This document shows positions 1-64,000 of a stretch of 64,000 bases of DNA, in pieces (positions within the stretch are counted from its first letter, which is position 1; every line of letters starts with the position of its first letter). The stretch is from Roseinatronobacter domitianus (GTDB taxonomy: Bacteria; Pseudomonadota; Alphaproteobacteria; Rhodobacterales; Rhodobacteraceae). The stretch lies in the NCBI RefSeq assembly GCF_023336755.1, contig NZ_JALZWP010000003.1, positions 186,001-250,000 on the forward strand, in the 5' to 3' direction. The notes beneath the pieces were generated by a model that saw only the letters and a list, made by a program, of their open reading frames with translations, was not told where the DNA came from and searched no databases. A program made the position numbers and the translations under genes.

Positions 1-1760
1 TCAGGGGCTTTCGGCCAAACACCCTCATTCAGCCCTGCGGCGATTACAAGGTCGGCCCCCTGCACCCGCGCTTCCAGCGTGCCCCAGATCATGATGTCAG
101 GATGTGCGGTGACGGGGTCACGCACCTCGCGCCCAGCAAAAAGGGTGCCAAGCAAAGCGACATAGTCGAAGGCGGTCAACTCGCCGCCGGCCTCTGCCTC
201 TGTCGCAAGCGCCTCCATGGCGCCGCGTGCTTCTTGCCCCGCCGCTTCATCCCACAACACCCCGGCGCCTGCGGCACCGGCACCGGCAGCGATCGCCTCT
301 GCAAGCGACAGATGATCGGCCACACGCAGCGCCAAAGGGCGCGGGTCCGGGTCTGGCGATGCGGGGAGCGTTGCGCCCAACCACTTCGCCCAATCCTGCC
401 GAGGACCGGGATCGGGCGCGAACCCAGCCAGAATTTGCGCATCGGGGAACGGTAGCGACCGGCGCCGCAGATACAGTTCCAGATCGCGCGTATGCCGCAG
501 ATGGTCGCCGCGCCCTTCGCCGCTATGCGTAAGCGGGTGCTTCAACAAGGCCAGCAGCCGAGGCACATCCAGCCGGTTCAGGAACAACTCTGCGACCTGC
601 CGCAAGAACCGCCCCGGCGCCGACAACCCAAGCGGGCGGCCCGCGCTGTCATCCGGGATAATGCCCCAGACCTGAAGCGCCGCCGCCACCCGGCGTGTCA
701 AGTCGCGGTCAGGGGTCACAAGTGCAGCGCGCTGTCCCTTGCAAGCGGCATCAAACAGACAATGCGCAATTGCTGTCGCTTCGGCGCGGGGTGACGGTGC
801 CTCGATCAGGCTCAGACCCTCTGTCGCGCGAGCAAGGTCGCCCAGATCCGGCCCCTCGCGCAGCCATTGATCGGTCTGCGGCGCAGGGCGCAATGACAGC
901 GAAATCAGCTTTCCGCGCGGCAATTCGGGGCTCTCATGCCACGGCATGACGGCGTTGGAACCAAGGCCCAAGTCATCCAGCATAACACGGAACCGAAACT
1001 GCGGATGATCTTCCGACACGGTCGCTCTGTCCAGCAGCGCCCATGCAGCGGGCGGCATGTCAAAATCGAAACCGGGAAGGACCACGGCACCTTGCGGCAA
1101 GCGTGCCACGGCTTGCATGAGCATGGCCGTCGTTCCGCGCGACCCGGTCGAGCCGACAACCAGAATCGGGTCCGGCGGCGGGGACACTGACCACGCCTCG
1201 GTCAGGTCAAGGACTTGGACGCGCAACCGGCCCTCTGCATCGGGTGCATCCTGCGCGATGACGGTTTCCGCCAAACGCAGGAATTTCTGAGCCTGCGCCC
1301 AATGTTCGGCATGTTCGGTCAGGTCCAAATGGTCAAGCGCCTGAAATGGCACGCCTTCGGCCTGCATTTCAGCGAACAGGCGTGCAAGGCTGTCTGCCAA
1401 ATCGAACACCGCTGCCCGCGGGGCCAGTTTTGGCTGGGCCGCCTGAAGCATCCCGACAAGCCGCGCCAGTTCCAATCGCCGCCGCAATGGGGGGACCGGG
1501 GGCGCATGTTGCGGCGCACCGTCGAACAGTAACGGGTCGGTCACCAACCGGATACGCGGCAGCAGCCCCGGCCCCTGCGCCACAAGGCAGTCGCGTATGC
1601 GCCGCCGCATCCGGGCAGAGTTCACCAGAATGGTCACACGCGCCCGCGCCTCCGGCGGCATGTCCGCCAACCTTGCGCGCAGACCCGCCGCAAAAAGCTG
1701 CGGGAAATCCGCACCCGGCGGCAAGGCAAACACACGCGGTATGTCGGACCGGGCGAACAT
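1..1760 (-). CDS. addB: AddB, double-strand break repair helicase-nuclease subunit (5' part, runs off the window)
   Basis: About 586 N-terminal residues are present and the frame is open to the window edge. The ATG at 1760 overlaps the tsaE stop by one base (TGATG), which indicates translational coupling. The protein reads as the alphaproteobacterial AddB family: an Ala/Leu/Arg-rich N-terminal part, a segment with VVGSTGSRGTT near residues 186-196, and AAGLNEGVWPKAP at the visible end, a characteristic AddB/UvrD-like helicase motif. AddAB processes DNA ends for RecA-dependent recombination, replacing RecBCD in this class. The C-terminal Fe-S nuclease domain and the expected addA partner lie outside the window. 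The family call rests on these segments and on position next to tsaE. Confidence 0.85.
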   Translation of the reverse strand, partial: MFARSDIPRVFALPPGADFPQLFAAGLRARLADMPPEARARVTILVNSARMRRRIRDCLVAQGPGLLPRIRLVTDPLLFDGAPQHAPPVPPLRRRLELARLVGMLQAAQPKLAPRAAVFDLADSLARLFAEMQAEGVPFQALDHLDLTEHAEHWAQAQKFLRLAETVIAQDAPDAEGRLRVQVLDLTEAWSVSPPPDPILVVGSTGSRGTTAMLMQAVARLPQGAVVLPGFDFDMPPAAWALLDRATVSEDHPQFRFRVMLDDLGLGSNAVMPWHESPELPRGKLISLSLRPAPQTDQWLREGPDLGDLARATEGLSLIEAPSPRAEATAIAHCLFDAACKGQRAALVTPDRDLTRRVAAALQVWGIIPDDSAGRPLGLSAPGRFLRQVAELFLNRLDVPRLLALLKHPLTHSGEGRGDHLRHTRDLELYLRRRSLPFPDAQILAGFAPDPGPRQDWAKWLGATLPASPDPDPRPLALRVADHLSLAEAIAAGAGAAGAGVLWDEAAGQEARGAMEALATEAEAGGELTAFDYVALLGTLFAGREVRDPVTAHPDIMIWGTLEARVQGADLVIAAGLNEGVWPKAP

Positions 1761-2242
1761 CAAGCAGCACCCAACCGCATAAGCCGATCACGCCAGCGCG
1801 GTGCTTCACTCTGAAAATGCAGGTGCCGGTCATCCCCCTCGGGCCGGATATCCAGCAGCAAAGCGCCTTGCGGGGTCAAATCGCCCAGTCGGTCGGGCCA
1901 TTCAACAAGGCAAATCGCGCTCTCAAACGCATCCACCAACCCCAGTTCGTCACATTCCGACGGGCTGGTCAGCCGATACAGATCGGCGTGCCACAGTTCG
2001 ACGCTATCCAGATCGTAACACTGCACAAGGGTAAAGGTGGGCGATGGCACATCTTCAAAGCGGTCAAGCGCCGCAAGCCGCGACTGGATCAAGGCGCGGG
2101 CGAAGTGGCTTTTTCCAGCGCCGACCGGACCCTGCAACAAGATCACATCTCCCGCTGCCATCTGAGCACCTAACAGCCACGCGATCCGCGCAGTCTCCTC
2201 GGGTGATGAGGATATTATCGTGGTGTCGAGGGTCGGTTCCAT
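1760..2242 (-). CDS. tsaE: TsaE, tRNA threonylcarbamoyladenosine biosynthesis ATPase
   Basis: A 160-residue P-loop ATPase, a normal TsaE length. The Walker A motif GPVGAGKSHFAR lies near residues 38-49, followed by SPTFTLVQCYD and then WHADLYRL and LVEWPDRLG, the ordered motifs of the YjeE/TsaE family. It is the ATPase of the TsaB-TsaD-TsaE complex that makes t6A37 in ANN-decoding tRNAs in the cytoplasm. ATG at 2242 was chosen because the frame upstream offers only a TTG at 2263. No strong ribosome binding site is visible. It is followed with a one-base overlap by addB and preceded by a PAS-domain gene on the same strand. Confidence 0.9.
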   Translation of the reverse strand: MEPTLDTTIISSSPEETARIAWLLGAQMAAGDVILLQGPVGAGKSHFARALIQSRLAALDRFEDVPSPTFTLVQCYDLDSVELWHADLYRLTSPSECDELGLVDAFESAICLVEWPDRLGDLTPQGALLLDIRPEGDDRHLHFQSEAPRWRDRLMRLGAA

Positions 2243-2322
2243 AGCACAGGTGTTACATGCCAAGACCTGCGATTCCAGCCCTCTTGCGCGCCGTTCACAC
2301 GACGATCATCGACAAAGAACGC

Positions 2323-4005
2323 CTAGCCCCGCGACCGGCTGCCAGCATGCTGAACCAAGCGCGCCTTGCGGGTCGGGGCCAGCCCGATCTCGGCAGGGTC
2401 TGTCCGAAACTGAGGCCCGGCGCTTTGCAAAATATCCGGGGCCGCCAGCGCGTGTGCATGATGACGGGCGACGACCACGTCGCGCGCCGTTTCCTGCCGT
2501 AAAGGTCGGAAGGTCAGCATAAGCCAATCTTGGCGAAGCCGCCGGGCATGAACGCCAAGCGTGGTCCCATCCAGCAGGCAAACGCTGCCTTGCACCACGG
2601 CACCAAGATCACGATTGGCGGCAAAGTCGTTTAGCTTGTCCCAGAATGGCGTCGTCGTCGTCGTTTTCTTCCACAGGCTCAACGCGTGTAGAAAGCCCGT
2701 GTCGGCAAGGTTATTGCAAGGGTCTTCGCCCCATATCTGGCTGTAGCGCGCATTCGAGATCAATGTATCGCCCGCAGGCCCAAAAGCCGCGACCGCGTCG
2801 GGCAGCCCATCCAGCACAGCCTGCCCCAGTTCGATCTCTTGGCGCAAGCTGCGCGCGAGCGTGGCGTCCGAGGTCACGTCCTCGAAAAAGAACGCCAATG
2901 CGCCACCCGGCTGGGGCTGTCCGCTAACGTGGTAAATGCGGCCATTGCCAAGGCACCACTCCTCGCTGAAAAGCCCTGTCTCGGCAGCGCGCTCCATCTC
3001 GGTAATCTCGCGGCGCCAGGTCGCGAAATCCTTGGGTTCGGGCAACATGCGCAATTCCCGCAAGGTGAAAAGCACCTGCTCGAAGCTGGGCCGCGCAGCC
3101 AAAAAGAGCGGGTCCAGCCCCATAAGATCGACCAAGGCGGGGTTGAAAACCTGCAGGCGGCGTTCCGTGTCGAATAGTGCAAGCCCCGTGGGCAGACATG
3201 CGAAGGTGCGCGTCAGGATCTGCATCATCTCGCGCCGCGAGGTTTCAGTCTGCACGGCAAGGTCGATGGGCGTTGCGAAATGCTGCACCTCGGCACCGTC
3301 CGCCACCATGTCATGGCTAAACCAAGACATATGCGCCCCCATATCGAGCGATAGGCGACCGTGCGCATCGGACATTTGCCCGTCAAACAGGGGCGGAATT
3401 GGCCAAGCCAGACCATTCCGACCTTTATCGAATGCGGTGTAAGTGTCGATGTAAGCGGTGTTGGCCCATGTGATCTCGCCCACCTTGTTCACCCGCCACG
3501 ACAGCACCGGCATGTGCTTGGCCACATCACGCAGGGTATCCAGCTCTTCGCGCATGGCTTCGAAACTAAGCCGGTCCATCGCGACCAGCGCACCTTCGGC
3601 GCGTGTATCGACCAACCGAAGATGTGTCAGCCCCTTCTTGCGACTGGCCCGCAGGATCAGACCGCTGTCATCCTTCGCCTGCAATTCCATCTGCCCCAGC
3701 CCGACCAAACGGCCAAGACTGCTGCGCAAGTCCAGGAACCGATGGTCCAGATACCGCAACAAATGCTCAAGATCGTCGCGCCTGCAATCGCTGGCAGCCA
3801 TGATCGACCCTAGCAGCTGGCGCCCGCGGTCGGACATGTCGACCAGCGTGTCATCCCGAAAGATGAAAACGGCATCTTGTTCAGATATTTCAGGGGTGTA
3901 GCCCGCGTCACGTTTGCGCATGCCCCGAAACAAAAGCACCACGGCCGCGCACACCAACGCACTGCTGGTCACGATCGTCAGACCCAGAAAAAGCGCTTGC
4001 GACAT
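2323..4005 (-). CDS. PAS-domain membrane protein, sensor-like but without a kinase domain
   Basis: 560 residues. One N-terminal membrane helix (about residues 5-27) is followed by basic residues. A long cytoplasmic region follows with at least two PAS_7-type repeats, around residues 265-385 (LPTGLALFDTERRLQVFNPA, WRREITEMER, GRIYHVSG) and 385-510 (LDGLPDAVAAFGPAGD, DGTTLGVHARRL, WLMLTFRP). Related alphaproteobacterial proteins at this position before tsaE are often labelled histidine kinases, but no H-box, N-box or G-box is present here. The last 50 residues are low-complexity and Ala/Arg-rich, and the frame ends at a normal TAG. Initiation at 4005 has a GAGGGG-type ribosome binding site. Ligand and partner are unknown. 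Confidence 0.7.
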   Translation of the reverse strand: MSQALFLGLTIVTSSALVCAAVVLLFRGMRKRDAGYTPEISEQDAVFIFRDDTLVDMSDRGRQLLGSIMAASDCRRDDLEHLLRYLDHRFLDLRSSLGRLVGLGQMELQAKDDSGLILRASRKKGLTHLRLVDTRAEGALVAMDRLSFEAMREELDTLRDVAKHMPVLSWRVNKVGEITWANTAYIDTYTAFDKGRNGLAWPIPPLFDGQMSDAHGRLSLDMGAHMSWFSHDMVADGAEVQHFATPIDLAVQTETSRREMMQILTRTFACLPTGLALFDTERRLQVFNPALVDLMGLDPLFLAARPSFEQVLFTLRELRMLPEPKDFATWRREITEMERAAETGLFSEEWCLGNGRIYHVSGQPQPGGALAFFFEDVTSDATLARSLRQEIELGQAVLDGLPDAVAAFGPAGDTLISNARYSQIWGEDPCNNLADTGFLHALSLWKKTTTTTPFWDKLNDFAANRDLGAVVQGSVCLLDGTTLGVHARRLRQDWLMLTFRPLRQETARDVVVARHHAHALAAPDILQSAGPQFRTDPAEIGLAPTRKARLVQHAGSRSRG

Positions 4006-4095
4006 GTCCCAACCCCTCGACCGACATCATTATGTCAGAGCCTGACGCAGATTGGTTAAGTCGCCGTTAAGATTACACCCAGAGGCAGCGCTTGA

Positions 4096-5022
<927 letters not shown>

Positions 5023-5024
5023 GC

Positions 5025-5057
5025 AAAAAAAACGCGCGCCGTGTAGGCGCGCGTTTT
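5025..5057. terminator. Bidirectional hairpin terminator between convergent genes
   Basis: A perfect stem ACGCGCGCC/GGCGCGCGT with a five-base loop, flanked by an A-run on the left and TTTT on the right. It can therefore work as an intrinsic terminator for the plus-strand peptidoglycan-binding gene and, read on the other strand, for degP. Confidence 0.85.
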
Positions 5058-5079
5058 AGGCGGTGGTCGAAATGTAGGG

Positions 5080-6567
<1,488 letters not shown>

Positions 6568-6625
6568 ATGTGAACTCCTCTTTCACTGTCTTGATCTGTG
6601 GACCGACGGGCCACAGCTTCACAGT

Positions 6626-6653
6626 TAGATATGATGGATTGACGCAAACGCAA
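6626..6653 (-). promoter_or_regulatory. Possible promoter of degP
   Basis: On the minus strand TTGCGT and TATCTA are separated by 16 bases and lie about 60 bp upstream of the degP start, in the gap after DUF2065. The match to a housekeeping promoter is only moderate, and a heat-shock or envelope-stress sigma factor could be used instead. Confidence 0.3.
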
Positions 6654-6690
6654 TTCGTGAAATGATATTTCAACCAAAGGTGAGCACAGG

Positions 6691-6894
6691 TTACGGCCCT
6701 GCGATCACCCCCGACAAGGTAATCAACGCCCCCCCTGCGACCAATGCAAGCGCGCCGATAAGACGGCGTGCGCCTTCGGGCAGTTGCGCCAGAGCTTTCA
6801 AAAGATCTTCTATGCGGGAAGGGGCCAGTGCGAACACCAGCCCCTCCAGAATTAGCACCAGCCCAAGGGCCAAGAACAGCGTGGAAAAAGTCAC
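6691..6894 (-). CDS. DUF2065 small membrane protein
   Basis: 67 residues with two predicted membrane helices (about 5-24 and 44-64) joined by a charged linker (APSRIEDLLKALAQLPEGARR). This is the DUF2065 family, whose genes sit next to hflC/hflK in many proteobacteria. Function is unknown; the location implies a link to the FtsH-HflKC membrane quality-control complex. It starts 12 bases after the hflC stop and is probably cotranscribed with it. Confidence 0.85.
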   Translation of the reverse strand: MTFSTLFLALGLVLILEGLVFALAPSRIEDLLKALAQLPEGARRLIGALALVAGGALITLSGVIAGP

Positions 6895-6905
6895 GCCCTG
6901 CGCCC

Positions 6906-7910
6906 TTAGTTGCTAATCATGTCTTCAAGTTCGCGCACCGATTCAGGCTCTTCCGGCCCGGTTTCAGGCAAGCGTTCGCGCCCAGCTTCAGGATTTTCTT
7001 CCAATTCGCGCGCAAAGGCTTCGGCTGCGGCCAGCGCCTCTCCACTCAGGCCATCGCTGCGCAGGAAGGTGAAGAATTCGCTATCCGGGCGCAGCACCAT
7101 AGAGGAATTGTCACCCCGCAGCGCTGCCGCATAGCTTTGCATGGACCGCGAGAAGGCGAAGAATTCCGGGTCAAGATTATACGCATCCGCATAAACCCGG
7201 TTACGTTCCGCGTCGGCCTCACCGCGTACGATCTCTGCATCACGCTGCGCACTCGACACCAGTTCCGTCACCGTCCGGTCGGCAAGCGCACGAACCCGCT
7301 GCGCGGCTTCGTTACCGCGCGCACGTTCGTCAGCGGCTTCGCGTTCACGTTCCGCGCGCATCCGCGCGAAGGTCGCTTCAAGGTTTTCCTGCGGCAGATC
7401 GGTGCGGGTCAGACGCACGTCAATCACCTCGATCCCCAAGGATTGTGCCTGACGACTTGCGATGGCCCGAATCTGGTTCATCAGCCCGGTGCGATCTTCA
7501 GACAGAACAGCCGTCGACGGCACAGAGCCAAGCACTTCGCGGATTGCGGCGTTCATGATACGCTCCATGCGACCTTGCGCGCCGCGCACACCGTCCAGAC
7601 CGACAGCCTCACGGAACTCGGTCACATCCCGCAAGCGCCAGCGCAGAAACGCATCGACCACAAGACGGCGGTCATCCAGCGGCGTCACTTCCAGAGGCTG
7701 CGTTTGCAGACCCAGAATGCGGGCATCATAGCGGACCACTTCCTGAATGAAGGGAAGCTTGAACCCCAGACCGGGCTCAGAGATTTCCTGTTTCACTTGC
7801 CCGAATTGTAGCACCAACACGTTTTCGCGTTCATCCACAATGAACAGCGACGAGAAGGCAAGCACGACCGCGACGGCCAGAACCGGCAGCAAAAGACCAG
7901 CTTTTTTCAT
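6906..7910 (-). CDS. hflC: HflC, FtsH protease modulator (SPFH/prohibitin family)
   Basis: 334 residues: an N-terminal membrane anchor (GLLLPVLAVAVVLAFSSLFI), the SPFH/band-7 domain (VDERENVLVLQFGQV, with PSTAVLSEDRTGLMNQIRAIASRQAQSLGIEVIDVRLTR shortened here to its key positions 141-178), a coiled-coil rich in Arg/Glu/Ala (about 185-235), and a Glu/Pro-rich C-terminal tail. HflC and HflK form a large membrane-bound cage around FtsH and control its proteolysis. The ATG at 7910 overlaps the hflK stop by one base, so the pair is translationally coupled. Confidence 0.94.
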   Translation of the reverse strand: MKKAGLLLPVLAVAVVLAFSSLFIVDERENVLVLQFGQVKQEISEPGLGFKLPFIQEVVRYDARILGLQTQPLEVTPLDDRRLVVDAFLRWRLRDVTEFREAVGLDGVRGAQGRMERIMNAAIREVLGSVPSTAVLSEDRTGLMNQIRAIASRQAQSLGIEVIDVRLTRTDLPQENLEATFARMRAEREREAADERARGNEAAQRVRALADRTVTELVSSAQRDAEIVRGEADAERNRVYADAYNLDPEFFAFSRSMQSYAAALRGDNSSMVLRPDSEFFTFLRSDGLSGEALAAAEAFARELEENPEAGRERLPETGPEEPESVRELEDMISN

Positions 7911-9040
7911 CAGTTTGCACTCCTCTGGCGGCCAAGTTCGTTCAGCGGAAGATAGGGCAAGACGCCGGTACCACCTTCGCCACCCGTGACATTGTCCAGA
8001 ATGGTCAGGTTCATGCTGCCCAGAACCTGTTCCATGGTTTCAAGATACATCCGTTTACGGGTCACCTCGGGCGCATTCACATATTCGGTGTAGACCGACA
8101 CGAAGCGGCTGGCCTCACCCTGCGCGGTGTTGATGACCTGCGCGCGGTAACCTTCGGCCTCTTCGCGAAGCTGCGCGGCCTGACCACGGGCTTCTGCCAG
8201 AACCCGGTTGGCATAGGCGTCAGCCTCACGCTCCAGACGGTCACGCTCTTGACGGGCGGTCTGCACATCGCGGAAGGCGCTGATGACCTGCTCTGGCGGG
8301 TCTGCCTTGTCAAAGTTAACCCGAATAACGGCAATGCCGGAATCGTAGCTGTCGAGAAGATCTTGCACATTCGCCTGAAGGTCGGCTGCAATCGCACCCC
8401 GGTCACGGTTCAGAACGGGAGACAATTCGGACCGGGCAATAATATCGCGCATGGCGGATTCGGATGTTGCGCGCACGGTTTCGCGTGGGTCGGCCAGATT
8501 GAACAGGAAGCGCGCAGGATCCGCGATGTTCCAGACCACCTGGAATTCGATATCCACCACGGCTTCGTCACGGGTCAGCATAAGACCACTGTCCAGAACC
8601 GAGCGCCCTGTGCCAACCTCGGTCACACGTTCGGTTGTCACCTGCACCACCTCTGCACTGACCACGGGCCAAGGCGCAAAGTTCAGGCCAGGGTTACCAG
8701 TGCTGTAATATTGGCCGAACAGCAATTCGACCGAGCGCTCTTCCGGGCGCACGGTATAGAAGGATGCAAAGGCCCAAGCCACGACCAGCGCCACAAGACC
8801 CAGCAACACCCCGCGTTTGCTGAACCCGCCGCCCATGCCGCCACCGGGGCCACCATTGCCGCCGCCGCGACCGCCCATCAGCACGCGCAACTGCTCTTGA
8901 CCCTTCTTCACGATCTCTTCAATTTCGGGAACTTGCTGGCCACCGCCGCCGCGCGGGCCGTTATTGCCGCCATCGCCACCGCGGTTTCCACCGCTGCCGC
9001 GATTGCCGCCTCCCCATGGCCCTCCGTTGTTTCCGGACAT
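7910..9040 (-). CDS. hflK: HflK, FtsH protease modulator (SPFH/prohibitin family)
   Basis: 376 residues. A Gly/Asn-rich disordered N-terminus (about 1-75, with runs such as GGNRGSGGNRGG) precedes one membrane helix (about 77-95), then an SPFH domain beginning VRPEERSVELLFGQY and a coiled-coil region (about 265-310: RQERDRLEREADAYANRVL). The glycine-rich leader is typical for HflK and distinguishes it from HflC, its partner encoded immediately downstream with a one-base overlap. Together they regulate the membrane protease FtsH. Confidence 0.95.
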   Translation of the reverse strand: MSGNNGGPWGGGNRGSGGNRGGDGGNNGPRGGGGQQVPEIEEIVKKGQEQLRVLMGGRGGGNGGPGGGMGGGFSKRGVLLGLVALVVAWAFASFYTVRPEERSVELLFGQYYSTGNPGLNFAPWPVVSAEVVQVTTERVTEVGTGRSVLDSGLMLTRDEAVVDIEFQVVWNIADPARFLFNLADPRETVRATSESAMRDIIARSELSPVLNRDRGAIAADLQANVQDLLDSYDSGIAVIRVNFDKADPPEQVISAFRDVQTARQERDRLEREADAYANRVLAEARGQAAQLREEAEGYRAQVINTAQGEASRFVSVYTEYVNAPEVTRKRMYLETMEQVLGSMNLTILDNVTGGEGGTGVLPYLPLNELGRQRSAN

Positions 9041-9105
9041 TTGGACTCCATTCCTGATTTATAGCTTTGTGTGACAAGTGGGTTCACGCCCGGCAAATTC
9101 AAGCC

Positions 9106-10470
9106 TTAACCGGGATGCGACCGGGCGGGTTTACGCATTGTGACCAGTTCTTCGGCCATAGATGGATGCACCGCAAGCGTAGCATCGAATTCTGCTTTTG
9201 TGGCCCCCATGGACACCGCAACGCCTGCAAGCTGGATCATCTCTCCCGCTCCATCCGCGACGATGTGACACCCCAACACGCGGTCGGTTTTGGCGCAAAC
9301 GACCAGTTTCATCATGGCGCGCGCGTCGCGGCCGGCGAACAGGCTGTGCATGGGACGGAAGGCCGCGCTATACACATCAACCGGGCCTTGGTCGCGCGCC
9401 TCTTCTTCTGTCGAGCCCACGGTGCCGAATTCCGGGCGCGTAAACACCGCCGTCGGAATCAGCCCATGGTCGAAATAGCGCGGCGTGCCGCCAAAGACGG
9501 TATCAGCAAACGCATGGCCCTCACGGATCGCGACCGGCGTCAGGTTGGCGCGGTTGGTCACGTCGCCCACGGCATAGACAGAGGGAATCGCGGTCTGGCT
9601 GTAGCGGTCGACCGGGATCGCGCCGCCCGGCCCAAGGTCCAGCCCCAACTTGTCCAACCCCAAGCCATCTGTATTGGGCTTGCGTCCTGTGGCGAACATT
9701 ACGGCGTCATAGACCCCATCATGGCCGGTGCTCGCCTTGACGAAGGTTTGCCCCTCTTCGGCGCGCATCTCGACCACATCGGTGCCCAGATGCAGGTCAA
9801 CGCCGTTGGCGGTCATCTCATCCGCAATATGCCCACGCGCTTCCTCGTCAAACCCGCGCAGGATTTGCGCGCCCCGATAAAATTGCGTTGTCTTCACGCC
9901 CAGACCATTGAAAATGCAGGCGAATTCGCTGGCAATATACCCCCCGCCCACGATCAGCATGGACTTGGGCAGCGTGTCCATAAAGAACACCTCGTTCGAG
10001 GTCAGCACACCCTGGCTTTGCCATTGTTCGGGCACGACCGGCGTGCCGCCCGTAGCGATCAGAATGTGCCGCGCGGTCACTTTGCGACCATCGGCCAATT
10101 CGACCGTATGCGGGTCATCGAGCGTGGCGCGACAATCGAACACGGTCACGCCCGCGCCATCAAGACCAGAGCGATAGGCTTTTTCCAGACGGTCCAGTTC
10201 CGCGTCCAGCTTTGCACGGAACGCGCCCCAATCGAACGCGCCGATCTGCGCGTCCCAGCCGTAGGCTTGCGCATCTGCCACCCGGCCGGGAAATTCTGAC
10301 GCGAAAACCATCAGCTTTTTCGGCACGCACCCTCGAATCACACAGGTGCCGCCCATGCGGTGTTCTTCGGCCAGTGCGACCTTGGCACCATGTTCGCTGG
10401 CGGCAATCCGGGCCGCGCGCACGCCCCCCGAGCCACCGCCGATCACGAACAGATCATAGTCGAATGACAT
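9106..10470 (-). CDS. gor: Glutathione-disulfide reductase
   Basis: 454 residues from ATG 10470, which has a near-consensus AGGAGG ribosome binding site; a longer frame upstream lies within rpiA and is rejected. It has an FAD-binding GGGSGGVRAARIA motif at residues 11-23, the redox-active disulfide C43/C48 (GGTCVIRGCVPKK), the NADPH-binding GGGYIASEFACI motif, and the C-terminal HPSMAEE motif carrying the catalytic His. CVIRGCVPKK is the glutathione-reductase version of the disulfide motif (lipoamide dehydrogenases have CLNxGC). The cytosolic enzyme keeps glutathione reduced. It lies 10 bases downstream of rpiA on the same strand and is likely in an operon with it. Confidence 0.93.
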   Translation of the reverse strand: MSFDYDLFVIGGGSGGVRAARIAASEHGAKVALAEEHRMGGTCVIRGCVPKKLMVFASEFPGRVADAQAYGWDAQIGAFDWGAFRAKLDAELDRLEKAYRSGLDGAGVTVFDCRATLDDPHTVELADGRKVTARHILIATGGTPVVPEQWQSQGVLTSNEVFFMDTLPKSMLIVGGGYIASEFACIFNGLGVKTTQFYRGAQILRGFDEEARGHIADEMTANGVDLHLGTDVVEMRAEEGQTFVKASTGHDGVYDAVMFATGRKPNTDGLGLDKLGLDLGPGGAIPVDRYSQTAIPSVYAVGDVTNRANLTPVAIREGHAFADTVFGGTPRYFDHGLIPTAVFTRPEFGTVGSTEEEARDQGPVDVYSAAFRPMHSLFAGRDARAMMKLVVCAKTDRVLGCHIVADGAGEMIQLAGVAVSMGATKAEFDATLAVHPSMAEELVTMRKPARSHPG

Positions 10471-10480
10471 GATCCCTCCT

Positions 10481-11269
10481 TCAAATATCATCGAAGATAT
10501 TGCTGTCCTCGGCCAGTTCGACCCGCCGGTGACTGACCTGCGCAGACCCGTCCGACAGGTCACGCAATTCAACCGCACCATCCGGGTGACCGATGATGAC
10601 CTGATCGGCGATATCGACGAACAGCCCGTTTTCAACCACGCCGGGCACCTGATTCAGAACCAGTGACAGTTGCCGCGCGTTGCCGATGCGGCCCAGCGCG
10701 AGGTCAAGAATGTAATTGCCCTCATCGGTCATATAAGGGGCGTCGCCATTCATCCGCAGGGATGTGCGACGGTCCAACACGTCCATGCTGGCCAGAATTT
10801 CTTCGATCAGCGCCTTGGACGCTTGCCAGCCAAAGGGAATCACCTCCACCGGCAGGGGGAATGCGCCCAGCGCGTTGACCTCTTTCGCAGGGTCCGTAAT
10901 CACGATCATCTGGTCTGACGCGGTCGCTACGATCTTTTCGTGCAACAGCGCGCCGCCGCCGCCCTTGATCAGCGTCAGTTCGGCATCGAATTCGTCAGCG
11001 CCGTCGATTGTCAGATCCAGCCAGCGCGCCTCGTCCAACGTGACCACGTTAATCCCGACCTCGCGCGCAAGCTGCGCGGTGCGCGTTGACGTCGGCACGG
11101 CGATGATGCGCAACCCCTCATGCTTGACCCGCGCGCCCAGGCGACGCACCAGCCAACTGGCCGTCGATCCGGTGCCAAGCCCCACACGCATGCCGTCCTT
11201 GACGAAATCCGCCGCGCAATAGGCGGCTGCGTATTTGGCGCGATCAATCGGGGTCATCTGGTCGGTCAT
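10481..11269 (-). CDS. rpiA: Ribose-5-phosphate isomerase A
   Basis: 262 residues. Family motifs are in order: GLGTGSTASWLV (phosphate loop), PTSTRTAQLA, DLTIDGADEFD with the catalytic acids, and IKGGGGALLHEKIVA with the catalytic Lys. It interconverts ribose-5-phosphate and ribulose-5-phosphate in the pentose phosphate pathway. The C-terminus extends about 30 residues past the usual RpiA end (ELRDLSDGSAQVSHRRVELAEDS region), as in other Rhodobacteraceae. Followed closely by gor on the same strand, a NADPH-linked pairing. Confidence 0.94.
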   Translation of the reverse strand: MTDQMTPIDRAKYAAAYCAADFVKDGMRVGLGTGSTASWLVRRLGARVKHEGLRIIAVPTSTRTAQLAREVGINVVTLDEARWLDLTIDGADEFDAELTLIKGGGGALLHEKIVATASDQMIVITDPAKEVNALGAFPLPVEVIPFGWQASKALIEEILASMDVLDRRTSLRMNGDAPYMTDEGNYILDLALGRIGNARQLSLVLNQVPGVVENGLFVDIADQVIIGHPDGAVELRDLSDGSAQVSHRRVELAEDSNIFDDI

Positions 11270-11329
11270 GGCGGGCCCTCGTTAAACTGTTGGCGGGGTT
11301 ATAGGCGCTTTGCCACCTAGGTTTAAGGG

Positions 11330-11716
11330 CTAATTGCCTGACCGTTGCAGACTGCGCAGATAACTGTCGAGTGCGACGATCTTTTCAGGCAGTTGGCGCG
11401 ACATTCCATCCGACATTGGAACGCGGGTCAGTGGGCCGGTCAGCAGATAACCGAATTGCGGCATCGCTACGCCCGCATAGGCCGCCTGGCCGCGCGCATA
11501 GCCATCCAGCTTGTCCAGAACCATGGTTTGCGGATAAGTGCCGCCCGCGCGCAAGGCCAGCCCCGTCAGGTCAGGCACAGTGTCGCCCCCGGTGGCATTG
11601 GCGCCGTGGCATTGCACGCAATTCTGCGCGAACAGGCTGCGCCCGGCCTGCGGGCTTGTGGTCGGAGAGCAGGCCGAAATGGCCAGAAGCGACGCGATGG
11701 CAAATATTCGTATCAT
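11330..11716 (-). CDS. Small c-type cytochrome lipoprotein
   Basis: 128 residues from ATG 11716. The N-terminus IRIFAIASLLAISAC is a lipoprotein signal with the lipobox cysteine at about residue 16, so the mature protein should be membrane-tethered in the periplasm. One haem motif CVQCH is at about residues 34-38 and Met candidates for axial ligation follow (AMPQFG and VPMSDGM). It is a mono-haem class I cytochrome c by size. No oxidase or reductase genes adjoin it, so the redox partner cannot be named. It is divergent from sdaA. A 5' extended frame was rejected because it removes the signal from the N-terminus. Confidence 0.8.
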   Translation of the reverse strand: MIRIFAIASLLAISACSPTTSPQAGRSLFAQNCVQCHGANATGGDTVPDLTGLALRAGGTYPQTMVLDKLDGYARGQAAYAGVAMPQFGYLLTGPLTRVPMSDGMSRQLPEKIVALDSYLRSLQRSGN

Positions 11717-11846
11717 TGCGCTAGCCTGCCTCAGCCAAGCGCATCTGCCAAGGGGTCTTGTTTGACTACCGTCATGTCGTTTCCCGCGATTGAAAACATC
11801 TGCCAAGCCTGTAGCCTCGGCCAAAGTGGTTTTCAAAAGGTGCGCG

Positions 11847-13217
11847 ATGTTTCTGTCGGTCTTCGACATGTTCAAGATAGGGATCGGTCCGTCCTCATCC
11901 CACACGATTGGGCCGATGATCGCCGCGGCGCGGTTTCTGGACCATCTGCGCGGGCTGCCTTTTGGCGTGGCGGGGTTGCGTGCATCGCTTCATGGGTCAT
12001 TGGCCTTTACCGGCGTGGGCCATGCCACCGACCGGGCGGTCATCCTTGGGTTGGCGGGGTTCGTCCCGTCTGCCTATGACGCGACGCGCGCCGAAGCTGA
12101 ATTGCTCCGCATCAAGGCCGAGGGCCATGTCGAGGTAGAGGGGCTTGGCACACTGCGCTTCCTGCCCGACACCGACCTTGTGTTTGATTACGGCGCGCCC
12201 CTGCCCGGCCATGCCAACGGGTTACGGCTTATGGCGACCGACGCGCAAGGCGATGTCATCGCGCAGGAAACCTATTATTCCATAGGCGGCGGATTTGTCG
12301 TGACCGAGGCGGAACTGGGCGCGGAACCGCCCGCACCTGCCGCGACCTTCCCCCACCCTTTCGCGACGGCGGCTGAAATGCTCCAGATGGCGCGCGCTTC
12401 TGGCAAAAGCATTGCGCAGATGAAACGCGCCAATGAACTGGCGCTGATGGGGCCAAACGCGCTCGATGACGGTATGCGCCGCATCTGGGCCGTGATGCGT
12501 GCCTGCATTGACCGCGGGCTGGAAACGGGTGGCACGCTACCCGGCGGGCTAAACGTGAAGCGCCGCGCCAAAGCGATCCGCGAAGCGCTGGAACGCGAGC
12601 GCGGGCTGAATCTGACCGCACCGCATGTCATAAATGACTGGATCAGCACCTACGCAATGGCGGTGAATGAGGAAAACGCTGCCGGCGGTCAGGTCGTGAC
12701 CGCGCCCACCAATGGCGCGGCGGGCGTGGTTCCCGCCACGATCCGCTATTGGCTGGACCATGTTCCCGGCGCATCAGAGGCCCGGGTGGGTGAGTTCCTG
12801 TTGACCGCTTCTGCCATTGGCGGGCTGGTCAAACACAACGCCTCTATTTCCGGCGCGGAATGCGGCTGTCAGGCAGAGGTCGGCGCGGCCTCTGCCATGG
12901 CCGCCGCCGGGTTGGCCGCCGTGCTGGAGGCAACGCCCGAACAGGTCGAAAACGCTGCTGAAATTGCGCTGGAACACCATCTGGGCATGACCTGCGACCC
13001 GGTGAAAGGGCTGGTGCAAGTGCCCTGTATTGAACGCAACGGCTTGGGCGCGATCAAGGCAGTCTCGGCCGCCTCGCTTGCGCTGCGTGGTGATGGCACG
13101 CATTTCATGCCGCTAGACAACTGCATAGAGGCCATGCGCCAGACCGGGGCCGATATGTCGGAAAAATACAAGGAGACCGCCTTGGGCGGGTTGGCGGTGA
13201 ATATTCCAAACTGCTGA
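11847..13217 (+). CDS. sdaA: L-serine dehydratase, iron-sulfur type
   Basis: 456 residues from ATG 11847, preceded by AAAAGG; an in-frame extension to 11790 looks non-coding. The N-terminus MFLSVFDMFKIGIGPSSSH is the conserved start of single-chain bacterial SdaA, with the serine-binding SSSHT motif. The C-terminal catalytic half contains the Fe-S cysteines (GAECGCQ near 335-341, MTCDP near 380, VPCIERN near 392). The enzyme converts L-serine to pyruvate and ammonia. Length is standard for the fused alpha+beta form. It stands alone, divergent from the cytochrome gene. Confidence 0.94.
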   Translation: MFLSVFDMFKIGIGPSSSHTIGPMIAAARFLDHLRGLPFGVAGLRASLHGSLAFTGVGHATDRAVILGLAGFVPSAYDATRAEAELLRIKAEGHVEVEGLGTLRFLPDTDLVFDYGAPLPGHANGLRLMATDAQGDVIAQETYYSIGGGFVVTEAELGAEPPAPAATFPHPFATAAEMLQMARASGKSIAQMKRANELALMGPNALDDGMRRIWAVMRACIDRGLETGGTLPGGLNVKRRAKAIREALERERGLNLTAPHVINDWISTYAMAVNEENAAGGQVVTAPTNGAAGVVPATIRYWLDHVPGASEARVGEFLLTASAIGGLVKHNASISGAECGCQAEVGAASAMAAAGLAAVLEATPEQVENAAEIALEHHLGMTCDPVKGLVQVPCIERNGLGAIKAVSAASLALRGDGTHFMPLDNCIEAMRQTGADMSEKYKETALGGLAVNIPNC

Positions 13218-13345
13218 CGTTGAAAGATTTTCCTGACAGCCGCGTGTTTGGCCAAAGGCGTGTCATGAGTATTTATGGCAAGATGAAATGGCTTTGCGCC
13301 GTCTGCTTGAACGCCTAATGTAGGGTGAGCAAGGAAAGGGCGCAG

Positions 13346-14317
13346 ATGGCAACGATCCGCAATATCCTGATCGTGGCGCAAGACGGGCGGCTGCAATATG
13401 AAGCGCTTCTGTTCGCCGCAAGCCTGCGCCATTTTCCGGAAAACCGCGATCTGCGGCTGGTGGTAGCAGAACCGCAACCGGGGCCGCTATGGCAGGGCGA
13501 CCCACGCATAAGCCGCCCCGCAATTCGCCGCGAGTTGCGCGCTTTGGGCGCGGATATCATACCGCTGCACAGCAAGGTTTTCGGCGCGCGCTACCCGCAA
13601 GGCAACAAGCTGGAAGCCTTGGCGCTGCTGCCCACGGGCGAAGCTTTTGCCTTTTTTGACACTGACACGCTGATAACCGGCCCGATTGTCGATGTTGTGG
13701 CCGGGCCGCCCACGGCCTCTGTGCGGGTCGAACCAACATGGCCGCGAGAGCCTTTATACGGGCCGTCCTTGGCGCAGATCTGGGGCGCGCTGTATGACCG
13801 CTTTGGGCTGGAGATGGCTCTCACCCTTAACACCCGTTTTGGCGCGGATGACTGGCGGCGGTATCTGTATTTCAATGCCGGATGGTTTACCGGCACCTGC
13901 CCGCACCAGATGGGCGAACGGTTGCTGCATTACGTGGCAGCGATCGAGCGCGACCCGCCGCCGGAACTTGCCACGCAAACCCTGTTCCCGTGGCTGGACC
14001 AGATCGTGCTGCCCCTCGCGATTGCGGCAGAGGGCGGCGGGCGACGCGACACAGGGTTGGATGGCCCGAAATCGCTACATTACCGCGCCTTGCCCGAAAT
14101 TTACGCCTATGCGTCCGACCATGCGGTCGACATTCTGGAACAGGTCACACGCGCGGCTCACCTTTGGGACATTTTCAACCAGCACGTTGCCTTCCGCCGG
14201 ATGATCTTCAAGGAAAACGGTCCTGCTTTGCGCCAGATCATAGCAGGCACCCCACCGCCTTTCACATATTGGGCACGCAGGAAACAGATCATGGATGCGG
14301 GGTATTGGGTGCGATGA
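13346..14317 (+). CDS. Glycosyltransferase-like protein (nucleotide-diphospho-sugar transferase fold)
   Basis: 323 residues from ATG 13346, which has AGGAAAGG upstream; a GTG at 13325 is possible but less well placed. The N-terminal part reads as a GT-A fold: ILIVAQDGRLQYEALLFAASL, then AFFDTDTLI near residues 102-110, which supplies a DxD metal/nucleotide-sugar motif. No signal peptide or membrane segment is present, and there is no adjacent polysaccharide cluster, so donor and acceptor are unknown. Its stop overlaps the cutA start by four bases (ATGA). Confidence 0.55.
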   Translation: MATIRNILIVAQDGRLQYEALLFAASLRHFPENRDLRLVVAEPQPGPLWQGDPRISRPAIRRELRALGADIIPLHSKVFGARYPQGNKLEALALLPTGEAFAFFDTDTLITGPIVDVVAGPPTASVRVEPTWPREPLYGPSLAQIWGALYDRFGLEMALTLNTRFGADDWRRYLYFNAGWFTGTCPHQMGERLLHYVAAIERDPPPELATQTLFPWLDQIVLPLAIAAEGGGRRDTGLDGPKSLHYRALPEIYAYASDHAVDILEQVTRAAHLWDIFNQHVAFRRMIFKENGPALRQIIAGTPPPFTYWARRKQIMDAGYWVR

Positions 14318-14643
14318 CTGACTTGATAGAAGTGGAGGTAACTTGCCCGGACGCGGACAGCGCGCGGCAGATTGCCCGTGCGGCTTTGGAAGCGCGGCTT
14401 GTCGCTTGCGCCAATATCCTGCCGGGGCTGGAAAGCCTGTTTCACTGGCAGGGGCAGATCGATTCGGAAAGCGAAGTGCTGGTGCGCATGAAAGCGCCCG
14501 CCGGACAATTCGATGCGCTCTGCCATGTCATCGCCGCGCACCACCCCTACGAGCTGCCTGCCATCACCGCCCTGCCCCTTACCGCTATCGGCCCCGGCGT
14601 GGCCGAATGGGTGGCAACCGAATGTCAGGACGCAAACACCTGA
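14314..14643 (+). CDS. cutA: CutA divalent-cation tolerance protein
   Basis: 109 residues. It shows the CutA1 pattern: VEVTCPDADSARQIARAALEARLVACANI, FHWQGQIDSESEVLVRMK and YELPAITALPL, in that order and at the usual spacing. CutA is a small ferredoxin-like trimer linked to copper and other metal tolerance; the biochemical role is still unclear. It is translationally coupled to the preceding glycosyltransferase-like gene (ATGA overlap), and its 3' end overlaps the convergent glyoxalase-fold gene by 19 bases. Confidence 0.92.
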   Translation: MTDLIEVEVTCPDADSARQIARAALEARLVACANILPGLESLFHWQGQIDSESEVLVRMKAPAGQFDALCHVIAAHHPYELPAITALPLTAIGPGVAEWVATECQDANT

Positions 14644-15038
14644 TCGGCGCTGGCATAGCCCTTGACCTCTATCGGGTTGCCCGACGGGTCACGGAAGAAC
14701 ATGGTCCATTGTTCACCCGGCTGGCCTTCATACCGTAGGGTCGGCGGGATCACGAACGCCACGCCCGCCGCGTCCAGCCGGTCCGCCAGCGTTTGAAATC
14801 GGTCGACATCCAGCACCAGCCCGAAATGCGGCATCGGCACCATGTGATCGCCCACCTTTCCCGTGGGGGTGTTGGCGAAGGGCGCGCCTAAATGCAGACT
14901 AATCTGATGGCCGAAAAAGTCGAAATCCACCCATGTCTCGGTGCTTCGCCCTTCGGCACAGCCCAAGGTCCCGCCATAAAAGGCGCGCGCGGCGTCCAGA
15001 TCGGTCACATGATAGGCGAAGTGAAACGGCATCAGCAT
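14625..15038 (-). CDS. VOC (glyoxalase/bleomycin-resistance fold) protein
   Basis: 137 residues from ATG 15038 with an excellent GGAGG ribosome binding site. The protein has the two beta-alpha-beta-beta-beta modules of the vicinal-oxygen-chelate superfamily: FHFAYHVTDLDAARAFYGGTLG at the start and MFFRDPSGNPIEVKGY at the end. Candidate metal ligands are H6 or H8 (N-terminal strand), H49 and the final-strand Glu. The substrate is not predictable. The gene is monocistronic and its end overlaps that of cutA on the other strand. Confidence 0.82.
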   Translation of the reverse strand: MLMPFHFAYHVTDLDAARAFYGGTLGCAEGRSTETWVDFDFFGHQISLHLGAPFANTPTGKVGDHMVPMPHFGLVLDVDRFQTLADRLDAAGVAFVIPPTLRYEGQPGEQWTMFFRDPSGNPIEVKGYASADQVFAS

Positions 15039-15133
15039 GGGCAATCCTCCTGTTTGCATGTTGGTATCCCTGCACGCCAAAACAGGCAAGCGCCCCTCTG
15101 GACCCTGCGCGCGCGCAACCCTATAAGGCGCGC

Positions 15134-15181
15134 ATGAATATTATAGCGATCATCCAGCGAATTAGCGTCCCGGCACTCTGA
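15134..15181 (+). CDS. Putative isoleucine-rich leader peptide upstream of ileS
   Basis: A 15-codon ORF, MNIIAIIQRISVPAL, starting 5 bases after AAGG. Five of 15 codons specify Ile (ATT, ATA, ATC, ATC, ATT), including the rare ATA. It lies 63 bp upstream of the isoleucyl-tRNA synthetase gene and its stop codon falls at the start of the loop of a perfect 10-bp hairpin. Such composition in front of an Ile-related gene is the hallmark of ribosome-mediated control. That is an inference from position and composition; no conservation check was possible. Confidence 0.55.
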   Translation: MNIIAIIQRISVPAL

Positions 15182-15199
15182 CGCGCGCGGAGTGCCGGG
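15169..15199 (+). promoter_or_regulatory. Attenuator-like hairpin upstream of ileS
   Basis: A perfect 10-bp GC-rich stem CCCGGCACTC/GAGTGCCGGG with an 11-base loop that contains the stop codon of the Ile-rich ORF. It is followed by TTCGATT, a weak U-tract. The loop and the sequence upstream of the ORF (around 15109-15133) share alternating GC runs that could pair with each other as a competing structure. It is placed to act as a terminator or attenuator of ileS; the geometry differs from classic leaders because the left arm is inside the ORF. Confidence 0.5.
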
Positions 15200-15244
15200 T
15201 TCGATTGCGCTTGCCCCTTCCCCAATTTGCGAAAGATCGCCCCA

Positions 15245-18220
15245 ATGACCGACTACAGAGACACCCTATCCCTGCCCGAAACCGACTTTCCCATGCGCGC
15301 TGGCCTGCCTGCGCGCGAGCCCGATTGGCTGGCCCGTTGGGAGCGCTTGGGCATCTATGACCGGCTGCGTGCGAATGCCGAAGGTCGTAAACCGTTCATC
15401 CTGCACGATGGCCCCCCATACGCCAATGGACACCTGCATATCGGCCACGCGCTGAACAAGGTGCTGAAAGACTTCATTACCCGCAGCCAGCAAATGCTGG
15501 GCCGCGATGCGCGCTATGTGCCGGGTTGGGATTGCCACGGCCTGCCCATCGAGTGGAAGATCGAAGAGAAATATCGCGCCGAAGGCTTGGACAAGGACGC
15601 GGTCGATGTGGTCGATTTCCGTCAGGAATGCCGCCGCTTTGCCGCGGGCTGGATCGACGTGCAGCGCGAGGAATTCAAGCGCCTTGGCATTACCGGGAAA
15701 TGGGACAAGCCTTATCTGACGATGGATTACCACGCCGAAGCCGTGATCGCGGGTGAGTTCATGAAGCTGGTGATGAACGGGTCACTGTATCAGGGGTCCA
15801 AGCCCGTGATGTGGTCGCCGGTGGAAAAAACCGCGCTGGCAGAGGCCGAGGTGGAGTATCACGAGCATACGTCGCATACGATCTGGGTGCGGTTTCCTGT
15901 TGTTGCTGTCAGTTCCAATGAGTTTGCTGACGCCGTTCAACGACTCCTCTTGGACCAGAACGAAGGAGAAGTCGCGTCTAAAGAAGTCTTCGATGAGCTT
16001 CTTTCTGCTTCGGTCGTCATCTGGACCACCACACCTTGGACCATCCCACAAAACCGCGCTGTGTGTTTTGGCCCCGGTATAGCTTATGGGCTTTATGAGA
16101 TCACAGAAGTGCCAGAGGGTTCAAACTTGGAACTCGGAGCCAAAGTAATCTTGGCTGAGGCGCTTGCAGAAACAGCTTTTGCACAAGCAAAGGTTAAAGC
16201 GACACTACGCCGAAGCGTCAGCAGCCGTGAACTTGTCGCCCTCACCCTCGCCCACCCCTTCCGGGGCGTCGAAGGCGCAAACGGCGAATGGGATTTCGAC
16301 GTGCCCATGCTGCCCGGCGACCATGTGACCGATGACGCGGGCACCGGGTTCGTGCACACCGCCCCCAGCCATGGCGATGATGACTATCAGATGTATCTGC
16401 AGTTCAAGGATCAATATCCTGACTTCAAAATGACTTACAACGTCGAGCCGGATGGCAGCTACCGCACCGACCTGCCGCTGTTTGGCGGCGAAGTCATCAT
16501 CAAGCCCGATGGCAAGGAAGGCGGCGCGAATGTCGCGGTCATCAAGCAACTCGCCTATGCCGGTGCGCTGTTTGCCAAGGGCAAGCTGAAACACAGCTAT
16601 CCGCATAGCTGGCGGTCGAAAGCGCCGCTGATCTACCGTAACACCGCGCAATGGTTCGCTGCCATCGACAAACCGCTGGATGACGGCATGGGCGAACATG
16701 GCGACACGATCCGCAAACGCGCGCTGGAAAGCATCGACCGGCTGGTGAAATGGACACCGCAAACCGGGCGCAACCGTCTGTTTTCGATGATCGAAAACCG
16801 CCCCGACTGGGTGCTGTCTCGCCAGCGTGCTTGGGGCGTGCCGCTGACCTGTTTCGTGAAAAACGGCGCGAAACCGACCGATCCCGATTTCCTGTTGCGT
16901 GACGAACAAGTCAACGCCCGGATCAAGGCTGCGTTCGAAACCGAAGGCGCAGATGCGTGGTATGTGCAAGGTTTCAAGGAACGCATCCTTACAGGGCTGC
17001 ATGACCCGGACGCGTATGAGCAGGTTTTTGACATTCTGGATGTCTGGTTCGATTCCGGCTCGACCCATGCCTTCGTGTTGCGTGACCGCGAGGATGGCAG
17101 CCCGGACGGGATCGCAGACCTGTATCTGGAAGGGACCGACCAGCACCGTGGTTGGTTCCATTCGTCTATGCTGCAAGCCTGCGCCACCAAGGGCCGCGCG
17201 CCTTATCGGGGCGTGTTGACCCACGGCTTTACGCTGGACGAAAAGGGCATGAAAATGTCCAAATCGCTTGGCAACACTGTCGCCCCGCAAGAGGTGATCG
17301 ACCAATACGGCGCCGATATTCTGCGCCTTTGGGTCGCGCAATCCGACTACACTGCGGATTTGCGCATCGGCAAAGAAATCCTGAAAGGCGTGGCGGACAG
17401 CTACCGCCGCTTGCGTAACACGCTGCGCTTCATGCTGGGCAATCTGGATGGCTGGTCAGAGGAAGAGCGCGTTGCCCCCGCTGATATGCCCGAACTGGAG
17501 CGGCTGATGCTGCACCGGATGGCAGAGTTGGACGGCGTGGTGCGCAAAGGCTACGACGCTTACGACTTTCAGGGCGTGTTCCAAGCCTTGTTCAATTTTG
17601 CAACAACGGACCTGTCGGCTTTCTATTTCGACATCCGCAAAGATGCACTTTACTGCGATTCGCCCGACAGCCTGCGCCGCCGCGCATCGCGCACGGTGCT
17701 GGACCTGTTGTTCCACCGGCTGGTGACATGGCTCGCCCCGATCCTGCCGTTCACCATGGAAGATGTGTGGCTGTCGCGCTTCCCGTCCGCGGATGACAGC
17801 GTGCATCTGCACGATATTCCGGCCACGCCTTCGGACTGGCTGGACCCGGCATTGGCCGAACGCTCCAAAACCGTGCGGATGGTGCGGCGTGTCGTGACCG
17901 GAGCGCTGGAAGCAGAGCGCCGCGCCAAGACCATTGGTGCCAGCCTGGAAGCGGCACCCATCGTCCACCTGACCGACGCGCAAGCCCAGATCGTAACCGA
18001 CCCGGAAACCTTCGCGGATTTGTGCATCACATCGGGCGTGACCCTGACCACCACACCGGCCCCCGAAGGCGCGTTCACGCTGGACGACGCACCCGGCGTC
18101 GCCGTTGTCTTTGCCCGCGCCGAAGGTCAGAAATGCGAACGCTGCTGGAAGATCAGCCCCGACGTGGGCAGCCACGCGCACCCGAACACATGTGCGCGAT
18201 GCAGCGCCGCCTTGGGGTGA
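15245..18220 (+). CDS. ileS: Isoleucyl-tRNA synthetase
   Basis: 991 residues from ATG 15245; a TTG 18 bases upstream is rejected. Class I motifs are present: HIGH at residues 65-68 (GHLHIGHALNK) and KMSKS near 670 (GMKMSKSLGN). The editing domain has WTTTPWTIPQNRA, and the C-terminal zinc finger CERC/CARC lies near residues 963-987. It charges tRNA-Ile. Odd points are the upstream Ile-rich leader with hairpin and a stretch at about 15890-16235 (residues 216-330, editing domain) with visibly lower GC and different codon use, suggesting recombination with a foreign ileS. Confidence 0.96.
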   Translation: MTDYRDTLSLPETDFPMRAGLPAREPDWLARWERLGIYDRLRANAEGRKPFILHDGPPYANGHLHIGHALNKVLKDFITRSQQMLGRDARYVPGWDCHGLPIEWKIEEKYRAEGLDKDAVDVVDFRQECRRFAAGWIDVQREEFKRLGITGKWDKPYLTMDYHAEAVIAGEFMKLVMNGSLYQGSKPVMWSPVEKTALAEAEVEYHEHTSHTIWVRFPVVAVSSNEFADAVQRLLLDQNEGEVASKEVFDELLSASVVIWTTTPWTIPQNRAVCFGPGIAYGLYEITEVPEGSNLELGAKVILAEALAETAFAQAKVKATLRRSVSSRELVALTLAHPFRGVEGANGEWDFDVPMLPGDHVTDDAGTGFVHTAPSHGDDDYQMYLQFKDQYPDFKMTYNVEPDGSYRTDLPLFGGEVIIKPDGKEGGANVAVIKQLAYAGALFAKGKLKHSYPHSWRSKAPLIYRNTAQWFAAIDKPLDDGMGEHGDTIRKRALESIDRLVKWTPQTGRNRLFSMIENRPDWVLSRQRAWGVPLTCFVKNGAKPTDPDFLLRDEQVNARIKAAFETEGADAWYVQGFKERILTGLHDPDAYEQVFDILDVWFDSGSTHAFVLRDREDGSPDGIADLYLEGTDQHRGWFHSSMLQACATKGRAPYRGVLTHGFTLDEKGMKMSKSLGNTVAPQEVIDQYGADILRLWVAQSDYTADLRIGKEILKGVADSYRRLRNTLRFMLGNLDGWSEEERVAPADMPELERLMLHRMAELDGVVRKGYDAYDFQGVFQALFNFATTDLSAFYFDIRKDALYCDSPDSLRRRASRTVLDLLFHRLVTWLAPILPFTMEDVWLSRFPSADDSVHLHDIPATPSDWLDPALAERSKTVRMVRRVVTGALEAERRAKTIGASLEAAPIVHLTDAQAQIVTDPETFADLCITSGVTLTTTPAPEGAFTLDDAPGVAVVFARAEGQKCERCWKISPDVGSHAHPNTCARCSAALG

Positions 18221-18230
18221 CAGTCTTGCG

Positions 18231-18268
18231 CTCGACAACATATTCACTATATTGATTATGTTGTCGAG
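18231..18268. promoter_or_regulatory. Perfect 12-bp inverted repeat upstream of DUF2798 gene
   Basis: CTCGACAACATA at 18231-18242 is repeated in inverse orientation at 18257-18268 (TATGTTGTCGAG), with an AT-rich 14-base centre containing TATATT. It lies 10 bp after the ileS stop and 15 bp before the DUF2798 start. No T-run follows, so a repressor operator overlapping a promoter is more likely than a terminator. The length and symmetry suit a dimeric MarR/TetR-type regulator. Confidence 0.55.
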
Positions 18269-18283
18269 CAATAGAGGGCCACA

Positions 18284-18490
18284 ATGAAATTGCGCATTCT
18301 TACCGGCGTGCTGATGGGCACGATCATGTCGGTCATCATGTCAGGCTTCATAACTGCGGTGAACACCGGGTTCGAAGCGGGGTATCTGGGCCGCTGGGCG
18401 TATGCTTGGGCGGTGGCTTGGGTCATTGCGGTGCCGCTGGCGGTTCTGGTCGGACCCTTTGCGCGCAAATGGGCAGAGCGACTGGCCTGA
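18284..18490 (+). CDS. DUF2798 small membrane protein
   Basis: 68 residues with two membrane helices (about 4-27 and 38-58) and a short basic C-terminus. The motif MSVIMSGFITAVNTGF followed by WAYAWAVAWVIAVPLAVLVGP fits the DUF2798 family. Function is unknown. It lies immediately downstream of a perfect palindrome and 66 bp before an SDR gene; a regulated small operon is possible. Confidence 0.75.
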   Translation: MKLRILTGVLMGTIMSVIMSGFITAVNTGFEAGYLGRWAYAWAVAWVIAVPLAVLVGPFARKWAERLA

Positions 18491-18556
18491 CACCGCTGCG
18501 ACCTGCTGGACCGATGCCGCGTCTGCCCTAACTACGCCCAACAAGTAGGAGGCGAG

Positions 18557-19222
18557 ATGCAACACGCATTGGTCATCGGGGCATCGGGCGGGATTGGTCG
18601 CGCGATTTCGGCAGAACTGGAAGCACGCGGATGGCGCGTAACCGGCCTGTCGCGCAGCACAGACGGTCTGGACGTGACCGACGCCGCGTCGGTTACCGCG
18701 CATTTGTCCAAGCTGGAGGGGCCATTTCAGCGGATCATAATCGCAACCGGCGCGTTAGAGATCGGCAACCACAGGCCGGAAAAGGCACTAAAGCACATCA
18801 CATCCGAAGCAATGGCGGCGCAATTCGCGCTGAACGCCACTGGCCCGGCACTGGTGCTGGCCCACACCGCGCGCCTGCTGCCGCGCGACGAAGCCGCGGT
18901 GGTGGCCACATTGTCGGCGCGCGTGGGGTCTATCGGGGATAACCAGATCGGCGGCTGGCACAGCTATCGCGCGGCGAAAGCAGCGGTGAACCAGATCATC
19001 CGCGGTGCCGCGATCGAACTGTCACGAACCCATAAGCGCGCAGCCTGCGTAGCGTTGCACCCTGGCACGGTTGCGACAAAATTCACCGAAAAATATCTGG
19101 GCCGGCACCCGGCGGTCAGTGCCGAGCAGGCCGCCAAACGCTTGCTGGATGTGATGGACAGTTTAGGCCCAGAGCAGACCGGACAGTTCTTCGATTATGC
19201 CGGGAAACCCGTGCCATGGTAA
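18557..19222 (+). CDS. Short-chain dehydrogenase/reductase (C-factor-like)
   Basis: 221 residues with an AGGAGG ribosome binding site. The N-terminus ALVIGASGGIGRAISAEL is a Rossmann NAD(P)-binding motif (GxxxGxG), and the catalytic YRAAKAA (Tyr-x3-Lys) lies near residue 136. A Ser/Ala-rich stretch (ATLSARVGSIGDN) precedes it as in the C-factor/CsgA-like subgroup. The substrate is unknown. Its stop overlaps the photolyase start by seven bases, so the two are cotranscribed and coupled. Confidence 0.85.
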   Translation: MQHALVIGASGGIGRAISAELEARGWRVTGLSRSTDGLDVTDAASVTAHLSKLEGPFQRIIIATGALEIGNHRPEKALKHITSEAMAAQFALNATGPALVLAHTARLLPRDEAAVVATLSARVGSIGDNQIGGWHSYRAAKAAVNQIIRGAAIELSRTHKRAACVALHPGTVATKFTEKYLGRHPAVSAEQAAKRLLDVMDSLGPEQTGQFFDYAGKPVPW

Positions 19223-20742
19223 ACTTGGTCCTGGTTTTGGGCGACCAGTTGTCGGAAAACCTGTCGGCCTTGGCAGAAGCGGACAAGGCCACGGATATCG
19301 TCGTCATGGCAGAGGTCGCGTCAGAAGCGTCCTACGTTCCTCATCATCCCAAAAAGATTGCCTTCACCTTTGCCGCAATGCGGAAATTCGCGGCCCATCT
19401 GCAAGAGTGTGGATGGCGCGTGGCCTACACACGGCTTGATGACCCGGGAAATGCGGGCTCCCTTCCGGCCGAATTGCTGCGCCGTGCAGAAGAATTTGAC
19501 ACCGACCTGGTGCTGGCCACGGAACCCGGCGAATGGCGGCTGATCGCCGCCTTGCACGAAATCCCCCTGCGCCTGACATTGCTGGAAGATACCCGTTTTT
19601 TGTGCACCCACGCGCAATTCGAAGCATGGGCCGAAGGCCGTAAAGCCCTGCGCATGGAATATTTCTACCGCGAGATGCGGCGCAAAACCGGCCTGCTTAT
19701 GGAGGGTGACAAGCCTGTGGGCGGGAAGTGGAATTTCGACCACGACAACCGCAAACCGGCCAGCGGCGACCTGTTTCGCAAACCGCCCCCGAAGGCGCAG
19801 GACGATGACATTCTGGAACACGCGCTTGACCTGGTCGAAAGCCGTTTCCCGGATAATTTTGGCACGCTGCGCCCGTTCCAGTTCCAGACAGACCGCGCAG
19901 GGGCGTTGTGCGCGCTCGATCATTTCATCACCCACGCCCTGCCCGATTTCGGTGCCTATCAAGATGCCATGCTGGCCGATGACCCGTATCTCTATCATGC
20001 CGTGATCGGGTTATACCTGAATGCCGGGCTGCTTGAGCCGCTGGAGGTGTGCGAACGTGCCGCCCAAGCCTATGGACAGGGGCACGCGCCGCTCAATTCC
20101 GTCGAAGGGTTCATCCGCCAGATCATTGGCTGGCGCGAATTCATCCGCGGGGTCTATTTTCTGGAGGGGCCGGATTACACCAGTCGCAATGCACTGGGGC
20201 ATGATCGTGCGTTGCCAGCCCTCTATTGGGGTGGTAATACGCAGATGAATTGCCTGAAACACGCGGTGGGGCAGACCCGCGATCTGGCCTATGCGCACCA
20301 TATCCAACGTCTGATGGTGACGGGCAATTTCGCGCTTCTGGCAGGTGTGGACCCGGCGCATGTGCATGAATGGTATTTGGCCGTTTACGCCGATGCCTAT
20401 GAGTGGGTCGAAGCGCCGAACGTTATCGGCATGTCGCAATTTGCGGATGGCGGCGTTGTCGGGTCGAAACCCTATGTCAGTTCTGGCGCCTATATCGACC
20501 GGATGTCGGATTATTGCGCTGGCTGTCATTACCGGGTGAAGGACAAGACAGGGCCGCGCGCCTGCCCGTTCAATCTGCTGTATTGGCATTTCCTGATTCG
20601 GCACCGTGAACGCTTCGCGGGAAACCCACGCATGGCGCAGATGTATCGCACCTTTGACCGGATGGATGAGGCGCGGCGCACCACAGTGCTGGCAGAGGCA
20701 GACGGCTTCCTGCGCAAGCTGGACGCCGGCAAGTTGGTCTGA
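19216..20742 (+). CDS. FeS-BCP cryptochrome/photolyase (prokaryotic 6-4 photolyase type)
   Basis: 508 residues. The N-terminal Rossmann-like domain starts VNLVLVLGDQLSENL, the typical beginning of the iron-sulfur bacterial cryptochrome and photolyase group (Agrobacterium PhrB, Rhodobacter CryB), not of class I photolyases. The C-terminal FAD-binding helical domain contains four cysteines at 346 (NCLKH), 434 and 437 (YCAGCHY) and 450 (ACPF), with the spacing of the [4Fe-4S] ligands of PhrB. The family repairs 6-4 photoproducts or acts in blue-light signalling, with FAD and a ribityllumazine antenna. The start overlaps the SDR stop. Confidence 0.9.
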   Translation: MVNLVLVLGDQLSENLSALAEADKATDIVVMAEVASEASYVPHHPKKIAFTFAAMRKFAAHLQECGWRVAYTRLDDPGNAGSLPAELLRRAEEFDTDLVLATEPGEWRLIAALHEIPLRLTLLEDTRFLCTHAQFEAWAEGRKALRMEYFYREMRRKTGLLMEGDKPVGGKWNFDHDNRKPASGDLFRKPPPKAQDDDILEHALDLVESRFPDNFGTLRPFQFQTDRAGALCALDHFITHALPDFGAYQDAMLADDPYLYHAVIGLYLNAGLLEPLEVCERAAQAYGQGHAPLNSVEGFIRQIIGWREFIRGVYFLEGPDYTSRNALGHDRALPALYWGGNTQMNCLKHAVGQTRDLAYAHHIQRLMVTGNFALLAGVDPAHVHEWYLAVYADAYEWVEAPNVIGMSQFADGGVVGSKPYVSSGAYIDRMSDYCAGCHYRVKDKTGPRACPFNLLYWHFLIRHRERFAGNPRMAQMYRTFDRMDEARRTTVLAEADGFLRKLDAGKLV

Positions 20743-20782
20743 CAGGCTTGCCCTGCCGCTTGCTCTGACCTATCCCAAGGGG

Positions 20783-21904
20783 ATGAAAACGCCTCGTTTC
20801 ACTCCGCTTGTCGCGGGCCTTCCCGCGACCGTGCCATTTGTTGGGCCAGAAGCGCATATCCGCGCGAATGGAAGGCCATTTCAGGCGCGGATCGGCGCCA
20901 ATGAAAGCGGCTTCGGCCCATCGCCCGAAGCGATAGACGCGATGTGCAGCGCGGCACCCGACGCTTGGATGTATGGCGATTCGGAGTGTCACGATTTGCG
21001 AGAGGCGCTGGCGGCGCATCATGGCGTCAGGCCGGAGAACATCGTGATCGGCGAAGGGATCGACGGGCTTTTGGGCTTGCTGGTGCGGATGATTGTGGCC
21101 CCCGGCGACCCTGTTGTAACATCTGACGGTGCCTACCCAACCTTCAACTACCATGTTGCGGGGTTTGGTGGCGTCTTGCACAAGGTGCCCTATCGTGACG
21201 ATCACGAAGACCCGAGCGCGCTTCTGGCCCGGTCCGAGGAGGTTGGCGCGAAACTGCTGTATGTCTGCAACCCGGATAATCCGATGGGCAGTTGGCATAG
21301 CGGGCGGATTATCGAACGGATGCTGAAAAGTCTGCCTGACGGCACGCTCATGGTGCTCGACGAGGCATATATCGACGCAGCACCACCCGGCACGGCCCCG
21401 CAGATTGACGCCGACGACCCAAGGGTCATTCGCATACGCACCTTTTCGAAGCTATATGGGCTGGCGGGGATGCGCGTTGGCTACGCAATCGGCGCGCCCG
21501 CAGTGATCGGGATGTTCGACCGCATCCGCAATCATTTCGGGATGGGCCGGGTGTCGCAAGCCGCGGCGCTGGCCGCATTGCAAGATCAGGATTGGCTGCG
21601 ACGCGTGCAAAGCAATGTCGCCACGGCGCGCCAAAGACTGGGGCAAATCGCAGCGGATTGCGGGATGTATGCATTGCCCTCTGCGACCAGTTTCGTCGCG
21701 CTCGATACAGGGCACGATGGCGCCTTCGCACATCGGCTTGTCAACGCATTGATGGCGCGCGATGTTTTCGTGCGGATGCCCTTCGTGGCACCGCAAAACC
21801 GTTGCATCCGTGTCAGCACCGCGCCAGACCCAATTCTGGACGTTTTCGCTGCGGCCTTGCCCGACGCTTTGGCGGAACTTGATCACACCCGGCATGTTCC
21901 GTGA
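20783..21904 (+). CDS. Histidinol-phosphate aminotransferase-like PLP enzyme
   Basis: 373 residues from ATG 20783, with AAGGGG directly upstream; the longer frame overlaps the photolyase and is rejected. It is a fold-type I aminotransferase: GANESGFGPSPEAI, YGDSECHDLREAL, GEGIDGLLGLL, CNPDNPMGSW, VLDEAYIDAAPP and RTFSKLYGLAGMRVGY with the PLP lysine. This is the HisC family pattern, but there are no histidine genes nearby, and Rhodobacterales usually carry several HisC-like paralogues. It could act on other amino acids, including aromatic ones. Confidence 0.8.
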   Translation: MKTPRFTPLVAGLPATVPFVGPEAHIRANGRPFQARIGANESGFGPSPEAIDAMCSAAPDAWMYGDSECHDLREALAAHHGVRPENIVIGEGIDGLLGLLVRMIVAPGDPVVTSDGAYPTFNYHVAGFGGVLHKVPYRDDHEDPSALLARSEEVGAKLLYVCNPDNPMGSWHSGRIIERMLKSLPDGTLMVLDEAYIDAAPPGTAPQIDADDPRVIRIRTFSKLYGLAGMRVGYAIGAPAVIGMFDRIRNHFGMGRVSQAAALAALQDQDWLRRVQSNVATARQRLGQIAADCGMYALPSATSFVALDTGHDGAFAHRLVNALMARDVFVRMPFVAPQNRCIRVSTAPDPILDVFAAALPDALAELDHTRHVP

Positions 21905-22579
21905 TTAGCCCTGACCGACAGGCGAAAGCGCGGAGTCGCGCAGGCCGACAACGGCATCGCTGTCGATAATCTGACCGCCAGCCAGAACAAGCAAGGTGCG
22001 CCCGGAATCGGCGCGCGCCTCAAGCACCTGCGCATAGCCAAGAACCGCGTTTTCTGACAATTCGATATCATCGCGGTAACTGACCATGGAAAACCCATAA
22101 AACGCGCCCGACTCAAGCACATTCGACCCTTCGGGCGCCTCGAACAATATCTCGGTGCTTTGCGGGTCAACCGCATAGCGCCCAATCTCGCGTCCGATGC
22201 TATCCGTGACTACAAGGTCCGCCCGGTTTGCCCCCTGCACTTCCGGCGGAACCAGACGCATCGGGGTGCCATCAAAACGGATCGGTGCTGTGCTCAGAAC
22301 ATCGCGCCCGACCCAACCGGCCAGATCTGCAAGACCCATGCGCCCCACAAGGCGGGTCAGCAAATCATTGGTTTGCACCTGCTGCTCAACCCCAGAGAAG
22401 GTAGCAAGCTGGGCCGCGAAATCTGACGCTTGGATCGGTTCCAGTGGGTTCTGGTTTTGCATCTGCGTGGTCAACATGGTCAGAAAGGTATGGAAATCGC
22501 CGGCCTCTGCCGTGGCAGCGCCGGGGCTGGTCGCTGGCGACTGGGCAGGCGTGGCGCTTGGGGCAACCGGGTCCAACAT
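21905..22579 (-). CDS. flgD: FlgD, flagellar hook assembly scaffold
   Basis: 224 residues. An Ala/Pro/Ser-rich N-terminus precedes the FlgD N-terminal signature FLTMLTTQMQNQNPLEPIQASDFAAQLATFSGVEQQ shown here at residues 31-66. The C-terminal half has the FlgD tudor/Ig-like pattern (DVLSTAPIRFDG, DSIGREIGRYAV). It caps the growing hook and is removed when the hook is complete. fliK lies 34 bp upstream on the same strand, so the hook length-control and hook cap genes are paired. Confidence 0.9.
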   Translation of the reverse strand: MLDPVAPSATPAQSPATSPGAATAEAGDFHTFLTMLTTQMQNQNPLEPIQASDFAAQLATFSGVEQQVQTNDLLTRLVGRMGLADLAGWVGRDVLSTAPIRFDGTPMRLVPPEVQGANRADLVVTDSIGREIGRYAVDPQSTEILFEAPEGSNVLESGAFYGFSMVSYRDDIELSENAVLGYAQVLEARADSGRTLLVLAGGQIIDSDAVVGLRDSALSPVGQG

Positions 22580-22613
22580 GGTTTAACTCCTTTTCTGGAA
22601 GCCGAAATACGTA

Positions 22614-24050
22614 TTAGAACCGCAAGTCTAGACCAGCCCCGGATATCAGGGGCATGGTGGTCTGAACGCCCAACAGGTTTGCGGCAGATGGTGAGGCCGA
22701 AGGGTGTAAGTTCGCGCCGTCCGTAGAGCGTTTTCCCTTGTGCCGGTCGGAACTGTCACCGGCGAATTCGAAACTTGTGCTGTTGAAGCCAAGCCCGGAC
22801 AAGTCCCGTGACAGAAAAGCGATATTCTTGCGCAGAAAATCAAGCGTTTCCGGTCGCTCGGTCGTGATCAGCACATGCAGCCCGGTCTCCGATAAGTGCA
22901 TCTGAATCCGCACGCGGCCCAGCTCTTCGGGTGACAGCGAGACCTCGAACCTGTCGCCATGCGCCTGCGCAAAAGCCTGTGCGATTTGGAGCGTTACCAT
23001 CCCTGGCGTTGCTGCTGACGGTGCGACACCGGGCGCAAGCCCCAAGACGCCTGCCCCGCCACCGCCCGGCACCGAAGACGCGGCAACCCCGTCCCCAAGC
23101 TCTGCCATGGCGTGCCGAACCTCCGGGACCGCATCACGCTGGGCTATGGGCACAATGCCGCCCGGTATGAGCTGAAGCTCTGCCAGCGCCATGGGCGTTA
23201 CTGCGGCAAGACGTTGCCCTGGTGTGGCTGCGGCCATGCCCGTGATGCGTTGCATCTTGTCGGAAGTTGCCGCCGCGACTGGGGTCATGAACGCGGCAGT
23301 TTGTGCCGCTGGAAAAGCCGCAAGGGCCGCGCCCGCGAGAGCTTGTTTGCCCTGATCGTGAGCCGACATGAGAAGATGAGCGCCAGTATGGACAACGGCT
23401 TGGGGCGCAGTTTTATCACCGAGCAAATCCGCCCTCGACAGCCCGGCCTGCGCCACAATCTCTGGGTCGTGAGGACGCGGCGCTAATGACGCAAAGCCAA
23501 GCGACTCTCTAGTGGACCGTGGCGTAGAGGGGGCCCGCATCGCCTGTTGCTCTGGCATTCCCGCAACTTCGGCCATGCGCCCAACACCTACCGGCATGGT
23601 CGAGCTTTGGGATCGCACGAACTCGCCCCGCGCGGCAATCTCCTCAGCAATTTGCAACTTTGCGCCGCTGGCGTGAGTGACTTTTTCGGGCATCACGATA
23701 TCAGATTGCGTTCCGGTATCGGGTCCGGGCGCGATTGCGATTGCCCCGTCTGCTGCACTGGGGATGACGGACAGTGCCTGCTCACCCTGAAATGCGATGA
23801 TATCCATCGCGCTATCTGCGAGCGCGTCCTCCGATGCTTCGGATTGCCCTGCCGCGAATTCATTTCCGTCACTGGCAGCGCCCGCCAACTGTGGCGCTTG
23901 CATGTGCGGGTCCAACGCTTTGATCGTCGAATCGGAAGCCGCCATGAACTGCGCAAACCCCTGGCCGCGTTGTGCAAGGACAGGCGCAGTCTGTAGCGAG
24001 CTCACACGCGCTGGGATCGCGATGTCCGATTGAAGCATGAAATCCGGCAT
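22614..24050 (-). CDS. fliK: FliK-like flagellar hook-length control protein
   Basis: 478 residues, with AGGAGG four bases upstream of the start. The long N-terminal part (about 1-350) is Ala-rich, low-complexity and presumably disordered, as expected of a molecular ruler. The C-terminal Flg_hook domain is clear: FEVSLSPEELGRVRIQMH, then GLHVLITTERPETLDFLRKN and LGFNSTSFEFA. FliK is secreted during hook growth and switches export specificity from hook to filament. Its position before flgD supports the call. Confidence 0.88.
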   Translation of the reverse strand: MPDFMLQSDIAIPARVSSLQTAPVLAQRGQGFAQFMAASDSTIKALDPHMQAPQLAGAASDGNEFAAGQSEASEDALADSAMDIIAFQGEQALSVIPSAADGAIAIAPGPDTGTQSDIVMPEKVTHASGAKLQIAEEIAARGEFVRSQSSTMPVGVGRMAEVAGMPEQQAMRAPSTPRSTRESLGFASLAPRPHDPEIVAQAGLSRADLLGDKTAPQAVVHTGAHLLMSAHDQGKQALAGAALAAFPAAQTAAFMTPVAAATSDKMQRITGMAAATPGQRLAAVTPMALAELQLIPGGIVPIAQRDAVPEVRHAMAELGDGVAASSVPGGGGAGVLGLAPGVAPSAATPGMVTLQIAQAFAQAHGDRFEVSLSPEELGRVRIQMHLSETGLHVLITTERPETLDFLRKNIAFLSRDLSGLGFNSTSFEFAGDSSDRHKGKRSTDGANLHPSASPSAANLLGVQTTMPLISGAGLDLRF

Positions 24051-24137
24051 AGGCCCTCCTGAAAGCAGATTGCCACAGAGTGCTTACCGAATCTTTACCG
24101 CCAACAGACAATATCACCGCATTGAATGGAGGACCTC

Positions 24138-24416
24138 ATGCTGGATTCCCTAAGTTCGGTTGCGGCCACTGGCCACCCGAAAACATCTATCAAGGCTGTG
24201 GCGCGCCAGTTTGAAGGCGCGTTCCTGTCCCACATGCTTGCCGCCGCAGGGGCGGGACAACCCGCTGATACGCAGGGCGGCGGCATAGGCGAATCGCAGT
24301 TCGCATCCTTCCTGCTGGATGCGCAAGCGCAGCGCATTGCCGATAGCGGCGGGGTGGGACTTGCTGAAATGATCATTCGTCATTACGCGCCTAGCCACAA
24401 GGCAGATGCGCCATGA
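24138..24416 (+). CDS. FlgJ-like rod-binding protein
   Basis: 92 residues from ATG 24138, chosen because GGAGG lies five bases before it; the ATG at 24126 has no such site. The core KAVARQFEGAFLSHMLAAA is the rod-binding domain motif of FlgJ. There is no muramidase domain, as is usual in alphaproteobacteria. It should cap or guide rod assembly in the periplasm. Divergent from fliK and coupled to the next gene by an ATGA overlap. Confidence 0.82.
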   Translation: MLDSLSSVAATGHPKTSIKAVARQFEGAFLSHMLAAAGAGQPADTQGGGIGESQFASFLLDAQAQRIADSGGVGLAEMIIRHYAPSHKADAP

Positions 24417-24754
24417 TTGGGCCGTCACCCTTCGCACGGATGCAGTCTGTATTGGCGGCAGAACACGCCGCATTGATGTTCGGAAAGCTGAACAAACTGG
24501 AGCATATCGCCGAGCGCAAGGAGCGCGCCGCCGCGCGCTTGGCAAATGCACGGTTAACCCAAGCAGAACTGGGCGCATTACAAAGTCTGGCCAAGCGCAA
24601 CGCCGAATTGCTGGACGTGGTTTCAAACGCGGTCGAAGCCGTTCGCGCCCTAACCCGGCTTGGCCCCCACGCCCCAGAGACAAAAGCCTACAGCGCAGAC
24701 GGGTTGCGCCATTCCTTGCACCCGCCAACGGGCCAGCTTACGCAAAAAGCATGA
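24413..24754 (+). CDS. Small helical flagellar-cluster protein (FlgN-like candidate)
   Basis: 113 residues, predicted mostly alpha-helical and charged (LNKLEHIAERKERAAARLANARLT near 26-49, then LQSLAKRNAELLDVVSNAVEAVRAL), with a disordered C-terminus. No family is recognised with certainty. Size, coiled helices and place between the rod-binding protein and flagellin suggest a flagellar export chaperone of FlgN type, but that is inference from position. The start overlaps the previous stop (ATGA). Confidence 0.6.
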   Translation: MIGPSPFARMQSVLAAEHAALMFGKLNKLEHIAERKERAAARLANARLTQAELGALQSLAKRNAELLDVVSNAVEAVRALTRLGPHAPETKAYSADGLRHSLHPPTGQLTQKA

Positions 24755-24969
24755 TCGGGGGCGTTAACCTCAAAGATCAAAAGCAGTCCGGAAAATACAC
24801 CCGGCACCATTGCGTTCACAACTTCTCAACTCTTTCCGCGTCATGATCTGTCCATCGGCAGGATCGTCGATCGATACCAGCAACGGATCGTTTGCAGAAT
24901 GCACCGAAATCGCGCCGCTCCGGCGCATTGATACAATGTGCAAAACGCACGTCACTGAAGGTAAATACC

Positions 24970-26190
24970 ATGTCAAGCATTCTGACGAACTCCAGCGCAA
25001 TGGTCGCGCTGCAAACCCTGCGCGGCATTAACAAAGGTCTGGCGCAAACACAGTCCGAAATCTCTACCGGAAAATCCGTTGCCACGGCCAAGGACAACTC
25101 CGCCGTTTGGGCAATCTCGAAGGTTATGGAGAGCGACGTTCAGGGCTTCAAAGCTATTTCCAACAGCCTTGCAACGGGGCAAGCTATGGTCGGGGTCGCC
25201 CGCACGGCAACCGAATCGATCACCGACTTGCTGAACAATATCAAAACCAAGGTCGTCGCGGCACAAGACCCGTCGGCCGATACCAGCAAGTTGCAGGACG
25301 AAACAGATCAGCTTATCCAGCAGGTCAATACGGTCGTAAACGCGGCACAGTTCAACGGCGTGAACCTTATCAGCAGCAGTACGGACCAGAGCGTTCTGGG
25401 CTCGCTTGACCGCAGCGGTGGCGCAGTCACGCCGTCTACGATCACCGTTGCCGCTCAGAACCTCAGCACCGGGGCTTCGGGCGCGGCGAGTGCGACCCTG
25501 GCGGATGGTGGCGGCACTCAAACCTTCACCATCGGGTCTACCAACGCGGATGAAGCGAGCGTGGTTGCACTTGGCGGCGGCGATGCCGCAATTGATCTCT
25601 CGACGGTTGCAACCGGCGAAACCCTGCGCGTGACGATTGGCGATCAAAACTTTAGCTACACCGTCACAGACGATGACGTGGCTCCGGGCAACAATGCGAA
25701 CGACATCGCGTTGACCAACATCCGCAGCCAGATCAATTCCGCAGGGATCACCGGCCTCACGGCTGACTATGACCCGTCGTCTGATGGCGTGCTAACGTTC
25801 AACAATGCCGGTACGGATGCTTCGGATACGGCCATCACCGTGCGGGTGAGCGCGGCAGGCACTGGCGGTTTGTCAGGTCTGGGTGATGGCGTCTCCACCC
25901 GTCTGGATGTCACGTCCGGCGCGGCTCTGGCCGATATCGAGACCATGATATCTACATCGATTGATGCAGCCGCCGCCTTCGGGGCGACACAGTCGCGCCT
26001 CGAAACCCAGTCCGAGTTCGTGACCAACCTGACTGATGCACTTAACACCGGTATCGGTGCGCTGGTGGATGCCGATATGGAAGCAACTTCGGCCAGGTTG
26101 CAGGCGCTTCAGGTTCAGCAACAGTTGGCAACACAATCGCTTTCCATCGCGAACCAGCAGCCGCAGAACATCCTGTCATTGTTCCGCTAA
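24970..26190 (+). CDS. Flagellin
   Basis: 406 residues from ATG 24970, with GAAGG upstream. The N-terminal D0/D1 helices (MSSILTNSSAMVALQTLRGI, SEISTGKSVATAKDNSAVWAI) and the C-terminal D0/D1 helices (RLQALQVQQQLATQSLSIAN, ending QNILSLFR) are conserved. The central domain (about 145-330) is Gly/Thr/Asp/Ala-rich and variable. It forms the filament after export and is followed by the flaF-flbT regulators of flagellin synthesis. The 215-bp upstream gap must hold the promoter, but no flagellar sigma-factor site could be assigned with confidence. Confidence 0.95.
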   Translation: MSSILTNSSAMVALQTLRGINKGLAQTQSEISTGKSVATAKDNSAVWAISKVMESDVQGFKAISNSLATGQAMVGVARTATESITDLLNNIKTKVVAAQDPSADTSKLQDETDQLIQQVNTVVNAAQFNGVNLISSSTDQSVLGSLDRSGGAVTPSTITVAAQNLSTGASGAASATLADGGGTQTFTIGSTNADEASVVALGGGDAAIDLSTVATGETLRVTIGDQNFSYTVTDDDVAPGNNANDIALTNIRSQINSAGITGLTADYDPSSDGVLTFNNAGTDASDTAITVRVSAAGTGGLSGLGDGVSTRLDVTSGAALADIETMISTSIDAAAAFGATQSRLETQSEFVTNLTDALNTGIGALVDADMEATSARLQALQVQQQLATQSLSIANQQPQNILSLFR

Positions 26191-26198
26191 AAACCGCT

Positions 26199-26222
26199 AT
26201 GGACCCCGGTCACGGGGTCCAT
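26199..26222 (+). terminator. Hairpin after flagellin
   Basis: A perfect nine-base stem ATGGACCCC/GGGGTCCAT with a six-base loop begins eight bases after the flagellin stop. No T-run follows, so it may stabilise the abundant flagellin mRNA or act as a partial terminator before flaF. Confidence 0.6.
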
Positions 26223-26362
26223 ACACGGACTGTCACGGCGCACAGGAAAATCAGCAAGAGCAGCCGCTCTGCCCAGCCATAGCGTAGAGCGTTGCACCAG
26301 CGTCGCCCGCTTCATCCTGAACGACCGAAATGTTGCGCAATACCATCTCCGGGAGACCCGAA

Positions 26363-26740
26363 ATGAACGCTCATGCTCAGGCACTTGCGGCCTATGGCAC
26401 ACCGAACACCGCCCAAAAGCCACCTCGGGCCATCGAATACGACATACTTGCGCAAATTACCGCGCGCATTCGCGCCGCGATTGCGGGGGGCCCGATGGCC
26501 TTTCCGGCGCTCGCCGACGCTCTGAACGCCAACAGGCAACTTTGGACCGAGTTCGCGTTTGACCTTGCGTCTGATGATAATCGGTTGCCGACCGACATAC
26601 GGGCCGGATTGCTTGGGTTGGCGCAATTCACCGTTACACAGACCGACGCTATCCTGAGGGGCGAAAGCACAGCCGAAGCCATCATTGACGTGAATGTCGC
26701 GATCATGCGCGGCCTGAACGGAGAAGGAGGCATGACATGA
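26363..26740 (+). CDS. flaF: FlaF, flagellin synthesis regulator
   Basis: 125 residues from ATG 26363 with GGGAG upstream. The N-terminus MNAHAQALAAYG and the following helical text (RAIEYDILAQITARIRAA, LADALNANRQLWTEFAFDLA) match the alphaproteobacterial FlaF family, which promotes flagellin synthesis or secretion together with FlbT. Its stop overlaps the flbT start (ATGA). The 170-bp leader after flagellin contains a hairpin and nothing else recognised. Confidence 0.88.
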   Translation: MNAHAQALAAYGTPNTAQKPPRAIEYDILAQITARIRAAIAGGPMAFPALADALNANRQLWTEFAFDLASDDNRLPTDIRAGLLGLAQFTVTQTDAILRGESTAEAIIDVNVAIMRGLNGEGGMT

Positions 26741-27141
26741 CTGGCCTCGTGATACGTCTGGCCCCGCGCGAGCGCGTCTTGCTGAACGGGGCAGTTATCG
26801 AAAACGGCGACAAGCGCACAAGCCTGTCCATCAAGACTCCGAACGCCAAAGTTCTGCGCCTGCGTGACGCGATCCATCCGGACGAAGCGACGACGCCTGT
26901 CAAACGCACGTGTTATATGGCACAACTGATCTTGTCGGGTGATGCCGACCCAACGGATTTGCAGACGCCCTTGTTGCGCGCCATCGAGCAATTAAGCCAA
27001 GTGTTCCGCGATGCCGACAGCGCCCAATATTTGCGCGAGGCGACCGAGTTCGCCTTGGATGGTGAACATTATCAAGCCTTGAAATCGCTTCGGGCCTTAT
27101 TGCCGAGAGAGGCGCGGCTAATGGCCGCGCAACGGGTGTGA
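26737..27141 (+). CDS. flbT: FlbT, flagellin mRNA regulator
   Basis: 134 residues. The N-terminus LVIRLAPRERVLLNGAVIEN and the later LSGDADPTDLQTPLLRAIEQL and EHYQALKSLRALLPREA are typical of FlbT, a post-transcriptional regulator that binds flagellin mRNA leaders in Caulobacter and relatives. It is coupled to flaF upstream (ATGA) and to the DUF1217 gene downstream (GTGA). Confidence 0.9.
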   Translation: MTGLVIRLAPRERVLLNGAVIENGDKRTSLSIKTPNAKVLRLRDAIHPDEATTPVKRTCYMAQLILSGDADPTDLQTPLLRAIEQLSQVFRDADSAQYLREATEFALDGEHYQALKSLRALLPREARLMAAQRV

Positions 27142-27935
27142 GCTTTCAACCGATCGTTCCACTGGGTGGTCTGGCCGGTTGGGAATTCCTGAAACGCACC
27201 CGAGAACGCCAGGAAAACAGCTTCACAGCCAGCCCTCGCATGTCACGCCTGACACGCGGGTTTGCGCAAGATTTCGCCAAACTGCGCAGCGCCGAGGATT
27301 TGGTCGGGAACCGCCAGGCTCTGGACGTGGTGTTGGGCGCGTACGGTCTACAGGCAGATTTGGAAAACCGTGCCTTCATCAAGAAAGTCATCACGGACGG
27401 CGCCACGGACCCGCGCGCACTTTCCAATCGACTTGCAGACAAGCGCTATAATGCGCTGGCGCGGGATATGGCGCATCTTGCACCCGGTGGCACAGGTCAG
27501 GCGCCGCAAGACCTGGCCGAGCAACTCCTCGGGCGTTTTCGGACCATGGCTTTCGAGGTCGCTGTTGGCGACAGCAACGAATCGATGCGCCTTGGTTTAG
27601 CCTTCGAGCGCAAGTTGCCGGAAATCGCCGCAGCTTCCCAATCGGACGCGGCCCAGTGGTTTTCAGTCCTCGGCGATCTGCCGACACGCCGGGTGATTGA
27701 AACCGCGCTTGGACTTCCCAAGGAATTCGCCAGCTTAGACATCGAAGAGCAGGCCGAGCGGTTGCGCGCCGCAGCCCGCAAGCGTTTTGGCACCGACGCC
27801 ATGACCGAACTCGCAAAACCCGAAATGATCGCCCAAATAACGCAGCGGTTTCTGCTGATGGAGCAGGTCAAGGCCAGTCAAACGGGAATGAGCGGCGCGG
27901 CAATAGCGCTAAGCCTGTTATCGCGTGCAGGTTGA
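27138..27935 (+). CDS. DUF1217 flagellar-cluster protein
   Basis: 265 residues starting at a GTG that overlaps the flbT stop by four bases. The text LKRTRERQENSFTASPRMSRLTRGFAQDF is replaced here by its position, residues 18-46; ALDVVLGAYGL, FIKKVITDGATDPRALSNRLAD and RFLLMEQV identify the DUF1217 family found in alphaproteobacterial flagellar clusters. The protein is largely helical without signal or membrane segment. Function is unproven. It is the last gene of the flagellin-flaF-flbT operon. Confidence 0.8.
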   Translation: MSFQPIVPLGGLAGWEFLKRTRERQENSFTASPRMSRLTRGFAQDFAKLRSAEDLVGNRQALDVVLGAYGLQADLENRAFIKKVITDGATDPRALSNRLADKRYNALARDMAHLAPGGTGQAPQDLAEQLLGRFRTMAFEVAVGDSNESMRLGLAFERKLPEIAAASQSDAAQWFSVLGDLPTRRVIETALGLPKEFASLDIEEQAERLRAAARKRFGTDAMTELAKPEMIAQITQRFLLMEQVKASQTGMSGAAIALSLLSRAG

Positions 27936-28028
27936 GCATCGCTCATAAAAGCTTGCCGGTGCGGTCGCAGCCGCCGTGAAACCGCCTTACCACGCAAACA
28001 ACGGGCCTTTGCCGCGTGCAAGAACGCG

Positions 28029-28065
28029 CCAAGGTTTGCATTCAGGGACCGATAGCAAACCTTGG
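28029..28065. repeat. 11-bp inverted repeat in the gap between convergent genes
   Basis: CCAAGGTTTGC and GCAAACCTTGG flank a 15-base loop within the 265-bp gap between the DUF1217 gene and the ABC ATPase gene, which converge. No T-run adjoins either side. It may be a factor-dependent terminator or RNA structure. The rest of the gap (27936-28200) holds no convincing ORF. Confidence 0.5.
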
Positions 28066-28200
28066 CCGGAAAGCAGCCCCGCAACAGTGTTGCGGTTTGG
28101 GCAAATGTGTCGCAACAGCCTTCAACTACCCGACCGGATCGGCGACTGGCCATAAGGCACCATACCATTCGCTCTCATAGACGGAAAAAATCCAAGCTCC

Positions 28201-29298
28201 CTAAATCAAGCGTTCACCGGTATCAGGTGCGAAATAAGACGCTTTCGACAGGTCGAACCCGAAATCCAGCGTTTGACCTGCACGTGCACGAGTATCGGCC
28301 GACAAGCGCGAGGTCACTTCCTTGCCGCCCAATCTGGCAACAACATACGTGTCGGCTCCGGCAGGCTCGACCACATCGACACGCACGGCACCGCCTTGCA
28401 AAGCCTCGCCGGCGCGGGCGGTGGCTTCATGCATGTCCTCTGGGCGCAGGCCCAAAAGGATATCGCCGGTCAGCCCTGCATGGCGTGGCTCTTGCAGGCG
28501 CAACGGGTCAGCGCCGTCGCGCGCGATCTCGATCACGCTACCAGTGCCATTCGGCATGGCCCGCGCCGGAATAAGGTTCATGGCCGGGCTGCCCATGAAA
28601 TCCGCCACAAATGTGTTTGCTGGGCGGGTATATATCTCGTGCGGGCTGCCGATCTGCTGGATGATGCCACCTTTCATGACCACGATCTTGGTGGCCAGCG
28701 TCATCGCCTCGATCTGGTCATGGGTGACGTAAACCATACTGGCACCAAGGTCTTGATGCAGGCGCTTGATCTCTGTCCGCATTTCAACGCGCAATTTTGC
28801 GTCGAGGTTTGACAATGGTTCATCGAACAAGAACAGCGCCGGGTCGCGCACCAAAGCGCGCCCCATGGCAACACGCTGGCGCTGACCACCCGACAACTGA
28901 CCCGGACGCCGGTTCAGAAGCGGTTCAATCTGCAATTGCCGCGCGACTTCTGCCAGCTTTGCAGCTTGCGTGGCCTTGTCCACGCCGCGGACCTGCATCC
29001 CGAAGGTGATGTTTTTGGCCACACTCATGGTCGGGTAAAGCGCGTAGCTTTGGAAGACCATGGCGATATTGCGGTCCTTTGGGCTGACCTGCGTCATGTC
29101 TTGCCCCGCAATGCGGATCGCGCCACCGGTGATCGGCTCCAAACCCGCGATGCAGTTCAGCAGGGTGGATTTCCCGCAACCCGACGGGCCAACCAGCACA
29201 AGGAATTCGCCCTTATCAATGCTGACATTGATGTCCTTGAGGATTTCGGTCGCGCCGTAGCTTTTGAACAGGCCGTCGACCTCTAGAATATGCGACAT
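28201..29298 (-). CDS. Sugar ABC transporter ATP-binding protein (MalK/UgpC family)
   Basis: 365 residues. Walker A GPSGCGKST is at residues 37-45, Q-loop VFQSYALYP near 81-89, signature LSGGQ at 135-139, Walker B ALFLFDEPLSNLD and the switch His in VTHDQ. A C-terminal TOBE-type regulatory domain (about 240-365) has the GLRPED motif of carbohydrate importers. It energises the two permeases encoded just upstream; together with the glucose-type binding protein it forms a complete importer. It is the last gene of the four-gene operon. Confidence 0.92.
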   Translation of the reverse strand: MSHILEVDGLFKSYGATEILKDINVSIDKGEFLVLVGPSGCGKSTLLNCIAGLEPITGGAIRIAGQDMTQVSPKDRNIAMVFQSYALYPTMSVAKNITFGMQVRGVDKATQAAKLAEVARQLQIEPLLNRRPGQLSGGQRQRVAMGRALVRDPALFLFDEPLSNLDAKLRVEMRTEIKRLHQDLGASMVYVTHDQIEAMTLATKIVVMKGGIIQQIGSPHEIYTRPANTFVADFMGSPAMNLIPARAMPNGTGSVIEIARDGADPLRLQEPRHAGLTGDILLGLRPEDMHEATARAGEALQGGAVRVDVVEPAGADTYVVARLGGKEVTSRLSADTRARAGQTLDFGFDLSKASYFAPDTGERLI

Positions 29299-29302
29299 GA
29301 GA

Positions 29303-30193
29303 TTATCCTTTCACCGATCCGGCGGTCAGGCCGCGAATGAAGTATTTTCCGGCGACGACATAGACCAACAAGGTCGGCAGGGCGGCAATGATCGCGGCGG
29401 CCATATCGACATTGTAGGCTTTGACGCCGGTGGTGGAGTTGACGATGTTATTCAGCGCGACCGTGATCGGCTGCGTGCCCGCTTGGCTGAAGGACACCCC
29501 GAACAGGAAATCGTTCCAGATCTGGGTGAATTGCCAGATGACCGTCACGACGATGATGGGCAGAGACAGCGGCAGGAAGATCGACCAGAAGATACGGAAG
29601 AACCCCGCCCCGTCAATTTTCGCAGCCTTGGTCAGTTCCGCCGGGATGGTCACGTAATAGTTGCGGAAAAACAACGTGGTAAAGCCGATTCCGTAGATGA
29701 CATGCACGAAGATCAGCCCCGGAATGGTGCCCGCGATGTTCAGAATACCCAAGGTCCGCGCCATGGGCAGCAGCACGACTTGAAAGGGGATGAAACAGCC
29801 GAACAGCATCAGCGCGAAGATGATGTTGGCGCCGCGAAAGTTCCACTGCGCAACGACATAGCCGTTCATCGCGCCAAGAACAGTCGAGATCATGACCGCA
29901 GGCACCGCCAGCATGACCGAGTTCCAGAAATAGGGCTGCAAGCCTTCGCATTGAATACCGGTGCAAGCCCCCGACCAAGCGGTGCGCCAGGCATCGAAGG
30001 TCACCTCGCGCGGCAGGGCGATCAGACTTCCGGTGCGGATTTCTTCCAGACTTTTGAGCGAGGTCGTCAGCATCACGAAGAACGGCAGCAGATACCACAG
30101 CGCGAACACCGTCAGCATCAGGTAAAGCCCCCAGCGCAAGGCGATTTTCAGCGCGCGCGACTGGGTTGGGGCAGTGAAGGTTGCGTCAGTCAT
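29303..30193 (-). CDS. Sugar ABC transporter permease (MalG family)
   Basis: 296 residues with six predicted membrane helices, an N-terminal cytoplasmic segment and the EAA coupling loop near residues 190-215 (ELTKAAKIDGAGFFRIFWSI), which contacts the ATPase. The C-terminus (GKYFIRGLTAGSVKG) is the usual MalG-type ending. The start overlaps the preceding permease gene by eight bases. It forms the transmembrane pore with the neighbouring permease. Confidence 0.92.
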   Translation of the reverse strand: MTDATFTAPTQSRALKIALRWGLYLMLTVFALWYLLPFFVMLTTSLKSLEEIRTGSLIALPREVTFDAWRTAWSGACTGIQCEGLQPYFWNSVMLAVPAVMISTVLGAMNGYVVAQWNFRGANIIFALMLFGCFIPFQVVLLPMARTLGILNIAGTIPGLIFVHVIYGIGFTTLFFRNYYVTIPAELTKAAKIDGAGFFRIFWSIFLPLSLPIIVVTVIWQFTQIWNDFLFGVSFSQAGTQPITVALNNIVNSTTGVKAYNVDMAAAIIAALPTLLVYVVAGKYFIRGLTAGSVKG

Positions 30194-31055
30194 GTTTCGC
30201 CCTCAGCTCTGAATACAGGTATGGGACCACGATGGCGAAGACGATCATCATCATGACCATGGCGCTCGAGGCTGCCTGCCCGATATCGCCGCGCGAAAAC
30301 GCCATGGCATACATGTAGGTGGCGGGCAGGTCGGTGGCGTAGCCGGGGCCACCCCCGGTCAGCGCAATGACCAGATCGAAGCTTTTGATCGCCAGATGCG
30401 ACAACACGATGAAGGCCGACAAAAAGATCGGGGCCATGCTGGGAATGATGATTGCGGTATAGATGCGGTGGGTCGGGATGCCGTCGACCTGCGCGGCTTT
30501 GATGATCTCTCCATCCACCGACCGCAGACCCGCCAGAAACAGCGCCATCACGAAACCAGACGCCTGCCAGACCCCGGCGATGACCACGGTATAAATGGCC
30601 ATGTCGGGGTCGGTGATCCAGTCGAAGCGGAAATCCTCGAACCCCCAGCCGCGCACCATGGCTTCCAGCCCCAGACCGGGGTTGAGCATCCATTTCCAGG
30701 CGGTGCCGGTTACGATCAGCGACAGCGCCATCGGGTATAGATAGATGGTGCGCAACACACCTTCGGTGCGGATTTTCTGGTCCAGAAAAATCGCCAGCAG
30801 CAGGCCCAGAAGCATGGAAATGCCAATGAACAGCACACCGAACACGAACAGGTTGTTCAGCGCGACCTCCCACCGGGGCGAGGCGAAAAGCCGTTCATAC
30901 TGGATGGTGCCGACAAGGTCATAATTGGGCAACAGCCGCGAGCGGGTGAAGCTGACCCACGCCGTCCACGCAATAAAGCCGTAAACGAATAACAGGGCCG
31001 CAATAAAACTGGGTGCCAGAACAAGCTTCGGCACATGGCGTTCAAGCCATTGCAT
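30186..31055 (-). CDS. Sugar ABC transporter permease (MalF family)
   Basis: 289 residues from ATG 31055, preceded by GGGAGG; an extended frame is not needed. Six helices are predicted, beginning LVLAPSFIAALLFVYGFIAW. The EAA loop is DGEIIKAAQVDGIPTHRIY, near residues 190-210, and GGPGYATDLPATYMY is a conserved segment of this family. The typical partner of the MalG-like permease encoded downstream. Confidence 0.92.
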   Translation of the reverse strand: MQWLERHVPKLVLAPSFIAALLFVYGFIAWTAWVSFTRSRLLPNYDLVGTIQYERLFASPRWEVALNNLFVFGVLFIGISMLLGLLLAIFLDQKIRTEGVLRTIYLYPMALSLIVTGTAWKWMLNPGLGLEAMVRGWGFEDFRFDWITDPDMAIYTVVIAGVWQASGFVMALFLAGLRSVDGEIIKAAQVDGIPTHRIYTAIIIPSMAPIFLSAFIVLSHLAIKSFDLVIALTGGGPGYATDLPATYMYAMAFSRGDIGQAASSAMVMMMIVFAIVVPYLYSELRAKHD

Positions 31056-31157
31056 GGGAAGCCTCCCTTCGGTTGGGGAATGGGGTGGCGCCGGGGCCAC
31101 GTTGCGGCCAATGCCGCAAGGGACGCCGGGGACAGGATCGCCCCCGGCGCGTTTTGA

Positions 31158-32402
31158 TTACATCGAGTTGGTGACCGCGTCGGCCAGCATTTGGACAGCG
31201 TCGTCAGAGGACATGTCGCTGTTGAAATGCGCGGTCACGACATCGGTGATTGCGCCCGCCTGCGCGCCGCGCAGCGCCATGCCATGCGCGTAGGACGGCA
31301 GCAGCGACCCGGCGTCCGAAGTGGCCGCCATCTCGTTAGAGGACAGAACGGCGCAAGCGTCGAACTCATCCAGCGCAACATCGCTGCGCACCGGGATGGA
31401 GCCTTTGTTCAGGTTGAACACTTTCTGAAAGTTCTGGCCCACGATCAGCTCTGCCAAAAGCGCCTGACCAGCCTGCGCATCTTCGCCATCGACTTCGAAC
31501 ATCGCAAAGCTGTCGACGTTATACAGGTAGCCATCACCGGGGGTCGAAGCGCACAGGAAATCCTCGCCCGGCACTTTACCAGCAGCAAGGAATTCGCCCT
31601 TGGCCCAGTCGCCCATGATCTGGAAGGCAGCTTCGCCATTCATGACCATCGCGGTGGCAAGGTTCCAGTCACGACCCGAGAAGTTGGCGTCGACATAGCC
31701 GCGCATGGTGCGCATCTGGTCGAAGGCAGCTTTCATCGTGTCAGATGTCAGCGCGTCCATATCCAGATCGATGAGCGCCGAACGGAAGAATTCCGGCCCG
31801 CCCAGACCCAGCACGACGGTTTCAAACACGGTCGCGTCCTGCCATGACTGACCGCCATGCGCCAGCGGCGTGATGCCCGCAGCTTGCAGCTTGTCAGCGG
31901 CGGCGTTGAATTCGTCCCAAGTGGTCGGCATGGCAATGCCGTGCTCGTCCAGGATCGCTTTGTTTGCCCAGACCCAATCCACGCGGTGCACGTTTACGGG
32001 TGCCGCGCACCAAGTGCCTTCGCACTGCATGTGGCCCGCGATGGACGCGGGCAGGACATCGGCCCAGCCCTGAGCTTCGGCCACGGCGGAAATGTCAGCC
32101 AGAACGCCTTCTTCATACCATTCCTGAATGGCGGGGCCTTTGAGCTGCACGGCGGTCGGTGCGTTGCCGGACAGCACACGGGCGCGCAGCGCGGTCATGG
32201 CCGCATCGCCACCGCCACCGGCCACGGGCATGTCGGTCCAGCTACCGCCACGGCTGGCGAATTCTTCCTGCAACACGGCCACGGCACGGGCTTCACCGCC
32301 AGAGGTCCACCAATGCAGAACCTCGGCCTGAGGCTCTGCCATCGCAGCACCGGCCATGCAAAAAGATGCGACGGAAGTCGCAAGAATCGTCTTCATATTC
32401 AT
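31158..32402 (-). CDS. Glucose-type sugar-binding periplasmic protein (GtsA-like)
   Basis: About 414 residues from ATG 32402, the start best spaced from GGGAGG (two other ATGs lie within six codons). A signal peptide ends near AGAAMAEP. The mature start EVLHWWTSGGEARAV, then VAGGGGDAAMTAL, PVNVHRVDWVWANKA, LAHGGQSWQDATVFE and MNGEAAFQIMGDWAKGEF, match the Pseudomonas GtsA/glucose-mannose binding proteins segment by segment. It delivers sugar to the permeases. The substrate is inferred as glucose or a similar aldohexose. First gene of the importer operon and divergent from a two-component system. Confidence 0.85.
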   Translation of the reverse strand: MNMKTILATSVASFCMAGAAMAEPQAEVLHWWTSGGEARAVAVLQEEFASRGGSWTDMPVAGGGGDAAMTALRARVLSGNAPTAVQLKGPAIQEWYEEGVLADISAVAEAQGWADVLPASIAGHMQCEGTWCAAPVNVHRVDWVWANKAILDEHGIAMPTTWDEFNAAADKLQAAGITPLAHGGQSWQDATVFETVVLGLGGPEFFRSALIDLDMDALTSDTMKAAFDQMRTMRGYVDANFSGRDWNLATAMVMNGEAAFQIMGDWAKGEFLAAGKVPGEDFLCASTPGDGYLYNVDSFAMFEVDGEDAQAGQALLAELIVGQNFQKVFNLNKGSIPVRSDVALDEFDACAVLSSNEMAATSDAGSLLPSYAHGMALRGAQAGAITDVVTAHFNSDMSSDDAVQMLADAVTNSM

Positions 32403-32516
32403 GATCATCCTCCCAGATGGTTGGCGGGACATCCGCCAGACGTGGTAAGCATGGCGCAAGCCATGTGGCCCACGCAACTGCCCTATGCACCCGGATTGAC
32501 CGAATTTCGCGGCGCT

Positions 32517-32533
32517 TGTTACAGGCTGTTACA
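32517..32533. promoter_or_regulatory. Tandem TGTTACA repeat, candidate response-regulator site
   Basis: TGTTACA at 32517-32523 is repeated exactly at 32527-32533, a 10-base period equal to one helical turn. It lies in the 187-bp gap between the divergent sugar importer and OmpR-type regulator genes. Tandem heptamers in phase are the usual binding arrangement for OmpR/PhoB-family dimers. Confidence 0.5.
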
Positions 32534-32589
32534 ATACCCGCGTGCTTGGTGCTAAACCAACACCATCCGCGGCTTGGAGGAGAGCAGGA

Positions 32590-33318
32590 ATGGCCATTCC
32601 CCGCCTTTTGGTGGTCGATGATGACGCAGAGATGTGTTCCATGATGGTTGGCTGGCTGCAACGCAACGGCTTTTCCGTGGCAGGCGTGCAGGACGGCGCA
32701 GGCGTGGCGCAGCAAATGGCGGCGGGGCGCGTGGACCTGATCTTGCTCGATGTGATGTTGGGCGACGAAAGCGGCCTGCGCATCTGCCAACAGTTGCGGC
32801 AAGAGCATGACGTGCCGATCATCATGGTTTCGGCATTATCGGCAGATGACAACCGCATGGCGGGCTATCGCTCTGGCGCGGATGATTACATTGCCAAACC
32901 TTTCAACCCCGAATTGTTGGTCGCACGCGTGCGCGCGGTGCTGCGCCGCACCCGGCGCGCGGCGTCGCTGGCTTACCGGCGGCAAGCGCGGGTCTACCGT
33001 TTCGCCGGATGGCGATTCGACACACGAGAGGCGAGCGCCCATGCACCGGGCGGGTTCGAGGTGGCTCTGTCCACCCGCGAGCGCCAGTTGTTGCAGGTGT
33101 TCTTGGCGAACCCCGAAATCCCGCTGTCGCGCGAGGAAATCGCCGAAGCCATGGATGTGCTTGGCGAAAGCACAGACCCCGCCGAGGGCCGCGCCATCGA
33201 CATGCTGGTGGGCCGCTTGCGCAGCAAGATAGAGGACGCACCGAAAGACCCCGTCCTGATCCGCACCGCGCGCGGCGTGGGCTATGTGCTGGCTTGCCCG
33301 GTCGAGGTTGAGGGATGA
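32590..33318 (+). CDS. OmpR-family response regulator
   Basis: 242 residues from ATG 32590, with GGAGGAGAGCAGG upstream. The receiver domain has the acidic pocket VVDDDAE, the phospho-acceptor D54 (LILLDVMLG) and the conserved Lys (YIAKPFNP). A winged-helix Trans_reg_C domain follows (about 135-235: LSTRERQLLQVFLANP, LVGRLRSKIEDAP, IRTARGVGYVL). Its stop overlaps the histidine kinase start (ATGA). Divergence from the glucose-type importer suggests it controls that operon, as GltR does for gtsABCD in Pseudomonas. Confidence 0.92.
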   Translation: MAIPRLLVVDDDAEMCSMMVGWLQRNGFSVAGVQDGAGVAQQMAAGRVDLILLDVMLGDESGLRICQQLRQEHDVPIIMVSALSADDNRMAGYRSGADDYIAKPFNPELLVARVRAVLRRTRRAASLAYRRQARVYRFAGWRFDTREASAHAPGGFEVALSTRERQLLQVFLANPEIPLSREEIAEAMDVLGESTDPAEGRAIDMLVGRLRSKIEDAPKDPVLIRTARGVGYVLACPVEVEG

Positions 33319-34757
33319 TCCGCAGCCTGCGCGGCTGGGCCAGCCTGTGGATACTGTCGGCGATGGGTGCGGGCGCGCTGGCGGCATGGTTGTGGCTGTC
33401 CTCGACCCATGCATGGCGCGAGCATCTGGATCGGGCCGCCCAAACCGGGCGCGACGTCGCCGCAACTGTATTGCTGGGCACGCCATTGCCCGGCGACACG
33501 CGGCTGGTCGCGCTGGGGCGCACAGACCAGCCCCCCGGTGCCGATGAGGCCGGGATGAGATCCTCGGCGCGCGTAACATCGCTGGCCTTTCGTCAGCCCG
33601 GCCCGGATGGTGCTGGCCAAGGCGGCGGCGCGCGGTTGCAGGTGCAGGTCGTCAGCGCAAGGCTGCAATACCCCGTGGCAGACCTGAACGCTGCGGGGGC
33701 CTACGCGGGCATGGCCGCGCTGTCGCGAACGCTGGCGCGGCTGTGTTCAGACCCGGTGCTGTTTTTGCGCGCTGATAACGGGCCTTGGTGGCGGGCGGAA
33801 AGCGCGCTGTGGTCCTGCGACGCGCAACCACGCGACTGGCGAATCGGAGCGCTTGTATTGGCAGGTGTGGCACTGATGGCGCTTCTTAGCCATGCCGCCG
33901 ACCTGACCGCCAGTTTTCGCGATTTCGCGCGCGGACTGGCCACGCGCCGGCGTCCCGGCGAAACGGCCGACCTGGCCCTGACCGGCCCAGAGGAGTTGCG
34001 CGCCACCATTACCGCCGTGAATGGCTATCTGGCCGATGAGCGCGCGCGTCTTGCGCGGCGCGCCATGGTGCTGTCCGGTGTCAGCCATGATCTGGGAACC
34101 CCGGCCACACGCCTGCGTCTGCGCGCGGCGATGATAGAGGACGCCGAATTGCGCGCCCGGTTCGAGGATGATCTGGACCGTATGGGCGCGATGATCGAGG
34201 AAGTCCTGACCTTCACTCGCGCCGAAATCGCGGCAGAATCCACGCGCGAATTCTGCCTTGCCGCCTTGACCGAAGCTGTGGTCGATGACTACCGCGACAC
34301 CGGCCGCCCGGTGGGCATGACGCTGGCCGCACCCGCCAGCATGGACACCGCCCAGACCGTCTTTGCCTTGGGTCGTCCGCGCCGCATGGCATTGCCGGAA
34401 TCGCGGCGGCTTCTATTCACCGGGCGGCCCTTGGCACTGGAGCGCGCCTTGTCGAACCTGATCGAGAATGCACTGAAATACGGACGCCGCGCCGACATCA
34501 TCTTGCGTGCCGATTCTGCACGCGTAGTGCTGGAAGTTCAGGATGCAGGCCGCGAACTGGACGCGGATAGCTTGCGCCGTCTGACCGACCCGTTTCAGCG
34601 TGGCGAGAACCTGACCGATGCGGATGGCACGCCAATTTCAGGCTTTGGCATGGGGCTTAGCATTGTGGCGACCATTGCCGCCCAGCATGGGGGCGAGCTG
34701 GAATTCGAGCAACGCCCCCAAGGGTTGACCGCGCGGCTGATCCTGCCGCGCGGCTGA
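33315..34757 (+). CDS. Membrane sensor histidine kinase
   Basis: 480 residues. Two membrane helices (about 9-31 and 176-195) enclose a periplasmic sensor region of roughly 145 residues. A HAMP-like linker precedes the dimerisation domain with H258 in the H-box (SGVSHDLGTPATRLRLRA). The catalytic domain has the N-box NLIENALKYG, an unusual D-box (VQDAGRELD, where DxGxGI is normal) and the G-box GFGMGLSIV. Partner of the overlapping response regulator gene; the periplasmic signal is likely sugar-related, from context only. Confidence 0.9.
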   Translation: MIRSLRGWASLWILSAMGAGALAAWLWLSSTHAWREHLDRAAQTGRDVAATVLLGTPLPGDTRLVALGRTDQPPGADEAGMRSSARVTSLAFRQPGPDGAGQGGGARLQVQVVSARLQYPVADLNAAGAYAGMAALSRTLARLCSDPVLFLRADNGPWWRAESALWSCDAQPRDWRIGALVLAGVALMALLSHAADLTASFRDFARGLATRRRPGETADLALTGPEELRATITAVNGYLADERARLARRAMVLSGVSHDLGTPATRLRLRAAMIEDAELRARFEDDLDRMGAMIEEVLTFTRAEIAAESTREFCLAALTEAVVDDYRDTGRPVGMTLAAPASMDTAQTVFALGRPRRMALPESRRLLFTGRPLALERALSNLIENALKYGRRADIILRADSARVVLEVQDAGRELDADSLRRLTDPFQRGENLTDADGTPISGFGMGLSIVATIAAQHGGELEFEQRPQGLTARLILPRG

Positions 34758-34759
34758 TA

Positions 34760-35530
34760 TTATTGGCCTTGCGCCGCAAGAAACCCAATGATGTCGATGC
34801 GTTCCTGTTCGTCGCGCACGCCGGGATAGGCCATCCGGTTACCGGGAATATACTCATTGGGGTTGGTCAGCCACTGCTCCAGCCGTTCCGGCGTCCAGAT
34901 GCCGCCTGCCTCTTGCAGCGCGGTCGAATAGCGCCACGAGTCGACTGCCGCCACCTCACGCCCGACAATCCCGACCAAATGCGGACCACCCGCGTTGCGT
35001 TCAGTCGCATATTGGTGGCAGGTCGAACACTGGCGGAAAGCACTTTCACCTGCGTCAATGTCGGCACGCGCCAGAAGCGCAGACTCTTGCAACCCTTCAG
35101 CCTGTTCAGGCTCTGCGGGTGTCGCCTCGGCGGCGGTTTCGACGGTTTCCTCTGTCGTTTCTGCCGGGGCAGGCTCGGTTGCTGCCTCTTCCGCTTGGGC
35201 GGTCTCTTCCGCAACCGGCTCGGCCTCCTCTGCAACCTCTGTCGAGGCCGGCTCTTCTGCGGCAGGCGTGGCCTCTGCGGTTTCGACCGGCTCAGCCGGG
35301 TCTTCCGTCACAGGGGCCGACATATCAGCAACGCTAACCTCCTCGCGGCTTTCCTCCTGGAGAGGCTCGGAGACTTCAGCGACCTGCGGGGTCGCCTGCC
35401 GATCCGGGCCATCGCCAAAGCTGCGCACTGTGACCAAGATCAACAGCACTGCCAGACTGCCAAAAGTGCCGACCCGCAACAGCTTTTCGGCGGGGCTCAT
35501 ATTATCGATAGGATTTGGACGTGGGGCCAT
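34760..35530 (-). CDS. Membrane-anchored class I cytochrome c with long acidic linker
   Basis: 256 residues from ATG 35530 with AGAGGAAG upstream. One membrane helix (about 19-36: GTFGSLAVLLILVTVRSF) acts as an uncleaved anchor. A Glu/Ala/Pro/Thr-rich linker (about 42-150) is followed by the cytochrome domain (about 152-256) with CSTCH near 165-169 and the axial Met in GNRMAYPG near 233. The design resembles cytochrome cy of Rhodobacter, a tethered electron shuttle between bc1 complex and oxidase or photosynthetic reaction centre, but with a longer linker. It converges on the histidine kinase and follows acuI. Confidence 0.8.
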   Translation of the reverse strand: MAPRPNPIDNMSPAEKLLRVGTFGSLAVLLILVTVRSFGDGPDRQATPQVAEVSEPLQEESREEVSVADMSAPVTEDPAEPVETAEATPAAEEPASTEVAEEAEPVAEETAQAEEAATEPAPAETTEETVETAAEATPAEPEQAEGLQESALLARADIDAGESAFRQCSTCHQYATERNAGGPHLVGIVGREVAAVDSWRYSTALQEAGGIWTPERLEQWLTNPNEYIPGNRMAYPGVRDEQERIDIIGFLAAQGQ

Positions 35531-35623
35531 TTCTTCCTCTGGGTTTGCAATAGACTCTGCCTTCGAAAAGCCAGCTAATCGTGCAAAGCGCCAAGTAAAT
35601 AGCGTTTGCACGCGGAATCGCGC

Positions 35624-36616
35624 TCAGGCGTTTACATCTACCACAACGCGCCCCTTGACCTGCCCTTTCAGAATATCGGCGCCAAGTTGCGGCAAATCAG
35701 CCAGCGTGGCGAGCTGAGTCATTGCCTCTAGCTTGTCCATCGGCAGGTCTTGCGAAATCCGCCGCCACGCGCGCAGGCGGTTTTCATAGGGTTGCAGAAC
35801 CGAATCGATGCCCAGCAAATTCACGCCGCGCAACAGAAACGGGACCACCGTCGCCGGCAAACCCGCGCCACCCGCCAACCCCACGGCAGAGACAGAGGCA
35901 CCATATTTCATCTGCCCCAGCACACGCGCCAACATCGCGCCGCCCACGGCATCGACACAACCCGCCCATGTTTCCGATTCCAGCGGGCGTTTGACGGTTT
36001 CGTTCAACTCCTCGCGTGCAACGATCTGGGTCGCGCCAAGGTCGCGCAGGTAGCTTTCGGTTTCCGGACGCCCGGTGACGGCAGCAACCTCGTGGCCCAA
36101 AGCCGACAGGATCGCCACGGCAACGGAACCGACCCCACCCGCGGCCCCCGTGACCAGCACGGGGCCATTGCCGGGCTTCAGCCCGTGATCTTCCAGCGCC
36201 ATGACTGCCAGCATCGCCGTGAACCCTGCCGTGCCAACCGCCATCGCCTGCCGCGCGCTTATCCCGTCGGGCAGGGGCACCAGCCAATCGGCCTTGACGC
36301 GGGCCTTCTGGGCGTAACCGCCCCAATGCGCCTCACCCACGCGCCAGCCGGTCAAAACGACCGCATCTCCGGGCTTGTAGCGCGGGTCATCCGACGCCTC
36401 GACCGTTCCGGCGAAATCAATGCCGGGCACATGCGGATACTTGCGCACCAAACCGCCGCCGGGGCCAATGCACAGCCCATCCTTGTAGTTGACGGTAGAA
36501 TAGGCGACCTGCACCAGAACCTCGGCTTCGGGCAGCCGGTCTTCGGTCATATCCTGCACACTGGCTTTGGTGGTGCCGTCTTCCAGCTTGTCGACCACGA
36601 GCGCCTTGAATGTCAT
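35624..36616 (-). CDS. acuI: AcuI/YhdH-type acryloyl-CoA reductase (zinc-independent MDR)
   Basis: 330 residues, the usual length. The N-terminus MTFKALVVDKLEDGTTKASV is at the border of motif length; YSTVNYKDGLCI, the cofactor-binding VTGAAGGVGSVAVAIL (NADPH) and VDAVGG segments follow, typical of the YhdH/AcuI quinone-oxidoreductase group of medium-chain reductases. AcuI reduces toxic acryloyl-CoA to propionyl-CoA, for example in dimethylsulfoniopropionate or 3-hydroxypropionate breakdown. No dddL or acuR gene adjoins it here. The propionyl-CoA link to the mct/meh genes at the right end is suggestive only. Confidence 0.82.
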   Translation of the reverse strand: MTFKALVVDKLEDGTTKASVQDMTEDRLPEAEVLVQVAYSTVNYKDGLCIGPGGGLVRKYPHVPGIDFAGTVEASDDPRYKPGDAVVLTGWRVGEAHWGGYAQKARVKADWLVPLPDGISARQAMAVGTAGFTAMLAVMALEDHGLKPGNGPVLVTGAAGGVGSVAVAILSALGHEVAAVTGRPETESYLRDLGATQIVAREELNETVKRPLESETWAGCVDAVGGAMLARVLGQMKYGASVSAVGLAGGAGLPATVVPFLLRGVNLLGIDSVLQPYENRLRAWRRISQDLPMDKLEAMTQLATLADLPQLGADILKGQVKGRVVVDVNA

Positions 36617-36749
36617 CCTTGCAATCCTTTCCCTGTGTTTGACACGAGCCTAATGCAGAGCGTGCGTCAAGACCATGCCAAGCCGCCGGTGCGTTGCAGC
36701 ATTTTGCGGCGTGTCGGCAAAGCATCGCTTGTGCGGCCCGGTTTTCCCA

Positions 36750-36768
36750 TTGTGACACAGGCACAATT
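36750..36768. promoter_or_regulatory. ATTGTG-N7-CACAAT palindrome in a divergent gap
   Basis: A symmetric site with perfect six-base arms at 36750-36755 and 36763-36768, in the 197-bp gap between acuI (minus) and the transporter gene (plus), 45 bp before the transporter start. Possible operator; no regulator gene is adjacent. Confidence 0.3.
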
Positions 36769-36813
36769 CAGACTTAACTGCGCAGAACTGAACCCGATTC
36801 CGGCAGGCCTTGA

Positions 36814-38589
36814 ATGAGCTTCGATCAGATCTTCGTTTTATTGGTGCTGGCGGCTGTTCTGTTCAGTTTCGCCAAGGAAATTTACCCGCCCGAAGTGACC
36901 GCTCTGGGCGCTTCTGCTGCGCTGCTGGTCACGGGAATTCTACCCACGAACGATTTTCTGCAAGTCTTCTCCTCGCCCGCGCCGATCACGATTGCGATGA
37001 TGTTCATCCTGTCGGCAGCACTGGAACGCACGGGCGTTCTGGACATACTTGGCGCCTGGATGCGCACACATGCGCGCGGGTCTTACCTGCGGGCGATGTT
37101 CCTGATGATGGGTGGCGCGATGGCGGCATCGGCCTTCATGAACAATACGCCCGTGGTCATCCTGCTGACACCGGTCATGATTTCGGTCGCCAGCTCTCTG
37201 GGTGTCGCCCCGTCCCGTATGTTGATCCCACTCTCATACGCGGCGATCATGGGCGGCACGCTGACACTTGTCGGCACATCGACCAACATCCTGATGAGCG
37301 GGGTCGCGCTGGACGCGGGGCAACCGCCGCTGACGATGTTCGAGATGACCATGCCGGCGTTGATGATGGCCAGTGTCGGCATCCTGTATATGGTGTTTGC
37401 CGGTCGGTTCCTGTTGCCTGACCGCACGTCCATGGCGTCGATGCTGGGGCAAGATAGCAAACGCAAGTTCATGGCACGTCTGCTGATCCCGGCGGGCTCT
37501 ACCTATATCGGGCAAACCTTGGCAGACCTGCCTTTCAACAGCCGGGCCGCGCGGGTGCTGGACGTGGTGCGCGGCGAGGTGTCCTTGCGGCGCAAGATGG
37601 ACGACGTGGTGCTGGAAGCGGGCGACCGCGTGGTCATCAAGACCGATACCGGCGAAATTCTTGGCCTGAAGGAAGACGGCGAGATCGAATTCCGCGACAT
37701 GGCCGATAGCGGCTTCGCCCCCGTCACCGCCGATCGCACCATCACGATGGAAGCAAGTATCGGCCCCAATTCGCCCCTGCGCGGGCGACCCATCAAGGCG
37801 CTCAAGCTGCGGCGGCGCTACGGGGTTTACCTGATGGCGGTGCACCGCCAAGAGCGCAACATCTCGGACGAAGTGCAGGATCTGCGCCTGCAATTCGCCG
37901 ATACGCTGCTGCTGGAAGGCCCGCCCGAGGGCATTCAGCGCATGATCGAGGATGGCGGCATCGTCAACCTGACCGAACCGTCCGAGCAACCCGTGCGGCG
38001 CGGCAAGGCCCCGATTGCCATCGGCACCGTGCTGGCCGTGGTGGGGCTGGCGGCGCTGAACATCATGCCCATCGCCGGGCTGGCGGTGGTGGGCGCGGTG
38101 GTGGTCATGCTGACCCGCTGCGTCGACCCGGAAGAGGCGTTCGACGCCATCGACTGGCGCATCCTGTTCCTGATCTTCGGCATGCTGGGGCTAAGCATGG
38201 GCATGGCCGCCACCGGCACGGCAGAGCTGATCGTGGCGCAGTTCATCGGGCTGGTGGGGGGCTTCGGGCCATTGGCCATTCTGGCGGCGGTCTATGTGCT
38301 GACCAACGCGCTGACCGAAATGGTGTCGAACAACGCTGTCGCGGTGCTGGTCGGCCCCATCGTGATCGCGCTGGCGCTGCAACTGGGCTACGACCCGCGC
38401 CCGTTTATCATTGCCGTGATGTTCGCCGCCTCTGCCAGCTTCGCCACGCCCATCGGCTACCAGACGAACACGTTTGTCTATAGCGCCGGGGGCTACAAAT
38501 TCACCGATTTCCTGCGCGTGGGCCTGCCGCTGAACCTGCTTTACGCGGCGATGGCGGTCGGGGTCATTCCACTGTTTTTTCCGTTTTAG
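36814..38589 (+). CDS. SLC13-family anion transporter with two TrkA-C domains
   Basis: 591 residues. The N-terminal membrane half (about 1-195) contains SAAFMNNTPVVILLTPV near 105-121 and the GGTLTLVGTSTNIL signature near 147-160. Two cytosolic RCK_C/TrkA-C domains follow (about 210-295 and 305-390: AGDRVVIKTDTGEI, LQFADTLLLEGPPEGI), then a second membrane half with MVSNNAVAVLVGPI. This is the DASS/SLC13 layout for sodium-coupled uptake of sulfate, dicarboxylates or similar anions. The substrate is undetermined. Confidence 0.88.
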   Translation: MSFDQIFVLLVLAAVLFSFAKEIYPPEVTALGASAALLVTGILPTNDFLQVFSSPAPITIAMMFILSAALERTGVLDILGAWMRTHARGSYLRAMFLMMGGAMAASAFMNNTPVVILLTPVMISVASSLGVAPSRMLIPLSYAAIMGGTLTLVGTSTNILMSGVALDAGQPPLTMFEMTMPALMMASVGILYMVFAGRFLLPDRTSMASMLGQDSKRKFMARLLIPAGSTYIGQTLADLPFNSRAARVLDVVRGEVSLRRKMDDVVLEAGDRVVIKTDTGEILGLKEDGEIEFRDMADSGFAPVTADRTITMEASIGPNSPLRGRPIKALKLRRRYGVYLMAVHRQERNISDEVQDLRLQFADTLLLEGPPEGIQRMIEDGGIVNLTEPSEQPVRRGKAPIAIGTVLAVVGLAALNIMPIAGLAVVGAVVVMLTRCVDPEEAFDAIDWRILFLIFGMLGLSMGMAATGTAELIVAQFIGLVGGFGPLAILAAVYVLTNALTEMVSNNAVAVLVGPIVIALALQLGYDPRPFIIAVMFAASASFATPIGYQTNTFVYSAGGYKFTDFLRVGLPLNLLYAAMAVGVIPLFFPF

Positions 38590-38768
38590 GGGGCTCTATC
38601 ATACAGAAAATAGTGTATGTCGGCTTGGAGCCTTCTTTGACCGATGCTGCACATCGCACCAACGTCCGCTCCTCGGAAAACGGCCAAAAACGTGACAAAA
38701 TCAGAGGCAGTTTCGCCAAGGGTTTGTGGCACAAGATTTTTAAACGTTTTGGCTTACCATGCCGTGAG

Positions 38769-38790
38769 TGACAAAAACGACCGTTTTCGG
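38769..38790 (+). repeat. Left copy of a 22-bp imperfect direct repeat flanking the low-GC gene
   Basis: TGACAAAAACGACCGTTTTC begins this repeat; it matches 39613-39634 at 18 of 22 positions. Each copy is itself nearly palindromic around CGrCCG. The surrounding gap (38590-38884) is AT-richer than the neighbourhood and has no other recognised feature. Confidence 0.5.
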
Positions 38791-38884
38791 AACGCCATCG
38801 GATAGTGCCTTTGCCAACCTTTTGAAGCTGCGCTCTTTGTGAAATAGTGATTTTACATAACGCTACGATGAAAGAGGTGTTTCT

Positions 38885-39550
38885 ATGAGTGAACGGTCGA
38901 TGAAAGAAATTCTCCGCAAAATTCCTTCACTAAAGGGACCATTGCCTGACGAAGACCTGACTACTCTGCCAGAAAACCCTCATGAAGCTTTTGAACTTTG
39001 GCTAGTGGACGCCTTAGACGCTGGTGTTCGAGAACCACATGCAATGACCCTCTCAACTGTGGACGAAAACGGCGGACCAGATGCACGCGTGCTGATTTTG
39101 AAGAATGTCGATAGCCGTGGATGGCACTTTGCGATTAAGGCCAGTAGCCCAAAAGGCGAGCAGATTAAAACAAACTCCCAAGTGGCACTAACTTTTTACT
39201 GGTCTGATTTGGGTAGACAAATTCGCCTGCGCGGACCCGCTCTGGCGCTTTCACCAGAAGAATGTGCGTCAGATTTTTTGGACCGCCCAATCGGTTCGCG
39301 CACAGCGGCTATGGCATCGCTACAAAGCGATGTGTTGACGGACAATGAAGAGCTTAATCGAAGAATGGCTAAGGCGCAGGCATTCTTAGAAAATAACCCA
39401 GATCACGTTGAAACAGGCTGGCGAGTCTATGCCGTAGCTCCGTCAGTTGTCGAGTTTTGGCAGGGTGCCACTGACCGCAATCACAAGCGGCGGCGGTATA
39501 GCTTAGCTGAAGATGGAAAGAGCTGGCTGATCGACCGACTGTGGCCCTAA
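38885..39550 (+). CDS. PdxH-like pyridoxamine/pyridoxine 5'-phosphate oxidase family protein
   Basis: 221 residues. The split-barrel FMN-binding pattern is present: AMTLSTVDENGGPDARVLIL, ASSPKGEQIKTNSQVALTFYW and RQIRLRGPA. The C-terminal PdxH dimerisation signature follows: VVEFWQGATDRNHKRRRYSL, then WLIDRLWP. It should oxidise PNP or PMP to pyridoxal phosphate; a PhzG-like or other relative is possible. Base composition and codons (frequent CTA, TTA, TCA, AGT, AAA) are unlike its neighbours, and near-identical repeats flank it, so it was probably acquired laterally. Confidence 0.78.
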   Translation: MSERSMKEILRKIPSLKGPLPDEDLTTLPENPHEAFELWLVDALDAGVREPHAMTLSTVDENGGPDARVLILKNVDSRGWHFAIKASSPKGEQIKTNSQVALTFYWSDLGRQIRLRGPALALSPEECASDFLDRPIGSRTAAMASLQSDVLTDNEELNRRMAKAQAFLENNPDHVETGWRVYAVAPSVVEFWQGATDRNHKRRRYSLAEDGKSWLIDRLWP

Positions 39551-39612
39551 GCAGATAAAGCTTTTCATCAAATTCGGACTTTTTTCTGACTTTCTTTGCG
39601 GTTGCGCAACGC

Positions 39613-39634
39613 TGTCAAAAACGGCCGTTTTTGC
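39613..39634 (+). repeat. Right repeat copy with 16-bp perfect palindrome
   Basis: The right copy of the repeat found at 38769-38790. It contains AAAAACGGCCGTTTTT (39617-39632), a perfect palindrome that ends in a T-run and could also act as terminator of the PdxH-like gene. Confidence 0.55.
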
Positions 39635-39711
39635 CGCCCGCCTTTACAAAAAAGCCGACCTTGGCGCAGTCGCTGCGAAAGCCCGCTTCGTCCGCATAGC
39701 CACCCTTCCAC

Positions 39712-41208
39712 CTAACTCCGCGCCCCCATCAGGCGGGCAATCGGCACGTAATCATCCGTCATGACAACGGTCGTATCGCGTGCGACCAGATCGCGGATCG
39801 ACGCCGCATCCACCCGCACCACCTGACGCGGTTCGGGGTGCAGATGGGTGAACTGGCTGACCGGGGTTGGCGCGTCGCCTGCGACCATGATGAACACGCG
39901 CCGATCCTCTGACGGGTCATGCAGCGGGTCGGCCCAGATCTCGACCACGTCGAACTCTGCCTGCGCGGTGGCCACGACCGAGGCCAACGCCTCCAGCCGG
40001 TCCATATGGTCGATCACGTTCATGATATAGGCGCCGCCGGGGTTCAGCCGGCGATTTACAAGGCTAAAGAATTCCTGCGTGATAAGATGTTCCGGCACGG
40101 CGATATCGGTGAAGGCATCGCCAATCACAATGTCATAAGTCACATCCGACCGCGTCAACACCCGCCGCGCATCGGCGTGGATAACGGTTGCCGTATCCCG
40201 GTCGAACCAGAACTGTTCCGCCGCAATCCGGGTCACTTCCGGGTCCATTTCGGCCACGGTCACATCAACCGGTTCTTCATGCGCGGTCCATGCGCGCGGC
40301 AAGGCATAATTGCCGCCGCCGATCAGGAAAGCCGACCAAGCGTCGCGCTCTGCCATCCGCAGCCGCGAAAGACCGTCCAGCATGATCCCATGTGACGGGA
40401 TCATGGCGCGCGCGTCTTCTGCGTCCGAAACGCCATGCACCAAGTGGTCCAACACCATATAGCGCACAAGCGGCTCGCCCGGCTGGTCTACGACTCGAAT
40501 ACAGAAATAGCTGCTTTCAACCAAACACGGATCAGGCCGGGTCAGGGTCGTGCCGGCCAGCACCAAGGGCAGAAGCGCGGCGATAGCACCTTGCGTCATC
40601 CAGCGGCCAAATCCGCGCGCGGCCCAAAGGCTGTGCAAGGCCAAAAGCACATAAACCACCGTAACGACAACCAAGGTGCCGGTGCTGCCGAGCCACGAGA
40701 TGAAGATGAACCCCGCCGCCAGCGTGCCCAGAATGGCCCCCCACGCGCCTGCGGCAAACATCGCGCCCAAAGCGCGGCCGGCGCGGTCCGGGTGGCGCAA
40801 CACGGCCACATGGCTCAGGATCGGCGCCGGGATACCCGCGAAGAAGGACGGCAGGAAGAACACCAGCGTCGTCAGCACCACGATCACGGCGACCGGGTGG
40901 TCAACCGTTGTGATGACCGGCCCCGCAACCCCGCGCAACAGGAACAACGCGCCGCCCGTGGTCAGCGCCGCCGCCAGCAGCGCCCAGCCATTCGCGCGCA
41001 AAGCTTGGTCCGGCGGCAATTCCGCCAGCCGCCCGCCAACCCAATGCCCCGCCGAAAACCCCGCCAGCACCACCGCGATGATAGAGGTCCATGTATAAAG
41101 CGACATGCCCACATAGGGTGCCAGCATTCGGCCCGCGACAATTTCGACCACAAGGCTTGCGGCGGCAACGGTGGCCTGAACCGCGATCAATACCCAGAGT
41201 TTGTGCAT
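39712..41208 (-). CDS. Membrane protein with spermidine-synthase-like domain
   Basis: 498 residues. The N-terminal half (about 1-215) has six to seven hydrophobic helices of the type fused to bacterial spermidine synthases. The C-terminal half has a SAM/dcSAM Rossmann fold: FLIGGGNYALPRAW near 290-303, VTVAEMDPEVTRIA, DARRVL, DIVIGDAF and LNPGGAYIMNVID. GGGxYALP rather than the canonical GGGDG suggests the polyamine substrate may not be conserved; a methyltransferase-like or other role is possible. Downstream of the metallopeptidase gene on the same strand. Confidence 0.75.
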   Translation of the reverse strand: MHKLWVLIAVQATVAAASLVVEIVAGRMLAPYVGMSLYTWTSIIAVVLAGFSAGHWVGGRLAELPPDQALRANGWALLAAALTTGGALFLLRGVAGPVITTVDHPVAVIVVLTTLVFFLPSFFAGIPAPILSHVAVLRHPDRAGRALGAMFAAGAWGAILGTLAAGFIFISWLGSTGTLVVVTVVYVLLALHSLWAARGFGRWMTQGAIAALLPLVLAGTTLTRPDPCLVESSYFCIRVVDQPGEPLVRYMVLDHLVHGVSDAEDARAMIPSHGIMLDGLSRLRMAERDAWSAFLIGGGNYALPRAWTAHEEPVDVTVAEMDPEVTRIAAEQFWFDRDTATVIHADARRVLTRSDVTYDIVIGDAFTDIAVPEHLITQEFFSLVNRRLNPGGAYIMNVIDHMDRLEALASVVATAQAEFDVVEIWADPLHDPSEDRRVFIMVAGDAPTPVSQFTHLHPEPRQVVRVDAASIRDLVARDTTVVMTDDYVPIARLMGARS

Positions 41209-41273
41209 CCGCCCTCCCGAAGCTGCCGCGCCACGTTAGGGCCATGGCAATGCACAGACAAGCGCCTATGCAC

Positions 41274-41684
41274 TTAATCCATCCACGGTGCGACCTGCGC
41301 GATATCGCCATCTGACCAGCCGAAATGATGCGCCAATTCGTGCAGGTAAACATGCGCGACCAGATGGCCCAGCGGAATGTCACCGCGCGCAACCCATTCG
41401 TCCAGAATCGGACGGCGAAACAGCCAGATCGTATCCGGCCCAAGCACCTGCTCGCCCAGTTTCTCTGGCAGGGGCGTGCCGTCATACAGTCCCGTCAACT
41501 CGAACGGGTCATCTATATCCAGCTCTTGCAGCATGGCATCGGGCGCGAAGTCGACGACCTGCACGGCAACCGCTTTGGCATGGGTGGCAAAAGGCTCTGG
41601 CAGCTCCGCAATCGCAGCCGCGACCAGCGCCAGAAAATCGGCGTCATCTGGGGGCAGGTGGTCGGTCCAGAGCGTGTCGTTCAT
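41274..41684 (-). CDS. Zincin-like minimal metallopeptidase
   Basis: 136 residues from ATG 41684; the much longer frame upstream is an antisense shadow of gltX. The metzincin-like HELAHHFGWSD motif lies near residues 117-127, providing HExxH plus a third acidic or His ligand, and VAHVYLHELAHHFG is typical of the bacterial metallopeptidase family PF06262. No signal peptide is present. The substrate is unknown. Divergent from gltX with a 66-bp gap. Confidence 0.82.
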   Translation of the reverse strand: MNDTLWTDHLPPDDADFLALVAAAIAELPEPFATHAKAVAVQVVDFAPDAMLQELDIDDPFELTGLYDGTPLPEKLGEQVLGPDTIWLFRRPILDEWVARGDIPLGHLVAHVYLHELAHHFGWSDGDIAQVAPWMD

Positions 41685-41750
41685 GCTCACGGTCTTGCAT
41701 GCGCGCGGGGCTTGTGAAAGAGGAAAGCGGATGAAAAAGGGGTTTTCACC

Positions 41751-43082
41751 ATGTCCAGCATCGTCACCCGCTTCGCGCCCTCGCCCACCGGGCATCTGCA
41801 TATCGGTAACCTGCGCACGGCGCTGTTCAACTACCTGATCGCGCGGCAGCAGGGTGGCACCTTCGTGCTGCGGCTGGATGACACGGACCCGGAACGCTCC
41901 AAGCAGGAATATATCGACGCGATCAAGTTCGATCTGGAATGGCTGGGCCTGACATGGGACCGGGTCGAGCAGCAATCGAAACGGCTGGACCGCTACAAGG
42001 ACGCCGCCGAGAAGCTGCGCGCGGATGGCCGCTTTTACGAATGTTTCGAGACCCCGACCGAACTGGACCTGAAGCGCAAGAAGCAGTTGAACATGGGCCG
42101 CCCGCCGGTCTATGACCGCGCGGCGCTCACGCTCAGCGAAGCCGAACGCGAAGCCTTGCGGGCCGAGCGTGATGGCTATTGGCGGTTCTTGCTGGACCAA
42201 GCCCGGATCGAATGGGACGATGGCATTCTTGGGCCGCTGTCGATTGATGCCGCAAGCGTGTCCGACCCGGTGCTGATCCGCGCCGATGGGCAGGTGCTGT
42301 ATACGCTGGCCTCTGTGGTGGATGACACCGATATGGGCATCACCCATGTCGTGCGCGGGTCCGACCATGTAACGAACACGGCCACGCAAATCCAGATCAT
42401 CGAGGCGCTTGGCGGAACCGTTCCCAGCTTTGCGCATCACTCGCTTCTGACCGGCCTGCAGGGTGAAGCATTGTCGAAACGGCTGGGCGTGCTGTCGTTG
42501 CGCGATCTGCGCAAACAGGGTGTCACGCCGAATGCGCTGTTGTCGCTGATGGCGCGGCTTGGGTCCAGCCAGCCGGTGGAGTTGCGCGCCTCGCTGGACG
42601 AGATTGCCGAGGGCTTCGAGTTGTCGCAATTCGGGTCCGCCCCCACCAAATTCGATGCCGAAGATCTGTGGCCCCTGACGCGCGGCGACCTGCAAGCGCG
42701 GCCCTATGCGGCGGTTGCGGACACCATCCGCAGCCTTGGTGTGCCCGACGATCTGGCACCGCAGTTCTGGGACGTGGCGCGCGAAAACATCACAACATTG
42801 GATGATCTGTCGGGCTGGTGGGCGCTCTGCCGCGACGGGGCAAGCCCGGTCATTGCAGACGAAGACCGCGAGTTCATTGCCCAAGCCCTGACCCTGCTAC
42901 CGCCGCCCCCCTATGGCCCGACCGCGTGGAAAGACTGGACCGATGCGGTCAAAGCGGCCACCGGGCGCAAGGGCAAGGGTCTGTTCATGCCGCTGCGCAT
43001 GGCTTTGACGGGCCAAGCGCGCGGGCCAGAAATGGGCGCGCTGATGCCGCTGTTGCAAAAGGTGCCGGCGCGCGACCAGTAA
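41751..43082 (+). CDS. gltX: Glutamyl-tRNA synthetase
   Basis: 443 residues. Class I motifs: FAPSPTGHLHIGN at residues 8-20 (HIGH variant) and GEALSKRLG near 241-249 (KMSKS variant, shortened as in one of the two GluRS paralogues of alphaproteobacteria). LRLDDTDPERS and DHVTNTATQIQIIEAL are further signatures. It charges tRNA-Glu, or possibly tRNA-Gln before amidation. A second gltX elsewhere in the genome is expected but cannot be checked here. Length is slightly below the typical 465-480. Confidence 0.92.
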   Translation: MSSIVTRFAPSPTGHLHIGNLRTALFNYLIARQQGGTFVLRLDDTDPERSKQEYIDAIKFDLEWLGLTWDRVEQQSKRLDRYKDAAEKLRADGRFYECFETPTELDLKRKKQLNMGRPPVYDRAALTLSEAEREALRAERDGYWRFLLDQARIEWDDGILGPLSIDAASVSDPVLIRADGQVLYTLASVVDDTDMGITHVVRGSDHVTNTATQIQIIEALGGTVPSFAHHSLLTGLQGEALSKRLGVLSLRDLRKQGVTPNALLSLMARLGSSQPVELRASLDEIAEGFELSQFGSAPTKFDAEDLWPLTRGDLQARPYAAVADTIRSLGVPDDLAPQFWDVARENITTLDDLSGWWALCRDGASPVIADEDREFIAQALTLLPPPPYGPTAWKDWTDAVKAATGRKGKGLFMPLRMALTGQARGPEMGALMPLLQKVPARDQ

Positions 43083-43090
43083 TCTGCGCC

Positions 43091-43810
43091 TTAGCCCTCT
43101 GCCTCCGCGACCGACTGCACAAGCTGCAAGACCTCTGGCCCCATCGCATCGACAATCTCTTGCACGCCGGTCGCGTTGGGGTGGATGTTGTCATCCTGCA
43201 TCAAATCCCGAAACGACATGCCAGCGTCCGCCTTCTCCGACAACGGGCGCAGGAAATCGGGGTAAAGCGGCACATCGTATTTCGCCGCCAGATCGACATA
43301 CATGGCCTCGAACGCATTTTTGAATTCGGGGCCATAATTCCCCGGCGCGGGCAGACCGACCAACAGTGCCGGGATGCGCTCCAACTTCAGCCGGGCCAGA
43401 ATACCGTCCAGATTCTCGCGGCTGGTTTTCGGGCTAAGGCCGCGCAGCAGGTCATTGCCGCCAAGCGCCACGATCATCGCGTCGGCGGGTTCGGCCAGCG
43501 TCCAATCCATGCGCGCAAGCCCGCCCGCCGTTGTATCGCCCGACACGCCTGCGTTAATCACCGTTACATCCGCGCCTTGCTGTGTCAGCCAGTCCTGCAA
43601 CACGGGGACAAAGCCTTCACCGTCTGCCAAGCCGTAGCCTTGGGTCAAGCTATCCCCCAGCGCCACCAGCCGCACCGTGTCTGCCGTGGCGGGTGCGACG
43701 GAAAGCGCACATAACGCCGTTAAACCCAAAAGCCCGGCGCGTGCGCGGTTGCCAGCGGAACGTGACACCCCATATGCGAAGGAAGCGAACTGATGCAGGA
43801 CGATTTTCAT
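43091..43810 (-). CDS. tesA: TesA-like SGNH esterase / lysophospholipase
   Basis: About 239 residues from ATG 43810. After a hydrophobic signal region (AGLLGLTALCALSVAPATA) comes block I GDSLTQGYGL with the nucleophile Ser, block II (NAGVSGDTTAGG), block III (GGNDLLRG) and the C-terminal DNIHPNATG catalytic Asp/His pair. It is a periplasmic arylesterase, thioesterase and lysophospholipase in the E. coli paradigm. The ATG overlaps the start codon of the divergent ABC ATPase (CATG); a GTG about 15 codons in could be the true start. The tesA-ybbA-ybbP arrangement is conserved in proteobacteria. Confidence 0.88.
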   Translation of the reverse strand: MKIVLHQFASFAYGVSRSAGNRARAGLLGLTALCALSVAPATADTVRLVALGDSLTQGYGLADGEGFVPVLQDWLTQQGADVTVINAGVSGDTTAGGLARMDWTLAEPADAMIVALGGNDLLRGLSPKTSRENLDGILARLKLERIPALLVGLPAPGNYGPEFKNAFEAMYVDLAAKYDVPLYPDFLRPLSEKADAGMSFRDLMQDDNIHPNATGVQEIVDAMGPEVLQLVQSVAEAEG

Positions 43811-44510
43811 GACTGATTCCGTGCTTTCTATGTCGAATGTCGGGCTAACCCTTGCAGGAAATGCCGGGCCGGTCACTATTCTGCGTGACATTACTCTCGA
43901 CATTGTGCGCGGGCAGACTGTGGGCATGGTGGGTCCGTCGGGGTCGGGCAAGTCATCCCTCCTGATGCTGATGGGCGGGCTGGAGCGCGCGACAGCAGGC
44001 AAGATCACGGCCCTTGGCAACGATCTGACCACGCTGAACGAAGATGCGCTCGCCCGTTTTCGCAGGGATCATATGGGGGTGGTGTTCCAGTCTTTCCACC
44101 TTATTCCGACCATGACGGCCTTGGAAAACGTGGCCACGCCACTGGAACTCGCCGGAAAATCCGATGCGTTCGACCGTGCCGAGGAAGAATTGCGCGCCGT
44201 GGGCCTTGGCCACCGGATGGACCATTACCCCGCACAAATGTCGGGCGGCGAGCAACAGCGCGTGGCCTTGGCCCGCGCCGCCGCGCCGCGCCCCGATATT
44301 TTGCTGGCGGATGAACCGACGGGCAATCTGGACGGGCCAAACGGACAAGCGATCATGGATCTTCTGTTCGGATTACGCGACCGCCATGGGGCAACGCTGG
44401 TGCTGGTCACACACGCGCCCGACCTTGCCGCGCGCTGCGACCGGGTCATCCATCTGGCCGATGGCAGGGTCGCGCAGGATAACGCACGCGTTTCAAAGGC
44501 CGCCGAATGA
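43809..44510 (+). CDS. ABC transporter ATP-binding protein (YbbA/LolD type)
   Basis: 233 residues. Walker A GPSGSGKSS near 44-52, Q-loop VFQSFHLIPTMTALEN, signature MSGGEQQRVALARA and Walker B DILLADEPTGNLD mark the MacB/LolD subfamily. Its stop overlaps the permease start (ATGA). With the downstream FtsX-like permease it forms a mechanotransmission-type ABC complex, and tesA diverges from it as in E. coli ybbA. The substrate is unknown; lysophospholipid or lipoprotein handling is inferred from tesA. Confidence 0.9.
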   Translation: MTDSVLSMSNVGLTLAGNAGPVTILRDITLDIVRGQTVGMVGPSGSGKSSLLMLMGGLERATAGKITALGNDLTTLNEDALARFRRDHMGVVFQSFHLIPTMTALENVATPLELAGKSDAFDRAEEELRAVGLGHRMDHYPAQMSGGEQQRVALARAAAPRPDILLADEPTGNLDGPNGQAIMDLLFGLRDRHGATLVLVTHAPDLAARCDRVIHLADGRVAQDNARVSKAAE

Positions 44511-47041
44511 TCCGGGTCGCGTGGAACATTGCCCGGCGCGAGTTGCGCGGCGGCTTGCGCGGGTTCTGGGTATTCCTTGCCTGTCTGGCGCTTGGTGTCG
44601 GCGCGATTGCGGCCATCGGGTCTATTCGCAGCGCGATCGACGCGGGGCTGGAACGCGAGGGCGCGACGCTTCTTGGGGGTGATGCGGAATTGCGCTTCAC
44701 CTACCGCGAGGCGAATGCAGAGGAACGCGCCTTCATCGACGCATTCGCAGCGAGCGTGTCCGAAGTGTATGATTTCCGCTCCATGGCCGTGGGCGGCGTG
44801 GGCGGCGAGGATGCAGAGCGCGCGATCACGCAAGTAAAAGCGGTAGGCAGCGCCTATCCGCTGGTGGGCGAGATGCGGCTCGACCCTCCTTTGCCGTTGT
44901 CGCAAGCTCTGGACGGTGCAAATGGCCTGCCCGGCGGCGTGATGGAACCCATTTTGGCCGACCGTTTGGGGCTGGAGATTGGCGATACCTTCCGCTTGGG
45001 CGTGCAGGATTTTGTCCTGACGGCCCATATCCTGCGCGAACCCGACGGGTTTGGCGGCAATTTCGGATTCGGCCCACGCACGCTGGTGCGCAAGATAGCC
45101 TTGGAAAATGCCGAACTACTAGGGCCGGGCACGCTCTATGAGGTGAACTACCGCCTGCTTTTGCCCGGTGCCGATCTGGACCAAGCGCGCGACATAGCCC
45201 TTGCGGGGCTGGAGGGCGCGGGCGTGCGCTGGCGCGACAGCCGCAACGCCGCGCCACAGGTGCGCCGGGTCATTGACAGGGTGTCGTCTTTCCTTGTGCT
45301 GGTGGGGCTTGCGGGGCTGGCTGTGGGGGGCGTGGGCGTATCCGCCGCCGTGCGCACCTATCTGGACAGCAAGACCAACACCATCGCCACGCTGAAAACG
45401 CTGGGCGCGCAAAGCCGGACCATCTTTACCGTTTACCTTATGCAAATCGGCGTTCTCACCGGGCTGGGGCTTGCCGTGGGGCTGGCGCTGGGGGCGCTTG
45501 TGCCCTTCATTGTCGCGCCCTTGGTCGCGGACCAACTGCCGGTGTCCTTGCAGATTTCGCTCTCGCCCGCGGCCTTGTCCGAAGCCGCCATATACGGCGC
45601 GCTGACCGCGCTTATCTTTACGCTTTGGCCATTGGCGCGCACCGAACATGTGCGCGCGGCGACGATCTTTCGGGGCGCAGCAGAGGCCACGCAAAGCTGG
45701 CCGCGCCTGCCCTATCTGCTGGTGATCGCCGCGCTGGTGGTTGTCCTGGTGCTGATTTCTGCCGCCTTTGCGTCGGTCCCGGCCCTGGCCTTCGCCACGG
45801 CTGGCGGCGTGCTTGGCGCGCTGGTCGTGCTGGCACTGGCGGCCATCGGGGTGCGTGTTTTGGCACGGCGTCTGGCCCGGTCGCGCGCGCTGCGCGGCAA
45901 AACCGCGCTGCGCATGGCAATGGGTGCCATTTCCAACCCGCGTGAGGGCGCGGGCGCGGTTATCCTGTCGCTGGGGCTGGGGCTGACGGTGCTGGCCGCC
46001 GTGGGCCAGATTGACCACAATCTGCGCAACGCCATTGCCACGGACCTGCCCGACCGCGCGCCAAGCTATTTCTTTCTGGATATCCAGAATACGCAGATAG
46101 ACGGGTTTCTGGACCGGCTTGCTCAAGACCCCGATGTGCAAGATGTGCAAACCGCGCCCATGCTGCGCGGTGTTGTGACCGCGCTGAACGGCATCCCGGC
46201 GCGCGAGCATCCGAATTCTGGCCATTGGGTGCTGCGCGGGGATCGCGGCGTGTCATATTCCGCCAACCTGCCAGAGGGGGCAACCCTGACCGCTGGCGAA
46301 TGGTGGGCGCCCGACTATGCCGGCCCGCCCCTGATAAGTTTCGCGCAGGAAGAAGCCGACGAACTGGGCCTGAGCTTGGGCGACACTGTCACCGTCAATG
46401 TGCTGGGGCGCGAGATCACCGCCACCATCGCCAGCCTGCGCGAGGTCGATTTTTCGACCGGCGGCATAGGGTTCGTGATGGTCATGTCACCCATGCCGAT
46501 CTCTGCCGCGCCGCACACGCATATTGCCACCGTTTACGCGGCAGAAGCCGCAGAGGGCGCGATCCTGCGCGATCTGTCCAACTTGTTTCCCAATGTCACC
46601 GCCATTCGTGTTCGGGAAGCGGCGGAACGGGTGACAGAGGCGCTGTCGACCATGGCCACCGCCACAAGCTACGCGGCCTTGGCCACTTTGCTTACAGGTT
46701 TTGTCGTGCTGATCGGCGCGGCTGCGGCGGGTGAACGCGCGCGCGTGTTCGAAGCGGCGGTGATGAAAACCCTTGGCGCAAGCCGCGCCGCTATCCTGAC
46801 CAGCTTTGCGCTACGCTCTGCGCTGATGGGGGCGGCGGCAGGGATCGTGGCGCTGGGGGCTGGCGCGCTGGCCAGTTGGGCAGTTATGCGCTTCGTGATG
46901 GAAAGCACTTACCGGTTCGAACCGTATTCGGCATTGGGCATCATCGCGGGTGGCGTCATTGCCACGCTGATCGCCGGTTTGCTATTCGCGCTGCGGCCCT
47001 TGGGCGCGCGGCCCGCAGGAATTCTGCGGGCACAGGACTAA
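44507..47041 (+). CDS. FtsX-like ABC permease (YbbP family)
   Basis: 844 residues with two FtsX-type units. Predicted helices lie near 16-36, 255-285, 305-350 and 400-450, and a second group near 705-735, 755-790 and 805-830. Large extracytoplasmic domains lie between (about 40-250 and 505-700). VGGVGVSAAVRTYLDSKTN and AGERARVFEAAVMKTLGASR near 275-292 and 735-755 are the conserved coupling loops of this family. Partner of the overlapping ATPase gene. The size and duplication match YbbP of the tesA locus. Confidence 0.9.
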   Translation: MIRVAWNIARRELRGGLRGFWVFLACLALGVGAIAAIGSIRSAIDAGLEREGATLLGGDAELRFTYREANAEERAFIDAFAASVSEVYDFRSMAVGGVGGEDAERAITQVKAVGSAYPLVGEMRLDPPLPLSQALDGANGLPGGVMEPILADRLGLEIGDTFRLGVQDFVLTAHILREPDGFGGNFGFGPRTLVRKIALENAELLGPGTLYEVNYRLLLPGADLDQARDIALAGLEGAGVRWRDSRNAAPQVRRVIDRVSSFLVLVGLAGLAVGGVGVSAAVRTYLDSKTNTIATLKTLGAQSRTIFTVYLMQIGVLTGLGLAVGLALGALVPFIVAPLVADQLPVSLQISLSPAALSEAAIYGALTALIFTLWPLARTEHVRAATIFRGAAEATQSWPRLPYLLVIAALVVVLVLISAAFASVPALAFATAGGVLGALVVLALAAIGVRVLARRLARSRALRGKTALRMAMGAISNPREGAGAVILSLGLGLTVLAAVGQIDHNLRNAIATDLPDRAPSYFFLDIQNTQIDGFLDRLAQDPDVQDVQTAPMLRGVVTALNGIPAREHPNSGHWVLRGDRGVSYSANLPEGATLTAGEWWAPDYAGPPLISFAQEEADELGLSLGDTVTVNVLGREITATIASLREVDFSTGGIGFVMVMSPMPISAAPHTHIATVYAAEAAEGAILRDLSNLFPNVTAIRVREAAERVTEALSTMATATSYAALATLLTGFVVLIGAAAAGERARVFEAAVMKTLGASRAAILTSFALRSALMGAAAGIVALGAGALASWAVMRFVMESTYRFEPYSALGIIAGGVIATLIAGLLFALRPLGARPAGILRAQD

Positions 47042-47066
47042 GCATCTGCGGGCAATCGCGGATCGA

Positions 47067-48983
47067 TCAAGCTGTCAGTGCCTGCGCGCTTTCGCCCAGC
47101 ACTGACAGCACCTTCTCGACAATCTGCGGCGCGTTCATGGCGGCCACGTCGTACATCGCCGCCGGGCTGGCTTGGTCGATGAAGGTGTCGGGCAACACCA
47201 TGGAGCGGAATTTCAGCCCATGGTCAAACACGCCTTCCTCTGCCAGAAGCTGCGCAACGTGGCTGCCGAAGCCGCCGACAGCGCCTTCCTCTATGGTGAT
47301 TAGCGCCTCGTGGTCGCGCGCAAGGCCAAGGATCATTTCGCGATCCAGCGGCTTTGCAAAGCGCGCATCGGCCACGGTTGGGGTAATGCCTTTGGCGGCC
47401 AGCGCCTCGCAGGCTTTCAGCACCTCGCCCAGACGCGTGCCAAAAGACAGGATCGCCACGCGGCTGCCTTGCTGGATCATCCGGCCCTTGCCAATCTCCA
47501 GCGGGATGCCACGTTCTGGCATCTCAACGCCCTCGCCTTCGCCGCGCGGATAGCGAAAGGCGATGGGGCCTTCGTCGTGCGCCACGGCGGTGGCGACCAT
47601 ATGGACCAGTTCCGCTTCGTCCGCAGCCGCCATAACGGTGAACCCCGGCAGGTTGGCCAGATAGGCTACATCGAAACTGCCCGCATGGGTCGCGCCATCC
47701 GCGCCGACAAGCCCCGCCCGGTCGATGGCAAAGCGCACCGGCAGGCGTTGAATGGCCACGTCATGCACGACCTGATCGTAGCCGCGTTGCAGGAATGTCG
47801 AATACATCGCGCAAAACGGTTTCATGCCGCCAGCGGCCAGCCCGGCGCAGAAAGTCACGCCATGTTGCTCGGCAATCGCCACGTCGAACATGCGGTCCGG
47901 GTGCGCCTTGGCGAACAGGTCCAACCCCGTGCCATCGGGCATGGCCGCCGTGACGGCCACGATCTTGTCATCGCGTCCGGCCTCGTCAATCAAAGCCTGC
48001 GCAAAAACTTTGGTGTAGCTGGGGGCGTTGGGCGCGGCTTTTTGCTGCTTGCCCGTGACCATGTCGAACTTGGCGCGGGCATGGCCGCGATCCTCGGCAT
48101 CTTCGGCCGGGGCATAGCCCTTGCCCTTCTTGGTCAGCACATGGATCAGCACAGGTTCATCGGCACGCGCCTGAAGCGTCCGCAGAACCCACAAAAGCTG
48201 GTCCAGATCATGCCCGTCGATGGGGCCGATGTAATTGAAGCCCAACTCCTCGAACAAGGTGCCGCCAACGGTCGCGTGTTTCAGCAAATCCTTGGCGCGG
48301 CGCGCGCCTTCCTGAATCGGGCCGGGCATGAAGGACAAAGCCCCCTTTACCGCGTGTTTCAGGTCTTGCACCGGACGGTCGGCGTAAATGCGCGACAGAT
48401 AGCTGGACATGGCGCCGGTGGGCGGCGCGATGGACATTTCATTGTCGTTGAGGATAACGAACAGCCGTTTGCCCAGATGGCCCGCGTTGTTCAGCGCCTC
48501 ATAGGCCATGCCCGCGCTGATGGCACCGTCGCCGATGACCGCAATCGCGTCGCCAAGCGCCGGGTCGGGCGTGCCGCCAAGGTCGCGCGCCATGGTAAAG
48601 CCCAAGGCGGCGGAAATACTGGTCGAACTATGCGCCGCGCCGAACGGGTCATAGGGCGATTCCGACCGTTTGGTGAAACCCGACAGTCCGTTTTCTTGCC
48701 GCAAGCTGCGCATTCGGTCGCGACGGCCCGTCAGAATCTTATGCGGGTAGCATTGATGCGATACATCCCAGATCAGCCGGTCGCGGGGCGTGTCGAACAC
48801 CGCATGCAGGGCAACAGTCAGTTCCACCACGCCAAGCCCTGCGCCCAAGTGACCGCCGGTTTCAGACACGGTCGAGATGGTTTCTGCACGCAATTCGTCG
48901 GCCACTTGCCGCAACTGCGCATCGGTCATGCCGCGCAAATCGGCGGGGCTGCGGACCTTGTCCAGAAGGGGCGTGTCAGGCAT
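47067..48983 (-). CDS. dxs: 1-deoxy-D-xylulose-5-phosphate synthase
   Basis: 638 residues from ATG 48983; a longer frame runs into ispA. Thiamine-diphosphate motif [18 protein letters not shown] near 150-167, the [14 protein letters not shown] segment, [13 protein letters not shown], and the pyrimidine-domain text [18 protein letters not shown] are all in DXS order. It condenses pyruvate and glyceraldehyde-3-phosphate in the first step of the non-mevalonate isoprenoid pathway. It follows ispA on the same strand by 31 bases, grouping two steps of isoprenoid synthesis. Confidence 0.96.
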
Positions 48984-49014
48984 GGGCTTTGGTCCTTGGC
49001 ATGCGCGCAGAAGG

Positions 49015-49890
49015 TTACGCCTTGCGGGCAATAACGAATTGGGCGGCGTCTCGCAATATATCGGCCTGCGAGCCATAGGGGGCAAGGGCATCCTGTGCAT
49101 GCGCGACCAACTGGCGCGCACGCGCCTTGGCGCCGTCGACCCCAAGCAGAGAGACGAATGTCGCCTTACCCGCCGCCATGTCCTTTTGCAGGCGTTTACC
49201 GGCGAGCGCGGCGTCACCTTCTATGTCCAGCAAGTCGTCAGCGATCTGGAAAGCCAGCCCCAGCGCCTGCGCATAGGCCGCAAGCGGTGCGGTGTCGGCC
49301 CCAGCCATGCGCGCGCCAGCACAGGCGGACCATTCGATCAGCGCGCCTGTCTTGCCGCGTTGCAACTCGGTGATCGCGTCCAGATCCAGCGGCGATGCGG
49401 CGGATTCGGCCGCAATATCCAGCGCCTGCCCCAGCACCATACCCGCCCCGCCAGAGGCATGGGCCAGCGATACCAACAGCGCCAGACGACCGGCATCGGT
49501 GGGCGCGGCATCGTCCCGCGCCAGCAGCCCGAAGGCCAGCGTTTGAAGCGCGTCGCCCGTCAGGATAGCAGTCGCGTCGTCCCATTTCACATGCACCGTG
49601 GGCTGGCCGCGCCGCAGATCATCGTCATCCATCGCGGGCAAGTCATCATGCACCAGCGAATAGGCGTGGATCGCTTCGATCGCGGCAGCGCTGGCGATCG
49701 CGTGTTCCGGCCCGATCCCGTGCAATCGCGCGCTTTCCAGCACCAGAAATCCGCGCAGCTTCTTGCCACCCCTTGCCGCATAAGCCATCGCATCACGCAC
49801 CATACTGGGCGGAAGGGTCGCGATCTCAACTTGCAACCGCGCTTCGACCCTGTCGGCGGCGGCACTTAACGCAGTGGGAAAGGCACTCAT
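49015..49890 (-). CDS. ispA: Farnesyl/geranyl diphosphate synthase (short-chain prenyltransferase)
   Basis: 291 residues. First Asp-rich motif [14 protein letters not shown] starting at residue 82 and second Asp-rich motif DDLLDIEGD near 218. [10 protein letters not shown] near 41-50 supplies the IPP-binding residues. It condenses IPP with DMAPP and GPP to make FPP. Its start overlaps the xseB stop (ATGA), and dxs follows, a classic arrangement. Confidence 0.93.
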
Positions 49891-50126
49891 GGATTGAACG
49901 GCTCTGTGCCCTTTGGGCTGCCGTCTTCGGCCAGCCGGATCGCTTCAACCCGCATCTGCGCCGCTTGCAGCCGCGCCTCGCAATGCGCTTTCAGCTTTGC
50001 GCCGCGTTCATACAACGTGATAGAGTCCTCCAAGGGCACATCGCCGCGTTCCAGCCGGGTGACAACCTGCTCCAACTCTGCCAAGGCGGCCTCGAAGCTC
50101 ATCTCGTCAATCGGGGTGTCGCTCAT
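49887..50126 (-). CDS. xseB: Exodeoxyribonuclease VII small subunit
   Basis: 79 residues. The short helical family signature is clear: FEAALAELEQVVTRLERGD near 11-29, followed by LEDSITLYERGAKLKAHCEARL. It pairs with XseA (not in this window) in a single-strand exonuclease. It overlaps ispA (ATGA) downstream and the deacetylase-like gene upstream by four bases, so three genes are coupled. Confidence 0.92.
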   Translation of the reverse strand: MSDTPIDEMSFEAALAELEQVVTRLERGDVPLEDSITLYERGAKLKAHCEARLQAAQMRVEAIRLAEDGSPKGTEPFNP

Positions 50127-51058
50127 GCGCTGCGCTCCATCAGAACCTTGACATGCGCCGCGACCGAGCGGCCCAACGCGGGCAGGGCATAGCCGCCTTC
50201 CAGCACGGAAACCAGCCGCCCATCAGCATGTTTCGCCGCCAAGTCGCATAAAGCGCCCGTGACCCATGCGAAATCATCTTCCAGCAGGTCTAGCTGTGCC
50301 AGCGGGTCATCCCGATGCGCGTCGAACCCGGCAGAGACAATGACCAGTTCCGGCGCGAAACGGTCCAGTTGGGGCAAGACAATATCTTCATAGATGCGCC
50401 GGAAAGCTGCGCCATCGGTGCCCGGCTTCAGTGGCACGTTCATGACGTTGCCATGCGCGCCGGTTTCATCCGCATTGCCGGTGCCCGGCCAAAGCGGCAT
50501 CTGGTGGCTGGAGATGAACAGCGCCCGGCTTTCGTCCCACAGCAGGTCTTGCGTGCCGTTGCCGTGGTGCACGTCGAAATCCACCACCGCGACACGGGTC
50601 AGCCCATGCATCTGCATCGCGTATTTTGCAGCAATCGCGGCCGTGCCGAACAGGCAAAAGCCCATGGGTTTTTCCGTTTCGGCATGGTGGCCCGGCGGGC
50701 GCATGGCGACAAAGGCATTGCCACCCTGCGCGCCCATGACCCGGTCCACCGCCGCGCAAGCCCCGCCCACTGCACGCAAGGCCGCCTGCATGGACATGTT
50801 GGACACATGCGTGTCAGCGTCGAGCTGGTAGATACCCGCCGCGGGCAACGCGCGGCGAATGCGGTCGATATAGGCTTGCGGATGGCATAGGCGCACGCGC
50901 TCTTCGGTGGCAAGCGGTGCGGATTGGCGATCAAGCGCGTCGAATTCCCGCGCGGCCAGAGCGTCTGCAATCGCGGCCAGCCGCGCGGGCGCTTCGGGAT
51001 GGCCGGGCGGGGTCTGGTGCGCCTCACCATCGGCATGGGTATAAAATGCAGTTGTCAT
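50123..51058 (-). CDS. Histone-deacetylase-family (acetoin utilisation/APAH-like) hydrolase
   Basis: 311 residues. HDAC-fold motifs: TPPGHPEAPARL at the N-terminus, RPPGHHAE near 119-126, VVDFDVHHGNGTQ near 153-165 (zinc-binding Asp/His), SSHQMPLWPGTG, VSAGFDAHRDDPL (second zinc Asp) and LEGGYAL. It is a zinc-dependent deacetylase of class II type, probably acting on acetylated polyamines or proteins; no specific substrate can be read. First gene of the xseB-ispA-dxs operon, a position conserved among Rhodobacterales. Confidence 0.87.
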   Translation of the reverse strand: MTTAFYTHADGEAHQTPPGHPEAPARLAAIADALAAREFDALDRQSAPLATEERVRLCHPQAYIDRIRRALPAAGIYQLDADTHVSNMSMQAALRAVGGACAAVDRVMGAQGGNAFVAMRPPGHHAETEKPMGFCLFGTAAIAAKYAMQMHGLTRVAVVDFDVHHGNGTQDLLWDESRALFISSHQMPLWPGTGNADETGAHGNVMNVPLKPGTDGAAFRRIYEDIVLPQLDRFAPELVIVSAGFDAHRDDPLAQLDLLEDDFAWVTGALCDLAAKHADGRLVSVLEGGYALPALGRSVAAHVKVLMERSA

Positions 51059-51173
51059 GCCTTGGACGGTATTCGATCAAGGTCTGAGGGGGAAGTGCAA
51101 TTTCCATGCCCGCGCCGCTTGTCGCAGCGGTGGGCTTGGGGCAAGCTGCGTCAAAGCCCGAATTGGACATGCC

Positions 51174-52646
51174 ATGACCCTTGCCGATATCCAGACCCCG
51201 CCTGTTGCGCCGCACAACACCTTTACCGATCCCGATGCGGCGGTGGCAAAGCTGGAGGCTCTCTATCAAGAGGCGACGCAATTCCTGATTGCGGCGTTCA
51301 ACGATCTTGCCAAGGGGGCCAGCCCGCAAGGCCGCTATCGGGCATTCTACCCCGAGATCCGTTTTGTCACGACGCGGTTTGACAAGGTGGATTCGCGCCT
51401 GAGCTTTGGCCATGTCGCGGAACCCGGCGAATATGCCACCACGGTCACGCGGCCCGACCTGTTTCGCCATTACTTGCGCCAGCAGATCGCGCTTTTGATG
51501 GAAAATCATGGCATGCCCGTCAGCATCGGCCCCTCTGCCACTCCGATCCCGCTACATTTCGCAATGGCCGGGCGCGGTGACGTAGCCTTGCCAGAGGGCG
51601 GCGAGATGGCGCTGTCCTTGCGGGACGTGTTCGATGTGCCTGATCTGGACACCACGAATGACGACATCGTCAATGGCGACCGGGTGCGCAACGCCGATGG
51701 GTCGCTGCCTCTTGCGCTGTTTACCGCGCAGCGCGTCGATTACTCGCTGGCGCGGCTGGCGCATTACACCGCCACCACGCCAGAGCATTTCCAGAACCAT
51801 ATCCTGTTCACAAACTACCAGTTCTATGTCGATGAATTCGAAGCCTTCGCCCGCGAGATGCTGCGCGACCCCGACAGCGGCTATACCGCCTTTGTCGCCC
51901 CCGGTGATGCGGTCATCACCCAGCCGGATGGCGTTATCCCCCCCCTGCCCCGCCTGCCGCAAATGCCGACCTATCATCTGAAACGCGCCAAGGGCGCGGG
52001 CATCACGCTGGTCAATATCGGGGTTGGCCCCTCGAACGCGAAAACCGCGACCGATCATATTGCCGTCTTGCGTCCTCATGCCTGGTTGATGGTTGGCCAT
52101 TGCGCGGGGCTGCGCAACTCTCAGGCCTTGGGCGATTTCGTACTGGCGCATGCATATTTGCGCGAGGATAATGTGCTGGATGCCGACCTGCCCGTCTGGG
52201 TGCCAATCCCAGCTTTGGCCGAAATACAGATCGCGCTGCAAGACGCCGTGGCACAGGTCACGCAACTGGACGGGTACGGGCTGAAGCAGATCATGCGCAC
52301 CGGCACTGTCGCCACCATTGACAACCGCAACTGGGAATTGCGCGATCAATCCGGCCCGGTGCAGCGATTGTCACAATCCCGCGCGATTGCCCTGGACATG
52401 GAAAGCGCCACGATTGCGGCCAATGGGTTCCGCTTCCGGGTGCCTTATGGCACGCTTCTATGCGTGTCCGACAAGCCTCTGCACGGCGAGTTGAAGCTGC
52501 CCGGCATGGCATCCAGCTTCTACAAAGCACAGGTCGCGCGACATTTGCAAATCGGGATTCGCGCCATGGAATTGCTGCGTGACATGCCGCTGGAGCGTAT
52601 TCACAGCCGGAAACTGCGCAGCTTCAGCGAAACGGCGTTTTTGTAA
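51174..52646 (+). CDS. amn: AMP nucleosidase
   Basis: 490 residues from ATG 51174; an upstream GTG/TTG extension is not family-like. N-terminal AMN domain (YQEATQFLIAAFNDLAKG, GRYRAFYPEIRFVT) and a C-terminal nucleoside-phosphorylase-like domain with VNIGVGPSNAKTATDHIAVL, MVGHCAGLRNSQALGDFVLA and ALDMESATIAANGFRF. It cleaves AMP to adenine and ribose-5-phosphate and controls adenylate pools. Divergent from the deacetylase gene. Confidence 0.94.
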   Translation: MTLADIQTPPVAPHNTFTDPDAAVAKLEALYQEATQFLIAAFNDLAKGASPQGRYRAFYPEIRFVTTRFDKVDSRLSFGHVAEPGEYATTVTRPDLFRHYLRQQIALLMENHGMPVSIGPSATPIPLHFAMAGRGDVALPEGGEMALSLRDVFDVPDLDTTNDDIVNGDRVRNADGSLPLALFTAQRVDYSLARLAHYTATTPEHFQNHILFTNYQFYVDEFEAFAREMLRDPDSGYTAFVAPGDAVITQPDGVIPPLPRLPQMPTYHLKRAKGAGITLVNIGVGPSNAKTATDHIAVLRPHAWLMVGHCAGLRNSQALGDFVLAHAYLREDNVLDADLPVWVPIPALAEIQIALQDAVAQVTQLDGYGLKQIMRTGTVATIDNRNWELRDQSGPVQRLSQSRAIALDMESATIAANGFRFRVPYGTLLCVSDKPLHGELKLPGMASSFYKAQVARHLQIGIRAMELLRDMPLERIHSRKLRSFSETAFL

Positions 52647-52830
52647 CCATCAGTCGATATTTGGCCCGCCCATCGCCGGAACACGCGGGTTTCTGGCATT
52701 TTTCCACTGGAAAAGGTGCTTTTGCGGGGTTCAAGGAATTGTCACCACCCGTAAAACAAGGCTAGATGCGCATCGCAAAACAGTTCACAGCGGTGCGAGC
52801 GAGACCGCCAAACTTATGCAGGAGAGACGA

Positions 52831-53121
52831 ATGACCGCGAAACCGATGACCAAAACCCAGCTTGTCGCCGCCCTGGCAGAAGAGATGGACGCCGACAAGA
52901 AAACCGCAAATGCCGCGCTGGACGCGATTTCCGCGCTGGTCATGCGCGAGGTTGCGGCCGGTGGTGCTGTCACGCTGCCCGGCATTGGCAAGGTCATGTG
53001 CCGCGCCCGCCCAGAGCGTCAGGTCCGGAACCCCGCCACGGGCGAAACCATGACCAAAGAAGCCGACCGCGCCGTAAAGGTGACGATCGCCAAGGCTCTG
53101 AAAGACGCCGTCAACAGCTAA
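52831..53121 (+). CDS. HU/IHF-family DNA-binding protein
   Basis: 96 residues from ATG 52831 with AGGAGAG upstream. The bacterial histone-like pattern is present (MTKTQLVAALAEEMDADKKT near 6-25, LPGIGKVMCRARPERQVRNP in the arm region), but the arm is closer to the phage and alphaproteobacterial HU-like subgroup than to canonical HupB. It binds and bends DNA in the nucleoid. A dedicated 184-bp upstream gap likely holds its promoter. Confidence 0.85.
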   Translation: MTAKPMTKTQLVAALAEEMDADKKTANAALDAISALVMREVAAGGAVTLPGIGKVMCRARPERQVRNPATGETMTKEADRAVKVTIAKALKDAVNS

Positions 53122-53242
53122 GGGCTGCGACAATCTGAAAGGCGGGCCTGCGCAAGCGGTCCGCCTTTTGCCTGCGCGCAAGCAAACTCTGGCCAAGTTC
53201 AGGGTCGCGGTCTAACCTCTCATCCAAACGGGAGGAATTGAC

Positions 53243-54412
53243 ATGGCACAAGCGCAGATCGTGGGCTGGTCCCACACCGCCTTCGGCAAATCAGAGGCCG
53301 AGACCACCGAAGCCCTGATAGCCCAAGCCCTCGCCCCTGCGCTGGAACATGCGGGCATTGGCGCGGAAGATGTCGATGGCATTTTTGTGGGCGTCTACAA
53401 CAACGGATTTTCCCGCCAAGACTTTCAAGGCGCGCTTGTCGCCATGGCGGACGAACGTTTCGCCCATACCCCTGCCACGCGCTATGAAAATGCCTGCGCC
53501 ACCGGGTCAGCCGCCCTGCATGGCGCGATGGATTTCATCGAATCCGGGCGCGGGCGCATTGCGCTGGTGGTGGGCGCTGAAAAGATGACCGCCACCCCTA
53601 TTGCCGAGGTGGGCGACATTCTGCTGGGGGCAAGCTACCGCGCCGAGGAAGCCGAGGTTGATGGCGGGTTCGCGGGCCTGTTTGGGCAGATCGCGGCCAG
53701 CTATTTCCAACGCTACGGCGACAAATCGGAAGAGCTGGCCATGATCGCCGCCAAGAACCACGCCAACGGCATGGCCAACCCGCTGGCCCATATGCGCAAA
53801 CCCTTTGATGTGGCGTTCTGCAACACCGTATCGGACAAGAACCCGCGCGTGGCGGGCCCGCTGCGACGCACCGATTGCTCGCTTGTCAGCGATGGGGCGG
53901 CAGTGCTGGTGCTGGCGGATGCGGACACGGCTGCTGGCCTGAACCGGGCGATTTCCTTTCGCGCACGCGCCCATGCGAATGACATCATGGCCCTGTCGCG
54001 CCGCGATGTGCTGGAGTTCAAAGGCGCGCGGCTGGCGTGGGGCCGCGCGCTGGCCGATGCGGGTGTCACGCTCGATGACCTGTCGCTTGTCGAATCGCAT
54101 GACTGCTTCACGATTGCCGAACTGCTGGAATATGAAGCCATGGGGCTGGCAGAACCGGGCCAAGGCGGCCGCGTCATCCGCGAGGGGATTACCGCCAAGG
54201 ACGGGCGCTTGCCGGTGAACCCCTCTGGTGGGCTGAAATCCAAGGGCCACCCGATTGGCGCGACCGGCGTGTCGATGCATGTGATGGCCGCGCAACAACT
54301 GACGCATGACGCGGGCGACATGCAGATACCGGGCGCCAGTATGGCAGGCGTGTTCAACATGGGCGGGGCGGCTGTGACGAACTATGTTTCGATCATGGAG
54401 CGGGTGAAGTGA
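53243..54412 (+). CDS. Thiolase-family acyltransferase (SCP-x-like acetyl-CoA acetyltransferase)
   Basis: 389 residues with GGAGG upstream. The reactive Cys lies in YENACATGSAAL near 83-94, the second catalytic region is SHDCFTIAELLEYE (near 286-299), and GGLKSKGHPIGATG carries the C-terminal His. Lack of the usual CxG active-site motif at the end places it in the SCP-x/nonspecific-lipid-transfer thiolase group. It should cleave or condense an acyl-CoA. Coupled to an acyl-CoA synthetase gene (GTGA overlap). Confidence 0.82.
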   Translation: MAQAQIVGWSHTAFGKSEAETTEALIAQALAPALEHAGIGAEDVDGIFVGVYNNGFSRQDFQGALVAMADERFAHTPATRYENACATGSAALHGAMDFIESGRGRIALVVGAEKMTATPIAEVGDILLGASYRAEEAEVDGGFAGLFGQIAASYFQRYGDKSEELAMIAAKNHANGMANPLAHMRKPFDVAFCNTVSDKNPRVAGPLRRTDCSLVSDGAAVLVLADADTAAGLNRAISFRARAHANDIMALSRRDVLEFKGARLAWGRALADAGVTLDDLSLVESHDCFTIAELLEYEAMGLAEPGQGGRVIREGITAKDGRLPVNPSGGLKSKGHPIGATGVSMHVMAAQQLTHDAGDMQIPGASMAGVFNMGGAAVTNYVSIMERVK

Positions 54413-55983
54413 GCATGGACCTGTCGCAAGGCATGACGCCCGTATCTACCCGTGTGATGAACCTGTCGCATCTGCTGACGGAAAGCGCACGCCGTGCGCC
54501 CGATGACTTGGGGCTGGTCTGGGGTGAGCAAAGCTGGACTTGGGCCGAACTTGAGGCCCGCGCCACCGCCTTTGCCCGCGTGTTGGTGCAGGATTACGGT
54601 GTGCAAAAGGGCGACCGCGTGCTGGTGCAATCGGCCAATTGCAACCAGATGTTCGAAGCGGTTTTCGGATGTTGGCGCGCGGGGGCTGTGTGGGTGCCAG
54701 CAAATTACCGCCAATCGCCCGAGGATGTGGCCTTCCTTGCGCAATCCTCTGGTGCGAAACTGATGCTTTGCGGGGCCGAATTTGCAGAGCACGCGGCGGC
54801 CTGCGGCCTGCCCACCATCGCCATTGGCGACTCGGAGTTCGGCCCGGATTATGAGGCGCTGATCGCCCCCCATATCGGCCAGCCGCAGCCGGTGGCCGAC
54901 GTTTACCGCGACGACCCGTGCTGGTTCTTCTTCACTTCCGGAACCACCGGGCGGCCCAAGGCGGCGGTTCTGACACATGGGCAAATGGCCTTTGTCATCA
55001 CCAACCACCTGTGCGACCTTATGCCCGCGACCGGGCCCCAGGATGCATCACTCGTCGTGGCACCCCTATCGCATGGCGCGGGCATTCATCAACTGAGCCA
55101 AGTCGCGCATGGGGTGAAAACCATCCTGCCCGCGGGCGCGAAATTCGACCCCGATGAACTGTGGGCGCTGGTCGCGCGCTGGCGCGTGACCAACATGTTC
55201 ACCGTGCCAACCATCGTGAAACTGTTGGTCGAACACCCAAGCGTCGACGCGCATGACCACGCGTCCTTGCGCTATGTCATCTATGCAGGCGCACCAATGT
55301 ATCGCGCCGACCAAATCCGCGCGCTGGAAAAGCTGGGGCCAGTGCTGGTGCAGTATTTCGGGCTGGGCGAGGTGACGGGCAACATCACCGTGCTGCCGCC
55401 AGCGCATCACCATACTGACGACGGGGCCATGCGCATCGGCACGTGCGGGTTTGCCCGAACGGGAATGCAGGTGCAGATACAGGATGCCGAGGGGCAAGAG
55501 GTGGCAGCGTATGAGACCGGCGAGATAGCCGTCATCGGCCCCGCCGTCTTTGCCGGGTATTTCAACAACCCCGATGCCAATGCAAAATCCTTCCGGGGTG
55601 GCTGGTTCCTGACCGGCGATCTGGGGCATATGGACAAGGCTGGCTTCGTCTATCTGACGGGCCGTGCATCGGATATGTATATCTCTGGCGGGTCGAACAT
55701 CTACCCGCGCGAGATTGAAGAAAAATTGCTGATGCACCCAGCGATCTCTGAGGTCGCGGTGCTGGGCGTGCCCGACCCGGTCTGGGGCGAGGTGGGGATG
55801 GCGGTTTGCGTCTGCAACGGAGATCCGCCCGCCGACCTGCTGGACTGGCTATCGGGCAAACTCGCCCGCTACAAGCTGCCGCGCCATGTCGTGTTCTGGG
55901 ACGAACTGCCGAAATCCGCCTATGGCAAGATCACGAAAAAGATGATCCGCGAGGAACTGGATGCGCGCGGACAACTGCCATGA
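54409..55983 (+). CDS. AMP-dependent acyl-CoA synthetase/ligase
   Basis: 524 residues; GTG at 54409 overlaps the thiolase stop, and an ATG two codons later is equally possible. Adenylation motifs: FFFTSGTTGRPKAAVLTHG (P-loop, near 174-192), YFGLGEVTG, LTGDLGHMDKAGFVYLTGR and the C-terminal KITKKMI lysine. It activates a carboxylic acid as an acyl-CoA; size and motifs suit medium-chain or aromatic acids. Genes on both sides act on CoA thioesters, so it likely feeds the thiolase. Confidence 0.88.
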   Translation: MSMDLSQGMTPVSTRVMNLSHLLTESARRAPDDLGLVWGEQSWTWAELEARATAFARVLVQDYGVQKGDRVLVQSANCNQMFEAVFGCWRAGAVWVPANYRQSPEDVAFLAQSSGAKLMLCGAEFAEHAAACGLPTIAIGDSEFGPDYEALIAPHIGQPQPVADVYRDDPCWFFFTSGTTGRPKAAVLTHGQMAFVITNHLCDLMPATGPQDASLVVAPLSHGAGIHQLSQVAHGVKTILPAGAKFDPDELWALVARWRVTNMFTVPTIVKLLVEHPSVDAHDHASLRYVIYAGAPMYRADQIRALEKLGPVLVQYFGLGEVTGNITVLPPAHHHTDDGAMRIGTCGFARTGMQVQIQDAEGQEVAAYETGEIAVIGPAVFAGYFNNPDANAKSFRGGWFLTGDLGHMDKAGFVYLTGRASDMYISGGSNIYPREIEEKLLMHPAISEVAVLGVPDPVWGEVGMAVCVCNGDPPADLLDWLSGKLARYKLPRHVVFWDELPKSAYGKITKKMIREELDARGQLP

Positions 55984-56789
55984 TGCGCCATGTTGTCCAT
56001 CCCGGAGCAGCGGTTGAACCACGCGTGACCGTGCTGCCGGTGCAGGCGCATCCGGTCGAAGTTGTCTTGCGCGGTGGTTTGCCATTCGGGGAGGCAGTTG
56101 CGACCGCGTTCGAGGGTTTCGAGGGCGGGTTTCTGGAGCTGCGCGATGTGGCGATGGACCCGCTGGCCTATGTCATCCCCGGCCCCGCACAGAACGGGTT
56201 TGCAGCATGGTATAGCGCAACGCAGCAGATGGGTGCAGGCGCACGGATTGTGCAAGGCTGCGTGCATATGGGCTGGCGCGATGGCGCGCGGTTCACGCAT
56301 ACGCATGGCATATGGGAAGACGCGACGGGCGCTCGGCATATGGGGCATATCCTGCCGGATCAGGCGGTGGTCGCGCGCGATTGCACGGTCACGGGCTGGG
56401 GGCTGACAGGCGGCTGCCTTGTGGCACAGCCGGACCCGGAAACTGGGTTTACGCTGTTCCGACCAGAAATGCGCGCGGCGCGCAGCGGCGGCCTGCCCGC
56501 GCATCTGGTCACGCTGCGCCCCAATCAGGATATTGGCGCGGCACTGGCAGGGCTTGGGCTGACAGGCCTTGTGAAGGGTTTGGGCAGCTTGATCGGAACC
56601 GAAACCGACGCGGACCGGCTGGACAGCTATGCGACAGAGATATTGCTGACCGATGGCCATGTCGGTCCGGAGGGTGTGACGCTGCACGCCGCGAGCATCG
56701 GGCTGGATGGCCGGATGATCGCGGGGCGGCTGGTGGCCGGGGCGAACCCGGTTCTGGTGACGGCAGAGCTGTTGGTGCTGACCAAATAG
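55980..56789 (+). CDS. PPC/DUF296-like domain protein
   Basis: 269 residues starting at an ATG that overlaps the synthetase stop (ATGA; a second ATG follows at once). Two related segments resemble PPC/DUF296 domains: VHMGWRDGARFTHTHGIW near 97-114 contains the GxxH metal-binding style, followed by HMGHILPDQAVVARDCTVTGWG. No signal or membrane helix is present. Function in this family is not settled; association with acyl-CoA enzymes here suggests a role in the same pathway. The C-terminus is followed by a GC-rich repeat region. Confidence 0.55.
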   Translation: MMRHVVHPGAAVEPRVTVLPVQAHPVEVVLRGGLPFGEAVATAFEGFEGGFLELRDVAMDPLAYVIPGPAQNGFAAWYSATQQMGAGARIVQGCVHMGWRDGARFTHTHGIWEDATGARHMGHILPDQAVVARDCTVTGWGLTGGCLVAQPDPETGFTLFRPEMRAARSGGLPAHLVTLRPNQDIGAALAGLGLTGLVKGLGSLIGTETDADRLDSYATEILLTDGHVGPEGVTLHAASIGLDGRMIAGRLVAGANPVLVTAELLVLTK

Positions 56790-56878
56790 CGGGCTTCGCC
56801 CAGGTCTTTGTTTCGGGGGGCTTTGCCCCCGTCCGGCCCCGTGCCGGGACCGCACTCCCCCAGGATATTTTTACAAGG
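56790..56878 (+). repeat. GC-rich intergenic repeat, REP-like, left of the prophage remnant
   Basis: Contains small hairpins GGGGGCTTTGCCCCC and GGCCCCGTGCCGGG followed by CCCCCAGGATATTTTTACA. Sequences of this kind recur at gene ends in Rhodobacteraceae (general knowledge); its copy number in this genome cannot be seen. It may act as terminator of the DUF296 gene, and it marks the left edge of the foreign segment. Confidence 0.45.
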
Positions 56879-57508
56879 ATGACCGAAGGCGCGGGAAGCC
56901 CTGTATCGGGGTCGCGCTTGGCTGAAGTCTGCAAGCTGAATATAAAATTTGCAAAGCGTTTCAGGGATATGCGCATTGTCCATGCCTTCGAACGGGACAA
57001 CAAACGGTTCACAGACCGGCATGAATTCCATGTCAAGCGCGGCCTGACCGCACGCCCGATGCAAGCCCTTATGGGGGACGCGCACACAGTCGATCTGACC
57101 AGCGGCCAAAAGGCATTTCTGATTGCATGGATGGACTGTTCCAGCGGATATATCTGGGCAACGCCGGTCATGACACGAGGCAATCAAGGTATCTCGCAAA
57201 GGGACGTGGCGAATTCGCTTTATGAGGTTGTGACCTGCCCGTGGGGCGGTATGCCTGAAACCTTCATCATCGATAACGGCGGTGAATATGGGTTCATTTC
57301 GGAATGCACGACGCGGTTCGCGGCCATGGCTGACCTGTCGAACCTCAATGTGATCCGGTGCCAACCCTATCACCCAGAAGGCAAAGCACGGCTGGAAGGC
57401 GCTTTCCAGACGAAGCCCGCGCGCGTGTGGTGGAATATCAGCCGTCCAATCCCGATAGCCCTGAAGAACAACGGCGCAAGAGCACCGAACGGGCGAACGC
57501 AGGCTTAA
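56879..57508 (+). pseudogene. Truncated DDE transposase/integrase core (Mu A-like)
   Basis: The open frame contains an rve-type catalytic core: first Asp in AFLIAWMDCSSGYIWATPV, second in FIIDNGGEYGF and the Glu in PEGKARLEGAF, so the DDE triad is in place. The regions before and after are far too short for a Mu A protein (about 660 residues in Mu): N-terminal DNA-binding and C-terminal domains are absent, and beyond the Glu the frame changes content (about 57415) and runs to a stop. A frame overlapping it, 57358-57552, carries what looks like the end of a lost downstream gene (GGKPNGEFDA). Confidence 0.7.
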
Positions 57509-57548
57509 TGCGCCATTTCGGCGGCAAGCCGAACGGGGAGTTCGACGC

Positions 57549-57855
57549 ATGAGCAAGATCGAAACACATCACGGCAGAAAAAGAGCGCCGGACTACGCCC
57601 AAGCCTGTCACGCTGCACCTGTCCGAAAACGATCTGGACATGATCACGCGGGCGTTGCCGCAAGCCTATGACCTGATCAGCGATTTGGGCCGCGCCTGCG
57701 AGTTTCTGGGCAATTCAGACAATGACACGCCGGACATTACGCCGGTTCTGAGGCTGTTTGCGCGGGCATGTCGCGGGGGTGAAGATGACGAACTGGAAGC
57801 CCTGTTCAAGCTGGACCTGAAATTCCGCGACGCGGTTAAAAGCGAAGGAGCCTGA
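57549..57855 (+). pseudogene. Frameshifted small Mu-region gene
   Basis: ATG 57549 overlaps the preceding stop (ATGA) but the frame (MSKIETHHGRKRAPDY) runs out after about 40 codons. A second frame from just after 57552 reads continuously (AEKERRTTPKPVTLHLSENDLDM, then ALPQAYDLISDLGRACEFLG) to the stop at 57855 without its own good start; ATG 57640 is the first. A single-base indel near 57560-57580 would join them into one protein of about 100 residues. Function unknown. It is coupled in position to gemA downstream. Confidence 0.55.
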
Positions 57856-57856
57856 C

Positions 57857-58266
57857 ATGCCTTTGAGTAGGAAACAGTATTCGCTGATCCATGTGGCGCA
57901 ATCCAAGTTTGGGATCGATGATGATCTGTATCGGTCGATACTGGCGAACCTGTGCGGCGTGACCAGTTCGACCGAGCTTGACCAGGCGGTGTTCGAACTG
58001 CTGCTGGGTTTTTTGAATGGCGTGGGTTCAAGCCCATGACCCGCAACGGGGCGAACTGTGGCACGCGCCCCGGCATGGCCAGCTATGCGCAGCTTGAACT
58101 GATCCGGGCGCTTTGGACCGAATACAGCCGGGGCCGCGCGGGCCAGAGCGAGTTGAACAAGTGGCTTGAACGCAGTTTCAAACTGACCAGCTTGCGGTTT
58201 CTGGACAAGGCCACGGCGGCAAAGGTGATCACGGCGCTGAAGGCGATGACATCGCGCGCGGCCTGA
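57857..58266 (+). pseudogene. GemA (Mu gp16) homologue split into two frames
   Basis: Two ORFs, 57857-58039 (60 aa) and 58036-58266 (76 aa), overlap by ATGA. The first begins PLSRKQYSLIHVAQSKFGIDDDLYRSIL, and the second contains ASYAQLELIRALWTEYSRG, LKWL-like text and ATAAKVITALKAM. Together they read as the N- and C-terminal halves of the DUF1018/GemA family (about 135-160 residues), a Mu protein that modulates host gene expression. A frameshift lies close to 58035; a T6 run at about 58009-58014 could also be a slippery site. AGGAG precedes the first ATG. Confidence 0.7.
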
Positions 58267-58283
58267 CCCGACCGGACAACGCA

Positions 58284-58319
58284 GAAAGGGGCGCGGTGAA
58301 AGCCGCGCCCCTTTCTTTT
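58284..58319 (+). terminator. Intrinsic terminator after gemA
   Basis: A perfect 13-bp stem GAAAGGGGCGCGG/CCGCGCCCCTTTC with a six-base loop, followed by TTTT. It ends the early-region transcription unit before the Mor-like gene. Confidence 0.8.
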
Positions 58320-58482
58320 GGCAGAACGCCCCATGAAATTCACGCTTGGCCGGTCCTGCCCCCTTTAATCGGTGTTTAACGGCGCGTTTGCCCGCAATCC
58401 TGATCTGGCATTCCCGGCTTGCGCCGCAAAATGGCTTTCTGCTACGGTTCAATGGTGCATGGTTTCGGGGCAGATACCCGGC

Positions 58483-58517
58483 CCTTGACAGGTGTCTAGG
58501 TTGGACAAGTGTCAAGG
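58483..58517. promoter_or_regulatory. Inverted repeat in front of the Mor-like gene
   Basis: CCTTGACA (58483-58490) and TGTCAAGG (58510-58517) form eight-base arms around 19 bases, 17 bp before the Mor-like start. TTGACA could serve as a -35 element. The symmetry suggests an operator for a phage repressor. The upstream part of the gap (58320-58482) shows nothing else. Confidence 0.4.
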
Positions 58518-58534
58518 CTGACTATGGTCAGACT

Positions 58535-58978
58535 ATGACCAGAGAACGCCCCTCAGACTTGCCCTATCCGTCCTGCGCGCAATGCGCGGGCATTGGCATT
58601 TATGCCGGTCCAGATTGGCAATATGACCTTGAAGACGATCTGGGCTTTGACGTTCTGAAAGCCGTGATCTTGGCGCATGGCGGGCGCGAAATGCACGTCA
58701 AGAACACACCCGAACCCGCGACCGATGCGCTTGGACAAGCGAAAATCTGGATGTCCAAACGGTTTGGGGCAGGCAAGATTATTGTTCACTTTGGCCCCTT
58801 GGCCCGCAAGAACCGCGTGGCATGGCTGATCTACACCATGCTGCGCGACGGGGCGTCGCTGGCACAGATCGCAGAAGCGGCAAACACCACAATCCGAACA
58901 GTTGGGCGTCAAAAAAAACGCCTGCAAGACATGGGCGCGCTTCCCGCGCCCGACCCTTCCAACACCCGGAGACCTTGA
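58535..58978 (+). CDS. Mor-like transcription activator (Mu-type)
   Basis: 147 residues from ATG 58535; the upstream open frame is not phage-like. The C-terminal part contains a helix-turn-helix: LRDGASLAQIAEAANTTIRTVGRQKKRL. The preceding region (DVLKAVILAHGGREMHV, DALGQAKIWMSKRFGAG) resembles the Mor/C dimerisation part. In Mu, Mor activates middle transcription. Four cysteines near the N-terminus (PSCAQCAG) are unusual. Located at the gemA-late gene border as in Mu-like phages, four bases before gpT. Confidence 0.6.
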   Translation: MTRERPSDLPYPSCAQCAGIGIYAGPDWQYDLEDDLGFDVLKAVILAHGGREMHVKNTPEPATDALGQAKIWMSKRFGAGKIIVHFGPLARKNRVAWLIYTMLRDGASLAQIAEAANTTIRTVGRQKKRLQDMGALPAPDPSNTRRP

Positions 58979-58981
58979 CCG

Positions 58982-59698
58982 ATGATTATCAACGCAGCCA
59001 CACTTGACGCCATGTTCAAGGGCTTCAAAACGCTCTACACCACGGCGGCGCTTGACGCCCCGTCGCAGGCCAGCGAAGTCGCTATGACCGTGACCAGCGC
59101 CGCGCGCGACGAAACCTATAACTGGCTTGGCCAGTTTCCCCAAATGCGCGAATGGGTTGGCGACGAACGCGTGATCCGGCAGCTTGAAGCGCATGGCTTC
59201 ACCATCACGAACCGCAAGTTCGAAAGCACCATTTCGATCGGCCGCGACGACATTGCAGATGATCGCTTGGGCGTGTTCAGCCCGGTGATCCAAAGCATGG
59301 GCTATGAGGCCGCAATTCACCCCGATCATGTGGTGTTCGGCCTGCTGGCGGCTGGCTTTGCCACCGAATGCTATGACGGTCAGAGCTTCTTTGATACCGA
59401 ACACCCGGTGGTCGATGAAGACGGCCCCGTGACGGACGCGGACGGGCGGCAAATGGCCTATGCCAGCCGCGCGCCGCTGAACAAGGCGAACCATGAAGCC
59501 GCGCGCACCGCGATGCAGCGTCAGGTATTTGACAAGGGCCGTCCCTTGGGGATCAAGCCCACGGTTCTGGTTGTGCCCCCGGAACTGGAAGGCGCGGCCA
59601 TGCGCCTGCTGAACACTGAACATGTGGACGGCGGCAACTCGAACGAATGGAAGGGCACGGCGAAACCGATTGTCACGCCCTTTCTGAACGCGGCCTGA
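58982..59698 (+). CDS. Mu-like major head subunit gpT, C-terminally truncated
   Basis: 238 residues; Mu T-family proteins have about 300. The N-terminal pattern fits well: MIINAATLDAMFKGFKTLY, YNWLGQFPQMREWVGDERVI (18-20 residue pieces), TISIGRDDIADDRLGVFSP, YDGQSFFDTEHPV and KPTVLVVPPELEGAAMRLL. The protein ends abruptly at VTPFLNAA, without the C-terminal 60 residues that normally follow the glycine-rich loop. It would form the capsid shell; the truncated form is probably not functional. Placed before gpI rather than after. Confidence 0.8.
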   Translation: MIINAATLDAMFKGFKTLYTTAALDAPSQASEVAMTVTSAARDETYNWLGQFPQMREWVGDERVIRQLEAHGFTITNRKFESTISIGRDDIADDRLGVFSPVIQSMGYEAAIHPDHVVFGLLAAGFATECYDGQSFFDTEHPVVDEDGPVTDADGRQMAYASRAPLNKANHEAARTAMQRQVFDKGRPLGIKPTVLVVPPELEGAAMRLLNTEHVDGGNSNEWKGTAKPIVTPFLNAA

Positions 59699-59700
59699 TC

Positions 59701-60633
59701 ATGACCCTTGTTCACGCCACATGCAGCGAATTGCCGGGGGGAACCGCGCCTGACACGGTGCAGCTATTGCCCCCCGGCGCGTTCACGGCGCGCGACGGGC
59801 GCGGCTTTCGGCTGGACAACCCGAATGGCCTGATCGCGCTTTTCAAGGCCGACGCGGTGGACAAGCCGGTTGACTACGAACACCAAGAGGATGATCCGGC
59901 GCGGCGCGGCAATGGGCCTGTCCCGGCTGCGGGTTGGATCAAGTCGCTCTTCTATGACGCCCGGTCCGGCCTATGGGCCAAGGTGGACTGGACGGCCCGC
60001 GCGCGCGAGATGATCGCGAACCGCGAATACCCCTATCTGTCGCCCGTGTTCACGCATGATGCGAATGGACGGATCACACGGCTTATGGGCGCGTCCCTTG
60101 TCCATAGGCCAGCCCTACACCTCAAGGCCCTTGCCAGCGAACAGGAGCAGCCCATGCCCGACACATCGACCCCCTTTGCCCGGATCGCAAAGGCGCTTGG
60201 CCTGCCAGATGATGCGACCGAAGACGCCATTCTTGCCGCCCTGGGCGAGAAGCTGGCCACCGCGTCCGAAGTCACGCCGGACCCGGCCAAATTCGTGCCG
60301 ATTGAAGCGGTGCGCGAATTGATCGCAGAGCGCGGTAGCGCCTTGGCGCTGAACTCGGAACAACAGGCGCAAAGCCGCGTGTCAGAGGCCATGCGCGAAG
60401 GCTACATCACGCCTGCGATGAAGGATTGGGCCGTGGCGCTTTGCCGCCAAGACCCGGACAGCTTTGATCGCTTCATTGCGTCCAGCCCCCCGGCCTTTGG
60501 CCACCTGTTCGGACCAAGCGGCGCGCGTAGCGTGGCCCCTGAAAAGCGGTTCAGCACAAGCGCGCAGAGCGCTGAGGAAATGGCCGTCTGTTCGCAGCTT
60601 GGGATTGACCCGGCCAAGCTGGCAAAGGTGTAA
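59701..60633 (+). CDS. Mu-like protease/scaffold gpI
   Basis: 310 residues from ATG 59701, two bases after the gpT stop. The N-terminus QLLPPGAFTARDGRGFRLDN, then DYEHQEDDPARRGNGPVPAAG near 63-83 and YPYLSPVFTHDANGRI, match the Mu I protease domain; the C-terminal part (RVSEAMREGYITPAMKDWAVAL and following) is the scaffold-type region that Mu also makes as a separate protein. It would process and shape the prohead. It looks full-length. Confidence 0.82.
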   Translation: MTLVHATCSELPGGTAPDTVQLLPPGAFTARDGRGFRLDNPNGLIALFKADAVDKPVDYEHQEDDPARRGNGPVPAAGWIKSLFYDARSGLWAKVDWTARAREMIANREYPYLSPVFTHDANGRITRLMGASLVHRPALHLKALASEQEQPMPDTSTPFARIAKALGLPDDATEDAILAALGEKLATASEVTPDPAKFVPIEAVRELIAERGSALALNSEQQAQSRVSEAMREGYITPAMKDWAVALCRQDPDSFDRFIASSPPAFGHLFGPSGARSVAPEKRFSTSAQSAEEMAVCSQLGIDPAKLAKV

Positions 60634-60681
60634 GCCGTCACCAGATACCGGCCAGAGCGAGTTCATCACCAGTGCCGGTTC

Positions 60682-60747
60682 CGTGGCCCCTGACACGGTT
60701 CAACAGGGGCCGCGATAAGGCGGGGGCGAGGCTGCGCGCCCCCGCCT
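60682..60747 (+). terminator. Two tandem hairpins between gpI and the HTH gene
   Basis: First hairpin: CGTGGCCCCTG/CAGGGGCCGCG (60682-60692 and 60704-60714, one G-U pair). Second: perfect 11-bp AGGCGGGGGCG/CGCCCCCGCCT (60718-60728 and 60737-60747) followed by GTTTC. Probably transcription terminators of the head-gene unit. The 136-bp gap has no other content. Confidence 0.6.
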
Positions 60748-60769
60748 GTTTCATGAAAGGGAAGGTGCC

Positions 60770-61177
60770 ATGGCAGAGCAAGACATACCGTCCAATGCAG
60801 ACCGGCGCGCAACCGCGCAAGGTATCCTTGCCATGTGCCGGGACGTTCGGGCCGATGTTGCCCGGATCGAACGCGAAGCCGAAGCCCTTCTGGCAAGCCT
60901 TGAAAATGGCCATGAAGACGCCGTTAAAGTCCCCGTTCAACGCCCGGCTCAACCCTCGCAGCACTTGCGCGAACACCGCCCCGGACGCCCCAAGAAACTT
61001 GCCGCCGATCCTGATTTGCGCGCCTTTGTGGACGCCCGGTTCAACCGGATGACCTTTGACCAGATCGCGGATGACGTAGCCCAAAACTTCCCGCCAGAAC
61101 GGCAAGTCAAACGGTCTGCCATTCACGACTGGTATCGCAGGGTCTATAAACGGAAATATCAATCCGATCCGGGATAG
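60770..61177 (+). CDS. Helix-turn-helix phage protein (terminase-small-like candidate)
   Basis: 135 residues with AAGGGAAGG upstream. The N-terminal half is helical (ILAMCRDVRADVARIEREAEALLASL near 19-44). The C-terminal half starts GRPKKLAADPDLRAFVDARF and contains FDQIADDVAQNFPPERQVKRSAIHDWYRR, a resolvase-like helix-turn-helix. This layout resembles small DNA-recognition proteins of the DUF3486/Mu gp27 kind, but the family is not certain. Last recognisable gene of the Mu-like segment. Confidence 0.5.
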   Translation: MAEQDIPSNADRRATAQGILAMCRDVRADVARIEREAEALLASLENGHEDAVKVPVQRPAQPSQHLREHRPGRPKKLAADPDLRAFVDARFNRMTFDQIADDVAQNFPPERQVKRSAIHDWYRRVYKRKYQSDPG

Positions 61178-61254
61178 GCCCCGGACCCCCGCCCACTTCC
61201 GGTATCAAACCCCAGGTATCAGTGCTAAAACGTAGGTTACAGCACAATGAAAGG

Positions 61255-62475
61255 CTATGGTTTGCCTTGGCTGACCACGCCGTTGTCGAAAAGCGACGCG
61301 ATTTCGGTATCGGGCAGGCCGATCACATCCCCCAAGATCGCTTCGGTATGTTCACCCAGCACCGGCGCGCGCACCGGCGCTTCGCGCGGGTCGTGGCTGA
61401 AGGACATGGGCGTTCCGGGCACGCGGTAACGGCCGATTCCGGGTTGATCGAGGTCGCTGAACATGGGGTTATCAAGCGACATGTCCTCATCTTCGGCAAC
61501 GGCTTCCTTGAAGGTCCTGAATTGCGACCAGGTGACGCCTGCATCCTCTAAGGCTTGGGCAAAATCGGCAACTTTGCGGGCTTTGAACCACGGGCGCAGA
61601 ATGTCTGTGATGGAATGGCGATGCTCCCAGCGCGCGCCCTCATCGCGCAAAGACACGCCAAGGCGCGATTCCAACGCGTCGATGGCGTCTGTCGTGGCGG
61701 TGACTTTTTGCAAGCCGCGCCATTGACGGTCGGTCAGGCCGATGACCATGACGCGCTTGCCGTCGGCGCAGAGGAAATCCTGCCCGTAAGCGCCGTAAAG
61801 CGCATTGCCGGATTTGGGGCGCGAAATGCCATTAACCTCGACTTCGCCGATCACGCCCAGATGGCCGAGCATGGCGGCGGCGACATCTTTCAGCGCCAGA
61901 TCGACCGCAGAGCCGTGGCCGTGGCGCAAGCGTTTGCGCTCTGCCGCCAGAAGGGCTGAAACAACCATATTGCCCGCGATGCAATCCCAAGCCGGCAGCG
62001 CGTGCGCGACAGGGTCGGTGGAGCCTTCGGGTCCGGTCGCCATGGGAAAACCCAAGGCCGGGTTGACGGTATAATCCACCGCCGGGCGGCCCGCGCGATC
62101 GCCCGTCAGCGTGACCATGCACAGGTCGGGGCGGCGGGTGGACAGGGTTTCATAATCCATCCAGCCGCGCACGCGCAGATTGGTGATGAAAAGGCCTGCA
62201 TCGTCGCCCGGCGCGCAGATCAGTTCCGAAATGATCTCGCGCCCGCGGGGGTGTTTCATGTCGATGGCGATGGAGCGTTTGCCCTTGTTCATCCCCGCCC
62301 AGAACATGCTTTGGCCAGAGGGCGCGACGGGCCAGCGCCCGGCGTCAAGCCCGCCTTCGACACGGTCAAAGCGGATGACATCGGCCCCCATCTGCGCCAG
62401 CGTCATGCCTGCAAGCGGGACAGCGACAAAGGCCGAGCCTTCGACCACGCGCATTCCGTTCAGGATACCACTCAC
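61255..62475 (-). CDS. mct: Mesaconyl-CoA C1-C4 CoA transferase (class III CoA transferase)
   Basis: 406 residues from a GTG at 62475 that overlaps the meh stop (GTGA); this gives SGILNGMRVVEGSAFVAVPL, the expected start. Class III (CaiB/BaiF) CoA transferase fold with the catalytic Asp expected near residue 160-165 (HALPAWDCIAGNM). Segments RFDRVEGGLDAGRWPV, FWAGMNKGKRSIAID, ICAPGDDAGLFITN and ALKDVAAAMLGHLGVI closely match my recall of Chloroflexus Mct, which moves CoA from C1 to C4 of mesaconate in the 3-hydroxypropionate bicycle. General class III transferases are the alternative. Converges with the prophage remnant. Confidence 0.72.
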   Translation of the reverse strand: MSGILNGMRVVEGSAFVAVPLAGMTLAQMGADVIRFDRVEGGLDAGRWPVAPSGQSMFWAGMNKGKRSIAIDMKHPRGREIISELICAPGDDAGLFITNLRVRGWMDYETLSTRRPDLCMVTLTGDRAGRPAVDYTVNPALGFPMATGPEGSTDPVAHALPAWDCIAGNMVVSALLAAERKRLRHGHGSAVDLALKDVAAAMLGHLGVIGEVEVNGISRPKSGNALYGAYGQDFLCADGKRVMVIGLTDRQWRGLQKVTATTDAIDALESRLGVSLRDEGARWEHRHSITDILRPWFKARKVADFAQALEDAGVTWSQFRTFKEAVAEDEDMSLDNPMFSDLDQPGIGRYRVPGTPMSFSHDPREAPVRAPVLGEHTEAILGDVIGLPDTEIASLFDNGVVSQGKP

Positions 62476-63353
62476 GCAGACCACTCCATCCGGGCCTGCA
62501 TGCATTGATGGTTCGCTGTGGCGGCGACGCTGAACAGGTCAACCGCCGGGGCGGCGACGTCCATCTGGCCAACAAGGGCGGTGTCCTCTGTGTGGAACAT
62601 CGGGTGCACTCCTTTGAAGCGGAAGCGTTTGGGGGCCTGCCCGGTATGGCGGCAGGCGGCGTCCATCAGCAGGCAGGCCTGCATCGGGCCATGCACGATC
62701 AGGGCCGGGTATTTCTCCACCTCACGCGCGTAGGGCATGTCGTAATGAATGCGGTGCGCGTTGAAGGTGACGGCGGAAAAGCGGAATAGGCGCGCTTCGT
62801 TCATCGGCACGACCTCGTGGAAATCGGGGGTGTCCGGCGCAGGAATGGCACGGGGCGGGCGAAACGTGTCGGGCATGTCCAGATAGACGATGTCCTGTTC
62901 TTCTCGGATGGACCCGTTCTTGCCGTGCAGATCATGGCCAACCCGCACGAAGAACATCGACCCTGTCGTGCCCTGCTTTTCGGTCACGGCCAGAATTTCG
63001 GACCGGCGGTGCAAGACCTCGCCCACCTCCAGCGCGCCCGACCATTCCAGCTTGCCCCCCGCCCACATGCGGCGCGGATAAGGTAAGGGCGGCAGGAAGC
63101 CCCCCAGTGCCGGATGGCCATCGGTGCCAAGCTCTGACAGCGGAACGAATTCCGGGAACGCGATCCAGTGCCACAGGGGCGGCAGGGGCGCGCCCACGCG
63201 CAGGTCATGCGCAGGGGATGATGCGTGCGAAAGCGTCGCGCCCATCATCCCCGCCAAGTTCTGCGTCAGCGCGCCATCATGTTCTTCCACGCGGCCGACC
63301 CATGCTTGCGGATCGGCCACGGCTTTATCTTCATACCCTTTGGGGTGCATCAT
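62472..63353 (-). CDS. meh: Mesaconyl-C4-CoA hydratase (MaoC/FAS1-like dehydratase)
   Basis: 293 residues. The N-terminal part has PLPPLWHWIAFPEFVPLSEL and GGFLPPLPYPRRMWAGG, followed by a hot-dog core with the catalytic Asp/His region FNAHRIHYDMPYAREVE near 215-231 and ALIVHGPMQACLLMDA. This FAS1-like two-hot-dog layout is that of Meh/HTD2 proteins. Meh hydrates mesaconyl-C4-CoA to citramalyl-CoA. Its start overlaps the upstream ligase stop (ATGA) and its stop overlaps the mct start, which supports a shared pathway. General 3-hydroxyacyl-ACP/CoA dehydratase is the alternative. Confidence 0.7.
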   Translation of the reverse strand: MMHPKGYEDKAVADPQAWVGRVEEHDGALTQNLAGMMGATLSHASSPAHDLRVGAPLPPLWHWIAFPEFVPLSELGTDGHPALGGFLPPLPYPRRMWAGGKLEWSGALEVGEVLHRRSEILAVTEKQGTTGSMFFVRVGHDLHGKNGSIREEQDIVYLDMPDTFRPPRAIPAPDTPDFHEVVPMNEARLFRFSAVTFNAHRIHYDMPYAREVEKYPALIVHGPMQACLLMDAACRHTGQAPKRFRFKGVHPMFHTEDTALVGQMDVAAPAVDLFSVAATANHQCMQARMEWSA

Positions 63354-64000
63354 GCAGCAGCCTTTTTGCCAAGGATTTCTGCCACCGTCACCCCCATGGA
63401 GGACGGATTCGGCGCGACCTTGATGCCTGCTTCCTGCAGGATGACAACCTTTTCCTGCGCACTTTCGCCAAAGGCAGAGATGATTGCGCCCGCATGGCCC
63501 ATCTTGCGGCCCTTGGGCGCGGACAGCCCGGCAATATAGGCCGCGACCGGTTTGGTCATGTGATCGCGGATATATTCGGCGGCTTCGGCTTCCTGCGGGC
63601 CACCGATTTCGCCAATCATCATCACCGCGTCGGTGTCGGGGTCGTTCTCGAACAGTTCCAGAATATCCTTGAAGCTGGAGCCGTTGATCGGGTCGCCACC
63701 GATGCCGACAGAGGTCGAAACACCGATGCCCAGTTCTTTCATCTGGCTTGCCGCTTCATAGCCCAGCGTGCCAGAGCGCCCCACGATGCCCACGCGCCCC
63801 GGCATGTAGATATGCGGCGGCATGATGCCCATAAAGCCCACGCCGGGGCTGATAACGCCCGCGCAATTCGGCCCGATCAGGCGCATTTTGCGGGTTTCCT
63901 TGTAGCGGCGCAGGAAGCGTTTGACCTTCATCATATCTTGCGCCGGGATACCGTCGGCCACGCTGACCGCCACGCGAATGCCCGCATCCGCCGCTTCCAT
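63350..64000 (-). CDS. mtkB: Malate-CoA ligase alpha subunit (MtkB/SucD-like), C-terminal 216 residues
   Basis: The start lies beyond the window; about 80 N-terminal residues are missing. [78 protein letters not shown] and the phospho-His loop MGHAGAIIS are present. PAQDMM and [10 protein letters not shown] match Methylobacterium MtkB more than housekeeping SucD. The enzyme makes malyl-CoA from malate, ATP and CoA with a beta subunit, expected just upstream. Translationally coupled to meh. Succinyl-CoA ligase alpha is the alternative. Confidence 0.75.

Follow-up and report, generated by a model that had tools for sequence, protein, structure and literature searches.

We confirmed that an isoleucine leader lies before ileS, the isoleucyl-tRNA synthetase gene, in Roseinatronobacter domitianus, and that it is real and well beyond chance. 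Its most conserved feature is not the run of isoleucine codons; it is an in-frame CGA-AUU-A motif, followed after 4 nt by a covarying hairpin. We consider it probable that, through this cis-acting leader, the cell increases IleRS during a shortage of charged tRNA-Ile.

Leader ORF and conserved codon pair

The leader ORF (MNIIAIIQRISVPAL*) was identified at 15134..15181 on the forward strand of the window (the whole stretch of DNA analyzed, 64,000 nucleotides), with 15 codons, a TGA stop at 15179-15181, and 5 isoleucine codons, in order ATT, ATA, ATC, ATC, and ATT. A gap of 63 nt separates the stop from the ATG of ileS at 15245, and ileS itself (15245..18220, forward strand, 991 aa) matched TIGR00392 above the cut-off at the corresponding place in its own genome. 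The earlier note had described the ORF with its 5 isoleucine codons, its stop, a 10-bp stem, and the spacing to ileS, and all of them were found where it had placed them. The region 15095-15250 folds more strongly than its shuffles (z -2.6), with 2 of 200 shuffles equal to it. As expected of an attenuator, the amino acid of the pathway that would be regulated is encoded within the ORF.

The CGA-AUU-A motif (15158..15164, forward strand) comprises an Arg-Ile codon pair, codons 9 and 10, and the next base. The exact motif precedes ileS in 77 of 80 loci, which were picked by ileS and not by the motif and represent the closest 80 of 591 ileS relatives. CGA and ATT account for only 1.4% and 7.9% of the respective synonymous codons in ileS itself, with both used in the same 77 of these 80 leaders. 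The 3 exceptions carry CGAATAA, CGAATGA, and ACCATTA in place of CGAATTA and retain the stem; the last (L108) is the sole leader among the closest 80 without CGA, and its isoleucine codon is kept (ACC-ATT-A). Upstream of CGA, ATA makes up 51 of 317 leader isoleucine codons, versus 0.8% in ileS.

We compiled a set of 185 leaders, which includes loci retrieved via the motif itself, such that motif frequency there is no estimate. No TATA-ATG arrangement was found in 7 of them, and the remaining 178 were used for promoter and frame counts. In all 178, the first ATG 3' of the TATA box shares its frame with CGA, with no intervening stop. The stop is the eighth codon counted from CGA in 180 of the 185 leaders; its position is constant in Rhodobacteraceae and varies in other families, and it would set the location of an unstalled ribosome. 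Isoleucine makes up 24.7% of the residues N-terminal to the leader arginine, and among 159 distinct peptides, it occupies positions -1, -2, and -3 before the arginine in 44%, 62%, and 56%, respectively, with 20 of the 159 having no isoleucine upstream of it.

The earlier note had expected a genuine leader to keep its ORF, stop, and stem in related species, which was borne out by the 77 of 80 loci, the near-constant stop, and the covariation of the stem. Its proposal of a conserved isoleucine-codon run holds for Rhodobacteraceae, of which the run is mainly a trait, and not as a wider invariant, which is a single AUU after CGA.

Promoter and leaderless start

A predicted promoter was identified directly upstream of the leader ORF, with a -35 box (TGGACC, 15099..15104, forward strand) showing position-specific conservation across 178 aligned promoters and a -10 box (TATAAG, 15122..15127, forward strand) conserved in the 178 leaders. 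The family -35 consensus is CTtGAC, with CTGGAC at 15098-15103 as its counterpart here. In 164 of 178 relatives, the TATA box has its first T 12-13 nt 5' of the ATG. With 6 nt between the -10 box and the ATG, the predicted transcription start is the A of the leader ATG itself (15134..15134, forward strand). In Methylorubrum extorquens, published dRNA-seq places a start site 150 nt 5' of ileS, and in the genomes holding the published promoter string, this site coincides with the A of the leader ATG to within one base. By this match in Methylorubrum and the promoter layout here, the leader ORF fits a leaderless ORF transcribed from its AUG. It is probably also translated in R. domitianus, by analogy with Caulobacter.

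The ribosome binding site suggested in the earlier note is the -10 box, since the promoter ends 6 nt before the ATG and the AAGG in question overlaps TATAAG. The GC repeats upstream of the ORF, suggested there as a competing pair, would fall outside the predicted transcript. A transcription start downstream of 15181 had been named as evidence against the leader; the promoter lies instead just 5' of the ORF.

Hairpin HP1

The hairpin HP1 (15169..15199, forward strand) has a perfect 10-bp stem, 15169-15178/15190-15199, with arms CCCGGCACTC and GAGTGCCGGG. Counting from the C of CGA, it begins at nt 12, and the stop codon directly follows its left arm. When 150 of the 4505 first-look candidates in the R. 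domitianus genome were scored with covariance model R1, HP1 was the only match at E <= 0.1. Covariation was assessed in alignment A1, which holds 53 of 60 representatives, the 7 omitted having mostly long or bulged hairpins. Double-change cells numbered 34, compared with 14.3 in shuffles, and none of 500 shuffles reached this value; 1 of 5 measures, the number of pairs with a double change, was not above shuffles (4 versus 3.3). Covariation was also seen in a second count, which took its pairs from folds and so leans towards structure, and in a recount of the first 8 pairs without folding. No contiguous stem of at least 6 pairs was found at the motif loci before ileS L256, L259, L276, L379, L386, L394, L397, and L398.

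HP1 was dismissed as an intrinsic terminator because it has no U-tract: TTTT occurred within 15 nt after it in 5 of 183 relatives (expected 2.5 +/- 1.6), and a consensus terminator scan from 15095 to 15245 identified no terminator. The U-tract that the earlier note called weak thus gives no signal at all across these relatives, and its terminator-type hairpin is unsupported; its suspicion that control differs from the classic model is supported. The composition 3' of HP1 (C 36%, G 23%) is close to that of the start of ileS (C 38%, G 25%), so that a rut site there would not stand out. No Rfam family matched the window at gathering scores, and the leader was not assigned to the T-boxes.

Distribution and downstream genes

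The pattern CGAATTANNNNCCCGG was identified in 34 of 37 genomes of the genus, directly 5' of ileS in all 34, while the 3 genomes without it (G009, G014, and G030) show no ileS start; a reversed-pattern control gave 2 matches, both in one genome. Within the order, the same pattern with TGA at the right distance was found in 122 of 149 genomes, with genomic position checked for the loci fetched, against 0 of 149 for the reversed pattern. Across the class, the motif lay 107-431 nt 5' of ileS in 24 of 130 genomes of alphaproteobacteria, which nearly all belong to different families; the lists of motif and ileS places were matched by eye and the distances then checked, and the other 106 sampled genomes had no exact motif near ileS. 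The element recurs in many alphaproteobacteria. Its presence beyond the class was dismissed, as 146 genomes from a phylum draw outside Alphaproteobacteria gave 12 matches, counted by eye, below the 24 of the reversed control.

A stem of at least 6 pairs was present at 18 motif loci, and at 17 of these, ileS or an ACT-like gene lay shortly downstream; the count is drawn from 30 loci obtained for 73 listed motif places and includes L280, from which an ACT query was taken. The element was found in other families before an ACT-like gene, often with NUDIX, and threonine ammonia-lyase IlvA was downstream at one locus. Genes past the ACT-like one are not always isoleucine related, with a HisZ-like ORF at L364 and an alpha/beta hydrolase at L365. 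The label "ACT-like" is based on sequence reading and on a match of one ORF to the small subunit of acetolactate synthase, below threshold at 15.7 bits (cut-off 56.9; E 0.011); against Pfam, the ACT-like ORFs were unrecognized even at E 10. Among 26 loci at which the end of ribF precedes ileS, 3 carry an in-frame CGA-ATT-A in the final ribF codons, each followed by a stem of other sequence beginning at nt 12-13, and CGAATTA was absent from the other 23.

Proposed mechanism and alternative explanations

The sequence evidence supports the promoter, the leaderless ORF, the codon pair, its spacing, the hairpin, and the association with isoleucine genes; stalling, the sense in which ileS responds, and the read-out are proposed as follows. 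Transcription would begin at the AUG of the 15-codon ORF, so that a ribosome could load immediately on the 5' end. Once CGA occupies the P site and AUU the A site, the onset of HP1 at the twelfth nucleotide would meet the mRNA entrance of the ribosome. When Ile-tRNA is plentiful, the ribosome would pass, terminate, and depart, HP1 would form, and RNA synthesis into ileS would be curtailed. When Ile-tRNA is scarce, the ribosome would wait at AUU, HP1 would be disturbed or late, and ileS would be transcribed. In Rhodobacteraceae, waiting may also occur at the isoleucine run upstream of AUU. The sign of the response would depend on the waiting place, because in ribosome-masked folding, HP1 would be free with a ribosome at the first isoleucine of the run, the opposite of a wait at AUU.

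One alternative, which we judge unlikely, is translational attenuation, in which the ileS Shine-Dalgarno region is opened by translation of the leader or by stalling on it. In the minimum-energy fold of the window, a pairing forms between GCGATC (15146-15151, Ala-Ile codons) and GATCGC immediately 5' of ileS, although this pairing, judged by eye, is limited to near relatives. When the ribosome was moved from the stop codon to the isoleucine run, 54 of 143 leaders gained more than 0.05 in predicted accessibility and 10 lost accessibility; however, the change averaged only 0.04, and the ribosome-free and stop-bound states were equal on average. Ribosome-masked folding thus gave no large, consistent change and does not support Shine-Dalgarno occlusion as a general rule. 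A classic trp/ilv three-hairpin attenuator, with HP1 as 1:2, a 2:3 antiterminator, and a further hairpin, HP2, as terminator, seems to us rather improbable. HP2 (AAGGYGY...RCRCC) was identified in a Rhodobacteraceae subset, where all cells of its 5 pairs form in 49 aligned sequences and the pairing is concordant in 49 of the 59 sequences with AAGGYG (26 T-A, 23 C-G, and 10 other). This complete pairing is flattering, because alignment A2 holds 49 of the 59, with 10 omitted mostly for uneven length or poor fit, and the 23 double changes in the 49 aligned sequences all fall within one pair. Moreover, AAGGYG occurs in only 59 of 142 representatives and is absent from the window. The 2:3 pairing could form in 82% of cells, but its covariation was not above shuffles, which lends the antiterminator no support. 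The U-tract is missing after HP1, and none is general after HP2 by eye; the classic terminator model fails because HP1 has no U-tract and general Shine-Dalgarno occlusion is unsupported.

The 7 nucleotides of CGAAUUA are conserved as nucleotides, exceeding the need of the peptide, which would fit a binding or cleavage site for a factor such as IleRS or RNase E formed by CGAAUUA and HP1, with the ORF incidental. That explanation is nevertheless very unlikely, given that all 178 leaders have the ORF in frame, CGA-ATT-A is in frame in the 3 ribF-embedded cases, rare isoleucine codons are enriched in the leaders, and the one close relative without CGA still keeps its isoleucine codon.

For the proposed waiting of the ribosome at AUU, Rho-dependent termination is our first guess as the read-out, because there is neither a U-tract nor general Shine-Dalgarno occlusion. 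Decoding of CGA uses inosine-adenosine wobble, as considered in work on inhibitory codon pairs. We tentatively put forward a broader idea, one that is possible but far from assured, that CGA-AUU-A with a stem at the 12th nt is a portable one-codon sensor of tRNA-Ile charging, in which CGA in the P site would hamper decoding, the hairpin would hold the ribosome, and Ile-tRNA would set the wait. Such a sensor could occupy a leader of its own or the final codons of a preceding gene, ahead of ileS, ribF-ileS, or ACT-NUDIX(-ilvA), be widespread in alphaproteobacteria, and work with neither an isoleucine run nor an intrinsic terminator.

If true, the leader would represent a control element that is widespread, governs an essential synthetase gene, and is easily missed by annotation because its ORF spans only about 15 codons and lacks a ribosome binding site. 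A single slow codon pair set against a hairpin could, as the leader suggests, serve as an amino-acid sensor, and ileS, the ACT-like protein, the NUDIX enzyme, and once ilvA would be linked in a possible isoleucine regulon.

Comparison with known systems

The Caulobacter crescentus ilvBN leader, described in PMC4117421 as an attenuator acting via a Rho-independent terminator, is likewise alphaproteobacterial and has isoleucine codons before isoleucine-related genes, whereas here, the target is ileS, the U-tract is absent, and the CGA-AUU pair is the most conserved feature. The same source lists CCNA_03934 as an "ileS leader CDS" from ribosome profiling, likewise a short alphaproteobacterial CDS located 5' of ileS and probably the same element as the present leader; in the part of that source concerned with it, it is used solely as a negative control for another gene, with no sequence, motif, hairpin, or regulation discussed. 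The trpL/rnTrpL leader of Sinorhizobium meliloti, as presented in PMC10117765, is leaderless, of similar length (14 aa), and alphaproteobacterial, and differs as a tryptophan attenuator of trpE, with another amino acid and gene. For tnaC, PMC12218461 describes high tryptophan stalling the ribosome at Pro24, and in tnaC and other Rho-dependent leader peptides, as may be the case here, the ribosome position on the leader ORF may gate Rho. The present leader differs from tnaC in the conserved codon pair beside the hairpin, and a role of Rho is conjecture here. T-boxes bind tRNA directly, and translation is not needed. Actinobacterial ileS genes are preceded by T-box leaders according to PMC1262725, which, like the leader described here, represent RNA control of ileS tied to its tRNA.

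Leaderless isoleucine leader upstream of ileS

The ORF preceding ileS, the isoleucyl-tRNA synthetase gene, is a real and strongly conserved leaderless isoleucine leader of this gene. In the window sequence, the leader ORF (15134-15181, encoding MNIIAIIQRISVPAL and then a stop), the 10-bp stem of hairpin HP1 (15169-15178/15190-15199), and ileS (15245-18220), all on the forward strand, lie exactly where the earlier note placed them, and the leader region folds more stably than its shuffles (z -2.6; equaled by 2 of 200). A -35 box, CTGGAC (15098-15103, or TGGACC 1 base on), and a -10 box, CTATAA (15121-15126, or TATAAG 1 base on), were identified on the same strand by family consensus, with the leader ATG following CTATAA after G and 6 bases or TATAAG after the 6 bases GCGCGC. 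Given this consensus and spacing, what had been read as a ribosome binding site is the -10 box. A consensus scanner listed neither a promoter nor a terminator at the leader, which fits a promoter off the strict consensus and a hairpin lacking a U-tract, and a scan of the whole window against Rfam at gathering scores gave no match. Next to the ileS promoter, a divergent ORF (14625-15089, minus strand) reads as glyoxalase/VOC-type, a name given by eye only.

We analyzed 185 non-redundant leaders, with the ileS start obtained at 240 of 250 loci. A TATA box near an ATG was identified by script in 178 leaders and in none of the other 7; in all 178, the first ATG after TATA was in frame with the CGA codon with no intervening stop, and in 164 the distance between this ATG and the initial T of TATA was 12-13 nt. 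The leader promoter consensus was CTtGAC, 17 nt, and CTATAA. In Methylorubrum extorquens, a dRNA-seq study places a transcription start of ileS 150 nt ahead of the gene, with the promoter TTCCCC-17-TAGAAGcgctcca (PMC9320726). This string was present in 6 of 111 genomes of one genus, and all 6 harbored a leader-type ORF, for example MFGLILVPPRITGPASA, beginning at the A of ...CTCCATG. The distance from this A to ileS was 150 nt in 3 and 149 nt in 1 of the 4 genomes to which the script assigned the usual ileS start; the printed start-site notation carries 1 base of doubt. The published start site agrees independently with a leaderless ORF, although the passages available make no mention of a leader ORF.

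Conservation, isoleucine codons, and hairpins

An ileS-based search yielded 591 relatives, and among the 80 best, all Rhodobacteraceae-type loci, 77 carry the exact motif CGAATTANNNNCCCGG ahead of ileS; the 3 exceptions retain the stem and have CGAATAA, CGAATGA, and ACCATTA in the corresponding position. By pattern, the motif occurred in 34 of 37 genus genomes, just before ileS in all 34; for the other 3, searching with the protein gave no ileS start, and the reversed-pattern control gave 2 matches in 1 genome. One further match away from ileS was found in 8 genus genomes (genome:contig G005:C12, G007:C178, G018:C59, G022:C3, G025:C74, G028:C18, G035:C3, and G036:C6). Across 149 genomes drawn from the order, the motif with TGA at the right distance was present in 122 (genomic position checked for part), against zero matches of the reversed control. 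A covariance model built on the hairpin segment, run on 11 genomes with the best 150 first-look candidates scored in each, matched in 9 and found 1 place in the window's own genome at E <= 0.1. Counted from CGA, the leader stop was the eighth codon in all but 5 of the 185 leaders (180; TGA 174, TAG 6, and TAA 5 over all 185). ORF, stem, and stop are all conserved in relatives, in line with the check that the earlier note proposed.

Among 159 distinct leader peptides, Ile accounted for 24.7% of residues before Arg, concentrated at -1, -2, and -3 (44, 62, and 56%). The expected run of Ile codons holds in part: 139 peptides have at least 1 Ile before Arg, but 20 have none, and the near-invariant part of the leader is instead CGA-ATT-A. 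Rare Ile codons are favored, ATA making up 51 of 317 leader Ile codons versus 0.8% in ileS; within ileS at the same 80 loci, Arg is encoded by CGA in 1.4% of cases and Ile by ATT in 7.9%. The 7 bases CGA-ATT-A, mostly unpaired in single-sequence folds (by eye, on part of the output), are followed by 4 variable bases and then the stem.

HP1 covaries across 53 sequences, with 86.7% of cells pairing versus 80.4% in shuffles and 34 double-change cells versus 14.3 (0 of 500 shuffles had as many), and its covariation score of 0.21 fell to 0.05-0.13 once the partner was slid. All of G-C, A-T, T-A, and C-G occur at the seventh pair from the base. Pairs that show any double change numbered 4, no excess over the 3.3 in shuffles. 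An intrinsic terminator at HP1 is ruled out: where a weak U-tract had been suspected, TTTT within 15 nt occurred in 5 of 183 leaders (expected 2.5 +/- 1.6), giving no U-tract signal. In a subset of leaders, HP1 is followed by another hairpin, AAGGYGY...RCRCC, with AAGGYG in 59 of 142 Rhodobacteraceae-type representatives and concordant pairing in 49 of these 59; the 49 aligned sequences contained 23 double changes, all in 1 pair, and the window has no second hairpin of the AAGGYG form. A classic trp/ilv-type attenuator would need the right arm of HP1 to pair alternatively with the left arm of this hairpin, a possible partner that is present in the subset but shows no covariation for the pairing.

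Distribution outside Rhodobacteraceae

We sampled 133 alphaproteobacterial genomes, almost every one from a separate family; of the 130 with an ileS match, 24 (2 being Rhodobacteraceae) carry the motif 107-431 nt ahead of ileS and on its strand. In 1 further genome, it was 1269 nt before ileS, ahead of ribF (FAD synthetase domain PF06574). Inspected by eye, leaders of other families also begin immediately downstream of a -10-like box and have the pattern ...R-I-x-x-P-[A/V]..., in most cases with no Ile run; their stops vary. We also examined 32 loci without the exact motif, 26 of which have, by similarity, the end of ribF before ileS. CGAATTA was present on the sense strand in 3 (L308, L317, and L337), in frame within the final codons of ribF (Flavokinase, PF01687) directly before ileS and with a stem of unrelated sequence at nt 12-13; CGAATTC leaders were found in 2 more (L306 and L309). 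In these ribF cases, firmer by Pfam and modest in number (3 of 26), the codon pair and its spacing are therefore preserved despite a different leader, stop, and stem sequence. Outside Alphaproteobacteria, 146 genomes of a phylum draw gave 12 matches versus 24 of the reversed control (by eye).

Possible isoleucine regulon

Of the 30 motif loci fetched from the alphaproteobacterial sample, 18 had a contiguous stem of at least 6 pairs, and in 17 of the 18, either ileS or 1 small ACT-like gene lay shortly downstream. The 12 loci lacking such a stem were followed by ileS (3), the ACT-like gene (2), an ileS match 828 nt on (1), or neither (6). The ACT-like gene follows the motif in 18 genomes, and a NUDIX gene of one type was identified within the fetched stretch in 8 of them; the 5 such proteins checked contain DUF4743 and NUDIX in Pfam, 1 with NUDIX below cut-off. 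In 1 genome, the locus is followed by threonine ammonia-lyase IlvA (PF00291 and PF00585; TIGR01124), the first enzyme of isoleucine synthesis. Because the ACT label is weak (E 0.011, no Pfam match) and other neighbors fit less well, namely a HisZ-like ORF below its cut-off at L364 and an alpha/beta hydrolase at L365, the isoleucine link rests on the codons, ileS, and ilvA. The ACT-like, NUDIX, and ilvA loci are possibly an isoleucine regulon.

The same leader precedes the ACT-like gene at motif loci of other families, L253, L254, L262, L266, L267, L269, L271, L273, L278, L280, and L353-L372. At L353 (genome G215), a single ACT-like gene is preceded by 2 copies of the motif on the same strand, each with a stem and 200 nt from the other. 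Downstream of the hairpin, the longer leaders of L359, L360, L362, L364, and L366 seem to have a tail in common (VEDRVVAIRP...CHVV in L360, for instance), possibly a second conserved feature.

Proposed mechanism

Control through translation of the leader is very likely. A ribosome with CGA in its P site would have AUU in its A site and the stem starting at the twelfth base, close to the mRNA entrance, which is also the position of frameshift-stimulating hairpins; this geometry is suggestive. In yeast, CGA read by inosine slows the next decoding step. Stem geometry and CGA slowing together favor a model, which we hold with moderate confidence, in which a ribosome that waits at AUU for Ile-tRNA would be the sensing state, HP1 would be the element it disturbs, and the read-out would be premature termination, perhaps by Rho. 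The data support the anatomy alone; the direction of response and the read-out we infer. We folded 143 leaders with ribosome footprints masked; accessibility of the ileS start differed by a mean of 0.04 between a ribosome at the Ile run and one at the stop codon. That the element is a portable single-codon sensor is a more tentative idea than the waiting ribosome.

Comparison with known systems

Older comparative surveys of proteobacterial attenuators exist among subscription papers. No description of the element was found in the open literature (titles, abstract starts, and passages), a coverage with most subscription papers outside it, and a prior description elsewhere is possible. The nearest candidate is CCNA_03934 of Caulobacter, a small CDS that appears in a ribosome-profiling study as a negative control and bears the name "ileS leader CDS" in a figure legend (PMC4117421).
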